Of a stretch of 64,000 bases of DNA, positions 1-64,000 are shown one piece after another. Every line of letters starts with the position of its first letter. Position 1 is the first letter of the stretch. Below the pieces are notes generated by a model. The model was not told the DNA's origin and did no database searches. It saw only the letters and a program-made list of their open reading frames with translations. This DNA comes from an uncultured Sphingorhabdus sp. GTDB lineage: Bacteria; Pseudomonadota; Alphaproteobacteria; Sphingomonadales; Sphingomonadaceae. Where the stretch lies: the NCBI GenBank assembly GCA_937873665.1, contig CALMYW010000393.1, positions 186,001 through 250,000 on the forward strand, read 5' to 3'. Both the position numbers and the translations under genes were made by a program.

Positions 1-2
1 TT

Positions 3-542
3 CACGGTCGCATGAAGGGACCTGAAAAGGATGCCGTGATGGAAGGCTTTGCCGCTGGCAAAACCCGGCTTTTGGTAGCCACCACCGTCATCGAAGTTGG
101 TGTGGATGTCCCCAATGCCAGCCTGATGATCGTCGAGGCAGCCGATCGTTTCGGCTTGGCGCAGTTGCACCAACTGCGCGGTCGTGTCGGGCGTGGAAGC
201 GAGAAATCGTCTTGCATCCTTGTTCGTTCATCACAGGTGAGCGAAACCGCCAGAGCGCGCCTTGCCTTGATGCGTGAGACCAATGACGGGTTTCGGATTG
301 CCGAAGAAGATCTCAAACTCCGCGGAGCAGGCGAGCTGCTTGGAACGCGGCAATCCGGGGAGAGCCCGTTCCGCGTGGCTACAGACGAGCAGGTTCGGGA
401 GCTAATCGGCGCGGCGTCAGCCGATGCCCGGTTGTTGATTGATCGCGATGGCGGGCTTGACGGACCACGCGGTGCAGCGGCCCGTATAGCGCTATACTTG
501 TTTGAGCGAGATGCCGGATTGGCAACGCTGCGGGGGGGTTAG
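3..542 (+). CDS. recG: ATP-dependent DNA helicase RecG, 3' end only
   Basis: C-terminal 179 residues of RecG, the branch-migrating helicase that remodels stalled forks and Holliday junctions. The frame is open at the left edge, so the wedge domain and helicase motifs I-IV lie outside. Visible are the second RecA-like lobe with motif V (ATTVIEVGVDVPNA) and motif VI (QLHQLRGRVGRG), then the RecG-typical NDGF, DLKLRGAGELLGTRQSG and C-terminal TRG region. Mfd shares the early motifs, but the GELLGTRQSG segment followed by a short tail without an Mfd D7 domain favours RecG. The stop overlaps the convergent PilZ gene by four bases. Confidence 0.93.
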   Translation, partial: HGRMKGPEKDAVMEGFAAGKTRLLVATTVIEVGVDVPNASLMIVEAADRFGLAQLHQLRGRVGRGSEKSSCILVRSSQVSETARARLALMRETNDGFRIAEEDLKLRGAGELLGTRQSGESPFRVATDEQVRELIGAASADARLLIDRDGGLDGPRGAAARIALYLFERDAGLATLRGG

Positions 543-862
543 CGGTTTTTAGGCCCAACAACGTCAATAAGTGCCATGAAATCAGGCAAACGGACAACCC
601 GCTCGAACTGAAATCCAGCTCGGCCGTCGACTGACCAGATCAGATGCGCTTCAATCCGCCCGATTACTGGCAGACGAAGTTCGATGCGATCGCCATGTTC
701 GAACACTTTGTTATTGTCGATCATGAAACCGTGCGCCGAGATATTGGCTATATGCAGTTTCTGCTCGCCATGCTTCTTGCTGTCTGCAAGCACATCATAG
801 CTGGCCCGATGACGGGCTGCCCGACGCATGTCATAATTTTCATCTATAGCCGGTTGTGCCAT
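539..862 (-). CDS. PilZ domain protein
   Basis: A 107-residue single-domain PilZ protein, a family that usually binds cyclic di-GMP. The N-terminal RRAARHR segment fits the RxxxR motif. NISAHG fits the (D/N)xSxxG motif, followed by the beta-barrel strands (GDRIELRLP, EAHLIWS, AGFQFER). The ATG at 862 is preferred over the TTG two codons upstream because AGGA sits about ten bases before it. It has no output domain, so it may act by binding a partner. It converges on recG with a four-base overlap. Confidence 0.85.
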   Translation of the reverse strand: MAQPAIDENYDMRRAARHRASYDVLADSKKHGEQKLHIANISAHGFMIDNNKVFEHGDRIELRLPVIGRIEAHLIWSVDGRAGFQFERVVRLPDFMALIDVVGPKNR

Positions 863-957
863 GTTCAAACTGTCCTGTTTCGACGAGGGTCGCAGGACCG
901 GTGTGACATGCTTTTACGAAAAAATGGTAAAATCTCGTCGCAAGAATTTTTACCCGA

Positions 958-2187
958 TTATCCGAAGTCGACCAATCCGTGTTTCTTTTTTCCTGCGGAA
1001 ACGCGGATCGGCTCCACTGTCTTTGAAATCATTGCATTTTCGTCGGTAACAGCTTCTCCATCAAGACGCGCGCCGCCACCCGAAATCAGTCTGCGCGCCT
1101 CCTTTTTCGAAGCAGAAAGGCCCAGTGCAACCATTGCATCGACCAAAGATATGGACGATTCGGTAACTGAAATTGAGGGCAAAGCCTCTCCGCCTGCCCC
1201 TTCCTCAAAAGTTTTGCGCGCCGTCTCGGCGGCAGCGACGGCGGCCTCTGCGCCATGAGCCATCTTGGTCGCAGCATCAGCCAAGACCTTCTTCGCCTCG
1301 TTTATCTCCGCTCCTTCGAGCCTTTCGAGCCGGCTGATTTCATCAAGATCAATGTCAGTGAACAACCGAAGGAAGCGACCTACATCGGCATCCTGCGTAT
1401 TGCGCCAAAATTGCCAGTAATCGTAGGCGGGCAATTGATCACCATTCAGCCAGACCGCGCCTTTCGCTGTTTTGCCCATCTTTGCGCCATCGGCGGTGGC
1501 GAGCAGCGGTGTCGTAAGGCCATAAACTTCCAACGCATCCATTCGACGCGAAAGTTCGATGCCGTTGACGATGTTGCCCCACTGGTCTGATCCGCCCATT
1601 TGCAGGCGGACGCCCATTTCCTGTGCCAAATGACGGAAGTCATAGCCCTGCAGGATCATGTAGTTGAATTCGAGGAACGTCATCGGCTGTTCGCGATCGA
1701 GCCGCAGTTTGACCGAATCAAATGACAGCATACGGTTGATGGTGAAATGCGTGCCGACCTTTTGCAGCATTTCGATATAGCCGAGCTTGCCCAGCCAATC
1801 ATGGTTGTTGACCATGACCGCATCGGTCGGGCCATCGCCAAACTTCAGAAAGCGATCAAAGATGGTTCGTATCGAGGCGATGTTGGCTTCGATCGTTTCG
1901 TCGCTCAGCATCTTGCGGCTTTCGTCGCGGCCCGTGGGGTCACCGATCCGCGTAGTTCCGCCACCCATCAATACCACTGGCTTGTGTCCGGTCTGCTGCA
2001 AACGGCGCAACATCATGATCTGCACCAGCGATCCGACATGCAAGGACGGGGCAGTTGCATCAAAACCGATATAGGCAGGAACAATCTGCTTGGCCGCAAG
2101 CGTATCGAGACCTTCGGCATCGGTTAGCTGGTGGATATAGCCGCGACTATCGAGTAGGCGCAGGAGATCGGATTTATACTGGCTCAT
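958..2187 (-). CDS. tyrS: Tyrosyl-tRNA synthetase
   Basis: Class I aminoacyl-tRNA synthetase charging tRNA-Tyr, 409 residues. The start is the ATG at 2187 ([12 protein letters not shown]), where family similarity begins; the longer open frame upstream runs antisense into the next gene. The signature HVGSL replaces HIGH ([14 protein letters not shown]) and the KMSKS loop reads KMGKT, both usual for the TyrRS subgroup. Other marks are [18 protein letters not shown] (tyrosine pocket) and a C-terminal S4-like RNA-binding domain ([18 protein letters not shown]). Length is normal. Confidence 0.95.
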
Positions 2188-2250
2188 GTCGGTCTCTGTT
2201 TGAATTTCGGGGCCGCCTAGCATGGAGTTTCGCGCTTGGCCAAGCATTCT

Positions 2251-2784
2251 ATGAAATGTCACCCGGATACACCGGCCAAAACCGTTGATGAGTTTGCTGT
2301 CGATGTCGAACGACAGGAAAATGACCGGATCTGGGTTCGCTATCATGTCGAAGCGCCGGTTGATGCGTTGGAATTGGGATTTCCGCGAGAGGCCCAAAGA
2401 CGCGATGGTCTGTGGCAAACAACATGCTTCGAAGCGTTTGTGATGGAAGCTGACATCCCCGTCTATCTGGAATTCAACTTCGCCCCTTCTAGCGAATGGG
2501 CGGCGTACAGTTTTTCGGGTTATCGGGAATCCATGGAGGAGTTGCCGATGCCGATTGCGCCGGAACTAAGCAACGATGCCAGTCAAAGCCACTTTGCGCT
2601 GGAAGCGACATTCGAACTACCGCACGCATTTGCAGACATAGATCTATTGTTGGCTATTGCGGCCGTGATTGAAGAACGGGACGGTACCAAATCCTACTGG
2701 TCTCTTGCGCATCCGGCAGGCGCACCTGATTTCCATCATCCCGATTGCTTTACATTGCGTCTTCCGGCACGAGCCGAGCCATGA
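2251..2784 (+). CDS. DOMON-like domain protein
   Basis: A 177-residue protein of the DOMON-like family common in sphingomonads; function unknown, with a fold related to cytochrome/sugar-binding beta sandwiches. Recognisable are HPDTP at the N-terminus, [30 protein letters not shown] and [19 protein letters not shown]. The ATG at 2251 gives the family-like N-terminus; a TTG at 2236 would add five residues. No signal peptide is visible. Its TGA overlaps the next ATG (ATGA), so it is probably translationally coupled to the muramidase gene downstream. Confidence 0.75.
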
Positions 2785-3992
2785 TTAAATTCGGTATCGA
2801 TCGCCTGCTTTCCGAACCCGAACTGCGCCGCGAATTGGCCGGTAAACGCGTTGCGCTGGTTGCACACCCTGCTTCGGTGACTGCGGGGCTCCTGCACTCG
2901 CTCGATGCGCTGATCGCGACAGGAGACCTCAATATCTCCGCCGCTTTTGGCCCGCAGCACGGACTGAAGGGCGACAAGCAGGATAATATGGTCGAGTCCG
3001 ACGACTATACTGATCCAGTTTACAACATTCCGGTGTTCAGCCTGTATGGCGAGGTGCGGCGTCCGACCGGGCAGATGATGTCGACATTCGATGTTGTGCT
3101 GGTCGACCTGCAGGATTTGGGCTGCCGCATCTACACCTTCATTACGACGCTGCTGTACATCCTCGAAGAGGCGGCCAAGCATGGCAAAACGGTTTGGGTT
3201 CTTGATCGCCCCAATCCTGCCGGTCGCCCTATTGAAGGGTTGACGCTGCGCGGAGGTTGGGAGAGTTTCGTTGGGGCAGGGCCAATCCCGATGCGACACG
3301 GCCTGACGTTGGGTGAACTGGGTCATTGGTTCATCGATCATTTCAAGCTGAACGTCGATTATCATGTTGTAGAGATGCAGGGCTATGACCCGAATGAAGG
3401 GCCGGGCTTTGGCTGGCCTTCGGATGAGCGTATCTGGATCAATCCCAGCCCCAATGCGGCCAACCTCAACATGGCGCGGGCCTATGCAGGCACGGTGATG
3501 CTCGAAGGCGCGACATTGAGCGAAGGCAGAGGGACGACGCGTCCGCTGGAGCTTTTTGGCGCCCCCGATATCGACGCCCGCCTCGTTATGGCGGAAATGG
3601 AACGTCTGGCACCGAAATGGCTACGTGGATGCAAGATGCGCGAGATCTGGTTTGAACCGACCTTCCATAAGCATAGCGGAAAAATGTGCCACGGCGTGCA
3701 CATCCATGGCGAAGGAAGCTTCTACAATCATGAAAGCTTCCAGCCCTGGCGGCTGCAAGCACTGGCCTTCAAGGCCATTCGCCGCCTGTATCCCGATTAC
3801 CAGTTATGGCGCGGCACCGATTTCAAATATGAATATACCAATGATGTGCTGGCGATTGATGTGATCAATGGCGGGCCATTGCTTCGCGAGTGGGTCGATG
3901 ATGCAGCAGCCATGCCTTCGGACCTTGACGTCTACGCAAAGGCAGACGAAGACAGTTGGGGAGAGGAGAGGCAACGCTATCTCCTGTATTGA
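2781..3992 (+). CDS. DUF1343 / NamZ-type exo-beta-N-acetylmuramidase
   Basis: A 403-residue DUF1343 protein. The family includes NamZ (GH171), which removes terminal MurNAc from peptidoglycan fragments during cell-wall recycling. Family marks include GKRVALVAHPASV, FGPQHGLKGDKQDNM, SLYGEVRRPT, DLQDLGCRIYTF, DRPNPAGR and the WINPSPNAANLNMARAY segment. No signal peptide is evident from the ATG at 2781, so it may act in the cytoplasm or use an unrecognised export route. It is coupled to the preceding gene by a four-base overlap and precedes an MFS carrier by eight bases, so the three could be one transcript, perhaps taking up and degrading muropeptides (inference). Confidence 0.88.
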   Translation: MIKFGIDRLLSEPELRRELAGKRVALVAHPASVTAGLLHSLDALIATGDLNISAAFGPQHGLKGDKQDNMVESDDYTDPVYNIPVFSLYGEVRRPTGQMMSTFDVVLVDLQDLGCRIYTFITTLLYILEEAAKHGKTVWVLDRPNPAGRPIEGLTLRGGWESFVGAGPIPMRHGLTLGELGHWFIDHFKLNVDYHVVEMQGYDPNEGPGFGWPSDERIWINPSPNAANLNMARAYAGTVMLEGATLSEGRGTTRPLELFGAPDIDARLVMAEMERLAPKWLRGCKMREIWFEPTFHKHSGKMCHGVHIHGEGSFYNHESFQPWRLQALAFKAIRRLYPDYQLWRGTDFKYEYTNDVLAIDVINGGPLLREWVDDAAAMPSDLDVYAKADEDSWGEERQRYLLY

Positions 3993-4000
3993 GGAGAGAG

Positions 4001-5296
4001 ATGTTGACGACAGAGCCCGCAAAGGCTGAACTGCCGAAATCGCCCAATTCATTGCGTTTGACTCTTTGGGTTTTGCTGATCGTCTACATCTTCAATTTTC
4101 TGGACCGCCAGATCGTCAATATTCTCGCCGAGCCGATCAGCCGCGATCTGGGGCTCAGCGATACGCAAATCGGCCTGATGACAGGTATAGCCTTTGCCGC
4201 TTTCTACACTTTCCTTGGCATTCCGATTGCCCGCTTTGCAGATCGGCCTAAAACCAACCGTGTCGGACTGATATCGGTTTCGCTGATCATCTGGTCAGGG
4301 ATGACGGCATTGTGCGGGATGGCGCAAAATTTCGTTCAACTATTGCTGGCGCGTATCGGTGTTGGTGTCGGAGAAGCAGGGTGCACGCCTGCAGCGCACT
4401 CGTTGATTGCAGATCTCGCACCGCCCGAGAAACGCGCATCGGCCATTTCCTTCTACTCGCTCGGTATTCCGATAGGATCATTGCTTGGAATGGTGATCGG
4501 CGGAATGATTGCCGACGCCTATGGCTGGCGTGCGGCCTTTCTGGTTGCCGGTCTTCCAGGAATCGCACTGGCCGCTATTGTGTTTTTTGTTCTGCGCGAT
4601 CCGCGCATGTCTGCACATCTCAAGGCTGCGGAGCCCAAGCCAGCGATTTCGACAGCCGAGGCCTTCAAGGAAATATTGGCTTCCCGTGCATTTATCATGC
4701 TGGCGATCGGCGGCGCAATGGCCGCTTTTCTGAGCTACGGCAAAGCAACCTGGACGACCATTTTCTTCCAACGGACGCATGAGCTTTCACCGGGAGAGGT
4801 CGGCTTCTGGTTCGGTATTGGCGGGGGTATTGCGGGCATAATCGGAACCTTTGCCGGGGGCTGGTTCGCGGACAAATATGGCAAGGTGAACCGTCGGCAT
4901 GTGTTGACTGCACCTGCCATCGGCATGCTCTTGGCTATCCCCATTGCGATCAGTGCCTATTGGGTTGAGAATTGGTGGTACGCGCTCATTTTGATTATGA
5001 CGCCGACTTTCCTGAACTCCATGTATGTCGGCCCTGCCTATAGCTGCGCACAGGGTCTTGTGCCGCTCCGCGCCCGCGCGATGGCGTCTGCCGTTTTGCT
5101 GTTCGCACAAAATCTGATCGGATTGGGCCTGGGGCCGCTATTCTTTGGAATGCTGTCGGACGGCATCAAACCGATGGCGGGTGACGAAAGCGTGCGCTGG
5201 GTGCTTTACGGCGCGGCGCTGCTCGGGCTCATTCCCTCCTTTTTCTTTTGGAGGGCGAGCCTGCATCTGAACAAGGAACTAGACCAGAAAGGCTGA
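4001..5296 (+). CDS. MFS transporter, spinster-like
   Basis: A 431-residue major facilitator superfamily carrier with about twelve membrane helices. The N-terminal half has YIFNFLDRQIVNILAEPIS, a common start in the Spns-like group. The loop 2-3 motif is present as ARFADRPKTNRVGL. The start at 4001 is chosen because GGAGAGAG ends right before it; an upstream GTG/ATG in frame overlaps the previous gene. Substrate cannot be read from sequence. Position behind the NamZ-like gene suggests a cell-wall-derived sugar or peptide, but this is inference only. Confidence 0.88.
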   Translation: MLTTEPAKAELPKSPNSLRLTLWVLLIVYIFNFLDRQIVNILAEPISRDLGLSDTQIGLMTGIAFAAFYTFLGIPIARFADRPKTNRVGLISVSLIIWSGMTALCGMAQNFVQLLLARIGVGVGEAGCTPAAHSLIADLAPPEKRASAISFYSLGIPIGSLLGMVIGGMIADAYGWRAAFLVAGLPGIALAAIVFFVLRDPRMSAHLKAAEPKPAISTAEAFKEILASRAFIMLAIGGAMAAFLSYGKATWTTIFFQRTHELSPGEVGFWFGIGGGIAGIIGTFAGGWFADKYGKVNRRHVLTAPAIGMLLAIPIAISAYWVENWWYALILIMTPTFLNSMYVGPAYSCAQGLVPLRARAMASAVLLFAQNLIGLGLGPLFFGMLSDGIKPMAGDESVRWVLYGAALLGLIPSFFFWRASLHLNKELDQKG

Positions 5297-5309
5297 GTTT
5301 GGCTCAGCC
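5291..5309. terminator. Possible bidirectional hairpin between convergent genes
   Basis: A perfect seven-base-pair inverted repeat (GGCTGAG / CTCAGCC) with a five-base loop spans the stop codons of the convergent MFS and VWA genes. The T-tract after it is weak, so intrinsic termination is only plausible. Confidence 0.4.
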
Positions 5310-6485
5310 GTTCTTGCGGACTAGTTCGCGCATGGCATCGTCCAGCCCTTCAAGGGTGAGCGGGTACATGCGGTCCTTCACCAATTCCTTGATGATCTTG
5401 GTCGACTGCGAATAATTCCAGTGCGCTTCGGGAGTCGGGTTCAGCCAAACCGTTGCCGGATAGGTGTTGACCATACGCTGGAGCCAGACCGCGCCAGCCT
5501 CTTCGTTGAAATGTTCAACCGAGCCGCCGGGGTGCGAAATTTCATAAGGGCTCATCGCCGCATCGCCGACGAATATCAGCTTATAGTCGTGCGGGAATTT
5601 GTGGAGCACTTCCCACAGAGGCGTGCGCTCGGCAAAGCGGCGGCGATTATCCTTCCACACGCCTTCGTAGACGCAGTTGTGGAAGTAGTAGAATTCAAGG
5701 TTTTTGAATTCCGCCGTCGCCGCGCTGAACAGTTCTTCGCATAACTTGACGAACGGATCCATCGACCCGCCTACATCGAGGAACAGCAGTACCTTGATGG
5801 CATTGCGACGTTCGGCGCGCATTTGAATGTCCAGCCAGCCCTGCCGCGCGGTGCCATTGATGGTGCCGTCGATATCAAGCTCATCCTGCGCACCTTCACG
5901 TGCAAACTTGCGCAGGCGGCGCATCGCAATCTTGATGTTGCGAGTGCCGAGTTCCTTTGTGTTGTCCAGATTCTGGAATTCGCGCTTTTCCCAAACTTTC
6001 AATGCGCGCTTATGCTTGGATTCGCCGCCTATGCGCACACCTTCGGGGTTGTAGCCATTGTTTCCGAATGGCGATGTTCCGCCTGTGCCGATCCACTTGT
6101 TTCCGCCCTCGTGGCGTTTTTGCTGCTCTTCCAGACGCTTTTTCAACGTCTCCATGATCTCGTCCCACGTGCCGAGAGATTTTATCTTTTCCATCTCTTC
6201 AGGAGTGAGGAATTTTTCAGCAACCGCCTTTAGCCAGTCTTCGGGTATTTCTGCGGAGTTGGTGCCATATTCCGAGAGGATTCCCTTGAATACCTTGTTG
6301 AAAACCTGGTCGAACCGGTCGAGTTGGGCCTCGTCTTTCACCAGTATCGCGCGCGACAGGTAATAAAACTCCTCGGGGCTCTGCTCAATAACATCGGCAT
6401 CAAGCGCCTCAAGCAGCGCCAGATGTTCCTTCAGAGAAGCCGGGATGCCGGCGGAGCGGAGCTCGTCTAGGAAATTGAAGAACAT
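5304..6485 (-). CDS. CoxE-like von Willebrand factor A domain protein
   Basis: A 393-residue cytoplasmic VWA protein of the CoxE-like group, which usually works with a MoxR/CoxD AAA+ ATPase in metal-cofactor insertion or protein remodelling. The N-terminal part is helical (FLDELRSAGIPASLKEHLALL). The middle has the GGNKWIGTGGTSPFGNNGYNPEG glycine-rich stretch, and the VWA domain starts near residue 230. The metal-site motif reads DVGGS (Asp237), with Gly where classical MIDAS has Ser. Its probable ATPase partner lies at 8044-8889 on the same strand, with a divergent receptor gene between them. The leader carries a 20-base motif nearly identical to that of the ATPase gene. Confidence 0.87.
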   Translation of the reverse strand: MFFNFLDELRSAGIPASLKEHLALLEALDADVIEQSPEEFYYLSRAILVKDEAQLDRFDQVFNKVFKGILSEYGTNSAEIPEDWLKAVAEKFLTPEEMEKIKSLGTWDEIMETLKKRLEEQQKRHEGGNKWIGTGGTSPFGNNGYNPEGVRIGGESKHKRALKVWEKREFQNLDNTKELGTRNIKIAMRRLRKFAREGAQDELDIDGTINGTARQGWLDIQMRAERRNAIKVLLFLDVGGSMDPFVKLCEELFSAATAEFKNLEFYYFHNCVYEGVWKDNRRRFAERTPLWEVLHKFPHDYKLIFVGDAAMSPYEISHPGGSVEHFNEEAGAVWLQRMVNTYPATVWLNPTPEAHWNYSQSTKIIKELVKDRMYPLTLEGLDDAMRELVRKNG

Positions 6486-6495
6486 GTGTCTGCTT

Positions 6496-6515
6496 CCGGT
6501 TAATCAGCCAATTAA
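6496..6515 (-). promoter_or_regulatory. Leader motif shared with the MoxR gene
   Basis: Read on the plus strand this is CCGGTTAATCAGCCAATTAA, ten bases from the VWA start codon. The MoxR gene has CCGGTTTAATCATCCGATTAA at the same distance; apart from one inserted T only two bases differ. The core is TTAA-N8-TTAA. It could be an operator or a core promoter element; function is inferred. Confidence 0.45.
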
Positions 6516-6568
6516 GAAATTCATGGCCCCAGCGACTGCATTCGTCAACCGAATTGGCATTGCGCGTT

Positions 6569-6583
6569 TTAACCACTCGCTAA
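6569..6583 (+). promoter_or_regulatory. CtrA-like site upstream of the chemotaxis receptor
   Basis: TTAACCACTCGCTAA has the form TTAA-N7-CTAA, seven of eight fixed bases of the alphaproteobacterial CtrA consensus TTAA-N7-TTAA, about 50 bases before the receptor ATG. CtrA control of chemotaxis genes is known in this class; the assignment here is inference. Confidence 0.4.
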
Positions 6584-6631
6584 GCATTCCGGTTTACCAT
6601 GTTTGCAAGCTGATAAAGGGCTCGCAACAAA

Positions 6632-8041
6632 ATGGAAAACTTGGCTTTGCAGACCAATAAATGGATTGATGACACCGCAAAAATTTGTGGTGAAGTTGCG
6701 GTCGATTGTTCGGATACTGCAGGAACCCTTGAGCAGGCCAAAGAAGCTGCCGAGGAATTGCGTCGCGAGCACGGTTTGCTCGAAGCGATAACCGACAAAT
6801 TGACGCACGAAATCGAGAATGTAGCCCATGCTACGGAAGAGGCCAAAGAGCTCTCCGATGCAGCCCGCGAAAAGCTGGAGGCGAGCCATACGACCATCGA
6901 AAATTCTATGGCGGGCTTCTCTGACATGATTGGCCTGATAAACCGTTTGGGGAATCATATTGCCGGATTTGCTGCCGCGATGGAGCAGGTGAAGCGTGCA
7001 TCGCAGGCGATCGACAACATCGCCCGGACTACCAATATGCTCGCACTCAACGCGGCGATCGAAGCGCAAAAGGCGGGTGAGGCAGGGCAGACTTTCGCGG
7101 TCGTCGCTGCAGAAGTCAAAAAGCTCGCTCTAGATTCGCGAACTGCGGCTGTAGAAATCACAGGTACCGTCAATTCATTGGCGGCCGAAGCCGAGAAGTT
7201 AGCTGTAGAGATCGGAACCGGCATAGAAGGCAGCGGTGAGGCGCAAGCCCAATTTGCCAATATGGAAGATTTGCTGGGCGGTTTGACGCAAATTGTGGGC
7301 CAAGTGGACGATCGCACCAGCGAAATCGCAGTCAATACGGCTGCCATCAATCAAGGACTCGCCGAATCACGCAATGTCCGCGTTGCGGTCTCGCAGGCGA
7401 ACGATCAGATGCATGATCGGTTGCAGGTAGCGCACAAGGAGCTTTCCGAACTTGAACTGCGTGCAAACACCATGTTCGACAAGATTGTTCACAGCGGCAT
7501 GTCAAAAGATGACAGCGTTTTCGTCGAACTCGCGCTCGAAAAAAACCGTGATGTCGTAGCATTGACCGAAGCTGCAATCGAAGCTGGCGATTTGACGATT
7601 GACGAGCTGTTTGACGAGAATCTGGTTCTCATAGCTGGCAGCAATCCGCCCCGCTTCACTTCAAAGTTGACGGCTTGGGCAGACAAGAACTGGCGACCGT
7701 TTTACGACCGAACCAAAGCATTACGCCCAGAAATCCTGACGGTAGTCTGCACCAGTCGCAACGGCTTCCTCCCGACCCATTTAAGTGAATTCTCGCGGGC
7801 ACCAACTGGCGACCTGTCCCACGACACCCGATATTGCCGTAACGGACGTGTGTTCAACGATGAAGGCATCGATCTGATCGCGAAAGCCAGCGAGCAAGAC
7901 TATATGATGGCAGTCTATCGGCACACCGGTGCATCATCGCAAGGCGGAAATCGCGATTCGGCAGTTGTACGGAATGTCTATGTCCCGCTGCGCTTCAAAG
8001 GACGCCGCTGGGGTGATCTAGAGATTGCGTATATCCTCTAG
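6632..8041 (+). CDS. Soluble methyl-accepting chemotaxis protein with C-terminal sensor domain
   Basis: A 469-residue receptor without signal peptide or membrane helix. Residues about 1-290 are coiled coil. The conserved signalling hairpin tip is around IARTTNMLALNAAIEAQKAGE followed by TFAVVAAEVKKLA, the region that contacts CheA and CheW. The C-terminal 160 residues form a separate domain (TAWADKNWRPFYDRT, CTSRNGFLPTHLSEFS, DTRYCRNGRVFNDEG, VPLRFKGRRWGDLEIAY), which resembles a C-terminal sensory module found in other alphaproteobacterial cytoplasmic receptors. It is transcribed away from the VWA gene and ends two bases from the convergent MoxR gene. Ligand unknown. Confidence 0.85.
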   Translation: MENLALQTNKWIDDTAKICGEVAVDCSDTAGTLEQAKEAAEELRREHGLLEAITDKLTHEIENVAHATEEAKELSDAAREKLEASHTTIENSMAGFSDMIGLINRLGNHIAGFAAAMEQVKRASQAIDNIARTTNMLALNAAIEAQKAGEAGQTFAVVAAEVKKLALDSRTAAVEITGTVNSLAAEAEKLAVEIGTGIEGSGEAQAQFANMEDLLGGLTQIVGQVDDRTSEIAVNTAAINQGLAESRNVRVAVSQANDQMHDRLQVAHKELSELELRANTMFDKIVHSGMSKDDSVFVELALEKNRDVVALTEAAIEAGDLTIDELFDENLVLIAGSNPPRFTSKLTAWADKNWRPFYDRTKALRPEILTVVCTSRNGFLPTHLSEFSRAPTGDLSHDTRYCRNGRVFNDEGIDLIAKASEQDYMMAVYRHTGASSQGGNRDSAVVRNVYVPLRFKGRRWGDLEIAYIL

Positions 8042-8043
8042 GA

Positions 8044-8889
8044 TCAATTTCCTTGGCGGCGCGCCATGAACGCAAGCCGCTCGAACAGCATCACGTCCTG
8101 CTCGTTCTTGAGCAACGCGCCGTGCAATGGCGGAATTGCCTTGGTCGGATCGCGATTCTGCAAAACGTCCAGCGGCATGTCTTCATGTAGAAGCAGTTTG
8201 AGCCAGTCGAGCAGTTCGCTGGTTGAGGGTTTCTTTTTCAATCCCGGTACTTCGCGGATATCATAGAAAATATCCATGGCCTTCGATACCAGCACTTTCT
8301 GGATTCCAGGGAAGTGGACATCGATAATTGCCTGCATCGTCTCGCGGTCGGGGAATTTGATATAGTGGAAGAAACAGCGACGCAGGAAGGCGTCAGGCAG
8401 TTCCTTTTCGTTGTTTGACGTAATTATGACTATTGGGCGCTCGACTGCCTTGATGGTTTCATGGGTTTCATAAACATAGAATTCCATGCGATCGAGTTCC
8501 TGCAACAAGTCGTTCGGGAACTCGATGTCAGCTTTGTCGATCTCGTCTATCAACAGGACTGGGAGCTTCTCTGAAGTGAAGGCTTCCCAAAGTTTGCCAC
8601 GTTTGATGTAGTTGCGGATGTCGTGAACGCGCTCGTCGCCCAACTGGCTGTCGCGCAAGCGCGCGACGGCGTCATATTCATAAAGGCCCTGATGTGCCTT
8701 GGTGGTCGATTTGATGTTCCACTCGATCAGCGGCGCATCCATGGCTTTGGCTATTTCCTGTGCCAGCACGGTTTTGCCGGTGCCGGGCTCCCCTTTGACG
8801 AGAAGCGGGCGCCGTAGCTTCACCGCTGCATTCACGGCAACTTTCAGATCGTCGGTTGCGACATAATTTTGCGTGCCGTCAAAGCGCAT
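8044..8889 (-). CDS. MoxR-family AAA+ ATPase
   Basis: A 281-residue AAA+ ATPase of the MoxR/CoxD type. Walker A is GEPGTGKT (33-40), Walker B VLLIDEID (111-118), sensor 1 IIITSNNEKELPDAFLRRC, and the C-terminal lid contains KKKPSTSELLDWLKLL. MoxR ATPases act as chaperones for VWA-domain partners; the likely partner is the CoxE-like gene at 5304-6485. The ATG at 8889 follows GGGGAAG. The pair is split by a receptor gene on the other strand, which is unusual because these partners are normally adjacent. Confidence 0.9.
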   Translation of the reverse strand: MRFDGTQNYVATDDLKVAVNAAVKLRRPLLVKGEPGTGKTVLAQEIAKAMDAPLIEWNIKSTTKAHQGLYEYDAVARLRDSQLGDERVHDIRNYIKRGKLWEAFTSEKLPVLLIDEIDKADIEFPNDLLQELDRMEFYVYETHETIKAVERPIVIITSNNEKELPDAFLRRCFFHYIKFPDRETMQAIIDVHFPGIQKVLVSKAMDIFYDIREVPGLKKKPSTSELLDWLKLLLHEDMPLDVLQNRDPTKAIPPLHGALLKNEQDVMLFERLAFMARRQGN

Positions 8890-8898
8890 CTATCTTCC

Positions 8899-8919
8899 CC
8901 GGTTTAATCATCCGATTAA
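8899..8919 (-). promoter_or_regulatory. Leader motif shared with the VWA gene
   Basis: On the plus strand CCGGTTTAATCATCCGATTAA starts ten bases beyond the MoxR start codon and matches the VWA leader motif at 6496-6515 at nearly every base. It is followed by a further TTAACCGTTAA. Shared control of the two separated genes is inferred. Confidence 0.45.
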
Positions 8920-8972
8920 CCGTTAAGCAGCGACAGGCTGCAATGCAACAGACTTTGTGATGGATTGGGGAT

Positions 8973-9668
8973 TTATTCGCTGAGAAGCGCGTGGTGGCGT
9001 GCAGCAATTACGTGCCAAAGGCCGCGTTGCTGTGCCAGCATCTGGTCACGACCAAATGTCATTGCGCGCTGAATCGCCGCACTCCGGGCGAGTTTGCTGG
9101 CAAGGTCTGCGGTTGCATCCCGGCTTGGAAGCAGGCAGGCGGGTGCTTCAATGCCCAATCGCATCGCTACATAATCGAGCAATGGACGGCTGCGTTGCCA
9201 GTCCAGCACAAATGCCATTGCGGCACCTGCCGGGCAACCATTGCGATCCGAGGTCGCCAACATTTCCATGCTGCGGCCCTGATTCTCGATAAGACCGTTT
9301 ACGCGATCCTGGCCTATCTGACGGTGGATTGGACCAGCCGCTACTGTCAGGCGATTCAGGAATACACGTTCCAGAGCAAATGCGTCGATGGCTTGAACAA
9401 GCCATTCGCGGGCTTCCTGTTCGACTATTTTCTGTCCGGCAAAGTCGATTACGCCCGGATGACGGCCGAAACAAACATTCATGAAGTGCGCGATGTCGGC
9501 TTTAAGCGCCGGTCGACACAATTTGACCTGCGAGCGCAGTTCAATGCCAATATCGCTTTTCTCCAGAAATGCGATCAAGGGCGCAACGATCGGATCGCAA
9601 CCTTGCGCAGCTACGCTGTCGACAAATTGCCGCCCGAAATCCAGTTGATTGCTGGCTGTCAGTCCCAT
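8973..9668 (-). CDS. Conserved hypothetical protein
   Basis: A 231-residue protein I do not recognise with certainty. The sequence is mostly helical and soluble, without signal peptide or membrane helix, and has no obvious catalytic motif. The ATG at 9668 has CGGAG at good spacing. It lies directly downstream of rpoD on the same strand, about 95 bases from it. Codon use looks like that of its neighbours. The long plus-strand frame across it (8991-9758) is rich in Cys and His in a way typical of antisense reading and was not accepted. Confidence 0.6.
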   Translation of the reverse strand: MGLTASNQLDFGRQFVDSVAAQGCDPIVAPLIAFLEKSDIGIELRSQVKLCRPALKADIAHFMNVCFGRHPGVIDFAGQKIVEQEAREWLVQAIDAFALERVFLNRLTVAAGPIHRQIGQDRVNGLIENQGRSMEMLATSDRNGCPAGAAMAFVLDWQRSRPLLDYVAMRLGIEAPACLLPSRDATADLASKLARSAAIQRAMTFGRDQMLAQQRGLWHVIAARHHALLSE

Positions 9669-9763
9669 TCCGCACTCCGGCTTGCGCTGACTGGTTCAGA
9701 CAGCACTACAAGTCGGAAATATCAGCAAAAGCTAAACGGGAAGTTTACGGCCCGATGAAGCGA

Positions 9764-11791
<2,028 letters not shown>

Positions 11792-11811
11792 GTTCCTGTT
11801 TCCCCGTCTTC

Positions 11812-13665
11812 TTACAAAACGTCTTCGCGCTGCAACAGCGCAGCCAGACGCATGTCAAATTCGTGTTTTTCCTGTCGCAGCCGCTGTTGTTCGGCGAAAT
11901 TGGCTTCGTTGAGGTCAGTGCTCGCCAATTCGGTTGCCCTTTGCAGTGCTGCTTCCAACTCGGGCCGCTGCTTCATCAGCCGGATTGCTTCATCCAGCTG
12001 CCTGAAGGCCTGTGCCCCAGCCAGTTCCCCGGTGCCCGATTGACGGTTGAACCCGAAGGCCGTTCCACCACCCTGCAACAAGGCTTGAGCCATATTATAC
12101 AGATCGTCCCCTAATATGGTAAGCAATGCCGCACTATCAAGTGTTTCTTTGCCTGAATCGGACAATGCCGAATCGAGCATTGCCGAGAGCAGTCGGGCGT
12201 GTGCCGGGTCGCGCGGGACGAAACCAGCCAAAGCCTCCTGATGCCGGATGATCTGCGAAGGCTCGCGCAATAATGCCGCGAGCACGCCGCGCAACAAAAT
12301 GTCGGTTCCCTGACTACCAATGGCCTTGGCTTCGTGCGATGCGGGTGGCGGGGTATTTGGTTTCCAAGGTCCGCGCTTCTGCGCGATTGGACGAAACGGC
12401 TGTTCACGACGTGCAAACAGATTGTCGAAGCGCTCGCGAAACGCGTCGGCATAATGGCGGCGAATTTCCGCATCGGCGATGTTGGCGACATGAACGCCGA
12501 GGCGTTGTTTGAAACCGGCACGATCTTCGGGCGTGTCGACGGGTTCTGCGGCCAGTTCGGTTTTCCAAAGGCGTTCGACCAGCGGTTCCGAAGCTTCCAG
12601 CAGCTCGGCAAAGGCGCGAGGACCAGCACTGCGCACCAGATCGTCCGGATCCTGACCTTCGGGCAAGGTCACAAATTCAAGACTGTGGCCAGGCTTCAGT
12701 CCTCCCAAAGCGCGCTGGGCCGCGCGGAAGGCGGCTTTTTGCCCGGCAGCGTCGCCATCGAAGCAGAGAAGCGGCTTGGGCACCATTCGCCACAGCATGG
12801 TTATCTGTTGCTCGGTCAACGCGGTTCCCAATGGCGCTACAGCCTCGCCGAAACCTGCCTGTGCCAATGCTATCGCATCCATATAGCCTTCGACGACAAT
12901 AACCCGGCCCGAGGCACGTGAGGCAGCGGATGCCTTGTCGAGATTGTAGAGCGTGCGTCCCTTGTCGAACAAAGGCGTGTCGGGCGAATTGAGATATTTG
13001 GGTTCGCCCGCACCTAATATCCGCCCGCCAAAGGCAATCACCCGGCCACGTGGATCGCGGATCGGGATCATCAGGCGACCACGGAACCGGTCATAAGGTT
13101 CCTTGTCTTCAACCGATATCAACAGGCCTGCCTCGACCAGCTTGTCATCGCCAAAATGCTTGATCGCTTCTTTCAGCTTGCCCCGACTGTCCGGTGCAAA
13201 GCCTATGCCGAATGTCTTGATCGTTTCCGGCTTCAATCCGCGCCGTTCACAATAGGCCCGGGCTTCTGCGCCCTCCAGCCCCTGAAATTGCGCGACAAAC
13301 CACTCCTGCGCTGCCTTCATGACGTCATATAGCGTATTGGCGCGTTCGGCCTTGGCTGCGGCTTTCGGGTCGGCTGCAGGAACCTGCATCCCTGCGGCAT
13401 CGGCCAATTCCTTTACCGCGTCCATGAAGCTCAGCCCGCGCTGGTCGGTCATCCAGCGGATGGCATCCCCATGCGCCCCGCAGCCAAAGCAGTGGTAGAA
13501 ACCCTTTTCATCGTTGATCGTGAAACTGGGCGTCTTCTCGTTATGGAAGGGGCAGCAGGCCTTATACTCGCGCCCCGCTTTGGTCACCTTGATGCTGCGA
13601 CCAATCAACGCGGAAAGCGAGGTCCGCGCGCGCAGTTCATCCAGCCATTGCGGGGTGAGCGACAC
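11812..13665 (-). CDS. dnaG: DNA primase DnaG
   Basis: Replicative primase making RNA primers for Okazaki fragments, 617 residues. The CHC2 zinc finger is near residues 37-65 ([23 protein letters not shown]). The TOPRIM catalytic core shows [13 protein letters not shown] and [11 protein letters not shown]. The C-terminal helicase-binding part is less conserved. The start is GTG at 13665, two bases past the yqeY stop, so translation is probably coupled. There is no rpsU in front, as is usual in alphaproteobacteria. Confidence 0.97.
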
Positions 13666-13666
13666 T

Positions 13667-14119
13667 TCAGGTCAAAGCCGCCTTCACCAGCGCGCTTGCC
13701 TTGCTCATATCAAGCTGGGGGCCATGGCGTTCCTTCAAGGTCGCCATCACGCGGCCCATATCCTTGACGCTGCTGGCACCCAGTTCGGCCTTGATGGCTT
13801 CGATGGCCGCAGTTGTTTCGGCTTCGTCCATCTGCGCGGGAAGGAAGGTTTCGATAACCGCCAGCTCGGCCTTTTCGACATCGGCCAGTTCCTGACGGCC
13901 GCCCTGTTCGTAGAGCGCGATCGATTCGCGGCGCTGCTTGACCATTTTCTGCAGCACATCGACGACCACGGCATCATCATCCGCAGGGGCGGATTGGGTG
14001 CGCAGTTCGATGTCGCGGTCTTTCAGCTTGGCCAAAATCAGGCGGACAGCCGCCAGACGGTCTTTCTCGCCAGCCTTCATTGCGGCGATCTGGGCCGCCT
14101 TTATATCATCTCGAATCAT
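13667..14119 (-). CDS. GatB/YqeY domain protein
   Basis: A 150-residue YqeY-family protein, related to the C-terminal tRNA-binding domain of GatB; its exact role is unsettled. Marks include MIRDDIKAAQIAAMKAGEKD, RLAAVRLILAKLKDRDIE, QRRESIALYEQGGRQELAD and the C-terminal KDMGRVMATLKERHG. It starts at an ATG and is the first gene of the dnaG-rpoD operon. It is divergent from carA across a 142-base gap. Confidence 0.92.
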   Translation of the reverse strand: MIRDDIKAAQIAAMKAGEKDRLAAVRLILAKLKDRDIELRTQSAPADDDAVVVDVLQKMVKQRRESIALYEQGGRQELADVEKAELAVIETFLPAQMDEAETTAAIEAIKAELGASSVKDMGRVMATLKERHGPQLDMSKASALVKAALT

Positions 14120-14182
14120 GTTCCGATTTCTTTGAAAAAGAGGAAGCCGTCACCTTAGCCACAACTTTTCGTTTTTAATAGA

Positions 14183-14211
14183 TTGACCTTCGCGGCCCCC
14201 ATGTCTAGGCG
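14183..14211 (+). promoter_or_regulatory. Possible sigma-70 promoter of carA
   Basis: TTGACC at 14183-14188 is followed after 17 bases by TAGGCG, giving a strong -35 but a weak -10, about 50 bases ahead of the carA ATG in the yqeY/carA divergent gap. Assigned by eye. Confidence 0.3.
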
Positions 14212-14261
14212 CGGTGCCTTAGCGACATCGCCAGAAACTCTATTGAAAAAGGACCGCCACC

Positions 14262-15440
14262 ATGGCTGACCCTACCACTACGCGCGCGCCCACCGGAGCG
14301 ACAGGCGTATTGGTTTTGGCCAGTGGAGAGGTTATCTGGGGCAGGGGCTTTGGCGCGGAAGGCAGCGCCGTTGGCGAAGTCTGCTTCAACACCGCGATGA
14401 CAGGCTATCAGGAAGTGATGACCGACCCCAGCTATGCCGGGCAGATCATCAACTTCACCTTTCCGCATATCGGCAATGTCGGCACGAACCCTGAAGATAT
14501 AGAGGCGACCAACCCGCATGCGCTGGGCGCCATCGTGCGGCAGGATGTCTCCAACCCATCCAATTTCCGCGCAACCCAGCATTTCCGCGACTGGATGGCG
14601 GTCAATGGCCGGATCGGGCTTTCGGGCATCGATACCCGCGCGCTGACCCGCCTGATCCGCCTGAAAGGCGCGCCCAATGCGGTGATTGCGCATAGCGCGA
14701 ATGGGATATTCGATATTCCCGCCTTGTTGGCGCAGGCAAAGGCCTGGCCGGGGTTGGAGGGAATGGACCTCGCCAAGGATGTGACGACGCTGCAAAGCTA
14801 TGGCTGGGATGACGGGCTTTGGACGCTGGGGCAGGGCTATGCCGCCAAAGCTGATAAAATTGACACCAATGCAGCCAAGCGGCCAAAAGTCGTCGCAATT
14901 GATTATGGTATAAAACGCAATATATTGCGGAACTTGGTTGATACTGGTTGTGAAGTAACCGTCGTTCCGGCCACGGCGAGCTTTGAAGAGATCATGGCGC
15001 ACCGGCCCGATGGTCTGTTCCTGTCGAACGGCCCCGGCGATCCGGCGGCGACGGGGGTGTATTCGGTGCCGGTGATCAAGGCGTGGCTCGAAACAAAGAA
15101 GCCGCTGTTCGGCATCTGCCTTGGCCACCAGATGCTCGCGCTGGCGGTGGGCGCAAAGACCGAGAAGATGCATCAAGGCCATCGCGGCGCGAACCATCCG
15201 GTGAAGCGGCTTTCCGACGGCGCGGTCGAGATTACCAGCATGAACCACGGCTTTGCGGTCGATGCCGACACGCTGCCCGCCAACGCCCGCGCAACGCACA
15301 CCAGCCTGTTCGACGGCAGCAATTGCGGTTTTGAACTCACCGACCAGCCCGCCTTCAGCGTGCAATACCACCCCGAAGCGAGCCCCGGCCCGCAGGACAG
15401 CCACTATCTCTTCGAGAAGTTTGCGGGGATGATGGGATGA
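14262..15440 (+). CDS. carA: Carbamoyl-phosphate synthase small (glutaminase) subunit
   Basis: CarA hydrolyses glutamine and delivers ammonia to CarB for carbamoyl phosphate, feeding arginine and pyrimidine synthesis. Length is 392 residues. The N-terminal CarA-specific domain has GYQEVMTDPSYAGQII and GIDTRALTR. The class I amidotransferase domain has FLSNGPGDP, the nucleophile motif GICLGHQMLALAVGA and the catalytic HPE in QYHPEASPGP. The stop overlaps the next start (ATGA at 15437-15440). Normally carB follows; here two small genes intervene. Confidence 0.96.
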   Translation: MADPTTTRAPTGATGVLVLASGEVIWGRGFGAEGSAVGEVCFNTAMTGYQEVMTDPSYAGQIINFTFPHIGNVGTNPEDIEATNPHALGAIVRQDVSNPSNFRATQHFRDWMAVNGRIGLSGIDTRALTRLIRLKGAPNAVIAHSANGIFDIPALLAQAKAWPGLEGMDLAKDVTTLQSYGWDDGLWTLGQGYAAKADKIDTNAAKRPKVVAIDYGIKRNILRNLVDTGCEVTVVPATASFEEIMAHRPDGLFLSNGPGDPAATGVYSVPVIKAWLETKKPLFGICLGHQMLALAVGAKTEKMHQGHRGANHPVKRLSDGAVEITSMNHGFAVDADTLPANARATHTSLFDGSNCGFELTDQPAFSVQYHPEASPGPQDSHYLFEKFAGMMG

Positions 15441-15805
15441 AAATACCAGGCTTCGAAAGCGCCGCAGGCATGACAAAGTCAGTGGCCACCAGTAGCGCAT
15501 TAAATCCAATTCTCACTCTGTCGGCAATTTGTTCACCCATAGCTTTAGCTATCGCTGCCTTTTCTGGTCAGTGGAATAACCTGCTATTGGTTGGACTAGC
15601 CGCAGTCCCCCCTGCAGTAGCTATATTTCAGATTCTGCTTTTCACTTTTTTTGATCGTGACCGTCTGCAAAGCGAGCGTCATGTTGAGACCAAAATGGTT
15701 TTGAATCAAATGAATAATCAAATTGGTGATAAAAGCGGCACAGTGACCATTGTTGACCAGAAGTCGATTAATAATCCCTCTCTGGAAGGTATTGGTGATG
15801 TATAA
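15437..15805 (+). CDS. Small two-helix membrane protein inserted in carAB
   Basis: A 122-residue protein of unknown function. Two hydrophobic helices are predicted at about 25-42 (ILTLSAICSPIALAIAAF) and 49-72 (LLLVGLAAVPPAVAIFQILL), followed by a charged DRDRLQSERH segment and a hydrophilic cytoplasmic tail. The ATG overlaps the carA stop; an alternative ATG at 15470 would drop 11 residues. Base composition from about 15480 on is visibly more AT-rich than carA and carB, pointing to acquired DNA. The stop overlaps the next gene by eight bases. I propose a membrane partner or effector for the downstream small protein; no function is demonstrated by sequence. Confidence 0.7.
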   Translation: MKIPGFESAAGMTKSVATSSALNPILTLSAICSPIALAIAAFSGQWNNLLLVGLAAVPPAVAIFQILLFTFFDRDRLQSERHVETKMVLNQMNNQIGDKSGTVTIVDQKSINNPSLEGIGDV

Positions 15806-16112
15806 TACCTATATCTTGAGCTACAGTCCCTTTTCGGAAAAATACACGGTTCCCCAACTAGTTGCATTTATTAAGGCGCACACAGCCACCTATCAGTTTT
15901 ATATAGCAACTGCTGGGACGATGCTTGTCAAAACAGACTGGAAATTGCTTCCCTTGATAGAAAGCTATCATGATTTTTTTGCTGGTGATTCATACGTTAT
16001 CTCGCAAGTTTTTCCAAATTTGATGGGTGGAGGTTTGCCCCAGTATGCGTGGGATTGGATAAACGCACCAAACCCTCCCCCACTCTTAGAACAGCTAGAA
16101 CAGCAAAAATAA
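15798..16112 (+). CDS. Small SinR/Cas2-like fold candidate inserted in carAB
   Basis: A 104-residue cytoplasmic protein, start chosen at the ATG inside the upstream gene's end (GATGTATAA). The pattern suggests a beta-alpha-beta-beta-alpha-beta ferredoxin-like fold: YILSYS strand, [11 protein letters not shown] helix, FYIATAG and TMLVKT strands, [12 protein letters not shown] helix, SYVISQVF strand, then WDWIN. The opening strand, the ...LVKT... segment and the closing tryptophans recall the SinR-family/Cas2-like small proteins often seen next to small membrane proteins, but identity is weak and this is inference. AT-rich. Its TAA shares one base with the carB ATG (TAATG). Confidence 0.65.
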
Positions 16113-19100
16113 TGCCCAAACGCACTGACATCCAATCCATCCTCATCATCGGCGCTGGCCCGATCATTATCGGTCAGGCGTGCGAATTTGACTATTCGGG
16201 GACGCAGGCGTGCAAGGCGCTGCGCGAGGAGGGCTATCGCATCATCCTCGTCAATTCCAATCCGGCGACGATCATGACCGATCCGGAAATGGTCGGCGAA
16301 AATGGCTCCACCTATGTCGAGCCGATCACGCCGGAAGTGGTCGCCAAGATCATTGAAAATGAGCGGGCAAAGTACCCCCAAGAAAAAATGGCCGTGCTCC
16401 CCACAATGGGCGGGCAGACCGCGCTGAACACCGCGCTGGCGCTGGAGGCCAATGGCACGCTGGCGAAATATGATGTCGAAATGATCGGTGCAACCGCCGA
16501 AGCGATCGACAAGGCCGAAGACCGGATCAAATTCCGCAACGCAATGGACAAGATCGGCCTCGAATCCGCGCGCTCGGGCATCGCCCATACGCTGGAAGAG
16601 GCGTTGACCGTGCTCGAGCGCACTGGCCTGCCCGCCATCATCCGCCCCAGCTTCACAATGGGCGGCACCGGCGGCGGGATTGCCTATAATCGCGACGAAT
16701 TCATCCAGATCGTCACCGGCGGGCTTGATGCCAGCCCGACGACCGAGGTGCTGATCGAGGAATCGCTGCTCGGTTGGAAAGAATATGAGATGGAGGTTGT
16801 CCGCGATAAAAAGGACAATGCCATCATCATCTGTTCGATCGAAAATGTCGATCCGATGGGTGTGCATACCGGCGATTCGATCACCGTCGCGCCCGCGCTG
16901 ACGCTGACTGACAAGGAATATCAGATCATGCGCAACGCGAGCATCGCGACGTTGCGCGAAATCGGAGTCGAAACAGGCGGTTCGAACGTACAGTTCGCAG
17001 TCAATCCGAAGGATGGCCGCCTGATCGTGATCGAAATGAACCCGCGCGTGTCGCGGTCTTCGGCGCTGGCATCGAAGGCCACCGGCTTCCCGATTGCCAA
17101 GGTCGCGGCCAAGCTCGCGGTCGGCTATACGCTCGACGAAATTGACAATGACATCACCGGTGCGACGCCGGCGTCGTTCGAGCCGACGATCGACTATGTC
17201 GTCACCAAAATCCCGCGTTTCGCCTTTGAAAAGTTCAAGGGTTCGGAACCTTTGCTGTCGACCGCGATGAAATCGGTCGGTGAGGTGATGGCGATTGGCC
17301 GCAACATCCATGAATCGATGCAAAAGGCGCTGCGCGGTCTTGAAACCGGGCTGTCGGGCTTCAACTATGTCGATGAGTTGAAAGGCGCGCCCAAGGACGA
17401 GCTGGCAGCTGCACTGACTCGCGCGACGCCTGACCGTTTGCTGGTTGCGGCGCAGGCGCTGCGCGAAGGCATGTCGGTATCCGAGGTGCACCAATATTCG
17501 AAATTCGATCCCTGGTTCCTCGAACGTATGGCAGAGATCGTTGTGGCGGAAGAGGAAGTGAAAACCAACGGTATTCCGCAGGATGCCGAGGGGATGCGCC
17601 GCCTGAAAGCCATGGGTTTTTCGGACAAACGCCTCGCTTTCCTCGCGCTCGAATCCGCCCATGTCCGCCCGGGCATGGAATCGGCCATCCGGCGCGGTTC
17701 GGGCCTGATCCGCGAGGCCATTGTCGCTATGACCGGCGGGATTACCGAGGCCGAAGTGCGCAAGGCGCGCCATAAGCTGGGCGTCCGCCCGGTGTTCAAG
17801 CGCATTGATACTTGTGCGGCGGAATTTGAGGCGAAAACGCCTTATATGTACTCCACCTATGAGGCCCCGACCTTTGGCGAGCCCGAATGCGAGGCGCAAC
17901 CCAGCGACCGCGAGAAGGTGGTCATCTTGGGTGGCGGTCCGAACCGGATCGGGCAGGGGATCGAGTTCGACTATTGCTGTGTCCACGCATGCTTCGCTCT
18001 GGAAGAGGCGGGCTATGAAACAATCATGGTCAACTGCAACCCGGAAACGGTTTCCACCGACTATGACACCAGCGACCGGCTCTATTTCGAGCCGCTGACC
18101 GCCGAAGATGTCCTCGAAATCCTGCATGTCGAGCAGCAAAATGGCAAGCTGAAGGGCGTGATCGTGCAGTTTGGCGGGCAGACCCCGCTCAATCTGGCCA
18201 AGGCGCTGGAAGATGCAGGCATCCCGATTCTCGGCACATCGCCCGACGCGATTGACCTGGCCGAAGACCGGGAGCGTTTTGCTGCGCTGATCAATAAGCT
18301 GAAGCTCAAACAGCCCGAAAATGGCATTGCGCGCAGCCGTGAGGAAGCGATCAAGGTCGCTGAAACCATCGGCTATCCGGTGCTGATGCGGCCTTCTTAC
18401 GTCCTTGGCGGCCGCGCGATGGAAATTGTCGATACTCAGGCGCAGCTGGAAAATTACATCGAAACCGCAGTCCGCGTATCAGGCGACAGCCCCGTGCTGA
18501 TCGACCGGTATTTACGCGATGCAGTAGAGGTCGATGTCGATTGTGTTGCCGATGGCGATGACGTCGTGGTGGCGGGCATATTGCAACATATCGAGGAAGC
18601 TGGCGTCCATTCGGGCGATAGTGCCTGCACTCTGCCGCCCTATAATCTGCCCGAGGTAATCATCGCCGAAATCCGCCGTCAAGCGGAGGTTCTGGCGCGT
18701 GCGCTGAAGGTCAAAGGCCTGATGAACGCGCAGTTCGCGGTAAAAGATGGGCTGGTCTATCTGATCGAAGTCAACCCGCGCGCTTCACGGACCGTGCCCT
18801 TTGTCGCCAAGGCGATCGGCGCGCCGATTGCCAAAATTGCGGCGCGGGTGATGGCTGGCGAGAAACTCAAGGATCTTCCCGAAATCAACCTCGATATCGA
18901 TTATATCGCGGTCAAGGAGGCCGTTTTCCCGTTCAACCGCTTCCCCGGCGTCGACCCCGTGCTTTCGCCAGAAATGAAATCGACCGGCGAAGTGATGGGT
19001 ATTGACAAGGATTTTGCGATGGCCTTTGCCAAGGCGCAACTGGGTGCCGGCATGACATTGCCGCAGTCGGGCAAGCTGTTCGTTTCAGTGAAAGACAGCG

Positions 19101-19465
19101 ACAAGCCGCATATCGTGCCTGCCGTTTCCAAGCTTATCGAGATGGGCTTCACCGCTTGCGCCACAGGTGGGACCGCCGACTATCTGCAAGGGCAGGGGAT
19201 CGCCGTCGAACGCGTCAACAAGGTGGCGCAGGGCCGCCCGCATATTGTCGACAAGATAATCGACGGCGAAATCGCTCTGGTGTTCAACACCACAGAGGGC
19301 TGGCAGAGCCTGAAAGACAGCGAAGACATCCGCCGTTCGGCGCTGGTCAACAAGGTGAGTTACTTCACCACCGCCAGTGCTTCGCTGGCGGCTGCGGAAG
19401 CCATCGAGGCCCTGAAAGCGAGAAAACTTGAAGTTTGCACGCTTCAGGACTATCATAAGCGGTAA
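16112..19465 (+). CDS. carB: Carbamoyl-phosphate synthase large subunit
   Basis: CarB (1117 residues) makes carbamoyl phosphate from bicarbonate, ammonia and two ATP. It has two homologous ATP-grasp halves, each beginning with an [21 protein letters not shown] or [18 protein letters not shown] motif, and each with a metal-binding [20 protein letters not shown] or [18 protein letters not shown] segment. The C-terminal MGS-like allosteric domain ends in [12 protein letters not shown]. The start at 16112 matches the family N-terminus [10 protein letters not shown]; it overlaps the stop of the inserted small gene by one base, so carB expression now depends on translation through the cassette or on its own initiation. 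Confidence 0.97.
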
Positions 19466-19546
19466 CAGCACTCCCCATATTGCTGAAAAATTGCGGGCTG
19501 GCCCTCCGGCTCCGAGAGAGTTTTTGACTGAAGGAAGACGAGTAGC

Positions 19547-20023
19547 ATGGCGACGATGGACAAAATGCCGATGTTGGCTGAGGGCTTTGAAAAGCTGACT
19601 GCTGACCTCAAACGGCTGCGCGAAGAGCGTCCGACCATCATCGACGCCATCGAAGAAGCCCGCGCGCATGGTGACCTCTCGGAAAATGCCGAATATCACG
19701 CCGCGAAGGAACGTCAGGGCCAGGTTGAAGCCTCGATTTCGGACATCGAAGACAAGATTAGCCGTGCGCAGATAATTGATCCGACAACGCTTTCGGGCGA
19801 CAAGATCGTATTTGGCGCGACCGTCACTTTGCTTGATGAAGATGACAAGCCGGTGCGCTATCAGGTTGTGGGTGAAGCCGAAGCAGACGCCAAGGTTGGC
19901 CGCATCAGCTATAATTCGCCACTTGGCCGCGCGCTGATCGGTCGTCAGGTCGACGACGAAGTCGAAGTGACCGTGCCGTCGGGCGACAAATATTATCTCG
20001 TGCAGAAGATCGAGTTCATTTGA
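19547..20023 (+). CDS. greA: Transcription elongation factor GreA
   Basis: GreA (158 residues) rescues backtracked RNA polymerase by stimulating transcript cleavage. The N-terminal coiled coil carries the acidic tip in [18 protein letters not shown] (the Asp and Glu that hold Mg in the polymerase secondary channel). The C-terminal domain shows [18 protein letters not shown]. The ATG at 19547 lies ten bases after AAGGAAGA; a second ATG three codons on is possible. It follows carB by 81 bases. Confidence 0.96.
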
Positions 20024-20049
20024 TTGTCAATTTCTGGCAGGGATAGGCG

Positions 20050-20691
20050 ATGCATGTAGCCGCCGGACCCGTGACCAAAACAATCGCTGCGATTAACATC
20101 GCGCTGGCTGTGCTGGTATTAATACCGGGACTGTATGCGCCGGTTACAGTCGCGGGTGCCCTGATCCCCGCGCGCTTTACGTTCGGTGACGGTGTGTTTG
20201 GCGATGTCGGCTATATGCTGCCCGTCTGGCTGACGCCGTTCAGTTCAGCTTTTCTGCATGGTGGCATTTTGCACGTCGCGCTCAACATGCTGATGCTTCT
20301 GATGGTGGGTGCCAATCTGGAACGGGTGTTGGGAAGCAAAAGCTTTGCACTGCTTTATGGCGCGGGAGTCGTCGCTTCAGCTGCTGCGCAATTCGCCAGC
20401 GACCCGCAGTCAGTGGTACCCGTGGTTGGTGCAAGCGGCGCCATTTCGGCATTGTTTGCAGCGCATATGCAGCTGTTCCCGCGTAATCGGCCCGCCGACT
20501 GGGGACGCGTTTCAGGCAAGCTGGTGCACGCGCTGCAATTGCTGGTCGCATGGGTCGCGTTCAACCTGATGCTGGGCTTTGTCGGCCCAGGCATCGGTGT
20601 GAATATCGCCATCTGGGCGCATATTGGCGGGTTTGTTGCCGGACTTGCGCTAACCTGGCCGCTGTTGAACTGGCGCTACCGTAACGCCTGA
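20050..20691 (+). CDS. Rhomboid family intramembrane serine protease
   Basis: A 213-residue protein with six or so membrane helices. The catalytic dyad is Ser129 in GASGAISA and His191 in WAHIGGFVAG. The helix-2 HGGILHVALNMLML and GANLERVLGS segments are typical. Rhomboids cleave membrane-spanning substrates inside the lipid phase; the substrate here is unknown. It follows greA by 26 bases and may be cotranscribed; it is convergent with the DUF4170 gene. Confidence 0.92.
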   Translation: MHVAAGPVTKTIAAINIALAVLVLIPGLYAPVTVAGALIPARFTFGDGVFGDVGYMLPVWLTPFSSAFLHGGILHVALNMLMLLMVGANLERVLGSKSFALLYGAGVVASAAAQFASDPQSVVPVVGASGAISALFAAHMQLFPRNRPADWGRVSGKLVHALQLLVAWVAFNLMLGFVGPGIGVNIAIWAHIGGFVAGLALTWPLLNWRYRNA

Positions 20692-20694
20692 TCG

Positions 20695-20922
20695 TCAAGC
20701 CGACTGCTGGTCAGGCTCGAGCAGCTTATGCAGATGCACGACGACATATTTCATTTCGGCATCATCGACCGTGCGCTGCGCGGCACCGCGCCAGGCTTCT
20801 TCAGCCTCGGCATAGTCAGCAAAAATGCCGACGATATCGAGCTTGTCGAGTTCACAGAAATCGAGCGTTTGCGGGTCCTTGACGCGACCGCCGAATACCA
20901 GATGCAATTTGGCCCGAGCCAT
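20695..20922 (-). CDS. DUF4170 family protein
   Basis: A 75-residue protein of the DUF4170 family, small and cytoplasmic, widespread in alphaproteobacteria with no known function. Family features are KLHLVFGGRVKDP at the start, DYAEAEEAWRGAAQRTVDDAEMKY and VVHLHKLL. The ATG at 20922 is preferred because AAGGAAA lies eight bases ahead; an ATG two codons earlier would be one base from that site. The ribosome site is one arm of a long palindrome (20929-20993), which may control expression. Confidence 0.78.
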   Translation of the reverse strand: MARAKLHLVFGGRVKDPQTLDFCELDKLDIVGIFADYAEAEEAWRGAAQRTVDDAEMKYVVVHLHKLLEPDQQSA

Positions 20923-20925
20923 TGC

Positions 20926-20995
20926 CATTTTCCTTGCCTGAGAGAGGGTGCCGTTACGGCTTGGCGGCGCCCTTAGCGAGTTCGGCAAGGAAAGG
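20926..20995 (-). promoter_or_regulatory. Long nested palindrome in the DUF4170 leader
   Basis: On the minus strand the leader reads TTTCCTTGCC near 20995-20984 and GGCAAGGAAA near 20938-20928, ten complementary bases that trap the ribosome site. Inside are a GGGCGCCG / CGGCACCC near-perfect stem and the string CTCTCAGGCAAGG, which equals the end of the glycine riboswitch consensus. The rest of that consensus is not found, so it is reported as an RBS-sequestering structure and possible terminator of the operon behind it. Confidence 0.45.
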
Positions 20996-21005
20996 CTAGA
21001 GCGAA

Positions 21006-21512
21006 TTAGTCGCGTTTGCGGGCTTCGTTAGCAGCGGCTTGACCGGCGGCTTTCACCGCTTCGCTCGCCTTGCTGACCAGATCGCGGAACTGGTCACGAA
21101 TCGCATCGCTGCCAAGTCCGACCTCAGCTACTTTTGCCTTGCCGGCATCTTTTGCTGCATTGGCCGCACGCTTGGCGGTTTCGTTGATGACCTTGCCAGC
21201 CTTGCCGAGCACTTTCTTTTCGCGTTGGGTCTTGGGAAGCAGCATCCCGATGATCGCGCCAAGGGCAATGCCACCCGCGACGATTGCGAGCGGGTTCTTA
21301 TCGATGCCATCGCTGGAGGCTTTGCTCGCCTTCTTCGCCAGCTGCTTAGAGCTTTCTACGCTGCGCGAAGCGGCGGACTTGCTCTTTTCGGCTGCAGCTG
21401 CAGCGGAGCGTTTCGCAGCCGCGCTGGCTTCGCGTGCTTTTTCACCTGCATGCGCAATGCTTTCGCGGGCGGTATCGGTTGCGGTTTTCAGATTATCGCC
21501 TAGCTTGCTCAT
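21006..21512 (-). CDS. Alanine/lysine-rich helical protein
   Basis: A 168-residue, strongly helical protein with repeated AREA, AAKRSAAAAAEKSKSAA and KAAGQAAANEARK heptad-like stretches and one hydrophobic segment (PLAIVAGGIALGAIIGMLLP, about 78-97). The layout resembles DUF883-type stress proteins that anchor in the inner membrane by a short glycine-rich helix, but I cannot name a family. Its ATG overlaps the preceding stop by one base. Last gene of the four-gene minus-strand unit 22748-21006. Confidence 0.65.
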   Translation of the reverse strand: MSKLGDNLKTATDTARESIAHAGEKAREASAAAKRSAAAAAEKSKSAASRSVESSKQLAKKASKASSDGIDKNPLAIVAGGIALGAIIGMLLPKTQREKKVLGKAGKVINETAKRAANAAKDAGKAKVAEVGLGSDAIRDQFRDLVSKASEAVKAAGQAAANEARKRD

Positions 21513-21838
21513 CAGTCATCGCCTTCTTCATGCGGTCCGCGGTTGCGAAAACGCTCTATCCAGTTCGAAATGGGTTTCCGTGCGGCAAATAGCAACCCGG
21601 CCGCAGCGACAAACCCGATAAGCGGTGCATTTTTTGCAACATTTTGCTTTGCGGACGAACTTGCGGCGGTCAATCGCGCTTTCTGCTTGTCGGCCCAGCG
21701 CGTGGAGATTGTACGAGGGTGCAGATCATGCTTTGCTTGCTCGACATCGGAGAGCAGCGTCTGTCGCAAAAGTTTGCGCGCCCGATCGCGCTCCAGTATC
21801 GCTTCGCGCTCGGCATCAGCCATGATCGTCGCTTTCAT
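21512..21838 (-). CDS. Small membrane-anchored hypothetical protein
   Basis: A 108-residue protein: a charged helical N-terminal part (AEREAILERDRARKLLRQTL, DVEQAKHDLHPRTISTRWA), one hydrophobic helix near 73-86 (PLIGFVAAAGLLFAA) and a basic/acidic tail. The layout resembles DUF3618-like accessory proteins, but this is only a similarity of pattern. ATG at 21838; an ATG five codons in (21823) is possible. Overlaps the holin-like gene upstream by 23 bases and its own stop touches the next ATG. Confidence 0.65.
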   Translation of the reverse strand: MKATIMADAEREAILERDRARKLLRQTLLSDVEQAKHDLHPRTISTRWADKQKARLTAASSSAKQNVAKNAPLIGFVAAAGLLFAARKPISNWIERFRNRGPHEEGDD

Positions 21839-22190
21839 CGAACTTCAGATTATTGGCGGTTCGACGCGCGGCCGAACCGGCGCCCCACGCAGCGAGCGTA
21901 AAGCCAACGACGACAATAGCAGTCGCCCACCAAGGGCCGACATAATGGTTCAGGATCAGCAAAAGTCCGAGGATAAGCGCAATAATCGCGCCAGACAGGA
22001 AGAAGATGGCCAGAAAAGCCAGAATTCCGGCCTTTCGTATGATCCCGCCGCTGTAACTTAGCCGCGCCTTGGCATATTCTATTTCGGCTTCCGCCAGAGC
22101 ACGCACATCAGCCACCAGTGTTCGAACCTGTTCTGTGGGCGAGGGCGGGGCGGCTTCTGTGTCGCTGGCGGGAGAGGTGTCTTTATCCAT
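21816..22190 (-). CDS. Phage holin family (DUF1469-like) membrane protein
   Basis: A 124-residue protein with a disordered acidic N-terminus, an amphipathic segment (VRTLVADVRALAEAEIEYAK) and two adjacent membrane helices (ILAFLAIFFLSGAIIALILG, ATAIVVVGFTLAAWGAG). This is the actinobacteriophage-holin-X/DUF1469 architecture, which in chromosomes is an envelope-stress protein and not a lysis gene. ATG at 22190 with AGGCGG seven bases before; a GTG one codon earlier is possible. Confidence 0.78.
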   Translation of the reverse strand: MDKDTSPASDTEAAPPSPTEQVRTLVADVRALAEAEIEYAKARLSYSGGIIRKAGILAFLAIFFLSGAIIALILGLLLILNHYVGPWWATAIVVVGFTLAAWGAGSAARRTANNLKFDESDDHG

Positions 22191-22241
22191 CACTCCCCCG
22201 CCTTTAATGCGGCAAGCCGTTTTATTGAAGCCGTTTCGGCG

Positions 22242-22748
22242 TCAGTCGCGTCCCGAACGGACGAGGCGCGCCAGTACAAAGCCAATTGCTGCCGCAGCTC
22301 CGATAGCCGCGCCGGGGCTCTTGCGGATGAACTGTCGCGTATCTTCAAGAATATCGTCGACCTGCTTGGCGTCCATTTTGCCGGCAAGATCATCGACTGC
22401 ATCCGCAGCCTTGCGAGCGTAATCGCCATATTGCGCGCCGACCTTTTCATCGATTTGCTCCGCGCTGTCGCGCAGGATCTTGCCAAAGCCTTCGAGGGCC
22501 TCGCTTGCTTTATCCTTGCCGCTTTCGGCGGCTTCGCGGGCGCGACCTGCGGCTTTGTCTTTCATATTGGCAAATTCGGTTTTCATCTTGGTTTTGACCT
22601 CTGTCTCGACCTTGCCGGGATTGGGCTTCGCCTTTGTGACGGCTGTTTTGGCAGCTGTTGTTTTGGTTGACGTCGACTTGGTAGTAGTGGCCTTGGGCTT
22701 CGCAGCAGGCTTCTTCGCTGCGGCAGCGGGTTTCTTGGGTGTAGCCAT
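22242..22748 (-). CDS. DUF883-like protein with Lys/Ala/Pro-rich tail
   Basis: A 168-residue protein. Residues 1-55 are a low-complexity lysine, alanine, proline and threonine stretch like histone H1 tails. Residues 60-140 are helical (KDKAAGRAREAAESGKDKAS, GDYARKAADAVDDLAGKMD). The C-terminus has a glycine/alanine-rich helix (PGAAIGAAAAIGFVLARLV) as in DUF883/ElaB-type ribosome- or membrane-associated stress proteins. The start is the ATG at 22748 because AAGGAGG lies just before it. First gene of the four-gene unit; divergent from eno. Confidence 0.7.
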   Translation of the reverse strand: MATPKKPAAAAKKPAAKPKATTTKSTSTKTTAAKTAVTKAKPNPGKVETEVKTKMKTEFANMKDKAAGRAREAAESGKDKASEALEGFGKILRDSAEQIDEKVGAQYGDYARKAADAVDDLAGKMDAKQVDDILEDTRQFIRKSPGAAIGAAAAIGFVLARLVRSGRD

Positions 22749-22901
22749 TTCAATCCTCCTTTCGGGACCATTTTCACCCATATTGGTACTGCAGGTGCTT
22801 TAGTCAACTAGGACAGCACGATTTTGCAAGTCTGGCCATGCATTCATATTCCATTGGCCTCGGATTGAGCACCGATTGCCAGCACGGGAAATAGCGATTA
22901 A

Positions 22902-24209
<1,308 letters not shown>

Positions 24210-24244
24210 TTGCGCCGTCTGACGCCATGATGGTATAGAACCTT

Positions 24245-24571
24245 ATGGCCAAGGCAAAGCGCAAGACGAATCCAGAAGAATTCCGGGCAAAGCTGGTCAC
24301 GGCTGCTGCGCTGGTGGCATTGTTGCTGATAGCGGCCTATGCGCTGCTTGGCCCAACGGGGATCCTCGCATGGGCCGAATATCGGCAGGCGATCAATGAA
24401 CGCAGCCAAGAGTTGGCGAAGCTGGAAAAGGAACGCGATGCACTGCGCAACCGCCAGAGGTTGCTTGATCGCGACAATGTTGATCCGGATCTGGCGGGTG
24501 AGTTGATGCGCAAGGAGTTGAATGTCGTTGCGCCTGACGAAATTGTTATCCCGCTGAAGGATAATGAATAG
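24245..24571 (+). CDS. FtsB/DivIC family septum formation protein
   Basis: A 108-residue bitopic membrane protein: basic N-terminus, one membrane helix at about 17-36 (LVTAAALVALLLIAAYALLG), then a coiled coil (NERSQELAKLEKERDALRNR) and a short C-terminal part ending in PLKDNE. This is the layout of FtsB/DivIC, which with FtsL and FtsQ activates septal cell-wall synthesis. Its position between eno and pdhA is the usual alphaproteobacterial one. Confidence 0.88.
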   Translation: MAKAKRKTNPEEFRAKLVTAAALVALLLIAAYALLGPTGILAWAEYRQAINERSQELAKLEKERDALRNRQRLLDRDNVDPDLAGELMRKELNVVAPDEIVIPLKDNE

Positions 24572-24675
24572 CTATGTCTTATAGGCCCGCCACATAAAGG
24601 CACTTCCATCTGCCTGCGCGATTGACTAGTCGCTTTCCCTAACGTCAAACCAAAAGCCCGTGAGAGGACGACGCA

Positions 24676-25746
24676 TTGGCAAAATCCCCAGCTAGCAAAC
24701 CGAGCAAGGCCAAAGCCGCATCGGTTTCGACCGACGCGATTGCGAACCGCGAACGTCCCGCAACTCCGGTGCCTTACAAGGCGAGCAAGGAAGAACTGCT
24801 CGAATTCTACAAGCAGATGCTGTTGATTCGTCGGTTCGAAGAAAAGGCGGGGCAGTTGTACGGTCTCGGTCTTATCGGCGGATTTTGCCACCTCTATATC
24901 GGACAGGAAGCCGTCGCCATCGGGCTTCAATCGGCTCTGACTCCCGGCAAAGACAGTGTTATCACCGGATATCGTGATCATGGCCACATGCTGGCTTATG
25001 GCATCGATCCCAACATCATCATGGCGGAATTGACGGGCCGTGCCGCGGGGATATCCAAAGGCAAGGGCGGGTCGATGCATATGTTTTCGACCGAGCACAA
25101 ATTCTACGGCGGCCACGGCATTGTTGGCGCGCAGGTCTCGCTTGGCGCTGGCCTCGCCTTCGCGCACAAATATAACAATGATGGCGGCGTATGCCTTGCC
25201 TATTTCGGCGACGGCGCGGCCAACCAAGGCCAGGTTTACGAGAGCTTCAACATGGCCGAGCTCTGGAAACTGCCGATCATTTTCGTGATCGAGAATAACC
25301 AATATGCGATGGGAACAAGTGTCAATCGCGCCTCGGCCGAAGACCAGCTTTATCGCCGCGGTGAAAGCTTCCGCATTCCGGGACTTCAGGTTGATGGTAT
25401 GGATGTGCTGGCTGTTCGCGGGGCAGCCGAAGTTGCGCTCGATTGGGTGCGCAGCGGCAAGGGGCCGATCCTGCTTGAGATGAAAACATATCGCTATCGC
25501 GGTCACTCTATGTCCGATCCGGCCAAATATCGCAGTCGCGAAGAAGTACAGTCGGTGCGTGAAAAATCCGATCCGATCGACGGGTGCAAGGAAGATTTGC
25601 TCGCAATGGGTGTTGTTGAGGACGAGTTGAAAGCCATCGAAAAGGAAATCCGCGCGATCGTCAACGCATCGGCGGAATTCGCGGAGCAAGCACCTGAACC
25701 GGAACTTTCCGAACTCTATACTGACGTGCTGGTGGAGACTTACTGA
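24676..25746 (+). CDS. pdhA: Pyruvate dehydrogenase E1 component, alpha subunit
   Basis: Thiamine-diphosphate-dependent E1 alpha, 356 residues. The TPP/Mg motif is [20 protein letters not shown] ending in [10 protein letters not shown]. Also visible are [23 protein letters not shown] and the phosphorylation-loop-like [19 protein letters not shown]. The first codon is TTG at 24676 with GAGAGGA about seven bases before it; the Ala/Lys-rich N-terminus is typical of sphingomonads. The TGA overlaps the pdhB ATG by one base. Confidence 0.96.
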
Positions 25747-27095
25747 TGGCAATCGAGCTCAAAATGCCCGCTTTGTCGCCCACCATGGAAGAGGGCACGC
25801 TGGCGAAATGGCTGGTGAAGGAAGGCGATAGTGTGTCCTCTGGCGACATCCTTGCCGAAATCGAGACCGACAAGGCGACGATGGAATTTGAGGCGGTTGA
25901 CGAAGGCACCGTTTCACAGATCCTGGTGGCCGAAGGCACCGATGGCGTGAAGGTTGGCACTGTCATCGCTTTGATTGCAAGCGACGATGAGGTAGCCGCT
26001 CCTGCGCCAGTTGCAAAAACTGAACCGGCAGAAGTCGCAGTTGTCGAAGCGCCGAAGCCTGTCGCTACTCCTCCAAAAGTTGCAGCCGAACCCTCAGTTC
26101 CCGCTGGTACAGCTATGGCGACGGTTACGGTTCGTGAAGCGCTTCGTGATGCGATGGCAGAAGAAATGCGAGCTGACGACCGCATCTTTGTGATGGGTGA
26201 GGAAGTCGCCGAATATCAGGGTGCCTATAAAGTCACCCAAGGCCTGCTCGAGGAATTTGGGCCGCGCCGCGTCATTGATACCCCGATCACCGAATACGGA
26301 TTTGCCGGCATTGGCACGGGGGCCGCTATGGGTGGCCTGCGCCCGGTGATTGAATTCATGACCTTCAACTTTGCGATGCAGGCGATTGACCATATCATCA
26401 ATTCAGCGGCGAAGACCAATTATATGTCCGGTGGCCAGATGCGTTGCCCTATTGTCTTCCGCGGCCCCAATGGCGCTGCGGCGCGCGTCGGTGCACAGCA
26501 TAGCCAGAATTACGCCCCCTGGTATGCCAGCGTTCCCGGCCTGATCGTGATTTCACCTTACGACGCCGCTGACGCCAAGGGCTTGTTGAAAGCCGCAATT
26601 CGCTGTGAGGACCCGGTTGTCTTCCTCGAAAACGAGCTGATGTACGGTCGCAGCTTTGACGTGCCGGCTGTCGACGATTTCGTCCTGCCGATCGGTAAGG
26701 CCCGCGTCGTGCGGGAAGGCCGCGATGTCACTATCGTCTCCTATTCGATTGGTGTCGGCTTTGCACTGGAAGCTGCCGAAAAGCTGGGAGGTGAGGGGAT
26801 TGATGCCGAAGTCATCGACCTGCGTACCATCCGTCCGCTGGATAAAGCCACGGTGCTGGCCAGCTTGGCCAAAACCAATCGCCTTGTCATCGCGGAGGAG
26901 GGCTGGGCAACCTGTTCAGTCGGCAGCGAGATTTCTGCCATTTGCATGGAAGAAGGCTTCGATGATCTCGACGCTCCAGTCTTGCGCATTGCAAACGAAG
27001 ATGTGCCGATGCCTTATGCGGCCAACCTGGAACGCGCGACGCTGATAAACGCCGACAAGATTGCCAGTGGTGTCAGGAAATTGTTCGGCCGCTAG
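25746..27095 (+). CDS. pdhB: Pyruvate dehydrogenase E1 beta subunit with lipoyl domain
   Basis: E1 beta, 449 residues. Residues 1-78 form a biotinyl/lipoyl domain with the modified lysine in [16 protein letters not shown], a linker of about 50 residues rich in Ala, Pro and Val follows, and the transketolase-like pyrimidine-binding domain starts near residue 120 ([30 protein letters not shown]). A lipoyl domain on E1 beta is known in alphaproteobacteria and not an error. The E2 and E3 genes are not in this window: the Tad genes follow on the other strand. Confidence 0.96.
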
Positions 27096-27111
27096 AATTT
27101 GGCGAACGCCA

Positions 27112-27837
27112 TCAACTGCAAGTTGAAGCAGTGACACCTTCGGCATTGTAGATTTGCGTGAAATCGCGCGAGTCACGAACGATCATTGCGGAAGTGGCCA
27201 CAATTTCCTTCTCCACCAGATTGGAGAAGCCAATGTCGAGCATTGGCCGGAAGTGATAGTGGATTTCGGCAAACATGACAGCGCCATATTCCGGAGCTGT
27301 CACTTGGCGGCCTGCCGGCCCGATGCCATCGACATTGCCATGGGTTCCCGGCTTGCCATAAAGTGGTTGATAATGCGTACCTGGGCCTGAGCAACGCTGC
27401 CACCGAATGCGGAATTTGTTGGTCGGGTTGGGATTGGCAACCGGCTCCACGCTGGACAAAAATATGCGTGCATTCCCGCGCGAAACGACCTGATTGGTGC
27501 CCGGATCGAGATAGGGGTGAAAGCCATCCAAAGTCAGACCGCGGCCTTCATGACGGGCACCCGTGAATACGTCGTTGATATCGATTTCCGACACACGTTT
27601 TGCCGACAAGAGGCTGTTGGCGCCCATGCGAGCGGCGTTATCGGCCACGTGAACCACAATCTGGTTTACCTGCATTGTGGTCGCTGCATAATTTGCCGTT
27701 TCAATACCGGCAACGGCGAGGCCCATAAAGAATGGAAGCGATACAGCGAACTCGACAAGTGCTAGTCCGCTGCGATCTTTGCGCAACGCGGATGCAAAAG
27801 TGCGGATATTCTGATGTCTTTTCATGATGTCAGTCAT
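27112..27837 (-). CDS. TadE/TadG-like pseudopilin
   Basis: A 241-residue protein with a short basic N-terminus followed by the TadE-type segment LRKDRSGLALVEFAVSLPFFMGLAVAGIE (positions about 20-50, Glu in the usual place), one membrane helix, then a periplasmic domain with two cysteines. Such minor pseudopilins help assemble Flp/Tad pili. The ATG at 27837 overlaps the upstream gene by eight bases; an ATG at 27825 would also work. Third of three Tad-type genes. Confidence 0.8.
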   Translation of the reverse strand: MTDIMKRHQNIRTFASALRKDRSGLALVEFAVSLPFFMGLAVAGIETANYAATTMQVNQIVVHVADNAARMGANSLLSAKRVSEIDINDVFTGARHEGRGLTLDGFHPYLDPGTNQVVSRGNARIFLSSVEPVANPNPTNKFRIRWQRCSGPGTHYQPLYGKPGTHGNVDGIGPAGRQVTAPEYGAVMFAEIHYHFRPMLDIGFSNLVEKEIVATSAMIVRDSRDFTQIYNAEGVTASTCS

Positions 27838-28456
27838 CGCAGTTTCTCGTTTGTGGAGCGGCATAAGCGGCCTGTTCCGCATAAGGCTGGTTCGCCAAAA
27901 CCGTATTCGCGGCAATGGTGATTTGCTCCGGCAGGCCGATCAATGAGGCCAAGGGGAACAGGCGGTCATAAGTTACTGTCACGGTGACAATTGAAACGTC
28001 CTTCGCGCCACCCTGGCCTTCGTCACCGCCATCGGAGTCCCAGGTTTCGTTCAAATTGGCGTCAACATACGGCTCGCCATTGTCACAGACACCATTATCA
28101 TTGGTATCGGTATATTCTTCTTCGTCAGCGTTAAATGCATTGGAGAAATTGCGATAATAGCGACGTTTGACTATGATCCCTTCGTCCGGATCGATGCTAT
28201 TGTTCAGTTTTCGGATCTGGTTTTTGATGCGCGCATCAATGGCTTCCTGCTTTGCCAGAATGCCGCCATCCTCAAGCGCGGAGTCGCGCGCCACTTCCTG
28301 AATGGCCCCATCGATAACGGTGCGCATATACAATGTATGGCCGACATCCATTGTCCCTAAAAGCATTGTAACGACGGCAGGAGCTATCAATCCGAATTCG
28401 GTTACCGAAACAGCAGATTGGTCGCGTAGCAGATTTTGCAGTTCGAATTTCTTCAT
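27830..28456 (-). CDS. TadE-like pseudopilin with acidic Ca-loop-like insert
   Basis: A 208-residue TadE family protein. It starts with LRDQSAVSVTEFGLIAPAVVTMLLG, the conserved Glu preceding the helix. Between residues 105 and 145 lies an insert with DTNDNGVCDNGEPYVDANL, a DxNxNGxxD series like calcium-binding EF-loops or dockerin repeats. The periplasmic remainder is beta-rich and ends with Cys. ATG at 28456 follows GAGGAT by seven bases. It sits 11 bases after the VWA pilus gene. Confidence 0.78.
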   Translation of the reverse strand: MKKFELQNLLRDQSAVSVTEFGLIAPAVVTMLLGTMDVGHTLYMRTVIDGAIQEVARDSALEDGGILAKQEAIDARIKNQIRKLNNSIDPDEGIIVKRRYYRNFSNAFNADEEEYTDTNDNGVCDNGEPYVDANLNETWDSDGGDEGQGGAKDVSIVTVTVTYDRLFPLASLIGLPEQITIAANTVLANQPYAEQAAYAAPQTRNCDD

Positions 28457-28467
28457 CGCAACCATCC

Positions 28468-30594
28468 TCAGGTTGTCAGGCGCAGGGCAGCGATTTGTCC
28501 CGCGATCTGTTTGAACTGGGTCGTCAGGCTGACGCCCGGCTGATATTGGAAGAATTTGCCAGGCGAAGCGCATGCTTGGAGATTTGCATTGGTCGTACTG
28601 TTTACGTCCGACCCATAGGATACGACCCATAATGTTATGTTCATATTCTTGACTGCCGTGCAGAGCGCCGCAGTGCGCTGATCCGTCAAAGTGTTCAAAG
28701 TCGAAGTCGACGGAGCGCCGTCGGTCTGGAGTCTGTCGAACCAGGGAACATTATAAGCCGACAGGGCATCCGAATTGGCGTTGGTATCGCCGTCGGTCAT
28801 GAAAATCATGTGCCGCTGCACATTGTCATTGGCCACAGCATTGTGTTCGGCGAAAATGCCTGTTGGCGACATAAGGCGGGCACCCCACAACATGCCAATG
28901 TCATGGAATGTATAACCATCGGTGGTCAGGTTGTTAATGTAAGTCTGAAAAACACCCGGATCCCAAACTTCAAGTAGCTTGGAAGGTGAGGGGCAAGCAG
29001 TGGTGGTGCTGCCCGATGTCGGGCGGCTGAAATTGGACGTTGTCGTAACGGGGTTGAGCGTCCAGCCATTTGAGTCGCTGCGCGAATACAACACATCCTT
29101 CAGACGCGGACCCCATAATGTGGTCGGGTCGGACGAAGTGGGGATAAGGTCGATTGCCATATCCTTTTGCGGTGATGTTGCCGACGTGTCCCATGTGGTC
29201 ACATTTTTCTGCGTCGGGCGTTCGAGTATGCAACCATCCCAGTTGATCGTAGTGTTGGCACCGCTTGTGCCAATCGGCAGCGTTATCGAACTGTTGTAGC
29301 TGTTCGTTCCCGTATTTTTGAGTCCCGATACATCAACTGCGATGCGATCATAGGTCCAGTTGTTGAACACCGTTTTAGGTATCCAAGTCACTGGTCGCGA
29401 AGCGGTATATTCGGTGGTTGTCACCGAAGAGCTGACTTTGCGCTGCAAATAGCATTTCTTGTTTTTGCTGACGTTATTATTATCAGGAATATAGCGATAT
29501 TCGGTTGATCCGCTCGTCACGGTTTTTTCGTAATAAGACGTCGTTGAATTGGCTGGATATGTCGGTGTGTCGGTCGACGTTTCATAAGGTCCGTTTGTCG
29601 TCGGGCCTGTATTTTGCGTCGGCGGCCAGGAAATGTTGTTGCAGTTAAGCGGCGCTTTGCTGACAGAAACCGTCTTCAAATAAGTTGTGCCATTTATGGT
29701 TATATTGTTCCCCATATACTGCCAGCTGCCGGTCGTCGGATCGGTCGAGGGCGAACCAACTTGCGTTAGCGGACCTGGCGTACCCAAAGTGTAACTAAAG
29801 TCGGGGTCAACGGTCGTGTTTGCACGGCGAGTCTGATAATACCATGTATCCGCCATATATTCGAGTGGAAGCAGGCGACCGACATTGACGTTGATCGAAT
29901 AGGGCACAAATCCGAAACGGATCTGCGATGTGTTCGAAGCGGACTCAACCGGATCGGCGCTCTCTCCGCATTCCGTCGCCGAAACATCGGCAATGTTTTT
30001 CTGGGTTAGCGTTTCGTAAAAGCATTTAACCGCTTTACGCAATTCGGTTATTTTCACGGGATTCGTTGCCGATACAGACTCACTGGAGTCTACGGCACTG
30101 TCCATCGACCCCGTGGTATCGAGCACGAACATGACATCGGAATTGGGGATGCGCATTTCGGCACTGCAGCTGACACTTATTGTGCGCTCTTCCTGGCCAA
30201 GCACTTTCATCAGCGTCATCGGAATATCGACCGATGCAGTGCCGGAAACTTTGCCGCCTAATTCGGTAAAGGACCTTTGAATATTTTCTGTGCCATATGC
30301 ACCGCTTTCAAAGTTCGCATTGAAGGCGGCGAGGGCCTGAGTGTTGGCGCGGCCGCTATTGTCCGCCCAGGCACCACCGGCCATGACCTTACGACCCATC
30401 AGCGCACCGGCATCGCATGCCGCCTGAAGGCGTGTCTGCGTGAGATAGATACGGCTCATGTCGACACTGCCACCGACAAGACCGATTACCGGGATGACAG
30501 CTGCGGCCATAATTGCGATGGTATTACCGGCTTGGTCCTTGCACAGGCGCGAAAGCACGCCGGTGAGACTGTTTGTCTCCAGTTTCTTCTTCAC
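28468..30594 (-). CDS. TadG-like pilus protein with VWA domain
   Basis: A 708-residue protein with a TadE/G-like N-terminus (LCKDQAGNTIAIMAAAVIPVIGLVGG, one membrane helix), then a von Willebrand factor A domain with the MIDAS-type motif DTTGSMD near residue 160. The domain is interrupted by a long Ser/Thr/Asn/Tyr-rich region and resumes near residue 590 with IFMTDGDTNAN. Such TadG proteins are secreted adhesion or assembly factors of Tad pili. The start is GTG at 30594 with AGGGGA upstream. First of the three Tad genes; no tadABC or cpa genes are in the window. Confidence 0.86.
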   Translation of the reverse strand: MKKKLETNSLTGVLSRLCKDQAGNTIAIMAAAVIPVIGLVGGSVDMSRIYLTQTRLQAACDAGALMGRKVMAGGAWADNSGRANTQALAAFNANFESGAYGTENIQRSFTELGGKVSGTASVDIPMTLMKVLGQEERTISVSCSAEMRIPNSDVMFVLDTTGSMDSAVDSSESVSATNPVKITELRKAVKCFYETLTQKNIADVSATECGESADPVESASNTSQIRFGFVPYSINVNVGRLLPLEYMADTWYYQTRRANTTVDPDFSYTLGTPGPLTQVGSPSTDPTTGSWQYMGNNITINGTTYLKTVSVSKAPLNCNNISWPPTQNTGPTTNGPYETSTDTPTYPANSTTSYYEKTVTSGSTEYRYIPDNNNVSKNKKCYLQRKVSSSVTTTEYTASRPVTWIPKTVFNNWTYDRIAVDVSGLKNTGTNSYNSSITLPIGTSGANTTINWDGCILERPTQKNVTTWDTSATSPQKDMAIDLIPTSSDPTTLWGPRLKDVLYSRSDSNGWTLNPVTTTSNFSRPTSGSTTTACPSPSKLLEVWDPGVFQTYINNLTTDGYTFHDIGMLWGARLMSPTGIFAEHNAVANDNVQRHMIFMTDGDTNANSDALSAYNVPWFDRLQTDGAPSTSTLNTLTDQRTAALCTAVKNMNITLWVVSYGSDVNSTTNANLQACASPGKFFQYQPGVSLTTQFKQIAGQIAALRLTT

Positions 30595-30676
30595 TGCGAC
30601 AATCCCCTGTCAAATCCAATTAGATTCATTGTGCCATCTACATTGACGGTCGTAACCGTCCTCTGAAGAAACAGGG

Positions 30677-30691
30677 TTAGGAACGGGTTAA
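30677..30691 (-). promoter_or_regulatory. CtrA-like site upstream of the Tad genes
   Basis: On the minus strand TTAACCCGTTCCTAA fits TTAA-N7-CTAA and shares TTAACC-N5-CTAA with the site ahead of the chemotaxis receptor. It lies about 80 bases upstream of the tadG-like GTG. Regulation is inferred. Confidence 0.4.
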
Positions 30692-30843
30692 TTTGCAGGG
30701 AAATTCAGCATGCTAAGTGTTGGAAAGACAGGTTTTCAGGGTAATTTCCACTGTTTCGAGTTAACCTTTTCACGTCTTTTGTGCGAAACATCTCCAGCCG
30801 AGGGCCTTGTGCCTAACCCTGAATCCGTGTTTGGGGATGGGTG

Positions 30844-31458
30844 ATGGAAGTCGAAAATCATCTCAGTCCTCCGCAGCAAATGGCCGTTGCCCATGCGCCA
30901 TCGGCGCTACGCAATGCGTTGTCCATCTTGCTGGAATTCGATAACCGTATGATGGCGATCGCCTCCAAAGGGCAGGAACCGGTATTAAAACAGCTGCGAT
31001 ATGCATGGTGGAGAGAGCAACTGGGGAAGCCCACCGATCAACGGCCTAAGGGTGAGCCGCTTCTTGCCAGAATTAGGGCCGAAAATTCATCGCACCACCT
31101 TGAAGAAGCGTTGAGTGAATTGCTTGATGCCTGGGATATTGTCGTTTCTTCAGAAGATGCCGACGCACAATCCGCACTGGACAAGGCCTGTATAGTGCGC
31201 GGGAACGCGATCTTCGGGCGTTATGCGGATTGGGTGGGTGTGAACCAGCTAGCTCTCGAAAGGGCCCGAAAAGCTGGCGCGATTTGGTCGCGACAAAGCT
31301 TTGGGTTGGCAATAGCTTCTGCAAACCTCGAACTCGTGACGGGCCTCAAGCCTCTAAACCTCTTGCTCCTGTCAGCTGGCATTGAGGCGGAAACCAGTAT
31401 GTTACGGCGAACTGGCAAATATGCACGCTTGTTCTGGCATGCCTTGACGAACCGCTAG
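30844..31458 (+). CDS. Squalene/phytoene synthase-like protein, probably non-catalytic
   Basis: A 204-residue relative of the squalene/phytoene synthase family. Similarity is seen in ALRNALSILLEFDNRMMAIA, QLRYAWWREQL and the helical body. It is shorter than the usual 270-350 residues and neither DxxxD magnesium motif is visible, so prenyl transfer is unlikely. Comparable short family members are annotated in sphingomonads without function. ATG at 30844; a GTG precedes it by one codon. Confidence 0.6.
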   Translation: MEVENHLSPPQQMAVAHAPSALRNALSILLEFDNRMMAIASKGQEPVLKQLRYAWWREQLGKPTDQRPKGEPLLARIRAENSSHHLEEALSELLDAWDIVVSSEDADAQSALDKACIVRGNAIFGRYADWVGVNQLALERARKAGAIWSRQSFGLAIASANLELVTGLKPLNLLLLSAGIEAETSMLRRTGKYARLFWHALTNR

Positions 31459-31509
31459 AAATTCGCACAATCGGGGCCTTCACACAGGGTGGTGCCGGAG
31501 TGTTGAGCC

Positions 31510-31974
31510 ATGCGGAAGCTTTTGGCTGGCGCGGGCATTGCCCTGATTGCCTCTTCGCTGGGATATTGGTTTTGGCAGAGTTGGGCTGCCGCTGACCCGA
31601 TCATACCGCAACCACCGCCCGAGGAACCTGCGCCGCTGGAGCTGCCTGTTGCGGGCAAGGACGCGCCAGCCTTTGGCGCTCCGCCGCCTGAGCCGCCCAA
31701 GGCAGCAAAGCTGAGCCGGGAGGAGGTGCGCTTCAACCGCTATGATCGCAACCGCGACGATCTGGTTTCACGGATCGAGATGATGTCGAGCCGCACCAAG
31801 GACTTCAAGAAACTCGACCGCGACGGCAATAATTTGCTGTCTTTCGAAGAGTGGGCGGCTGCAACAGGCGAACGCTTCGCCGGCGCAGACTCCAATCGCG
31901 ACAATTTGTTGACCCGTAAGGAATTCCTGTCAACGCGACCGAAACGCGTGGCTAAGCCTAACTGCCGCTGCTGA
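31510..31974 (+). CDS. Exported EF-hand calcium-binding protein
   Basis: A 154-residue protein with an N-terminal signal or anchor helix ([17 protein letters not shown]), a proline-rich linker (about 33-70) and three EF-hand-like loops: [24 protein letters not shown] and [12 protein letters not shown]. Role unknown, probably a periplasmic calcium binder. Its last 17 bases overlap the convergent trmFO end. Confidence 0.85.
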
Positions 31975-33298
31975 CCTTGAATTTGTCCATCCAGCGTTCC
32001 AGATCGGATCGCGCACGGTTTGTCATAAACGCCTTGCGCTCTTTCTTGTGCACCTTGCCCTCGGGCGGCGGGAACAGGCCGAAATTGATGTTCATCGGTT
32101 GATAGCTATCCGCCTCTGCATCGCCGGTGATGTGGTGAAGCAACGCGCCGAAAGCAGTCGTTGCGGGCGGAGGAGAAAAGGCCCGCCCCGCGAGTTCACT
32201 CGCCGCCATGATGCCCGCCATCAAACCCACTGCTGCGCTTTCGACATAGCCCTCGCACCCGGTAATCTGCCCGGCAAAGCGGATATGTGGCGCCGATTTC
32301 AGCCGCAACTGACGGTCGAGCAATATCGGTGAGCGGATGAAGGTGTTGCGATGCAATCCGCCCAGTCGTGCAAATTCGGCCTTCTCCAAGCCCGGGATGG
32401 TGCGGAACAATTCGACCTGCGCGCCATGCTTCATCTTGGTCTGGAAACCGACCATGTTCCACAAAGTGCCCTGTTTATTATCCTGCCGCAATTGCACCAC
32501 CGCATGCGGCCAGCGCCCGGTTTTGGGATTATCGAGCCCCACCGGCTTCATCGGGCCAAAGCGCAGCGTATCAAGCCCGCGCTCGGCCATCACCTCGATA
32601 GGCATGCAGCCTTCGAAATAGGGGGTGTCGGTCTCCCATTCCTTGAACTCGGCCTTTGGCGCATCGAGCAGGCCCTGATGAAAGGCCAGATATTGGTCCT
32701 TATCCATTGGGCAGTTGATATAATCCTTGCTGTCACCCTTGTCCCAGCGCGAAGCATACCACGCGACGTCCAAGTCGATGCTGTCATGATAGACGATGGG
32801 GGCAATCGCATCGAAAAAGGCGAGGCTGTCCTGACCGGTAGCTGCGAGAACGCTTTGCGCCAGCGATTGGGCGGTCAGCGGCCCGGTTGCGACAATCGTC
32901 AGGCCATCCGTTGGCAGCTTATCGACGCGTTCGCGGACAATTTCGACATTAGGCTGTTCGGAAAGCAAACGCGTGACTTCACCCGAAAACACATCGCGGT
33001 CGACGGCGAGGGCGGATCCCGCGGGTACCTTGGCCACTTCGGCGGCGCGCATCACCAGCGAGTCCAGCTTGCGCAATTCCTGATGCAGCAAGCCAACCGC
33101 ATTATTATCGGCATCGTCTGAACGAAAGCTATTCGAGCAGACCATTTCGGCAAGACCATCGGTCTGGTGTGCAGGCGTCATATCGCCGCCGCCACGCATT
33201 TCGGACAGACGTACCTGGACCCCGCGCTTGGCAAGCTGCCACGCCGCTTCGCTTCCGGCAAGCCCGCCGCCGATGATATGAACCTGATGATTAGACAT
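31958..33298 (-). CDS. trmFO: Methylenetetrahydrofolate-tRNA-(uracil-5-)-methyltransferase TrmFO
   Basis: Folate- and FAD-dependent tRNA U54 methyltransferase, 446 residues from the ATG at 33298 ([15 protein letters not shown]). Motifs: FAD-binding [38 protein letters not shown], the Cys-containing [27 protein letters not shown] near the C-terminus and NINFGLFPP. The long upstream in-frame extension covers nnrD antisense and was not used. Confidence 0.96.
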
Positions 33299-33347
33299 AG
33301 GCCGCGCCGCTATCAAAAAAGCATGGCGATGCACAGGCAAAAGCGGC

Positions 33348-34193
33348 ATGCTTCGTGGCATGAGCTTCCTCTGCACCATTTCCGACGAGCGGGTGATCGA
33401 GCGCCCAGTGCTGCGGGTGCCGCCTGCTGACACGCACAAATATGCGCGGGGGAGCGCGATGGTGTTCAGCGGGCCTGCCTTGCATACGGGGGCATCGCGA
33501 TTGACAGCGCAGGCGGCGCTGGCGGTCGGCGCGGGGTTGGTGACGCTGGTGGGCGAGCGCGACGCACTGCACGAACATGCCGCTCATGTGACGGCGATCA
33601 TGCTGCGCGAGGAAGACGCGCATTTGGCGATCATTGACGATCGGGTGCGCGCCGCCGCAATCGGGCCGGGGGCAGGAGTATCGGCGCAAACCCGCGAGCG
33701 GGTGCTGCGCCTGCTGCATCGCGGTTTGCCGCTGGTGCTTGATGCCGACGCGATAACCAGTTTTGAGGGGCAGACAGCGGAGTTCTTCAAAGCGTTGCAC
33801 GACCAGGTCGTCCTCACCCCGCATGAAGGCGAATTTGCGCGAGTCTTTCCTGCCATCGACCTTAATGATCGGCTGACCGCGGCGCGACTGGCGGCGGAAC
33901 TGAGTGGTGCCGTGATATTGCTCAAAGGGCCTGAAACAATCGTGGCGGCACCTGACGGGCGGTTGGCGGTCAACCGCCACGCCTCGCCTTGGCTGGCGAC
34001 GGCGGGATCGGGGGATGTGTTGGCAGGGCTCATTTGCGGCTTGCTCGCGCAGGGAAATACGGCGTTCGAAGCCGCGTGCATCGGCGCGTGGTTACATGGC
34101 GATATTGGTGTCCGCTCCGGGCCAGGGTTGACCGCGGATGGAATGATGGACTGGATTCCGCTTGTCTTGGCTGGATGCCTCGGCAAAGGATGA
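33348..34193 (+). CDS. nnrD: ADP/ATP-dependent NAD(P)H-hydrate dehydratase
   Basis: A 281-residue (277 from the alternative ATG at 33360) NnrD-type enzyme that repairs hydrated NAD(P)H. Family marks are [74 protein letters not shown] and [17 protein letters not shown]. The NnrE epimerase domain usually fused at the N-terminus is absent from this gene, so epimerisation would need a separate protein. It precedes the lysoplasmalogenase by four bases. Confidence 0.9.
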
Positions 34194-34197
34194 AGCG

Positions 34198-34863
34198 ATG
34201 ACCCAAGATCTCGCCCATAAACGCCCTTGGCTGTTTGGCAGCCTGTTGTTCGGGCTGAGCTTTCCGCTGTCGTGGCAGCTCGATATGCCCGAAATTGCCG
34301 CGATTGCGTGGAAGATGGGCGGGGTGGGGCTGCTTGCCGGTTTTGCCTTGCGCAAGCATCACACCGGCGAATTTCTGTTGCTCGCGGCGGTGATGGCCTT
34401 TTGGGCGCAGGGCGACGGCTTGCTCGAGATCGACATGATCTGGGGCGCGATTGCCTTTGCCATTGGCCATGTGATCGCCATCGCGCTGTTCCTGCGCCAC
34501 CGCCGGGTGCATCCGGTGTTAAGCCAGAAATTGCTCGCGGTTGCGGTGTTCATTCTCGCGCCGGTAATTGCCTTTTACCTGCCCGCCGAGCGGGAGTTGG
34601 GGATGCAGGCGGCGGTCTATACCTTGTTCGTCGCAGGCATGGCGGCCTGTGCGTGGAACAGCAATTTCCCGCGCTACCGCGTCGGCCTCGGCGCTATGGC
34701 CTTTGTCGCATCCGACCTGCTGATTTTTGCGCGGGCAGGGGCGTTGGCAGAGGCGGGATGGGTTAGCCTTGCCATTTGGGTGCTCTATTATGGCGGCGTT
34801 TTGATGGTCGCGACCGGGGTGGTGACAACCTTGGTCAAGCGCGGGCATTTCGCCGAGGGGTAA
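34198..34863 (+). CDS. Lysoplasmalogenase family (YhhN/TMEM86) membrane protein
   Basis: A 221-residue protein with about eight hydrophobic helices and the family's conserved polar spots (FWAQGDGLLEID, GAIAFAIGHVIAIALFL, MAFVASDLLIF, WVLYYGGVLMVATG). The family includes lysoplasmalogenases that cleave vinyl ether lipids. The ATG at 34198 is preferred over an in-frame TTG inside nnrD. The last 345 bases are read antisense by the neighbouring hypothetical gene's extended frame. Stop TAA at 34861 precedes a long palindrome. Confidence 0.86.
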   Translation: MTQDLAHKRPWLFGSLLFGLSFPLSWQLDMPEIAAIAWKMGGVGLLAGFALRKHHTGEFLLLAAVMAFWAQGDGLLEIDMIWGAIAFAIGHVIAIALFLRHRRVHPVLSQKLLAVAVFILAPVIAFYLPAERELGMQAAVYTLFVAGMAACAWNSNFPRYRVGLGAMAFVASDLLIFARAGALAEAGWVSLAIWVLYYGGVLMVATGVVTTLVKRGHFAEG

Positions 34864-35649
34864 TCCCGAATGCAGCGCAACTGCACTTAAACTCTCCGCG
34901 TTCTCTGCGCCTCTGCGTGAGCCAAATTTTTTATCACGCAGAGGCGCAGAGGTCGCAGAGGATAGGGAATGCGCTTTGCGCGATTGGCCATTAGGTGTTG
35001 GTGGCCCATCCATGGATTTATACTCGATGGGGCCTTTGTCCTCATCTTCCTCCTCGTCTTCCTCCTCAAAACCCGCGGATTCTTCACAAAGTAGAAGCGA
35101 AGCCCTTACCCTTGACCGGGCCTCGATGTCGCTTGTGGGCAGGGCATCGTCGAAGAACAAATCCCATAGCTCTTCGGCGCTGGCCCCTTCGTCGATCAAC
35201 TGCAGAAACCAGTCAAAACGCGTCGCCACCGCCATCACTTCGGATAGGGTGGTCGCCGGATTGATGCGATCAAGAAGAGTAAGGGACAGCTTTGTATTCT
35301 GCCGCGTGTAAGTGGTGACGCCCTCTTCACGCACCCAGCGCGCTTCCTCACCCTTGATCGCGGCGGTCATCAGCCGGTCGGATATCACCCGCCGCGCGAT
35401 AATGAGGGCGGCCTCCCACCCCAGATTGAAGGCATAGCCGCGCGCGGTGCGGCGCAGGGAATAGCCACCCCCGACGCTCATCCCGACACTGCGCGCCGCA
35501 TCCTCGACCAAGCCATTGTCGGCGAGATGCGACAAAAACGCCGCCTGCCGCCCCGGGCTCCAGCCATCGGCGCGGCTTTCATAGCGGAGATAGGCGGCGG
35601 CGGGCAGCTTGGCGTCGCTATCGTGGCGGAGGGGGGAGGGGTGGTTCAT
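34519..35649 (-). CDS. Hypothetical protein with repeat-derived and antisense C-terminus
   Basis: The frame codes 376 residues but only about the first 225 look native: a helix-turn-helix-like front (GRQAAFLSHLADNGLVEDAARSVGM), a helical middle, and an acidic end (EEEDEEEDEDKGPIEYK). The next 23 or so codons are the palindromic repeat at 34892-34961, and the last 120 are the antisense of the lysoplasmalogenase gene. The native stop was most likely lost when the repeat arrived, or the boundary is unclear. ATG at 35649 follows AAAGGACAGGA. It resembles sphingomonad proteins of unknown role that look like DNA-binding factors. Confidence 0.55.
   Translation of the reverse strand: MNHPSPLRHDSDAKLPAAAYLRYESRADGWSPGRQAAFLSHLADNGLVEDAARSVGMSVGGGYSLRRTARGYAFNLGWEAALIIARRVISDRLMTAAIKGEEARWVREEGVTTYTRQNTKLSLTLLDRINPATTLSEVMAVATRFDWFLQLIDEGASAEELWDLFFDDALPTSDIEARSRVRASLLLCEESAGFEEEDEEEDEDKGPIEYKSMDGPPTPNGQSRKAHSLSSATSAPLRDKKFGSRRGAENAESLSAVALHSGLPLGEMPALDQGCHHPGRDHQNAAIIEHPNGKANPSRLCQRPCPRKNQQVGCDKGHSAEADAVAREIAVPRTGRHACDEQGIDRRLHPQLPLGGQVKGNYRRENEHRNREQFLA
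34892..34961. repeat. Palindromic repeat element (ACGCAGAGGCGCAGAG type)
   Basis: Arms of about 28 bases at 34892-34920 and 34934-34961 are near-perfect inverted copies (TCACGCAGAGGCGCAGAG shared exactly, three mismatches further out) around an AT-rich loop. It lies between the lysoplasmalogenase stop and the convergent gene, like other dispersed hairpin elements of sphingomonads, and may act as a terminator. Confidence 0.75.
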
Positions 35650-35736
35650 GATCCTGTCCTTTCCAAAAAGGCACAGGGCATAGGCTGGGGGAGGGCGTGT
35701 AGGACAGCGGAGATTTGAAGGGCCGGGAGCGCCCAA

Positions 35737-35765
35737 TTTGTTTCACGCAAAGGCACGAAGAATTT
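35737..35765. repeat. Possible partial copy of a dispersed repeat
   Basis: TTTCACGCAAAGGCACGAAG at 35743-35762 resembles one arm of the palindromic family at 34892-34961 (TCACGCAGAGGCGCAGAG). It has no matching second arm nearby. Similarity judged by eye. Confidence 0.35.
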
Positions 35766-35812
35766 GGTTTAGAAAAGTAGATTTAATCGCCAGAGCTATT
35801 TTCTATTATGTT

Positions 35813-36445
35813 TTAAGCATCTCTTCGTTCGATTGCTTTTTTGGCACTGTCCGGCAAATTCTCAAATAGTTCATCTATCTTTGCTGGTTCTGAAATTAGT
35901 CTTTCCACGACGTAATTGATCAAAGCAAACAACGCAGTCGCTGAATCTGCATCATCGTTGATTTCTATTTGTCCGGGGTGGACAGCATGATTTCCAATCA
36001 CCCGAACCGTATCTAGAGCTTTCTGAACCCGAATTGGAAGTCCTTCTTTAACTAAATTCCCGATAGCGGTATTCAAATTTGATGAGTCTTGACCCAAATG
36101 CTCACATAGAAGTTGTATAGTTAGTCGCAATAACGCAGCAGCTGCACGCGGAGAAACGCTAAAAACGTCTCTTGCTTCATCGTAAACTAGCCTAATATTT
36201 TCTGGAAGGTCGCTGTGCCCTATAGCAACGGTAGAAACCGATGGCGAAGCCAATCGCTCTTCCCACCAAAGCATTGACTGGGTACAGTTCAAACATCTTG
36301 AAACTGTAGCTTTAGTAGCGGAATAATTACCGCTATAGTCCTTTTTGTATAACTCATTCCAAAATTGCGTAGCAAGTACACCACACATGGGGCATGTAAA
36401 AGCAGCGCTCTTGTGTGAGGGTGGAACAATTCCGTTGGATTGCAT
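35813..36445 (-). CDS. DUF4145 domain protein
   Basis: A 210-residue DUF4145 protein. The N-terminus holds a possible zinc ribbon with CPMC (18-21) and CLNC (51-54). The C-terminal domain is helical (LPENIRLVYDEARDVFSVSPRAA, RVIGNHAVHPGQIEI). The family is often near restriction and other defence genes. ATG at 36445 follows GGAG with eight bases between; the longer frame upstream overlaps gyrA antisense. Base composition is clearly more AT-rich than gyrA and the flanks, a sign of transfer. Confidence 0.82.
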   Translation of the reverse strand: MQSNGIVPPSHKSAAFTCPMCGVLATQFWNELYKKDYSGNYSATKATVSRCLNCTQSMLWWEERLASPSVSTVAIGHSDLPENIRLVYDEARDVFSVSPRAAAALLRLTIQLLCEHLGQDSSNLNTAIGNLVKEGLPIRVQKALDTVRVIGNHAVHPGQIEINDDADSATALFALINYVVERLISEPAKIDELFENLPDSAKKAIERRDA

Positions 36446-36467
36446 GTATTGTTCTCCGAAACCGACT

Positions 36468-39191
<2,724 letters not shown>

Positions 39192-39290
39192 GCCGCAAAA
39201 ATCCTTATTTTTTTCTGTATCGGCAAACCCTAGCCCAGCGGGCCGGAAATAGCCACCCGAGCACCCCTAAATTGCGCGTTTTTCACCAGT

Positions 39291-39299
39291 TTATCCACA
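39291..39299 (+). promoter_or_regulatory. Perfect DnaA-box 9-mer upstream of gyrA
   Basis: TTATCCACA, the consensus DnaA box, lies in the 268-base gap between gyrA (minus) and the exported TPR-like gene (plus), 100 bases from the gyrA start. A second copy in opposite orientation is at 41372-41380. A chance match is possible. Confidence 0.4.
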
Positions 39300-39459
39300 G
39301 ATTCGGGGCGATGGGGATAGTTTACAAATACATTCAACCAGAATTCATCTGCGACCCGCTATCCCGATTGCGAAACATGGGCGAGGCGCGTAAGGATGGC
39401 GGCAAATCAGGGCCGCCTTTTGTGCGATTGGCCGGTCTGTTTTCTAGTTGGAGAGTAGA

Positions 39460-40746
39460 ATGAATCGCATTTCGAAATTTGCCGCTGCCCTTGCTTTGGG
39501 TGCATTTGTTGCTGTGCCTGCTGCTCATGCGCAGAAGGACGACAAGAAAAAAGCAGAAGCCGCCAAGCCGGTTAAACGCAACTTTTCCAAGGAATTCCAG
39601 AAGGCCTATGCGCCTGCTGTTGATGCACTGGCGAAGAAGAAGGATTTGGCTGCTGCCGCGGCGGCTTTCCCGGCGGTTGAAGCGGCCATCATGAATGCAG
39701 ATGATCGTTTCGAAGCAGGCGTTTTCGCCTTCAATCTGGGAAGCCAGATGAAAGACGCGTCAATGCAGCGCAAGGGCGTCAACCTTATCGTTGAAAGCGG
39801 CGTGGCACCGGCAGAGATGAAACCTGCATATGCCTTCCAGCAGGCGCTCTATTTCTACAACGACAAAGATTATCCTACCGCGACCACAAAGATGCTCGAA
39901 GCCTATAATATGGGCTATCGCGGCAGCAATGCAGAGGTCCAGATTTCGAACGCCTATCGCCTGCAGAATAATTATGGCGAGGCCATCAACTGGCTTGGCA
40001 AGGCAGTTGAAGCGACCAAGGCTGCAGGCGGAAAACCCGATCCGCAATGGTATGCGCAGGCGTTGAATTACGCCAGCCGCGCCAAGGACAACACCCAGAT
40101 CCTTCATTGGGGCAAGGAAATGATCAAGGTCGACCCGCGCCCCGAAACCTATCACGATGCCCTGTTCCAGTATCAGCGGATCGCCGATCTCGACAATCTC
40201 GAGTCGCTGTCGCTCCTACGTCTGGCGCGTCTGAACAAGGCGCTGATGTTTGAGCATGAGTTCAAACAATATGTCGAATATGCCGATGCACGCCGCTATC
40301 CCGCCGAAGTGGCAGCAGTGCTGGACGAAGGCTTTGCCAAGGGTACGATTTCGAAGAGCAATCTGACCTTTTCGGAAATCTACTCGAGCGCACAGAAACT
40401 GATCCCCGAGCTTTCGGGAACGTGGGCGCAAGACGAAAAAGCCGCTCTGGCCGCGCCCAAGGGATATTCTGCCATGCTGACCGGCGACGCTCTGTTGTCT
40501 TTCGCTCAATATGGCCGCGCGAAAGCCATGTATGAGGCCGCACTGTCAAAGGGTGGCATCGTCGATCGCGATGGTATTGATCAGACCGACCGTGCACTTA
40601 CAAATCTTGCGATTGCCAATGTCTACCTGAAGGATTGGGCCGGAGCAAAGGCTGCATTAGCCAAAATCACGGGAACAAAGCGCAAGGGTATAGCCGAATA
40701 TTGGAATATCTACATCGACCAGCAGGCAGCTGTACCTGCAGCATAA
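39460..40746 (+). CDS. Exported TPR-like repeat protein
   Basis: A 428-residue protein with a signal peptide (KFAAALALGAFVAVPAAHAQ) and a helical body. The pattern suggests tetratricopeptide-like repeats (AYAFQQALYFYNDKDYPTATTKMLEAYNMGYR, ISNAYRLQNNYGEAINWLGKAVE, ALTNLAIANVYLKDWAGAKAALAKI). The ATG at 39460 follows GGAGAG. Function not known; probably a periplasmic scaffold. A terminator follows its stop. Confidence 0.75.
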   Translation: MNRISKFAAALALGAFVAVPAAHAQKDDKKKAEAAKPVKRNFSKEFQKAYAPAVDALAKKKDLAAAAAAFPAVEAAIMNADDRFEAGVFAFNLGSQMKDASMQRKGVNLIVESGVAPAEMKPAYAFQQALYFYNDKDYPTATTKMLEAYNMGYRGSNAEVQISNAYRLQNNYGEAINWLGKAVEATKAAGGKPDPQWYAQALNYASRAKDNTQILHWGKEMIKVDPRPETYHDALFQYQRIADLDNLESLSLLRLARLNKALMFEHEFKQYVEYADARRYPAEVAAVLDEGFAKGTISKSNLTFSEIYSSAQKLIPELSGTWAQDEKAALAAPKGYSAMLTGDALLSFAQYGRAKAMYEAALSKGGIVDRDGIDQTDRALTNLAIANVYLKDWAGAKAALAKITGTKRKGIAEYWNIYIDQQAAVPAA

Positions 40747-40765
40747 CCCAGCGCCAAAAGTGATG

Positions 40766-40803
40766 AAGAGGGCCGGCGCGGTTGCGTGGGCCCTTTTCTT
40801 TTA
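40766..40803 (+). terminator. Intrinsic terminator
   Basis: AGGGCC pairs with GGCCCT around a GC-rich loop and is followed by TTTTCTTTTA, between the convergent TPR-like gene and the Lrp regulator. The T-run partly overlaps the Lrp stop. Confidence 0.6.
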
Positions 40804-41274
40804 ATCCGATATGGGAACCCCAGGCTGATCTTTGGCTGTCCGGATCGTCAGCGATGTCTTTACGCTCGAAACATTCGGAGCGGCGGTCAATTGCGATGTC
40901 AGGAATTCCTGAAATGACTGCAGATCATGCGCGACAATCTTGAGGATGAAGTCAATCTCGCCATTTAGCATATGGCATTCACGGACATTGGGAAGCGAAC
41001 GCACATGCTCTTCAAAGGCACGCAGATCGGCTTCCGCTTGGCTCTTGAGACTAACCATAGCAAAAACCATAATCGAATAGCCAAGCGCGGCCGGGTCAAC
41101 CTCCGCATGGTAACCGCGGATCGCACCCGATTGTTCGAGTGTGCGCATCCGACGCAAACAGGGTGGGGCTGTTAGTCCGACCTTGCTGGCCAATTCGACA
41201 TTGGTAATGCGTCCATTTTCCTGAAGCTCGGCTAAAAGCTTCAAATCGATCGCATCGAAACTGATTGCTGCCAT
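40801..41274 (-). CDS. Lrp/AsnC family transcriptional regulator
   Basis: A 157-residue regulator: N-terminal helix-turn-helix (LDLKLLAELQENGRITNVELASKVGLTAPPC, split) and a C-terminal RAM domain that binds amino acids (VMVSLKSQAEADL, PNVRECHMLNGEIDFILKIV). The family forms octamers and senses amino acids. It starts from an ATG at 41274 and faces away from the histidine kinase gene across 209 bases; the target is not known. Confidence 0.92.
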   Translation of the reverse strand: MAAISFDAIDLKLLAELQENGRITNVELASKVGLTAPPCLRRMRTLEQSGAIRGYHAEVDPAALGYSIMVFAMVSLKSQAEADLRAFEEHVRSLPNVRECHMLNGEIDFILKIVAHDLQSFQEFLTSQLTAAPNVSSVKTSLTIRTAKDQPGVPISD

Positions 41275-41371
41275 TTTATGTTATTTCCCTAACCAGATCA
41301 CAGCTAACCATAAAATAAAATTATAGGCAATTGCAATTGTTCCAAAGCCGGACAGGTGGGTTTGTCAACAT

Positions 41372-41380
41372 TGTGGATAA
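41372..41380 (-). promoter_or_regulatory. Perfect DnaA-box 9-mer between lrp and kinase genes
   Basis: TGTGGATAA, reverse complement of TTATCCACA, lies in the intergenic region, 2 kb from the other copy at 39291. No AT-rich unwinding element or further boxes were evident. Function unproven. Confidence 0.35.
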
Positions 41381-41483
41381 GCTATGTCCCATAGTGTGAC
41401 GCAGTGAAAATGCTGCTTTTGCGGCACCTAATGCCCCGCTATCGATAGACCGGACCAAACCCTTTTCGTTCAGAAGAAGCCTG

Positions 41484-43154
41484 TTGCGTGTAGACGATCG
41501 CCTTGCCACTGCATTGCAGAATATCGACACTTCGTCTGAGGCGGCGCGGATCGGGCAATGGCGGCAATTGATCGATATTCTCGCGCAAAATCCGCGCGAC
41601 TTTCCCGGCGAAATGGTGGCCAAAGGCCTGGTCAACGCGCATGCACTTGGTCGCACACTCGATGCAAAAGAGCGACTCGCCGGGGTTCAGGCCCTGTCGG
41701 GACGGATACGGTCAGCGCCTCTGGTGCAATTGCTGGCAGGCGATGAACCAGCTATCGCGGCCGCCGCAATTTACGGCGCGGATCTCTCCGACAGCGAATG
41801 GAGCGAATTGATTCCTGAACTTCCGGTCAGGGCGCGCGGGTTTTTACGAAACCGGCCGAATTTGGGTCAGAAAACACAACTTGCCTTGAACAGTTGGTCT
41901 GGTGCTGATTTCCGTATTCAAGGCACAATCGAAGCGGTATCCGCAACCAGTACAGCCGAAGCGGCACCCTCGGGAGAGATTGGGGCTTTAGTTCGCCGGA
42001 TTGAACAGTGGCGCAAAGATCGCGAAGCGGGGGATTCGCCGCGACTGCCACTCGGCGATGAATTTGCCGAAGACGAGATTCTGCCCTCTAATGAATTCAG
42101 CTTTGAAACTGATGATAATGGAACGATCATCTGGGCTGACGACATACCTAGAGGTGCGGTCGCAGGTGTGGATATCGCGCGGGCAGCCTATGACGATGGC
42201 CCAGGCCCCGACGCCTATGGCGCAGCTGCTTTCCGTCAGCGCATGCCGCTCGAAAATGCGCGAATGCGGCTAAGGGGCAGCCCATTGGTCGATGGAGATT
42301 GGCGGATTAGCGCTGCCCCATTTTTCGATCCGATGACAGGGCGTTTCCGTGGCTATCGTGGCATGATGCGCCGGCCAAAGCTGACCGAAAAACCAGAAGC
42401 TGATGCTTTGAGCGAGCAATGGCGCCGTCAGCGTGGTGAGGGCATGCAGCAAGTCGTGCATGAACTGCGAACCCCGCTTGGAGCCATAGCCGGATTTGCA
42501 GAGATTATCGAGCAACAGCTTTTCGGACCGGTCTCAAACGAATATCGGCAGATGGCAGCTGCAATCCTTGCCGATGCGCAACGTTTGTTGGCCGGTTTTG
42601 AGGACCTGTCGGTCGCTTCGCGTCTGGACGCGGGTAATTTTGAAGTTGAACCGGGCGTAACCGAATGTCGCTGGCTTGCCAAAAGATTGGCAGAGCGCCT
42701 GGAGCCGGTCAGCGAGGAAAACCGGATCCAGCTGAACCTGGCAATTGCCGACCCGGTTAGGGCATTTGCCATTGATCGAACGTTGGCAGAGCGCATTTTT
42801 TCAAGGCTGTTGTCCGCTGTCATGATGGGTTGCAGTGAGGGTGAAAGCCTGAACGGACGCTTCAAGACCGAACCCGGGGTTACGGCATCCAATTTTTTCT
42901 ATTTGGAACTGCCCGCCAAATTACGGCAGTTTTCAGACGATCAACTTTTCGGAACCGATCCTTCCTATAATGAATTTGAACAGCCGGCGGATACATCTTC
43001 TCCGTTGCTCGGGCTTGGTTTTTCACTTCGTCTAGTGAGGAATTTGGCGCGAAAAGCCGGTGGCGATTTACGCTTTCAAAAGGAAAGTCTAGTATTGTCT
43101 ATCCCAGCCGTACAGGATGGCGATATGGATTTCAGGGATATCGGGGGCGATTAA
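41484..43154 (+). CDS. Histidine kinase-like protein with degenerate ATPase
   Basis: A 556-residue protein. The N-terminal 170 residues are helical and resemble HEAT-like arrays, residues 210-300 resemble a PAS-like domain, and the HisKA domain has His326 in VVHELRTPLGAIAGFAEII. The ATPase region is poor: where N-box NLLSNAVKF is expected it reads RLLSAVMMG, the G1 box is not recognisable, and only a G2-like LGLGFSLRLVRNLARKAGG remains. No membrane helix. The likely start is TTG at 41484 (no ATG nearby). The deacetylase gene follows its stop by 25 bases. Confidence 0.75.
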   Translation: MRVDDRLATALQNIDTSSEAARIGQWRQLIDILAQNPRDFPGEMVAKGLVNAHALGRTLDAKERLAGVQALSGRIRSAPLVQLLAGDEPAIAAAAIYGADLSDSEWSELIPELPVRARGFLRNRPNLGQKTQLALNSWSGADFRIQGTIEAVSATSTAEAAPSGEIGALVRRIEQWRKDREAGDSPRLPLGDEFAEDEILPSNEFSFETDDNGTIIWADDIPRGAVAGVDIARAAYDDGPGPDAYGAAAFRQRMPLENARMRLRGSPLVDGDWRISAAPFFDPMTGRFRGYRGMMRRPKLTEKPEADALSEQWRRQRGEGMQQVVHELRTPLGAIAGFAEIIEQQLFGPVSNEYRQMAAAILADAQRLLAGFEDLSVASRLDAGNFEVEPGVTECRWLAKRLAERLEPVSEENRIQLNLAIADPVRAFAIDRTLAERIFSRLLSAVMMGCSEGESLNGRFKTEPGVTASNFFYLELPAKLRQFSDDQLFGTDPSYNEFEQPADTSSPLLGLGFSLRLVRNLARKAGGDLRFQKESLVLSIPAVQDGDMDFRDIGGD

Positions 43155-43179
43155 CATGGAACAGCGTGGGGAGGTGGCA

Positions 43180-44178
43180 ATGTCGTCCGATCCTCAAGGC
43201 TTTCCGAAAATCGGTCCGCCGGTAGTGCTCTCTGGTCAGCCGACACCCTGCTTTCTGGTAACGGTTGATACCGAAGAAGAGTTTGACTGGTCCGCACCTT
43301 TCAGTCGAAGCGGGCATGGCGTTACCCACCTTTCTTCAATCGAACCGTTCCAGCAACTATGCGAGCGTTTTGGCGTCACACCGGTATATCTTGTCGATTA
43401 TCCGGTGGCGCAGGACGGCTTTGGAGCTGAATTCTTTGCTGGCTTGGTTGGCAGCGGTGTCGCGGAAGTCGGATTGCAATTGCATCCTTGGGTGACTCCG
43501 CCTTTCGATGAAGAGGTCAATGTCCACAACAGCTATGCATGTAACCTAGCGCCTGATCTGGAGAGAACAAAGCTGTTCAGGCTTTTTGAAATTGTAGAGA
43601 AAAAGCTAGGTTGTCAGCCGGATAGCTATCGTGCTGGCCGTTACGGGGCAGGGACCCACACCCCGGCGTTCCTTGCCGAGCTTGGGATCCGTGTGGATAC
43701 TTCGGTGCGGTCATTATTTGATTATCGCCAACAGGGCGGGCCGAATTATGCACGTTGTCCTTTGACGCCCTATTGGGTTCAGCCGGGCAGTCTACTGGAG
43801 TTACCGGTAACCTCACTATTTGGTGGTTTGTTCCGATCGATGGGGCCGTTGCTTTTCGATCAGGTTTTTGGTTCGGAAACCATGCGTTCGGCGCTTGCGC
43901 GCAGCGGGATGCTGGAACGAATTGCGCTTACGCCGGAGGGCATCCCGGCAGACAAGGCAATCGAAGCTATTGATTTGGCAATTGACGATGGTTTGCCGGT
44001 GCTGACTTTTTCGTTCCACTCCCCGTCCTTGGCTGTAGGTCACACCCCTTATGTGCGCACGGAACAGCAACTCGAGCTATTTTATTCCTGGTGGGAGCAG
44101 GTTTTTACGCATCTTCAGAAGCGGAGCGTAAAGCCATCGTCTATCGCCGACATTACAGCTGCTGCTTTCCCGAAGTGA
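43180..44178 (+). CDS. Polysaccharide deacetylase family (WalW-like) protein
   Basis: A 332-residue protein of the WalW/NodB-like family. The start is the ATG at 43180, preceded by GGGGAGG; upstream ATGs at 43117 and 43156 lack a good site. Key marks are VTVDTEEEFDW with the first metal Asp, LQLHPWVTPPF with the metal His, RAGRYGAGTHT and FSFHSPSLAVGHTPYV. It lacks a signal peptide, so it is not a typical secreted esterase. Coupled with the kinase-like gene, it may belong to one envelope-modifying pathway (inference). Confidence 0.8.
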   Translation: MSSDPQGFPKIGPPVVLSGQPTPCFLVTVDTEEEFDWSAPFSRSGHGVTHLSSIEPFQQLCERFGVTPVYLVDYPVAQDGFGAEFFAGLVGSGVAEVGLQLHPWVTPPFDEEVNVHNSYACNLAPDLERTKLFRLFEIVEKKLGCQPDSYRAGRYGAGTHTPAFLAELGIRVDTSVRSLFDYRQQGGPNYARCPLTPYWVQPGSLLELPVTSLFGGLFRSMGPLLFDQVFGSETMRSALARSGMLERIALTPEGIPADKAIEAIDLAIDDGLPVLTFSFHSPSLAVGHTPYVRTEQQLELFYSWWEQVFTHLQKRSVKPSSIADITAAAFPK

Positions 44179-44245
44179 TTTGCGTCTGTAGTGATTTGTT
44201 GCTTGCCTTTCTAGGCAGGCATCCGCTATCGGCGCGGTGCTCAGG

Positions 44246-44322
44246 GGGCCTGTAGCTCAGTTGGTTAGAGCTGGCCGCTCATAACGGCTAGGTCGGGGGT
44301 TCGAGTCCCTCCGGGCCCACCA
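44246..44322 (+). tRNA. tRNA with CAT anticodon, probably Ile2
   Basis: A complete 77-base cloverleaf with encoded CCA. The acceptor stem is GGGCCTG/CGGGCCC and the anticodon loop CTCATAA reads CAT. It could be elongator Met, but the C4-G69 and C5-G68 pairs are those used by TilS to recognise tRNA-Ile2, so Ile2 is favoured. Followed 13 bases later by tRNA-Pro. Confidence 0.9.
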
Positions 44323-44335
44323 TAATGCTCCATGT

Positions 44336-44415
<80 letters not shown>

Positions 44416-44430
44416 CTTGCAATTTTGTGT

Positions 44431-45867
44431 TTAACCTGCAGATTCAGCAGCGCGCTTTTTACGAACAAGCGTCTGCGCGTTGGTATATTCGAGCAGCCCT
44501 TCCTCGCCGCCTTCGACGCCAAGTCCGGATTGCTTCAACCCGCCAAAGGCCGCTGTCGGTGACAGGTGCTGGACTTCATTGACCCAGACTGTGCCACTCT
44601 GGATGCGCTTGGCGATTTCGAACGCTTTATCCTCATCATTGCCCCAGATGGAACCGCCAAGACCATATTCGGTCGCATTGGCGCGCGCGACGACATCGTC
44701 ATAATCGTCGAATTTCAGCAGCGGCAACACGGGGCCGAACTGTTCTTCCTGTACGATGCGGCTGTCTTCGGGCGGGTTGTCGAGGATCGTTACCGGAATG
44801 AAATAGCCGGGCACATCCGATTTCTCGCCGCCCATCAGGAAGGTATAGCCCTTCTCCTTGGCATCGCGGATCAAATCGAGCACACGCTCATATTGCGGGC
44901 GGTTGTTGATCGGGCCCAGCCGTGTGCCTTGTTCGGAACCGTCGCCGATCTTCACCGTCTTGGCATAAGCGACGATGGCATCGCGCAGCGGCTCGTAAAT
45001 GTCCTTGTGGACATACATGCGCTTGGTGGCGATGCAGATCTGGCCGTTATTGCCGAAGGCGGCCCAGAAGAGTTGCTCGGCGACCTTTTCGACATCGACA
45101 TCGGGCATTACAATCGCAGGATCGTTGCCGCCGAGTTCGAGCGTAACGCGCTTCAGCGTTGCTGACGCAGATTGCATCACCTTTTTGCCGGTCGCGGTCG
45201 AGCCCGTGAAGCTGACCTTGTCGATATCGGGGTGCGAGGTCATCCACGGGCCGAGATTATCGCCACCCGAGATGATGTTCAGCACGCCAGCGGGCAGGAT
45301 GTCCTTGATGATCTCACCGAGCTTCAGCGTGGTTAGTGGGGTGAAGGGGGATGGCTTCAGTACCATCGTATTGCCTGCAAGCAGTCCGGGGCCGATCTTG
45401 AAAGCGGCAAGGATCAGGGGGAAGTTCCAGGGCGCGATCGCACCGACTACTCCCAAAGGAACCCGGCGCGTCTCGCTATAGCGTTCGTCGCTATCTTCGT
45501 TGACGACAACCGGCAGATCGAGCGAGGAAGCGCCCATCAGCCAGAAAGCCGCGCCGCCGACATCGGCTTCCGCATCGGCATGCGGCTTCCCCTGCTCCGA
45601 CGTCAGCAGGCGCTTTAGCGGATCGATATTGGCGAGAATGGCCTGCGCCATCGCGTTCAGATATTCGCGGCGCTTTTCGATTGGCAGTGCAGACCATGCC
45701 GGAAAGGCGGCCCGCGCTGCGGCTACCGCGCGGTCCAGATCTTCGGGGGTTGCGTCGGGTGCCTGGCCGATAACTTGCTCATTGGCGGGATTGAGGACAT
45801 CGAAGCTGGCGGAACCTGTTTCGAGCTTTCCACCGATCAGCATGCGATAATCTGAATCGAATTGCAT
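44431..45867 (-). CDS. Aldehyde dehydrogenase (NAD(P)+)
   Basis: A 478-residue ALDH superfamily enzyme oxidising an aldehyde to a carboxylic acid. The conserved NAD site is PWNFPLILAAFKIGPGLLAGN, FTGSTATGKKVM; the catalytic Glu is in LELGGNDPAIV and the Cys nucleophile in NNGQICIATKRMYV. Near the C-terminus GVEGGEEGLLEYTNAQT is typical. The ATG at 45867 follows GAGGAGAG. It is the last gene of the P450-rubredoxin-ADH-ALDH unit, 19 bases after the alcohol dehydrogenase, which suggests it takes over the aldehyde made there. Confidence 0.93.
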   Translation of the reverse strand: MQFDSDYRMLIGGKLETGSASFDVLNPANEQVIGQAPDATPEDLDRAVAAARAAFPAWSALPIEKRREYLNAMAQAILANIDPLKRLLTSEQGKPHADAEADVGGAAFWLMGASSLDLPVVVNEDSDERYSETRRVPLGVVGAIAPWNFPLILAAFKIGPGLLAGNTMVLKPSPFTPLTTLKLGEIIKDILPAGVLNIISGGDNLGPWMTSHPDIDKVSFTGSTATGKKVMQSASATLKRVTLELGGNDPAIVMPDVDVEKVAEQLFWAAFGNNGQICIATKRMYVHKDIYEPLRDAIVAYAKTVKIGDGSEQGTRLGPINNRPQYERVLDLIRDAKEKGYTFLMGGEKSDVPGYFIPVTILDNPPEDSRIVQEEQFGPVLPLLKFDDYDDVVARANATEYGLGGSIWGNDEDKAFEIAKRIQSGTVWVNEVQHLSPTAAFGGLKQSGLGVEGGEEGLLEYTNAQTLVRKKRAAESAG

Positions 45868-45886
45868 TGTCTCTCTCCTCTGTCGA

Positions 45887-46996
45887 TCAGGGCAGCAACA
45901 CCACCTTGATGCATTCGCCGCGCGCTTGGGCGGCTATGGCCTCGTTGATTTGTTCCAGCTTGAACGTCCGGATGAGCTTGTCAAAGGGGAATCGCCCTGC
46001 GGCATGATGCGCGAGCAATTCAGGGATGAAGCTTTGCGGGTCGCTATCGCCTTCGATGATACCGATGATACGCAGGCCAGGGGTCATCAAAGCGGAGATA
46101 TTTACGCTGATACTGTCGGTCGGTTCCTTGGGAACGCCGACCAGTCCTATCGCGCCATGACTGCCGAGGGCAGCCAATCCGGCTTCGATCACGCTGACCA
46201 CACCGCTGCTGTCGAAGGCGAAGTCGAGGCCTTCGGGAACGATTGCACGCAAAGCTTCGGTCAGGTCGCCCGCGGCGGGATCAATCACATGCGTCGCGCC
46301 CAGTTCGAGCGCGACTTCGCGCCGTGCGGGCATGGGTTCGACAAGAATGATCGTGCTACAGCCTTGGATGACCGCGCCCATTACCGCCGCCAGTCCGACC
46401 GGTCCGCCGCCGAAAATGGCAATGGTCGAACCCTTATGACAGGCGAGCGAGCGCATTACGCCCCCAGCCCCGGTCTGGAAGCCGCAACCCAGTGGGCCGA
46501 GCAATTCGAGTGGGGCAGAGGTATCGCCAACCCTGACGACGTTGCGCGCGCGGGTGATGGCATGACTGGCGAAGGACGATTGCCCGAAGAAATGTGAACC
46601 GATCCGCTCGTCACCCGAACAGCAGGCCGTCGAGCCATCCTCCAGCCGCACCCCCGCATAGTTCAGTGGAACGAAGCTGCGGCAATAGCTGGGCAAGCCT
46701 TCGTCGCAGCGCGAGCAATCCCCGCAGCTTGAAAAACCAAGCACGACCTTGTCACCGACCGCGAGGCCAGTGACGCCTTCACCCAACGCTTCGATGATGC
46801 CGGAACCTTCGTGACCCAGCACAGCGGGCAGGGTGTAAGGGGCGAACTGGTCGCGGAAGATCAGGTCGGTGTGGCACAGGCCAACCCCCGCAATTTTGAC
46901 CAGCACTTCGCCAGCGCGCGGTGCTTCGACGCTGACTGGCTCGATCGAGAAATCACCCTTGGGAATGCGGGCAACCGCCGCGACAGCTTCTGTCAT
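45887..46996 (-). CDS. Zinc-type NAD(P)-dependent alcohol dehydrogenase
   Basis: A 369-residue medium-chain dehydrogenase. The catalytic zinc ligands are in VGLCHTDL and VLGHEGSG, structural zinc cysteines in CGDCSRCDEGLPSYC (four Cys), and the Rossmann motif is IFGGGPVGLAAVMGA. It resembles the aryl/benzyl alcohol dehydrogenase branch. The ATG at 46996 follows GGAGAG; the upstream longer frame overlaps the rubredoxin. It probably oxidises the alcohol formed by the P450; the substrate is not known. Confidence 0.92.
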   Translation of the reverse strand: MTEAVAAVARIPKGDFSIEPVSVEAPRAGEVLVKIAGVGLCHTDLIFRDQFAPYTLPAVLGHEGSGIIEALGEGVTGLAVGDKVVLGFSSCGDCSRCDEGLPSYCRSFVPLNYAGVRLEDGSTACCSGDERIGSHFFGQSSFASHAITRARNVVRVGDTSAPLELLGPLGCGFQTGAGGVMRSLACHKGSTIAIFGGGPVGLAAVMGAVIQGCSTIILVEPMPARREVALELGATHVIDPAAGDLTEALRAIVPEGLDFAFDSSGVVSVIEAGLAALGSHGAIGLVGVPKEPTDSISVNISALMTPGLRIIGIIEGDSDPQSFIPELLAHHAAGRFPFDKLIRTFKLEQINEAIAAQARGECIKVVLLP

Positions 46997-47028
46997 AAAA
47001 TTCTCTCCTCTTGTCGCGACCGGGGCGG

Positions 47029-47202
47029 TCACATCTCGCCAAAATCGGCCTTCGATGCGCCGCATTGCGGGCAGAACCAGTCATCGGGAATATCCTCCCA
47101 GCGGGTGCCGGGGGGAATGCCGTCTTCGGGCAATCCCAATGCCTCGTCATAGCGAAAGCCGCATTTGCCGCAGCGATGGACGCTATATTCCGGCTCGCTC
47201 AC
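47029..47202 (-). CDS. Rubredoxin
   Basis: A 57-residue rubredoxin: [20 protein letters not shown] at the start with the first CxxC, then [20 protein letters not shown] with the second, the usual mononuclear iron centre with Cys spacing CxxCG...CPxCG. The start is a GTG at 47202 that overlaps the P450 stop (GTGA), so translation is coupled. It stands where a 2Fe-2S ferredoxin would be expected beside a bacterial P450. It is probably an electron carrier for the P450, but no reductase is seen in the window. Confidence 0.93.
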
Positions 47203-48488
47203 GCCTTTTCAACCTCGAAACGGATCGGCACGGTTTTGGGGCCACAAACAAATTCCGATTCCGCCATGCGTGGGGTGCCCGTGAGTTCGACCGATTTCAG
47301 GCGCGGGATGATTTCCTTCCACAGCGCGATCATCTCCATCCGCGCGAGGTGGATGCCAAGGCAGGTGTGCCCGCCAAAGCCGAAGCCGACATGGCGGTTG
47401 GGCGAACGGCGGTGATCGAAGGTGAAGGGATCCGGAAAGGCGTCTTCATCGCGGTTCGCGGAGAGGTACGAAAGATAGACCAAGTCGCCTTTCCGGATCG
47501 TCCGCCCCTTGATCTCATAATCCTGCGTGGCGGAACGGACGAACTGCTGGACCGGGCTGGCCCAGCGGATGGTTTCTTCCACAAAGCCGGGGATCAGATC
47601 GGGATTGGCCTTAAGGTCAGCCAAAATGTCGGGCCGCTGCGCCAACTGCCACATGCCGTGGCCGGTGGTGGCTGCGGTGGTGTCATGCCCGGCTGTCGAT
47701 GCGATGACGAAATAGGAAATCAGCGCGCGATGCTCCATCGGCCCATCGTCAATCTTGCCATTGGCGATGACCGAGGCGAGATCGTGGCGCGGGCATTTTT
47801 GGCGGTCGGCAATGATCGGAGTGTAATATTTCTCAAACTCTTCGAATACGATACGCCAGGTGCGGGTGATTTCTTGCGGGTCGGTCAGATCGGATCCGGG
47901 CCGCTTGAGATCAGGGTCGGCATAAGTGAACAGCCACTGCGTCAGTTCGAGCATCTTTGCATGGTCGGGCTCGGGAACGCCGATCAGGTCGAGGACAACT
48001 TTCAAAGGATAGAGAAACGCTATTTCGGTCGCGAAATCACATTCGGGGGCAAGGCTGATCAATTTGTCGGCATAAATTTTGGCGGTCGCTTCCACGCCCG
48101 GCAACGCAGCCTTGATGCCGTCGAGCGAAAACGCCCCCGAACAAACCGAACGATATTTCTGGTGCTCGGGCGGGTCGAGTTGAACAAGCGAGCGGAAAAT
48201 GTTCGATTGGCCACCGGTATATTGCTTGACCAGTTCTTCGCCTGCCTGGCTGATCAGCGTCTTTGAACGATCTCCCCCGTGAAAGATTTCATCCTGCCGC
48301 GCGATTTCGCGCAAATCGGCATATTTGGTGACGATCCAATGCGGATCATAGCCCGGCACTTCGACCTGGGAGAGCGGATAGTCCTTACGAAGCCGGGTGA
48401 AGATGGCGTGGACATCATCCCTGTTGGCAAAACTTGCCGGGTTGAATGCAGGTGCCACCAATTCGGGCGGAATCATCGTTTCGGACAT
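47199..48488 (-). CDS. Cytochrome P450
   Basis: A 429-residue soluble bacterial P450. Oxygen-activating I-helix motif is [13 protein letters not shown], the K-helix ExxR is EETIR, and the heme loop [17 protein letters not shown] has the cysteine ligand. The sequence pattern ([25 protein letters not shown]) is like the terpenoid/steroid-related CYP107/108/111 groups; the exact family and substrate cannot be given. ATG at 48488 follows GGAGAG. It heads the gene run that includes rubredoxin, alcohol and aldehyde dehydrogenase, 24 bases behind an AraC regulator. Confidence 0.94.
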
Positions 48489-48512
48489 ATCAGGCTCTCC
48501 ATAGGATAAGGG

Positions 48513-49394
48513 CTAGCCTGCCTCCGCCCGGCGACGCTGATCGCGATATTCGCTGGGTGCGATGCCCGCATATTGGCGGAAGGCACGGCTGAAATGGCTC
48601 TGGCTCTGGAAACCGGTCGCTTCGGACAAGGCCGCAAGCGTCATATCGGTTTGCACGAGCATCTGTTGCGCCCGGTCGAGCCGGGCTTTCATCACATATT
48701 GGTGCGGCGTTATGCCGGTCGCCTTTTTGAAGATGCGGCAGAAGTGCGGCGGCGTGACTCCTGCGGTTGCCGCCATTTCCTCAAGGCTATGCTCTTCGGC
48801 AGGGTTCGCCAATATGGCGTTCATCACCTTGTGTAGCCGGTAGGCTGAAAAATCGCTGACCGGAATTTCGGTCGGGTTGCCATGCGCGGGAGGCCCGGCG
48901 AGGATATGCGCCTTGAGCGCGTTGACCATCGCAGCGACATAATGTTCGCGCTCGTCGGCATCGGGCGCATAAAGTTCCGACAAGATTTGCCGGGTGAGGG
49001 CAACGCCCAGCGGATCGGCAAAGGCGAAACGCAATTTGCTGAACTGCTCGGTCGCTGAAATGTTTTTGAGCAGATCGGACGAAACCGAAAGCGTCACGGC
49101 GTCCAGTTCACCATCGACCAGCCAGCCGCTGGGCATGCCCGATGGCTGGATGGTGGCGCAGCCGGGAATCGAACTAGACTGGCTCCAGCCGTCCCGATCC
49201 CACGTCTTGATCTGTAGCTTTCCCGATATGTGGACGATGAACATGGGGTCGGGCAAAGGCGGCAAGGCGTAGCTGCCGACAAATTGTCGCCAGCGACACA
49301 GCGACCAGCCCTCTCCTATAGACCCCATTTCCACGTCGGGCGCCCGGCCCAGCACGTCGCATATGATCGCGCGATTATCCCAATGCGTCGCCAT
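48513..49394 (-). CDS. AraC family transcriptional regulator
   Basis: A 293-residue regulator: an N-terminal effector-binding part of unclear type, and a C-terminal pair of helix-turn-helix motifs (LEEMAATAGVTPPHFCRIFKK; LAALSEATGFQSQSHFSRAFR, ending YAGIAPSEYR). Lying in front of the P450 gene with only 24 bases between them and the same strand, it is the probable regulator of the oxidation cluster and may be cotranscribed with it. Confidence 0.92.
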   Translation of the reverse strand: MATHWDNRAIICDVLGRAPDVEMGSIGEGWSLCRWRQFVGSYALPPLPDPMFIVHISGKLQIKTWDRDGWSQSSSIPGCATIQPSGMPSGWLVDGELDAVTLSVSSDLLKNISATEQFSKLRFAFADPLGVALTRQILSELYAPDADEREHYVAAMVNALKAHILAGPPAHGNPTEIPVSDFSAYRLHKVMNAILANPAEEHSLEEMAATAGVTPPHFCRIFKKATGITPHQYVMKARLDRAQQMLVQTDMTLAALSEATGFQSQSHFSRAFRQYAGIAPSEYRDQRRRAEAG

Positions 49395-49491
49395 CAGCCT
49401 CTCTCCTTCACTCCTGAAGAGAGCTTAGCCAGCTTGCGCGCGGACGGAAGCCCGAAACGCGCACCAGCAGCAAGGCAACGCATAAGGCGCA

Positions 49492-51708
49492 TCAGAAGGC
49501 GGCGCGCACCGAGATGCCGTAGGTGCGCGGTGCGCCTGGCACGAGGAAATTATAGGGGAAACCTGCGCCACGAAGGTCGAGGCCATAGCCATAGACCTTT
49601 TTGTTGAACAGGTTGTTGCCCCAAGCCCTGACCGTGAAGCTGTCATTCGACCAGGAAAGCGCTGCATTGACCTTGGCAAAGCCCTTTTGCTGCAACTCCG
49701 AATTGACCTGTGGTGAGCCGACGGCGTTGATCGTGTTAAACGGAGAGAAATATTGCCGGCTTGCATAGTTCAGATTGGGCGAAAAGGTCAGCTTGCCGCC
49801 GCCCAGTTCTGCCACATCCCAGTCAAAGCCCGCCTGCGCGGTCAGCTTTGGCGAGAAGGGCAGGTCGTTGCCCGACAGATCGGTGCCCTGCAGCAGCAGT
49901 TCCTTATATTTGGTCTGCAACAGCCCCAGCGCAAAGTTGAGCGCAAAGCCATCGGACGGCTTCACAGTTGCTTCAAGTTCGGCACCATAAACTTCCGATT
50001 TGGGCGTGTTGACCAAGAAGGATACCGGCCCGGGTCGTGTGTCCTGCAGTTGCTGGTTCGTGTAGTCATAGTAAAACAGCGCAGCTGCCAGCGTCAAAAC
50101 CCGGTCAAAATAGCGCCCCTTGAAGCCGAGTTCATAGGCGTTGACCCTTTCCGGCTCGATATAGCTGATGCCGGCGGACGAGGTATAGCCGCCGCCATTG
50201 ACCGCCCCTGCACGATAGCCGCGGTTGAAACTGGCATAGAGCAAAGTGTCGTCGGGCAAAGTGTAGCTGAGCGCGATGCGGCCTGTGAGCGCATTATTGG
50301 TGTCGCTAAGCGCGATCCGGGCGGCAGGGTCATAGGCACAGGTGCCCGCGGGTGTTGTGCAAGGCACAGTCGTCGCAATGGGCGTTGGCGCATCGTCGAC
50401 TGTTCCTAGGAACAGAAAGGCGAAGGCATCGTCATAGCGCGACTTGTCCTTGGTATAGCGCGCACCCAATGTGAGCACGAGCTGATCGGTCAGGTTGATG
50501 TCACCCTGCGCGAACACCGCATAGGATTTCCGCACCTGCCGGTAATGCTGGTAGAAACCGCCTGCGGGCGGCAACGGCAGGTTGAACTGGTTGTCGGTAA
50601 TGTTCCGATCCCAGCCATAAAATGCCCCGCCGACCAGATTGAGCGTATCGCTGCTATAGTTCAGCCGCATTTCCTGGCTGAACTGGCGGTATTTCGATTG
50701 CCATGTGATGTCGAGAATATCGAGCGGCGAACCATCTGCTGCCTGCTGCAAATCCTGTTTGCCGCCATCATAGGATGTGATCGAGGTCAACCGAATGGCG
50801 TCAGACAGATCGACGCCGACCGTTCCCGAAAAGCCCCAAGCATCGGTGTTGTTATCGCCAACCCGGTTCTCGTTGGTTTCAAAAAAGCCAAGTCCGGTGC
50901 GGAAGGCACCAAGGCCATGCACTCCGGCCTGTGTACCGCGGTCGCGACCGCCATAGGCCTTAAGCACGATGTCGAGACCGCCATCACCGGGCTTGATGCG
51001 CAGCGTTGCCCGGCCTTGCAGCGTGTCGACCGAATTGGGGTCACGTCCACCGGCGAACAGGTTTTTCATCTGTCCGTCACCCTTGGCATAGTTGACCGCT
51101 AAGCGCAGGCCGACACTGTCTTCGCTCAACGTGGTTTCAACGGCGGCCTTTCCGGTGAAAGCATCAAAATTACCATAGCCCAGTTCGACATAGCCATTCG
51201 AGCCGCTGAGCGACGGCTTCCGGGTTATGAAGTTAACCGCACCGCCAGTGGTATTGCGCCCGAAGAGCGTGCCTTGCGGTCCACGCAACACTTCGATCCG
51301 GTCGAGGTCGAACAGGCCCATGCCATGGCTGGTGCGGGGGGCGAGGTAGACGTCATCGATATAAACACCGACGGGCGAAGCCTGGTTTGAATTATACTCG
51401 TTGGCGACGCCGATTCCGCGAAGCGAGAAATTGGGTTGGGTGTTGCCGAACGGGCTGTTTATCTGAAGGTTGGGAACGGCTGCAGCCAGTTCGGACGAAT
51501 TGTCGATACCCTTTTGCGCCAGATCGTCGCCGCCCAATGCCGAAACCGCGAGCGGCACGTCGAGCAGCGATTGCTCACGGCGCTGTGCAGTGACGACAAT
51601 TTCGTCATCATTGTTAGCGCCGTCGGATGCTTCCTGCGCCAGCGCCGTGGTTGATGTCGAAGCCAGCAGTGCAGCTAGCGTGGTTATCCCTTGCGAAAAA
51701 CCCCTCAT
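49492..51708 (-). CDS. TonB-dependent receptor
   Basis: A 738-residue outer-membrane receptor with signal peptide (TTLAALLASTSTTALAQEA), a plug domain with DEIVVTAQRREQSLLDVPLAVS and QINSPFGNTQPNFSLRGIG, and a 22-strand barrel ending in aromatic ...YGISVRAAF. Sphingomonad receptors of this kind take up hydrophobic or aromatic compounds. The gene lies upstream of the AraC-P450 group on the same strand, so a role in importing the cluster's substrate is plausible but inferred. Confidence 0.94.
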   Translation of the reverse strand: MRGFSQGITTLAALLASTSTTALAQEASDGANNDDEIVVTAQRREQSLLDVPLAVSALGGDDLAQKGIDNSSELAAAVPNLQINSPFGNTQPNFSLRGIGVANEYNSNQASPVGVYIDDVYLAPRTSHGMGLFDLDRIEVLRGPQGTLFGRNTTGGAVNFITRKPSLSGSNGYVELGYGNFDAFTGKAAVETTLSEDSVGLRLAVNYAKGDGQMKNLFAGGRDPNSVDTLQGRATLRIKPGDGGLDIVLKAYGGRDRGTQAGVHGLGAFRTGLGFFETNENRVGDNNTDAWGFSGTVGVDLSDAIRLTSITSYDGGKQDLQQAADGSPLDILDITWQSKYRQFSQEMRLNYSSDTLNLVGGAFYGWDRNITDNQFNLPLPPAGGFYQHYRQVRKSYAVFAQGDINLTDQLVLTLGARYTKDKSRYDDAFAFLFLGTVDDAPTPIATTVPCTTPAGTCAYDPAARIALSDTNNALTGRIALSYTLPDDTLLYASFNRGYRAGAVNGGGYTSSAGISYIEPERVNAYELGFKGRYFDRVLTLAAALFYYDYTNQQLQDTRPGPVSFLVNTPKSEVYGAELEATVKPSDGFALNFALGLLQTKYKELLLQGTDLSGNDLPFSPKLTAQAGFDWDVAELGGGKLTFSPNLNYASRQYFSPFNTINAVGSPQVNSELQQKGFAKVNAALSWSNDSFTVRAWGNNLFNKKVYGYGLDLRGAGFPYNFLVPGAPRTYGISVRAAF

Positions 51709-51822
51709 CCTCTCCTCCTCCTTTTGGCGCTCCTACGCCAGTGTTGGAGGTGGTAAGGACTGCATTGCTATTTTGCTTTATACGGTTTTATTTCGAGATT
51801 TGACATTTCTTGTGCCAAAAAG

Positions 51823-52053
51823 TCATTCCGAACCAGCCTGCGACGCTTTTTCCACTTCGTCGCGCGCCTCTTCCTCAACAAGCTTTGCGGCGGCATCAGC
51901 CGCTTCCTCAATGTTCTTTTGCTCGACTTTCAGTGCAGCAGCATCGTCTTCGGCAGCAACGACAGCAGCGGGTTTTTCACTCTCTTTAGGTGTCGTCTCT
52001 TCCACGCAGCCTATCAAGCAGAGCGGCAGGACCAGGATTGTGAACGATTTCAT
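51823..52053 (-). CDS. Small predicted lipoprotein
   Basis: A 76-residue protein with a lipobox-type signal (LPLCLIGC, lipid-modified Cys16) and an acidic, alanine/glutamate-rich helical tail (KNIEEAADAAAKLVEEEARD). Function unknown. The ATG overlaps the M28 peptidase stop (ATGA), so it is coupled with it. Confidence 0.72.
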   Translation of the reverse strand: MKSFTILVLPLCLIGCVEETTPKESEKPAAVVAAEDDAAALKVEQKNIEEAADAAAKLVEEEARDEVEKASQAGSE

Positions 52054-53426
52054 GGTTTGGGTGCTACAGTCAGTTCGCCCTCATAATTGGCCAGTTCGGA
52101 TAGCACTGCAGTCCACGCTGCGACATTTTGGCGCAACTGTGCCTTGTCGATCATGCTGAGGGTATCGTCGGGCGTGTGGTGCAGATCGAAATAGCGGCTG
52201 CCATCCTGTTGCAGGTCGATGATGCCCAGATTTTGCGCGGCGATGATCGCGCCGACATCGGCCCCGCCACTGGCTGCATCTCTGCCTTGGGCAATGCCCA
52301 GCGGAGCCAGTCTTGCGGCGATGCGGTCAGCGAGCGGTTTCGCACTGTCGGGCAGCTTGAAATCGACGCGCCAGACGCGGTCGGCACCGAAATCGGATTC
52401 CATGGCAAGCGCATGGGGAACCGTCTTGTTGGCTTCGGCATAGGCCTTGCCACCCCAGATGCCGACCTCTTCGGCCCCGGCCCAGAGCAGGCGGATTGTC
52501 CGCTCCCGCTTCATGCCTTTGATGGCGCTGGCGGCGGCGGTGATGATGCCGCAACCGGCTGCATCGTCAATTGCACCCGTTCCCAAATCCCAACTGTCGA
52601 GGTGACAGGCGATCACGATCGGGGGCAGGGCGGCATTGCTGCCGGGCAATTCGGCGACGACATTGCCCGATTTTTGCGTACCAAGATTTTTCGGTGTCAG
52701 GAGCAGGCGGAGTTTGACAGGCTTTCCGCGCTCCACCATCCGAACCAGATTGTCGGCATCTGGGATCGACAATGCGCCGGCAGGTATGGGCGTGACGCCC
52801 GCCTCGAAATTGGTGTTGCCAGTGTGCGGATTGCGATGGTTATGGTCGGTGCCGACCGAGCGGATGACGATCGCCGCCGCGCCTTTCTTCGCCGCTATGT
52901 TGGGCCCGACAAAGCGTGCTGGTCCGAATGCGCCATAGCTTGAACCATCCTGCGCGGGTTTCATCGCGTGGCTGACAAAAGCGATCTTGCCTGCAAGGCT
53001 GCCATCGGGCGCTGCGCGTAAGGCATCGATTGTCGGGAAATAGGCTACCTCGGCTTCCAATCCGGCATCACCCGTACTGCCGCTATTGCCCAATGCCGTT
53101 ATCGCAAATTTCTGCGGGAAGGGGCTGACAACCCAAGCACGCTCCTCGCCCCGCACCCAGGTCGGCATGTCAAAGGGTTCTTCGCGAACATTGGCAAAGC
53201 CCGCTTTGCCCAGATAGCTGAGCGCCCATGCCCGTCCGCGCGCCTCAGCCTCGGTGCCGCCTTGGCGCGCGCCGACTTCGGTGGTTAGACCTTCGGTAAT
53301 CTCCCAGGCGACCGAATCATGGTCCAGCGCCCACATTGCCGGGTCTGTTCCGGCTGGAGGGCTTGCAAAAGCGGCGGTTGTGAGGATTGTCGTTGCGCCA
53401 AGGGCGAGCAGAATTTGTTTTGTCAT
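52050..53426 (-). CDS. M28 family zinc aminopeptidase
   Basis: A 458-residue exported peptidase with signal peptide (ILLALGATTILTTAAFA). Dizinc site residues are in ACHLDSWDLGTGAIDDAAG (His and Asp), WAGAEEVGIWGGKAY (Glu pair), ESDFGADRVW (Asp) and DLHHTPDDTLSMID (His). Similar to carboxypeptidase Q/aminopeptidase of the M28 family. A PA-type insert (GARFV...KGAAAIVIRS) is present. Peptide uptake or turnover in the periplasm is the likely role; the small lipoprotein is coupled to it. Confidence 0.9.
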   Translation of the reverse strand: MTKQILLALGATTILTTAAFASPPAGTDPAMWALDHDSVAWEITEGLTTEVGARQGGTEAEARGRAWALSYLGKAGFANVREEPFDMPTWVRGEERAWVVSPFPQKFAITALGNSGSTGDAGLEAEVAYFPTIDALRAAPDGSLAGKIAFVSHAMKPAQDGSSYGAFGPARFVGPNIAAKKGAAAIVIRSVGTDHNHRNPHTGNTNFEAGVTPIPAGALSIPDADNLVRMVERGKPVKLRLLLTPKNLGTQKSGNVVAELPGSNAALPPIVIACHLDSWDLGTGAIDDAAGCGIITAAASAIKGMKRERTIRLLWAGAEEVGIWGGKAYAEANKTVPHALAMESDFGADRVWRVDFKLPDSAKPLADRIAARLAPLGIAQGRDAASGGADVGAIIAAQNLGIIDLQQDGSRYFDLHHTPDDTLSMIDKAQLRQNVAAWTAVLSELANYEGELTVAPKP

Positions 53427-53543
53427 GCGCTGGGCTTAGCTAGCGTAACGCCGCTTGCCAATCCTGCCTTGCGACAAGTGCACAGCTTGGCTAGTAGGCG
53501 CGTCGAATTCCGTATTTATTGCTTTTTGAGAAAGTGACCATCG

Positions 53544-55223
53544 ATGGCCGCCCAATACGCCTTTGTCATGAAGGGGATGACCAAGACCTTCCCCGGCGCG
53601 CAAAAGCCCGTGCTCAACAATATCCACCTGCAATTCTATCAGGATGCCAAGATCGGCATCGTCGGCCCCAACGGTACGGGTAAATCGACGCTGATGAAGA
53701 TCATGGCGGGGATCGACACCGACTTCACTGGTGAAGCATGGCCGGGCGAGAATATTACCGTCGGCTATCTGGCGCAGGAGCCGCAGCTTGATCCGACCAA
53801 GACGGTCAAGGAAAACGTCATGGACGGCGTCCGCGAAGTCGCGGACATGGTTGAGCGCTTCAACGAAATCAGCATGATCATGGCCGATCCGCCGGAAGAC
53901 GTCGATTTCGACGCGCTGATGGAGGAAATGGGCACGCTGCAGGAAAAGATCGACGCCGTCGATGCCTGGACGCTCGACAACCAACTCGAAATCGCGATGG
54001 ATGCGCTACGCTGCCCGCCCGGTGACTGGTCGGTGGAGAACCTGTCGGGCGGTGAAAAGCGCCGCGTTGCGCTCACCCGCCTGCTGCTCGAAAAGCCCGA
54101 TATTCTGCTGCTCGACGAACCGACCAACCACCTAGATGCGGAGTCGGTGGCTTGGCTCGAAAAACATCTGGTCGACTATAAGGGCAACGTGATCCTCGTC
54201 ACCCACGATCGCTACTTCCTCGACAATGTCGTGAACTGGATCCTCGAACTCGATCGTGGCCGTTATTTCCCCTATGAGGGCAATTATTCGACCTACCTTG
54301 AAAAGAAGGCCAAGCGCCTCGAGCAGGAAGCGCGCGAAGATGCCGGTCGCCAAAAAGCGATCAAGGACGAGCTGGAGTGGATCCGGCAATCACCCAAGGC
54401 CCGCCAGACCAAATCGAAGGCGCGTATCAAGAGCTTCGAGCAGTTGGTCGAGGCAGCCGAAAACCGCACAATCGGTAAGGCCCAGATCGTCATCCAGAAC
54501 CCCGAACGCCTTGGCAGCAAGGTCATCGAGGTCAACAATGTCACCAAAGCCTATGGCGACAAGTTGCTGTTCGAAAACCTGTCCTTCACTATCCCGCCCG
54601 GAGGCATTGTCGGCGTGATCGGCCCGAATGGTGCAGGTAAATCGACACTGTTCCGACTCATCACCGGTCAGGAAGAGCCCGATAGCGGCAATATCGTTAT
54701 CGGTGAGACGGTGCATTTGGGCTATGTCGACCAGAGCCGCGATGCGCTCGATCCCAACAAAAATGTCTGGGAAGAAATTTCGGGCGGTGCTGACTTTATG
54801 AAGGTCGGCAAACATGAAACCCCGACCCGCGCCTATGTCGGCGCGTTCAACTTCAAGGGCACTGACCAGCAGAAAAAGGTCGGCCAGCTTTCAGGCGGTG
54901 AACGCAACCGCGTGCATATGGCGAAGATGTTGAAGGAGGGTGGCAACGTCCTCCTGCTCGACGAACCGACCAACGATCTCGACACTGAAACGCTCGCGGC
55001 GCTTGAAGAAGCTCTGGAAAGCTTCGCCGGTTGCGCCGTGGTCATCTCGCACGACCGTTTCTTCCTCGACCGTCTGGCGACGCACATCCTTGCGTTCGAA
55101 GGGGACAGCCATGTCGAATGGTTCGAAGGAAACTTCGAATCTTACGAAGAAGACAAGATCCGTCGTCTGGGCGAAGAAGCCACCCGTCCGCACCGGACCA
55201 GCTACAAGAAGATGACGCGATAG
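53544..55223 (+). CDS. ettA: Energy-dependent translational throttle protein EttA
   Basis: An ABC-F ATPase that binds the ribosomal E site and controls elongation depending on the ATP/ADP ratio, 559 residues. There are two nucleotide-binding domains (GPNGTGKSTLMKI and GPNGAGKSTLFRL; LSGGEKRRVAL and LSGGERNRVHM; LLDEPTNHLDAESV and LLDEPTNDLDTETL), joined by the PtIM linker. The C-terminus (YEEDKIRRLGEEATRPHRTSYKKMTR) is that of EttA. Start ATG at 53544. No membrane domain. Confidence 0.96.
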   Translation: MAAQYAFVMKGMTKTFPGAQKPVLNNIHLQFYQDAKIGIVGPNGTGKSTLMKIMAGIDTDFTGEAWPGENITVGYLAQEPQLDPTKTVKENVMDGVREVADMVERFNEISMIMADPPEDVDFDALMEEMGTLQEKIDAVDAWTLDNQLEIAMDALRCPPGDWSVENLSGGEKRRVALTRLLLEKPDILLLDEPTNHLDAESVAWLEKHLVDYKGNVILVTHDRYFLDNVVNWILELDRGRYFPYEGNYSTYLEKKAKRLEQEAREDAGRQKAIKDELEWIRQSPKARQTKSKARIKSFEQLVEAAENRTIGKAQIVIQNPERLGSKVIEVNNVTKAYGDKLLFENLSFTIPPGGIVGVIGPNGAGKSTLFRLITGQEEPDSGNIVIGETVHLGYVDQSRDALDPNKNVWEEISGGADFMKVGKHETPTRAYVGAFNFKGTDQQKKVGQLSGGERNRVHMAKMLKEGGNVLLLDEPTNDLDTETLAALEEALESFAGCAVVISHDRFFLDRLATHILAFEGDSHVEWFEGNFESYEEDKIRRLGEEATRPHRTSYKKMTR

Positions 55224-55238
55224 TTCGTATACCGTAAC

Positions 55239-55330
55239 CCTGAGCCTGTCGAAGGGCGTCTAGAGGTTTGCTCCTCTTCTGAGACGCGCGTTGTTGCTAC
55301 GCAACGCCTTCGGCACCGACAGGCTCAGGG
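55239..55330. repeat. Dispersed inverted repeat element (CCCTGAGCCTGTCG type)
   Basis: CCCTGAGCCTGTCG at 55239-55252 and its exact inverse CGACAGGCTCAGGG at 55317-55330 form a 92-base element between ettA and the convergent putP gene. It encloses a second hairpin (GCGTCTAGAGG against CTCTTCTGAGACGC, imperfect) and a small GTTGC TAC GCAAC stem. This motif type recurs in many sphingomonad genomes and may act as a bidirectional terminator or non-autonomous element. Confidence 0.75.
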
Positions 55331-55343
55331 CTAAGGTTTCTTA

Positions 55344-56765
55344 TTACTTGGACTTGGTCACCAAGCTCACCAATATGATCGTTGCAAAACTGGCCAGAAA
55401 GCCGGGTACGATTTCATACATCGCGCTGCTCCTCCCCAGCGCTATCCAGCCGATCACCACCAGCGCGCCGGTCACCATACCGGCGAATGCGCCAGCCAGC
55501 GTCATGCGCTGCCATGTGAGCGCGAGGATGATGACGGGGCCGAAAGCTGCGCCAAAGCCTGCCCATGCGTTGCTGACGAGGCTCAGCACGCTGCTGTCCG
55601 GATCTTGGGCGAGCACCATCGCGATCGCCGCAACAGCAACAACCGACAGGCGCCCGACGGTGACAACTTCCTTTTCGCTGGCGTCGCGGCGGATGAACAG
55701 GCGGTAGACGTCTTCGGTCAGCGACGATCCGGTTACCAGCAACTGCGCCGAAATCGTGCTCATGATCGCGGCGAGGATGGCGGCGAGCAGGAAGCCAACT
55801 GCGAACGGCGCAAATAATTCGCCTGCTAACAGAACGAAGATGGTTTCGGGGTCGGCAACAGTCAGTCCTTTGCTTTCCGCGTAAACCCGCCCGATCAGCC
55901 CCACTAGCAAAGCCCCGCCAAGTGTGATTGCCATCCACACCATACAGATATTGCGCGCAATCGGCATTTCCTTGACCGAGCGGATTGCCATGAAGCGCAC
56001 GATGATATGCGGCTGCCCGAAATAGCCAAGGCCCCAGGCAGCGGTCGAGATGATGCCCAAAGCGGTGGTGCCCGCGAACAGGCTGGTCATTTTGGGATCA
56101 ATGCTGTTGAGCGCTGACATTACCGACACGCCTTCGGGCAAGCCCTGCCACGCCATATAAGGCACCACAACCAGCGCGATGGCCATGATCGTACCCTGCA
56201 CAAAGTCGGTAAGGCTGACCGCGAGGAAACCCCCGAGCACGACATAAGCGACCACGACTGATGCAGTGATCCAGAGGCCTGTCTGGTAATCGGCGCTGAA
56301 TGCGCTTTGGAAGAGCTTGCCGCCCGCGACGAGGCCCGAGGCCGAATAGAGCGCGAAAAAGACGATGATCACAATGCTGGCGGTGAGGCGGAGAAGGTGC
56401 TTCTCATCATTGAAACGATTGCCGAGAAATTCAGGGATGGTGAGCGCATTGCCATAGCGTTCGGTCTGCTCGCGAAGGCGCGGGGCGACAATGATCCAGT
56501 TGAGCAATGCACCGACAAACAGGCCGATGGCGATCCATGCCTCTGCCAGACCCGAAGCATAAAGCGCGCCGGGAAGTCCGAGCATCAGCCAGCCGGACAT
56601 ATCCGAAGCGCCAGCGGCTAGCGCGGTGACGGCAGGGCCCAATTGGCGTCCGCTCAACAAATATTCGCTGCTGTTGGCAGTCGATTTGCGCCAGGCATAA
56701 ACACCAATGCCTAGCATCAGCGCGAAATAGACCGAAAGGCTGGCGATCACGCCCGGTTGCATCAT
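55344..56765 (-). CDS. putP: Sodium/proline symporter
   Basis: A 473-residue sodium:solute symporter of the PutP type with about thirteen hydrophobic helices. Marks are YLLSGRQLGPAVTALAAGASDMSGWLMLGLPG (Na+-site helix) and GYFGQPHIIVRFMAIRS in loop 6-7. It imports L-proline with sodium in known relatives. ATG at 56765 follows GGAGGGGGA; the frame includes a second ATG at 56762. It is convergent with ettA. Confidence 0.93.
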   Translation of the reverse strand: MMQPGVIASLSVYFALMLGIGVYAWRKSTANSSEYLLSGRQLGPAVTALAAGASDMSGWLMLGLPGALYASGLAEAWIAIGLFVGALLNWIIVAPRLREQTERYGNALTIPEFLGNRFNDEKHLLRLTASIVIIVFFALYSASGLVAGGKLFQSAFSADYQTGLWITASVVVAYVVLGGFLAVSLTDFVQGTIMAIALVVVPYMAWQGLPEGVSVMSALNSIDPKMTSLFAGTTALGIISTAAWGLGYFGQPHIIVRFMAIRSVKEMPIARNICMVWMAITLGGALLVGLIGRVYAESKGLTVADPETIFVLLAGELFAPFAVGFLLAAILAAIMSTISAQLLVTGSSLTEDVYRLFIRRDASEKEVVTVGRLSVVAVAAIAMVLAQDPDSSVLSLVSNAWAGFGAAFGPVIILALTWQRMTLAGAFAGMVTGALVVIGWIALGRSSAMYEIVPGFLASFATIILVSLVTKSK

Positions 56766-56839
56766 GACTTTCCCCCTCCTGTTCGATAGCGCCGCGCTTC
56801 GGGGCTGTTATCTCATCGGCAATGCTATAAGCAGTCGGC

Positions 56840-57796
56840 ATGCGTATTGCACCCTATCTCTTTGCATTGGCACTCAGTTGTTTTTCGCCAACCGCACAGG
56901 CGATGGAGTGGCGGTCAGTGGACAAGGCGATGCTGGCCGTGCTGCAAGACGATGATATCAACCGGTACAGAGACGAACCCGCATTTCTGGAGGGTATCAG
57001 CGTCAGCGAAATCCGCTTTTCGGAAAACGGTTTCGACTGGCACCTGATCCGTTTCGCCAGCGATGCTAATATCGAGGGGCCCTTGTGGGTCGTACCCCAT
57101 GATGACGAAAATGCCGCATTCGAGGCGATGATCGCGGCGCTCCACAAATATGGAGGCGTCGGCATTACCGTGAATACGGGGCCTGCCAGCACGCGGCGAC
57201 AGGCTGGCTATGGTCTGTGCGGCGTACGTTCGGCGATGGTTTCGGCCTGTGATCCCAATCGCAACTTCGATGAGCGCACACCCGTTTTTACACAAGCTAT
57301 CCTTGGCGCTTGGAAACCGGGGCGCCCCCTGATCGCGTTGCACACCAATAGCCATGGCTTTGGCGGCGATGGTGCAGGTGGGCGAGGGGATATTACAATG
57401 CTGGACGCGATGGCTTATTCGCGCGGCGAAATCGTTGCGCGTGCCGATGGCTATTTCGGCAACCGCACTATCGCCATGTTGGACAATCCGGATGTTTACG
57501 CGATCCTGCCCTATGTCGCGACCAAGGCCATCAGCGATGGCGAAACCCTGTGTCGCAATGCGATGAACCTGGCAGGTATCAATGTGTGGCATGAGCGGGT
57601 AGGGAAGAGTGACGGGTCGCTATCCAACTATGTGGCGTTGCAACGCCCGGACATTGCCTATGTGAATTTTGAGGCGAAGCGTGAGGATGACCTTTCGACC
57701 GCCGCCAAAGCACAGGGGCTGATGATCGATGCCTATCTGGAAAAATGCGCAAGTCTATGGGGCCAGCCAAAACCCGTGCCAGTTAGCAACCGCTGA
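56840..57796 (+). CDS. Exported protein, M14-like zinc peptidase candidate
   Basis: A 318-residue protein with a signal peptide (LFALALSCFSPTAQA). I see an M14-like pattern: a possible zinc site His87-x-x-Glu90 in VVPHDDENAAF, the substrate-binding-like CDPNRNFDERTP (138-149), and a third ligand-like His168 in LIALHTNSHGFGG, with NFEAKRED near the end as a possible catalytic Glu. Homologous M14 relatives cleave peptides, and some act on murein peptides. This is inference from motif order; no family assignment can be checked here. Confidence 0.55.
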   Translation: MRIAPYLFALALSCFSPTAQAMEWRSVDKAMLAVLQDDDINRYRDEPAFLEGISVSEIRFSENGFDWHLIRFASDANIEGPLWVVPHDDENAAFEAMIAALHKYGGVGITVNTGPASTRRQAGYGLCGVRSAMVSACDPNRNFDERTPVFTQAILGAWKPGRPLIALHTNSHGFGGDGAGGRGDITMLDAMAYSRGEIVARADGYFGNRTIAMLDNPDVYAILPYVATKAISDGETLCRNAMNLAGINVWHERVGKSDGSLSNYVALQRPDIAYVNFEAKREDDLSTAAKAQGLMIDAYLEKCASLWGQPKPVPVSNR

Positions 57797-58375
57797 GTCC
57801 CATTGCCAGCGTGCGCGGCGATGGCCGCTATTGGCCAAGTAGAGCCATTCCAGACTGTCGAACGTGAATAACAGGATTGCGAAATTGTCGCGGGCCGGGG
57901 CAATTTCTGCATCGTCAGGCTGCCGCCCCTCTACCCATTCAGGCAAGCCGGAGGTAGGCTGTTCAACGACCATGCCGGGTGCATGTTCGGCCAGATAACA
58001 GCGGCGCGCAAAATTGGTCGATTGACGCCATGCCGCGTCGGCCGCTGCGCCTTCCCAATGCACGATAGCGCTTCCGGACAATCGCAACTGGATTTTGGGT
58101 TCGGGGTCGTAGATTAAGACCGATGCAGCGCTTTTGTTCGCCAGATCGTCTATTTTGGTCGAACGGGAATCGGTGTGGAATCGCAATCTGCGTTCTGCCC
58201 AATCGACATGCCGCAAGATCATCACGCGCTGGCTAGGGATGCCATCTGCACCGATTGTCGCAACGACGGGATGATGCGCAGCGGCGTGCCTGCTTTCGGC
58301 GCCGGCTTCGATTAAGCGCCTTGCCTCCGCAAAGCTGAGATTCAGATTGTTGTAAAACGCTGCTTCACCCGTCAT
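57755..58375 (-). CDS. Pyridoxamine 5'-phosphate oxidase family protein
   Basis: A 206-residue PNPOx-like FMN-binding protein. Typical are HHPVVATIGADGIPSQRVMILR, RLRFHTDSRSTKIDDLANKS, IQLRLSGSAIVHWEG and WRQSTNFARRCYL. The C-terminus ends in EWLYLANSGHRRARWQW..., shorter than the canonical PdxH ending. So it is a PNPOx-superfamily flavin protein and not certainly PdxH. ATG at 58375; a TTG two codons upstream is possible. Its end overlaps the M14-like gene by 42 bases. Confidence 0.82.
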   Translation of the reverse strand: MTGEAAFYNNLNLSFAEARRLIEAGAESRHAAAHHPVVATIGADGIPSQRVMILRHVDWAERRLRFHTDSRSTKIDDLANKSAASVLIYDPEPKIQLRLSGSAIVHWEGAAADAAWRQSTNFARRCYLAEHAPGMVVEQPTSGLPEWVEGRQPDDAEIAPARDNFAILLFTFDSLEWLYLANSGHRRARWQWDSAVANWHGFWLAP

Positions 58376-58385
58376 CGGCAAATGC

Positions 58386-59123
58386 TCACATCAATGAGCC
58401 GTCGAAAATCAGCCCTACTTGCATGCCAGACCGGTCAAGTGCCGAAAGGGCGGTGAGATCGATGTAACATTCAAAGCCGCATTCATTGCCTGCGGTATCA
58501 AGCAAGGCAGTCACCAGATAGCGGTCGGTGGCCTGACGGCAACCTTGCTGGGCTGCGGATGCTGCCAGTTTCTTGCTGAACAGGCTCTCCTTTGCCTGCT
58601 CCATGCCTTTCAAGCTTGAAACCACGGCCTTTGCCTTGTCCGGGGTGCTGCAGCGATAGAAAACGGAGCCGGATTGTTCACCACGTGCATCGAGCCAGCC
58701 ATCACTGCTGCGCACCGACAACCATTGGGCCAATTCGGTACGGGGAAAGCTGTTATTGCCGTCTTCGCTGACGATCCCCACCAAGACTTTGCCCGCCTCG
58801 TCACGGCCTTCATAACGCAGCATCCGCTCGCTGCCGCCTGCCAGTTCGACTGTCGCGCGCGATTTTGCAGCGAGGATGGTGACCACGCCCTTCCGTTCCG
58901 CATCTTGCGAACATCCCGTGGCGCGTAGCCCTGCAAAGAAATGCTCAATATCGATGGTGTGATTATCGGGTGCGGGTTTGACGCGATAATATTGATCGAG
59001 CATCGTTTGCGCCGCAACCTGGGTAGGGCAGATCACTGTCGAATGCTCGTTCGGGATGTCGATATGTTCGGGCAGCGGCTCGGGCGTCGTGGCGAGCAAA
59101 AGAAATGCGAGCAGCGCTTTCAT
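58386..59123 (-). CDS. Exported hypothetical protein
   Basis: A 245-residue protein with a signal peptide (MKALLAFLLLATTPEP) and several cysteines (CPTQ, GCSQ, YRCS, QGCR, CGFECY) that could form disulfides in the periplasm. No recognised family. It is on the same strand as the PNPOx-like gene, 10 bases upstream of it, and nine bases downstream of the carbonic anhydrase gene, so a run is possible. Confidence 0.6.
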   Translation of the reverse strand: MKALLAFLLLATTPEPLPEHIDIPNEHSTVICPTQVAAQTMLDQYYRVKPAPDNHTIDIEHFFAGLRATGCSQDAERKGVVTILAAKSRATVELAGGSERMLRYEGRDEAGKVLVGIVSEDGNNSFPRTELAQWLSVRSSDGWLDARGEQSGSVFYRCSTPDKAKAVVSSLKGMEQAKESLFSKKLAASAAQQGCRQATDRYLVTALLDTAGNECGFECYIDLTALSALDRSGMQVGLIFDGSLM

Positions 59124-59132
59124 TGAATGTCC

Positions 59133-59768
59133 TTAAACTGCAGAAAATTCGCCCGATGTTTCGTCGAGAACCCGCAACAAACCGTCCGAAATCGCGAACA
59201 CCGCCCCGTGCAAAGTCAGTTCGCCCGACTTTTCCTTTTGCCGGACGCAGGGGAAGGTCCGCAAATTGGCGAGGCTGACCTTGACGGCTTCCATCTCCAT
59301 CGCGCGCTCTGCAGCATCTCCTTTGGTGCCGTGCGTGTGTGCAACCTTTGCCTGTGCATCGTCGAGCAGGCTGATCCAGTTTGCGATGAAACCGCCTTCG
59401 CCGGGCTCCATTCCGTCCATCGCGCGACTAAGCGCAGCCTGGCATCCGCCGCAATAGCCATGGCCCATCACGAGGATCTCTTCGACCTTCAGAAACTGCA
59501 CGGCGAATTCTAGCGCCGCCGAAACACCGTGGCGACCGGGTGTGGTCTCAAAGGGCGGGACAAGAGCGGCCACATTGCGCACGACGAAAATCTCACCGGG
59601 GCGCGTGTCGAAAATTTGCGTGGGATCAACACGGCTATCGGAACAGGCGATGACCATCACCTTGGGGCTCTGGCCTTCGCCAAGTTTTTCCCACTGTTCG
59701 CGTTCGGAAACCCATTCATTGGCGCGGAAACGGGCATAGCCTTCGAGCATGTCTGAAAAGTGTGTCAT
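59133..59768 (-). CDS. Beta-carbonic anhydrase
   Basis: A 211-residue beta-class carbonic anhydrase converting CO2 and bicarbonate. Zinc ligands are Cys42, His103 and Cys106 (ACSDSRVDP; GHGYCGGC), with Asp44-x-Arg46 as the catalytic dyad. Also TRPGEIFVVRNVAALVPPF and HGVSAALEFAV. The start is the ATG at 59768; the much longer open frame (to 60578) is the antisense of lipA and was rejected. Confidence 0.95.
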   Translation of the reverse strand: MTHFSDMLEGYARFRANEWVSEREQWEKLGEGQSPKVMVIACSDSRVDPTQIFDTRPGEIFVVRNVAALVPPFETTPGRHGVSAALEFAVQFLKVEEILVMGHGYCGGCQAALSRAMDGMEPGEGGFIANWISLLDDAQAKVAHTHGTKGDAAERAMEMEAVKVSLANLRTFPCVRQKEKSGELTLHGAVFAISDGLLRVLDETSGEFSAV

Positions 59769-59831
59769 GGCGCTTCCATAGCAAGCAAAATGGGGGTGGC
59801 AAGATACGGGCTTCCGTCCTAAGGGCGGCGC

Positions 59832-60755
59832 ATGAACAATCCCACCCCTGTTCGCACCGCGCCGCGTGAGCGCAAGCCTGACTGGATCCGGGTCAAAGCC
59901 CCTACCAGCGCCGGTTTTAACGAGACGCGCAAGCTGATGCGTGACCTGAAACTCAACACCGTGTGCGAGGAAGCGGCTTGCCCGAATATCGGTGAGTGCT
60001 GGACCAAGAAGCACGCCACGGTGATGATCCTCGGCGACGTCTGCACCCGCGCCTGCGCCTTTTGCAACGTCAAGACCGGCATGCCGCGTGCGGTCGATCC
60101 GCTGGAACCGGAACATGTGGCGATTGCAGCCGCCAAAATGGGACTGGAGCATATCGTCATCACATCTGTCGATCGTGACGATCTGCCCGATGGTGGCGCC
60201 AGCCAGTTTGTGAAAGTGATACAGGCGCTGCGCCGTAACACGCCCTCGACCACCATCGAAATCCTGACCCCTGATTTCCGCAACAAGGTGGAGAGTGCGG
60301 TCGAGTCGATCATCGAAGCGCGGCCCGATGTCTATAACCATAATCTGGAAACGGTACCGAGGCTCTATCCGACCATTCGCCCTGGCGCGCGCTATTACGC
60401 GTCGCTGCGGTTGCTCGAATCGGTGAAGCGCCATGATCCGTCGATCTTCACCAAATCGGGCGTAATGCTCGGGCTGGGCGAGGAGCGGATGGAGGTGCAT
60501 CAGGTGATGGATGACATGCGCAGTGCCGACATCGATTTCCTGACAATGGGCCAATATCTGCAGCCCACGCCCAAGCATGCCAAGGTGGCCGAATTTGTCA
60601 CGCCGCAGGCATTCGATGCTTATGCAGCGATTGCACGGGCCAAGGGCTTCGTGCTGGTTGCGGCCACACCGCTGACGCGTTCAAGCTATCATGCGGGCGA
60701 TGACTTCGCAAAGATGAAGGCCGCGCGCGAGGCGCAACTCGCCAAGGCGGGTTGA
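59832..60755 (+). CDS. lipA: Lipoyl synthase
   Basis: Radical SAM enzyme inserting sulfur at C6 and C8 of octanoyl groups to make lipoate, needed by PdhB's lipoyl domain and the E2 subunits; 307 residues. The auxiliary cluster cysteines are in [13 protein letters not shown] and the radical SAM triad in [10 protein letters not shown]. Also [20 protein letters not shown] [23 protein letters not shown] and [11 protein letters not shown]. Length normal. Confidence 0.97.
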
Positions 60756-60776
60756 TCGGCAAAGCGGGGTAGGGGC

Positions 60777-61220
60777 ATGCCGCATCATCACGAACGCCGG
60801 TCGCTACCCTATAGCGCAGACCAGATGTACGACCTTGTCGTCGATGTCCGCCGATATGGCGAATTCCTGCCCTGGGTCGCTGCGGTGCGCATCCGCTCCG
60901 ACAGTGAAACAGAGACGATGGCGGACCTGATTGTCGGGTTCAAATCGCTGCGCGAATCCTTCAGTTCGCGGGTGTTGAAAACGCCCAAGTCGAAGGTTGA
61001 GGTTGACTATCTCGATGGCCCTCTCCGGCATTTGCATAATCAGTGGCTGTTCGAAGAAGCTGATGACGGCTGCATTGTCGATTTCACCGTCGACTTTTCC
61101 TTCCACAACCGCATGTTCGAAGCGTTGGCCGGACAGTTTTTCGATCACGCACTGCGCAAGATGACCGACGCCTTCATCGAACGGGCGGGGGTGCTTTACG
61201 GGGTTGGCAGTAAGAGCTGA
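60777..61220 (+). CDS. RatA/COQ10-family START domain protein
   Basis: A 147-residue START/SRPBCC protein of the RatA-COQ10 family. The N-terminus is HERRSLPYSADQMYDLVVDV, and FDYLDGPLRHLHNQW-like VDYLDGPLRHLHNQWLF and FSFHNRMFEALAGQFFDHAL follow. In proteobacteria this protein probably binds ubiquinone; the name toxin comes from E. coli and is not implied here. It follows lipA by 21 bases. Its 3' end overlaps the convergent cinA gene by 25 bases. Confidence 0.9.
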   Translation: MPHHHERRSLPYSADQMYDLVVDVRRYGEFLPWVAAVRIRSDSETETMADLIVGFKSLRESFSSRVLKTPKSKVEVDYLDGPLRHLHNQWLFEEADDGCIVDFTVDFSFHNRMFEALAGQFFDHALRKMTDAFIERAGVLYGVGSKS

Positions 61221-61705
61221 AGCGCGTGCAGCGTAGCAGCTTTGCGTATTTCTGATCGGTTTTTGTCCTCGCCGAAATGGATCTTGTCGGCGACCACATC
61301 TTCGGGATCCTTGCCGCGCTCGGCGACCGCAAATACCACAGTTCCTACCGGCTTTTGTGGCGTGCCGCCGTCAGGGCCGGCAACGCCGCTAATCGCAACC
61401 GCAATGTCAGCGCTGCTGCGTTTCAGCGCACCCTGCGCCATCGCCCAGGCGACGGCAATCGATACGGCACCAAAGGTATCGATCAATTCCTCGCTGACCT
61501 TCAAAGTCTTGATCTTGGCTTCATTCGAATAGGTGACGAATCCGGCCTGCAACACCGCGCTGCTGCCCGGGATTTCGGTGATTGCACCTGCAACCAGGCC
61601 TCCAGTGCAGCTTTCGGCTGTCACGATCATACGGCCAGCCGCCTTGTTGGAAGCGACGACCTCCTCAGCGAGTTTGTATACGTCCTTTGGCAGCATGCTG
61701 TTCAC
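61196..61705 (-). CDS. CinA family nicotinamide-nucleotide amidohydrolase
   Basis: A 169-residue PncC/CinA C-terminal-domain protein that deamidates nicotinamide mononucleotide in the NAD salvage pathway. Landmarks are TAESCTGGLVAGAITEIPGSSA with the catalytic Ser-Cys region, GFVTYSNEAKIKTL, and GVAGPDGGTPQKPVGTV. The GTG at 61705 overlaps the preceding stop by four bases (GTGA); the ATG at 61696 is an alternative. It has the amidohydrolase domain only, without the N-terminal ADP-ribose pyrophosphatase domain. Confidence 0.92.
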   Translation of the reverse strand: MNSMLPKDVYKLAEEVVASNKAAGRMIVTAESCTGGLVAGAITEIPGSSAVLQAGFVTYSNEAKIKTLKVSEELIDTFGAVSIAVAWAMAQGALKRSSADIAVAISGVAGPDGGTPQKPVGTVVFAVAERGKDPEDVVADKIHFGEDKNRSEIRKAATLHALQLLLPTP

Positions 61706-62283
61706 GAACCCGCGGCCACGGCGGTAGCGACATAGGGGCAGACGGCAAAATCATCGAGCGGTCGAGCGCTGGATTTTTCACCCTCTCCGGCGTCCTTCTT
61801 CTTGTCTTTCGAGGCGGCGACCAAAATTGCACCCAGCGTCGAAGCAATATTTTCCGCAGACAGGGGCGCAATGGCTGTCCAGATATTATTGGCCGCCTCA
61901 CATGTTTCGGCATCTATGCCTTGCACCAGCATTCCCGGTAACATGCCCTCTACAAAGGGCAATATGGCTGAGCCAGACATCGGAACCGGAAGCTGATCTG
62001 CGAGCATGCGGGCAAGAATTTCACCCGCCGCAACCCTTTCGCGCTCTGCGGAAGATGCATAGCGCGCGGTCAGTTCGGCAGATTGCACCAACAGCCCGGC
62101 ATTTGCCGGAAGGAAAGCCTTGCAGCTTGCTACCGCTTGGCTGTGCAATACGGGAAGCAGTGTTACGGCAACACTCTGAAATTCGCTATTACTCATGCAG
62201 GGCTTGGCTGCACTGGCAGCTATTGCGCCCTGATGGAACCCAAGTGCGGCAAGTGCGACGGCGGTTGCGAACAGTTTTCTCAT
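61702..62283 (-). CDS. Exported hypothetical protein between ispDF and cinA
   Basis: A 193-residue protein with a signal peptide (LFATAVALAALGFHQGAIAA) and four cysteines in the mature part; mostly helical. No family recognised. The ATG at 62283 has AAGGG six bases before. It lies 10 bases after ispDF and overlaps cinA by four bases, so it is probably part of an ispDF-cinA transcript. In sphingomonads this position often holds pgpA, so this may be a replacement (inference from memory of gene order). Confidence 0.6.
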   Translation of the reverse strand: MRKLFATAVALAALGFHQGAIAASAAKPCMSNSEFQSVAVTLLPVLHSQAVASCKAFLPANAGLLVQSAELTARYASSAERERVAAGEILARMLADQLPVPMSGSAILPFVEGMLPGMLVQGIDAETCEAANNIWTAIAPLSAENIASTLGAILVAASKDKKKDAGEGEKSSARPLDDFAVCPYVATAVAAGS

Positions 62284-62293
62284 ATCGAACCCT

Positions 62294-63460
62294 TCACTTA
62301 ACAAGAGTGGCGATTGCTTGCGCAGCTATGCCTTCGCCGCGTCCTGCAAATCCCAATTTTTCTGTTGTTGTTGCTTTTATCGAAACCCGATCGGCCTCGA
62401 TAGCTGCTATCTCGGCAACCCGTGCTTGCATCGCCTTTTTGTGAGGGCCGATCTTGGGCGCTTCGCAAATGATGGTGACGTCAAGATGCGCCACACGAAA
62501 ACCGGCATCGGATGCCAGCTTGACGGCATGGGCAAGGAACCGGTCGGAACTCGCGCCTTTCCATTGTGCATCGCTGGGCGGGAAATGATCACCGATATCA
62601 CCGAGCGCTGCAGCGCCCAGAACCGCATCGGTCAGGGCATGGAGCGCAACGTCAGCATCGCTATGGCCGGCGAGGCCATATTCGTGATCGATACGCAGCC
62701 CGCACAACCACAATTCCTCACCCTTGGCGAAGCGGTGGACGTCATAACCCATGCCGGTTCGGATATCTTGCATCGTTGTCGATTGAACCAACTCACGGTC
62801 AAAGTCATCGGCAAAGGTGAATTTGGCAAGATTTTCATCGCCCTCGACGATTGCGACCTTGAAGCCAGCGGCCATCGCCATTCGGGCATCATCCGTGGGG
62901 ATCTGACCTATGTTCCAACCTTTGTGCGCCTTTGAAATGACGTCATGACGGAAAGCCTGGGGTGTCTGGATCCGGAAAAGATGTTCTCGATCAACGGTTT
63001 CGGTCAAAACACCTTCGGCATTACCGCGAGACAGACTATCGACAACGGGGAGGGCAGGCACTGCGCCGTCGGATGACGTCAATGCATCGAGAAGGCGAGC
63101 AATAACGGCGGAGCTGAGAAACGGTCGCGCTGCATCATGGATGAACGTACATCCAGTAAAGTTAATTTTATCAAGATATTGAATAGCATTATTCACGCTA
63201 TCCCTACGCTCTGCACCACCTGATACGACGATGACGTCATCCAATCCTCCCAAAGCAGCGACGGCGAGGGCATTTTGGTCCGCAGCAACCACCACAATGA
63301 TCGTTTCAAAGGCCGGATGCGCCCGGAATGCCTCGACACTGTGTCGCAACATGGGCTTTCCCCGAACTAAGCGGTATTGCTTGGGAATATGGCCGCCAGA
63401 CCGGCTTCCACTGCCAGCGGCAACAATTATCGCGGCAGCTTCGGGCGGCGGCTTGTCCAT
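62294..63460 (-). CDS. ispDF: Bifunctional IspD/IspF of the MEP pathway
   Basis: Fused enzyme of isoprenoid synthesis, 388 residues from ATG 63460 (a TTG at 63496 is possible). The first half is IspD (4-diphosphocytidyl-2C-methylerythritol synthase): AAIIVAAGSGSRSGGHIPKQY, DAARPFLSS, TVDREHLFRIQTPQAF. The second half is IspF (MECDP synthase): GMGYDVHRFAKGEE, HSDADVALHALTDAVLGAA, GDIGDHFPPSD, TTTEKLGFAGRGEGI. The fusion is usual in alphaproteobacteria. Divergent from dusB. Confidence 0.97.
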   Translation of the reverse strand: MDKPPPEAAAIIVAAGSGSRSGGHIPKQYRLVRGKPMLRHSVEAFRAHPAFETIIVVVAADQNALAVAALGGLDDVIVVSGGAERRDSVNNAIQYLDKINFTGCTFIHDAARPFLSSAVIARLLDALTSSDGAVPALPVVDSLSRGNAEGVLTETVDREHLFRIQTPQAFRHDVISKAHKGWNIGQIPTDDARMAMAAGFKVAIVEGDENLAKFTFADDFDRELVQSTTMQDIRTGMGYDVHRFAKGEELWLCGLRIDHEYGLAGHSDADVALHALTDAVLGAAALGDIGDHFPPSDAQWKGASSDRFLAHAVKLASDAGFRVAHLDVTIICEAPKIGPHKKAMQARVAEIAAIEADRVSIKATTTEKLGFAGRGEGIAAQAIATLVK

Positions 63461-63566
63461 GTGCCGCGCCGTAAACGTTGCAGGCTTGCGCGCCAAGGCG
63501 AATATCGCTAGGGCGCTGCCTAAATTTTAGGCAGTTACGTACTGCAAAACAATTTTCGAGATACAG

Positions 63567-64000
63567 ATGAAGCTCAAACCCATCCAGATCGGCCCGCTGG
63601 AAATTGCATGTCCGGTGGTGCTCGCACCAATGACCGGCGTGACCGACATGCCTTTCCGCACGCTTGTGCGCCGTTTCGGCTCGGGTCTGAACGTAACCGA
63701 GATGATCGCCAGCCAGGCGATGATCCGCGAAACCCGTCAGTCACTGCAGAAGGCGGCCTGGCATATGTCCGAAGAGCCGGTGTCGATGCAGCTAGCCGGC
63801 TGCGGCCCCAAGGAAATGGCAGAGGCAGCCAAGCTCAACGAAGATCGTGGTGCGGCCATTATCGACATCAATATGGGCTGCCCGGTGAAAAAGGTGGTCA
63901 ATGGCGATGCCGGTTCGGCGCTGATGCGTGACCTTCCGCTCGCCGCCAGCCTGATTGAAGCGACCGTAAAGGCGGTTTCGGTACCCGTCACCGTCAAAAT
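63567..64000 (+). CDS. dusB: tRNA-dihydrouridine synthase DusB, 5' part
   Basis: The N-terminal 144 residues of DusB, truncated by the right edge. ATG at 63567 (MKLKPIQIGPLEIACPVVLA). The FMN-binding TIM-barrel start APMTGVTDMPFR, the MQLAGCGPKEMAEAA strand and the catalytic Cys105 in DINMGCPVKKVVNG are visible. It reduces uridines in the D-loop of tRNA. In alphaproteobacteria ntrB and ntrC often follow it, outside the window. Confidence 0.93.
   Translation, partial: MKLKPIQIGPLEIACPVVLAPMTGVTDMPFRTLVRRFGSGLNVTEMIASQAMIRETRQSLQKAAWHMSEEPVSMQLAGCGPKEMAEAAKLNEDRGAAIIDINMGCPVKKVVNGDAGSALMRDLPLAASLIEATVKAVSVPVTVK

Follow-up and report, generated by a model that had tools for sequence, protein, structure and literature searches.

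An insertion hotspot between carA and carB in Sphingomonadales and a phage- and plasmid-type two-gene module within it

Introduction

An open reading frame (ORF) between carA and carB, the genes for the small and large subunits of carbamoyl-phosphate synthase, has been described in Pseudomonas aeruginosa and Xanthomonas citri; the two ORFs are reported to be unrelated, that of X. citri being 444 bp long with a one-base overlap with carA (PMC4619228). The locus analysed here, in a 64,000-nucleotide stretch of DNA from an uncultured Sphingorhabdus sp. (the window), resembles these operons in having same-strand coding sequence between carA and carB, but it has two ORFs, which overlap both neighbours. 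Furthermore, the earlier examples are single gammaproteobacterial cases, whereas we describe an order-wide hotspot, with unrelated inserts in near relatives, junction statistics with controls, and a phage-type module. Spacers between carA and carB are also known in Neisseria. Our search for literature on a carAB hotspot in Sphingomonadales returned carA-orf-carB reports and no hotspot report, which is weak evidence for novelty since the scope was mostly literature outside subscription.

The usual explanations for hotspots of gene exchange invoke integrases, tRNAs or the context of an island. The locus shares with defence islands and integration hotspots the presence of variable genes between conserved flanks, and one relative of its module lies beside an Abi gene. 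It differs from them in that the window site has neither a recombinase gene nor repeats, and also in that the inserts are mostly up to 1.8 kb long and mostly joined in coupled form inside an essential operon, the window insert having no promoter-like site above chance level.

The product of the first inserted gene, orf1, matches phrog_27377, a phage protein family without a stated function; what sets orf1 of the window apart from that family is its constant partner, orf2, and its place within an essential operon. The nearest structural match of orf2 is BPSL1038, which belongs to a Cas2/VapD-like nuclease sub-family with the active-site motif D11(X20)SST (PMC10491678); this motif is missing from window orf2. 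As a pair, the two genes recall GhoT/GhoS, a two-helix membrane protein with a small protein, although the helices of orf1 are predicted ones. The toxins GhoT and OrtT are membrane proteins with two helices, and ghoT mRNA is the cleavage target of GhoS (PMC4344625). The locus presents an essential two-subunit enzyme operon with a changing set of small genes and junctions mostly in coupled form, and it offers a testable case for the expression and keeping of foreign genes without promoter or recombinase.

Results

Two AT-rich genes overlap each other and both car genes

The insert of the window consists of two genes on the strand of carA and carB:

14262..15440, plus strand: carA, small subunit of carbamoyl-phosphate synthase (Pfam CPSase_sm_chain and GATase), stop codon TGA
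15437..15440, plus strand: ATGA junction of carA and orf1, 4-nt overlap; orf1 start without a Shine-Dalgarno-like motif upstream
15437..15805, plus strand: orf1, 122 aa, two predicted membrane-length helices, relative of phrog_27377
15798..15805, plus strand: overlap of orf1 and orf2, 8 nt; Shine-Dalgarno-like motif upstream of orf2
15798..16112, plus strand: orf2, 104 aa, start ATG, small ferredoxin-fold protein
16110..16114, plus strand: TAATG junction of orf2 and carB, 1-nt overlap; carB without a Shine-Dalgarno-like motif upstream
16112..19465, plus strand: carB, large subunit of carbamoyl-phosphate synthase (Pfam CPSase_L domains and MGS)

The overlaps of 4, 8 and 1 nt agree with those claimed at carA/orf1, orf1/orf2 and orf2/carB in a preliminary description of the locus. 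A Shine-Dalgarno-like motif is present for orf2 and carA, and none was seen when it was looked for at the orf1 and carB starts. A downstream ATG at 15470 is a possible alternative start of orf1, but the relatives P0002 and P0003 retain the upstream N-terminus. The preliminary description had also called the cassette AT-rich against its neighbours, which the computed composition confirmed: GC was 43% in the insert versus 59-61% in carA and carB. By gene, GC and GC3 were 0.439 and 0.390 (orf1) and 0.416 and 0.419 (orf2), compared with 0.606 and 0.733 (carA) and 0.587 and 0.724 (carB), and the codon index, taken against neighbouring genes, was 0.44 and 0.46 for orf1 and orf2 versus 0.69 and 0.73 for carA and carB. 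A scan for promoters and terminators gave no more sites than chance would. A search of 15200-16400 for repeats of at least 12 nt, direct or inverted, found none. No recombinase gene is present at the insert, which orf1 and orf2 fill, neither with a recombinase match.

The carA-carB gap is enlarged across Sphingomonadales

We measured the carA-carB gap in 80 genomes drawn evenly from Sphingomonadales. It was measurable in 75; in the remaining five, a match was lacking, the contig was split or the genes were not among the matches listed. The estimate takes in the stop codon and any extra C-terminal carA residues. The gap was at most 60 bp in 35 genomes, 61-150 bp in 7 and above 151 bp in 33, the largest being 4759 bp. 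From the same draw, pheS-pheT and adjacent sucC-sucD served as controls, and the cut was placed at 151 bp because this is the largest pheS-pheT distance and hence the control maximum. Gaps above 151 bp occurred in 33/75 carA-carB pairs, 0/76 pheS-pheT pairs and 0/58 sucC-sucD pairs (Fisher's exact test, 1e-12 versus pheS-pheT and 2e-10 versus sucC-sucD), and gaps above 300 bp in 30/75, 0/76 and 0/58, respectively. pheS was found in 78 of the 80 genomes, and 76 pairs were measured after G045 and G081, with no pheT match on the same contig, had been dropped. The sucC-sucD distance never exceeded 28 bp in the 58 measured pairs; this control leaves out 21 genomes with the genes on different contigs or at least 13 kb apart and is therefore valid for adjacent pairs only. 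Judged by these distances, the carA-carB junction of Sphingomonadales is an order-wide insertion hotspot. In one genome (G005, contig C429, 6827-11584), some 4.8 kb separate carA from carB, both genes being on one strand.

Among 96 Alphaproteobacteria genomes in a class-level draw, 56 had carA and carB within 5 kb on one contig, and the gap exceeded 150 bp in 14 of these 56; insertions therefore also occur in other Alphaproteobacteria, but more rarely. Two of the genomes with such a gap, G001 and G008, were also in the Sphingomonadales draw.

Two locus sets, both biased towards relatives of the window, were used to study the junctions themselves. In the best 80 of 593 loci by closeness to the window carA, the gap was measurable in 76, ranging from -1 to about 1480 bp, and four loci with a missing flank were skipped. 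In the genus of Sphingorhabdus contaminans, carA-carB flanks were matched in 41 of 45 genomes and 38 gaps were measured: 3 of at most 4 bp, 17 of 104-109 bp and 18 above 150 bp with assorted genes. Pooling the 76 loci, the 38 genus loci and the window, minus 4 duplicates, gave 111 junctions, with 12 of at most 20 bp, 25 of 21-150 bp and 74 above 150 bp, which we call occupied gaps.

Inserts differ between near relatives

The preliminary description had named plain adjacent carAB in relatives and an insertion in this lineage only as the outcome that would support its claim. The spacing comparison gave a different picture, that of a lineage-wide hotspot: only the 3 of 38 genus genomes have directly adjacent genes, and most have another insert or a short spacer. 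It had also asked whether close relatives carry the same two genes; they do not, and none of the listed matches in the 45 genus genomes covers the window cassette DNA. The three closest relatives of the window, L124, L125 and L123, have 95.2, 93.3 and 92.5% flank identity over 600 nt, and no insert similarity was found in any of the 6 pairs formed by the window and these three loci (blastp at 1e-3 on plus-strand ORFs; blastn at 1e-5). Thus, between the window and L124, flanks of 95.2% identity enclose insert sequences without detectable similarity.

Across the 73 occupied junctions with both flanks, an insert was shared in 2/3 pairs at flank identities of at least 95%, in 15/27 at 90-95%, in 29/101 at 85-90% and in 35/696 at 80-85%, and therefore near relatives often do have a common insert. 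Ten of the 15 sharing pairs at 90-95% fall within a Sphingobium set with an RraB gene first in the gap. This gene, of the RraB (regulator of RNase E) cluster, stands first in the gap of the Sphingobium-like genomes L018, L020, L024, L025, L028 and L029, with the same overlap with carA, while the second gene behind it varies between species; the L025 member matches PF06877.

In an all-against-all comparison, the 80 gap ORFs, some of which are probably not genes, formed 12 families of at least two members and 31 singletons; 68 of the 80 were at least 100 aa long. A family of ten includes two proteins matching PF06877 (RraB), and other representatives match PF20385 (DUF6680), PF14015 (DUF4231), with an additional sub-threshold SLATT_1 match, and PF13783 (DUF4177). 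Of ten representatives scanned, three remained without any match at 0.05 and two gave sub-threshold matches only; a PADLOC scan of five gap ORFs of other loci gave no match.

The spacers of 104-109 bp occur in 17/38 genus loci, e.g. L132, L135, L145 and L152. Translated by eye, those of L145 and L152 correspond to both ends of the DUF4177 protein of L139 with the middle missing, and part of this spacer class is probably the remnant of a decayed DUF4177-type cassette.

A second copy of the carB start passed a threshold of 18/24 in 7 of the 74 occupied gaps; the one in L151 looks accidental, and a recognisable copy (18-24 of 24 nt) is present in six, L007, L032, L065, L066, L157 and L160. In these lineages, something seems to have inserted at the 5' end of carB and duplicated it. 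Duplication of the carB start was rejected as a general insertion mechanism, since it concerns 7/74 gaps only and none is found in the window. L169 (7301-7357) also has a second copy of the first carB codons in its insert, and in several gaps with a duplicated start the next ORF looks like the reverse strand of a different gene with GC-rich ends, by impression one for a DUF559-type endonuclease.

Inserts are mostly joined to the car genes in coupled form

In 58/74 occupied gaps, the carA stop overlaps by 4 nt with the start of an ORF of 50 aa or longer, versus 13.2 expected from dinucleotide shuffles of the same gaps. At the other end, where the count has no shuffle control, an ORF of at least 50 aa ended -5 to +4 nt from the carB start in 52/74, 27 of these by a 1-nt overlap. 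Both a coupled first and a coupled last ORF were found in 40/74, while 16/74 lacked the former and 22/74 the latter. Insert GC was below flank GC in 68/74 (mean 0.54 versus 0.62). The gap of L125 holds a minus-strand ORF, and the ORFs of some gaps seem, by impression, to be antisense of another gene.

By its overlaps, the window pair has the junction anatomy of these coupled junctions. A Shine-Dalgarno-like motif was found at 8/44 carB starts with a 1-nt overlap and at 16/67 without; the motif is about as rare at both kinds of start, and its lack is therefore no proof of coupling. Translational coupling itself at the window is what we infer from the junction anatomy.

orf1 and orf2 form a rare module with copies in phage-like settings and on a plasmid

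In the structure model of orf1 (mean pLDDT 64), the predicted helices span residues 22-42 and 48-72 and are followed by a conserved D[RP]D.L[QR][ST]E motif and then a further helix; L77 and E80 are invariant in 34 sequences. The match to the phrog_27377 profile (8.2e-10) aligns residues 14-115 with 14-113 of 134. orf1 also matched the PADLOC 2TM effector PDLC00697 weakly (0.0036, 14.9 bits), and none of four relatives scanned (P0005, L092, L083 and L091) matched that profile at 0.05. In orf2, only G40 and G78 are nearly invariant besides M1, and no conserved catalytic residue is apparent; the window protein lacks both an SST and any Asp upstream of residue 47, so that the D11(X20)SST motif is absent. 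Matches of orf2 to PDB gelsolin and of its profile to Csy1 (E about 0.05) were treated as chance, as were hits to ArlJ and a dioxygenase.

For orf2, a single relative (94% identity) came out of the protein database; for orf1 there were three by single search and 26 by profile, including the window's nearest, among 7995 candidates scored; module homologues are therefore rare. In 396 Sphingomonadales genomes the phrog_27377 family occurred at nine places in 8 genomes, and inspection left six true copies in five genomes (L083, L084, L085, L086, L087 and L091). The other places, L088-L090, matched only weakly (E 1e-4 to 7e-4); an orf2-type ORF was not seen behind them, and they were not counted. 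A further copy, L081, is the carAB gap of Sphingobium limneticum (L018) and was found separately. Across the phylum, the family was present in 2/398 genomes. A class draw of 289 Alphaproteobacteria genomes gave no hit to the orf1 family profile, a search run without a positive control whose emptiness proves nothing alone, and 50,697 phage records gave no match to the window protein or its L092 relative.

An orf2-type ORF directly follows orf1 in all 12 readable copies, window included, although pairwise orf2 identity falls to 14%. With leave-one-out profiles, each of 13 orf2 sequences (the twelve and P0001) was recovered from a set of 1939 in first or second rank, with E values of 5.7e-5 to 9.2e-25. 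Where the target came second, the better match (1e-32 to 1e-35) is probably the L081 protein in its L018 copy, left among the decoys. orf1-orf2 is a rare and apparently undescribed two-gene module.

Six of the twelve copies lie in carAB (window, L081/L018, L083, L084, L086 and L087); in L087 the module is followed by a further insert that begins with a carB start copy and then by full carB. The other six lie elsewhere: L161 (with L085 in it), L162 (with L091 in it), L092, L082, L167 and L168. In L162, a phage tail-type gene lies at a distance of about 1 kb from the module; in L161, an IS605-type gene and part of a phage integrase gene are found no more than about 5 kb away. The L092 copy is on a viral contig and follows a gene resembling a phage repressor, and that of L167 lies between a methylase gene and phage terminase/portal genes. 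By this gene company, four of the six settings outside carAB are phage-like. The L082 copy is on the Acinetobacter johnsonii plasmid pXBB1-6, directly behind an Abi family gene matching PD-T4-5 (1.1e-14), and the L168 copy (616-1377) follows an ORF that by eye is transposase-like, with orf1 split over two frames and orf2 open.

In the orf1 tree, the window protein groups with two metagenome proteins and is joined next by the L162 prophage copy (100/99), which by this placement is the closest placed relative of the window module. L081, L084 and L086 belong to a separate carAB-containing clade (99/99), and L087 is on a long branch of unsure placement. The well-supported branches force at least 2 changes of the carAB label, by gains or losses, and the label clustered no more than in shuffles (134/500 as low).

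Discussion

The most probable account, which we hold with reasonable though not high confidence, is that the carA-carB junction is a gene-capture hotspot and that the window cassette is a phage/plasmid-type two-gene module, read through from carA and defence- or toxin-antitoxin-like. Transcription of the insert would ride on that of carA, as the chance-level promoter-like sites suggest. Ribosomes would terminate and reinitiate at each of the three overlaps (ATGA, 8 nt and TAATG) and in this way move from carA through orf1 and orf2 into carB. Inserts are most likely exchanged by homologous recombination via the conserved carA and carB flanks; no recombinase gene or repeats are present at the window insert. 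Owing to the gene company and anatomy of the module, it is most likely a defence or toxin-antitoxin-like pair, with orf1 as a putative membrane effector and orf2 as its controlling partner.

Other readings concern how the insert came to be there. In one, inserts land everywhere and only those that keep carB translated survive, so that coupling is a filter without retention advantage or special capture site, and the cassette may be nearly neutral. This fits the many short or empty junctions (37/111 at most 150 bp), the opposite-strand insert of L125, and the resemblance, seen by eye in L145 and L152 versus L139, of part of the 104-109 bp spacers to a decayed DUF4177-type gene. It sits less well with the lack of comparable insertions at pheS-pheT and adjacent sucC-sucD and with the mostly ordinary gene length of the gap ORFs, and we regard it as possible but clearly less probable than capture at a hotspot. 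It is highly improbable that the two genes belonged to the car operon from the start, perhaps as regulators of carbamoyl-phosphate synthase, and that relatives have lost them. The tight overlaps at both ends and the six Sphingomonadales copies in carAB, window included, would suit such an origin, but the copies in carAB do not form one clade, and other copies are found in phage-like settings and on a plasmid. This reading was rejected as largely refuted by the absence of a DNA match in 45 genus genomes (41 with flanks), the unrelated inserts in the three nearest relatives and the foreign composition; the same evidence bears out the claim of the preliminary description that the cassette is acquired, as do the mobile copies.

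For the function of the pair, two more specific proposals were weighed against the general defence or toxin-antitoxin-like reading. Superinfection exclusion of temperate phages, in which orf1 would alter the inner membrane to stop DNA entry and orf2 would modulate it without self-toxicity, is in keeping with copies near repressor-like, tail-type and packaging genes, and lysogenic-conversion genes are usually found at such phage positions. One copy, however, lies on a plasmid beside an Abi gene, and we think this proposal unlikely. We give somewhat less credence still to a type V-like toxin-antitoxin acting as GhoT/GhoS, in which orf1 would be a membrane-lytic toxin of two helices and orf2 an RNase antitoxin cutting the toxin mRNA. 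The overlapping pair of a predicted two-helix membrane protein and a small ferredoxin-fold protein speaks for it, and GhoS has a ferredoxin fold. However, the ghoS-ghoT gene order is the reverse of orf1-orf2, GhoT is shorter than orf1, orf2 has no apparent conserved catalytic residue, and profile searches of PDB sequences found no sequence relation to orf1/orf2. GhoS was not among the matches listed for orf2 in sequence and structure searches, an absence that does not exclude a relation.

Returning to capture at the hotspot, carB seems to be initiated only when the reading frame upstream is intact; nonsense mutations or frameshifts in a decaying insert would then lower carB, and in-frame removal would not. 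The preliminary description had proposed such dependence as a retention trick, which is possible and compatible with the junction statistics. Against it are the clean empty junctions (12/111) and the minus-strand insert in L125, and survival only of inserts that do not block carB would leave the same junction pattern. More tentatively, and with less confidence than in the hotspot itself, the junction might be a recombinase-free translational docking site, where in-frame arrivals would be expressed from an essential promoter, shielded from nonsense decay as carB would need read-through of the cassette, and which would be reused for phage-derived defence modules; orf1-orf2 would then be a new system of a two-helix membrane effector and a degenerate Cas2-fold partner.

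The carA-carB gap is a simple address for mining small phage-derived, possibly anti-phage genes. SLATT domains are defence-associated effectors, and the gap of L032, a Novosphingobium MAG, has at -3 to the carA stop an ORF for a DUF4231/SLATT-like membrane protein (PF14015, 3.9e-15). Proteins of about 200-275 aa sharing, by eye, a PA[SA]DR[VI]V segment occur in the gaps of L001, L022, L055, L066, L123, L129 and L157; that of L001 had no match in Pfam or PADLOC. On the plasmid locus L082 (1874-3674), the Abi gene and orf1-orf2 are a possible three-gene defence unit.
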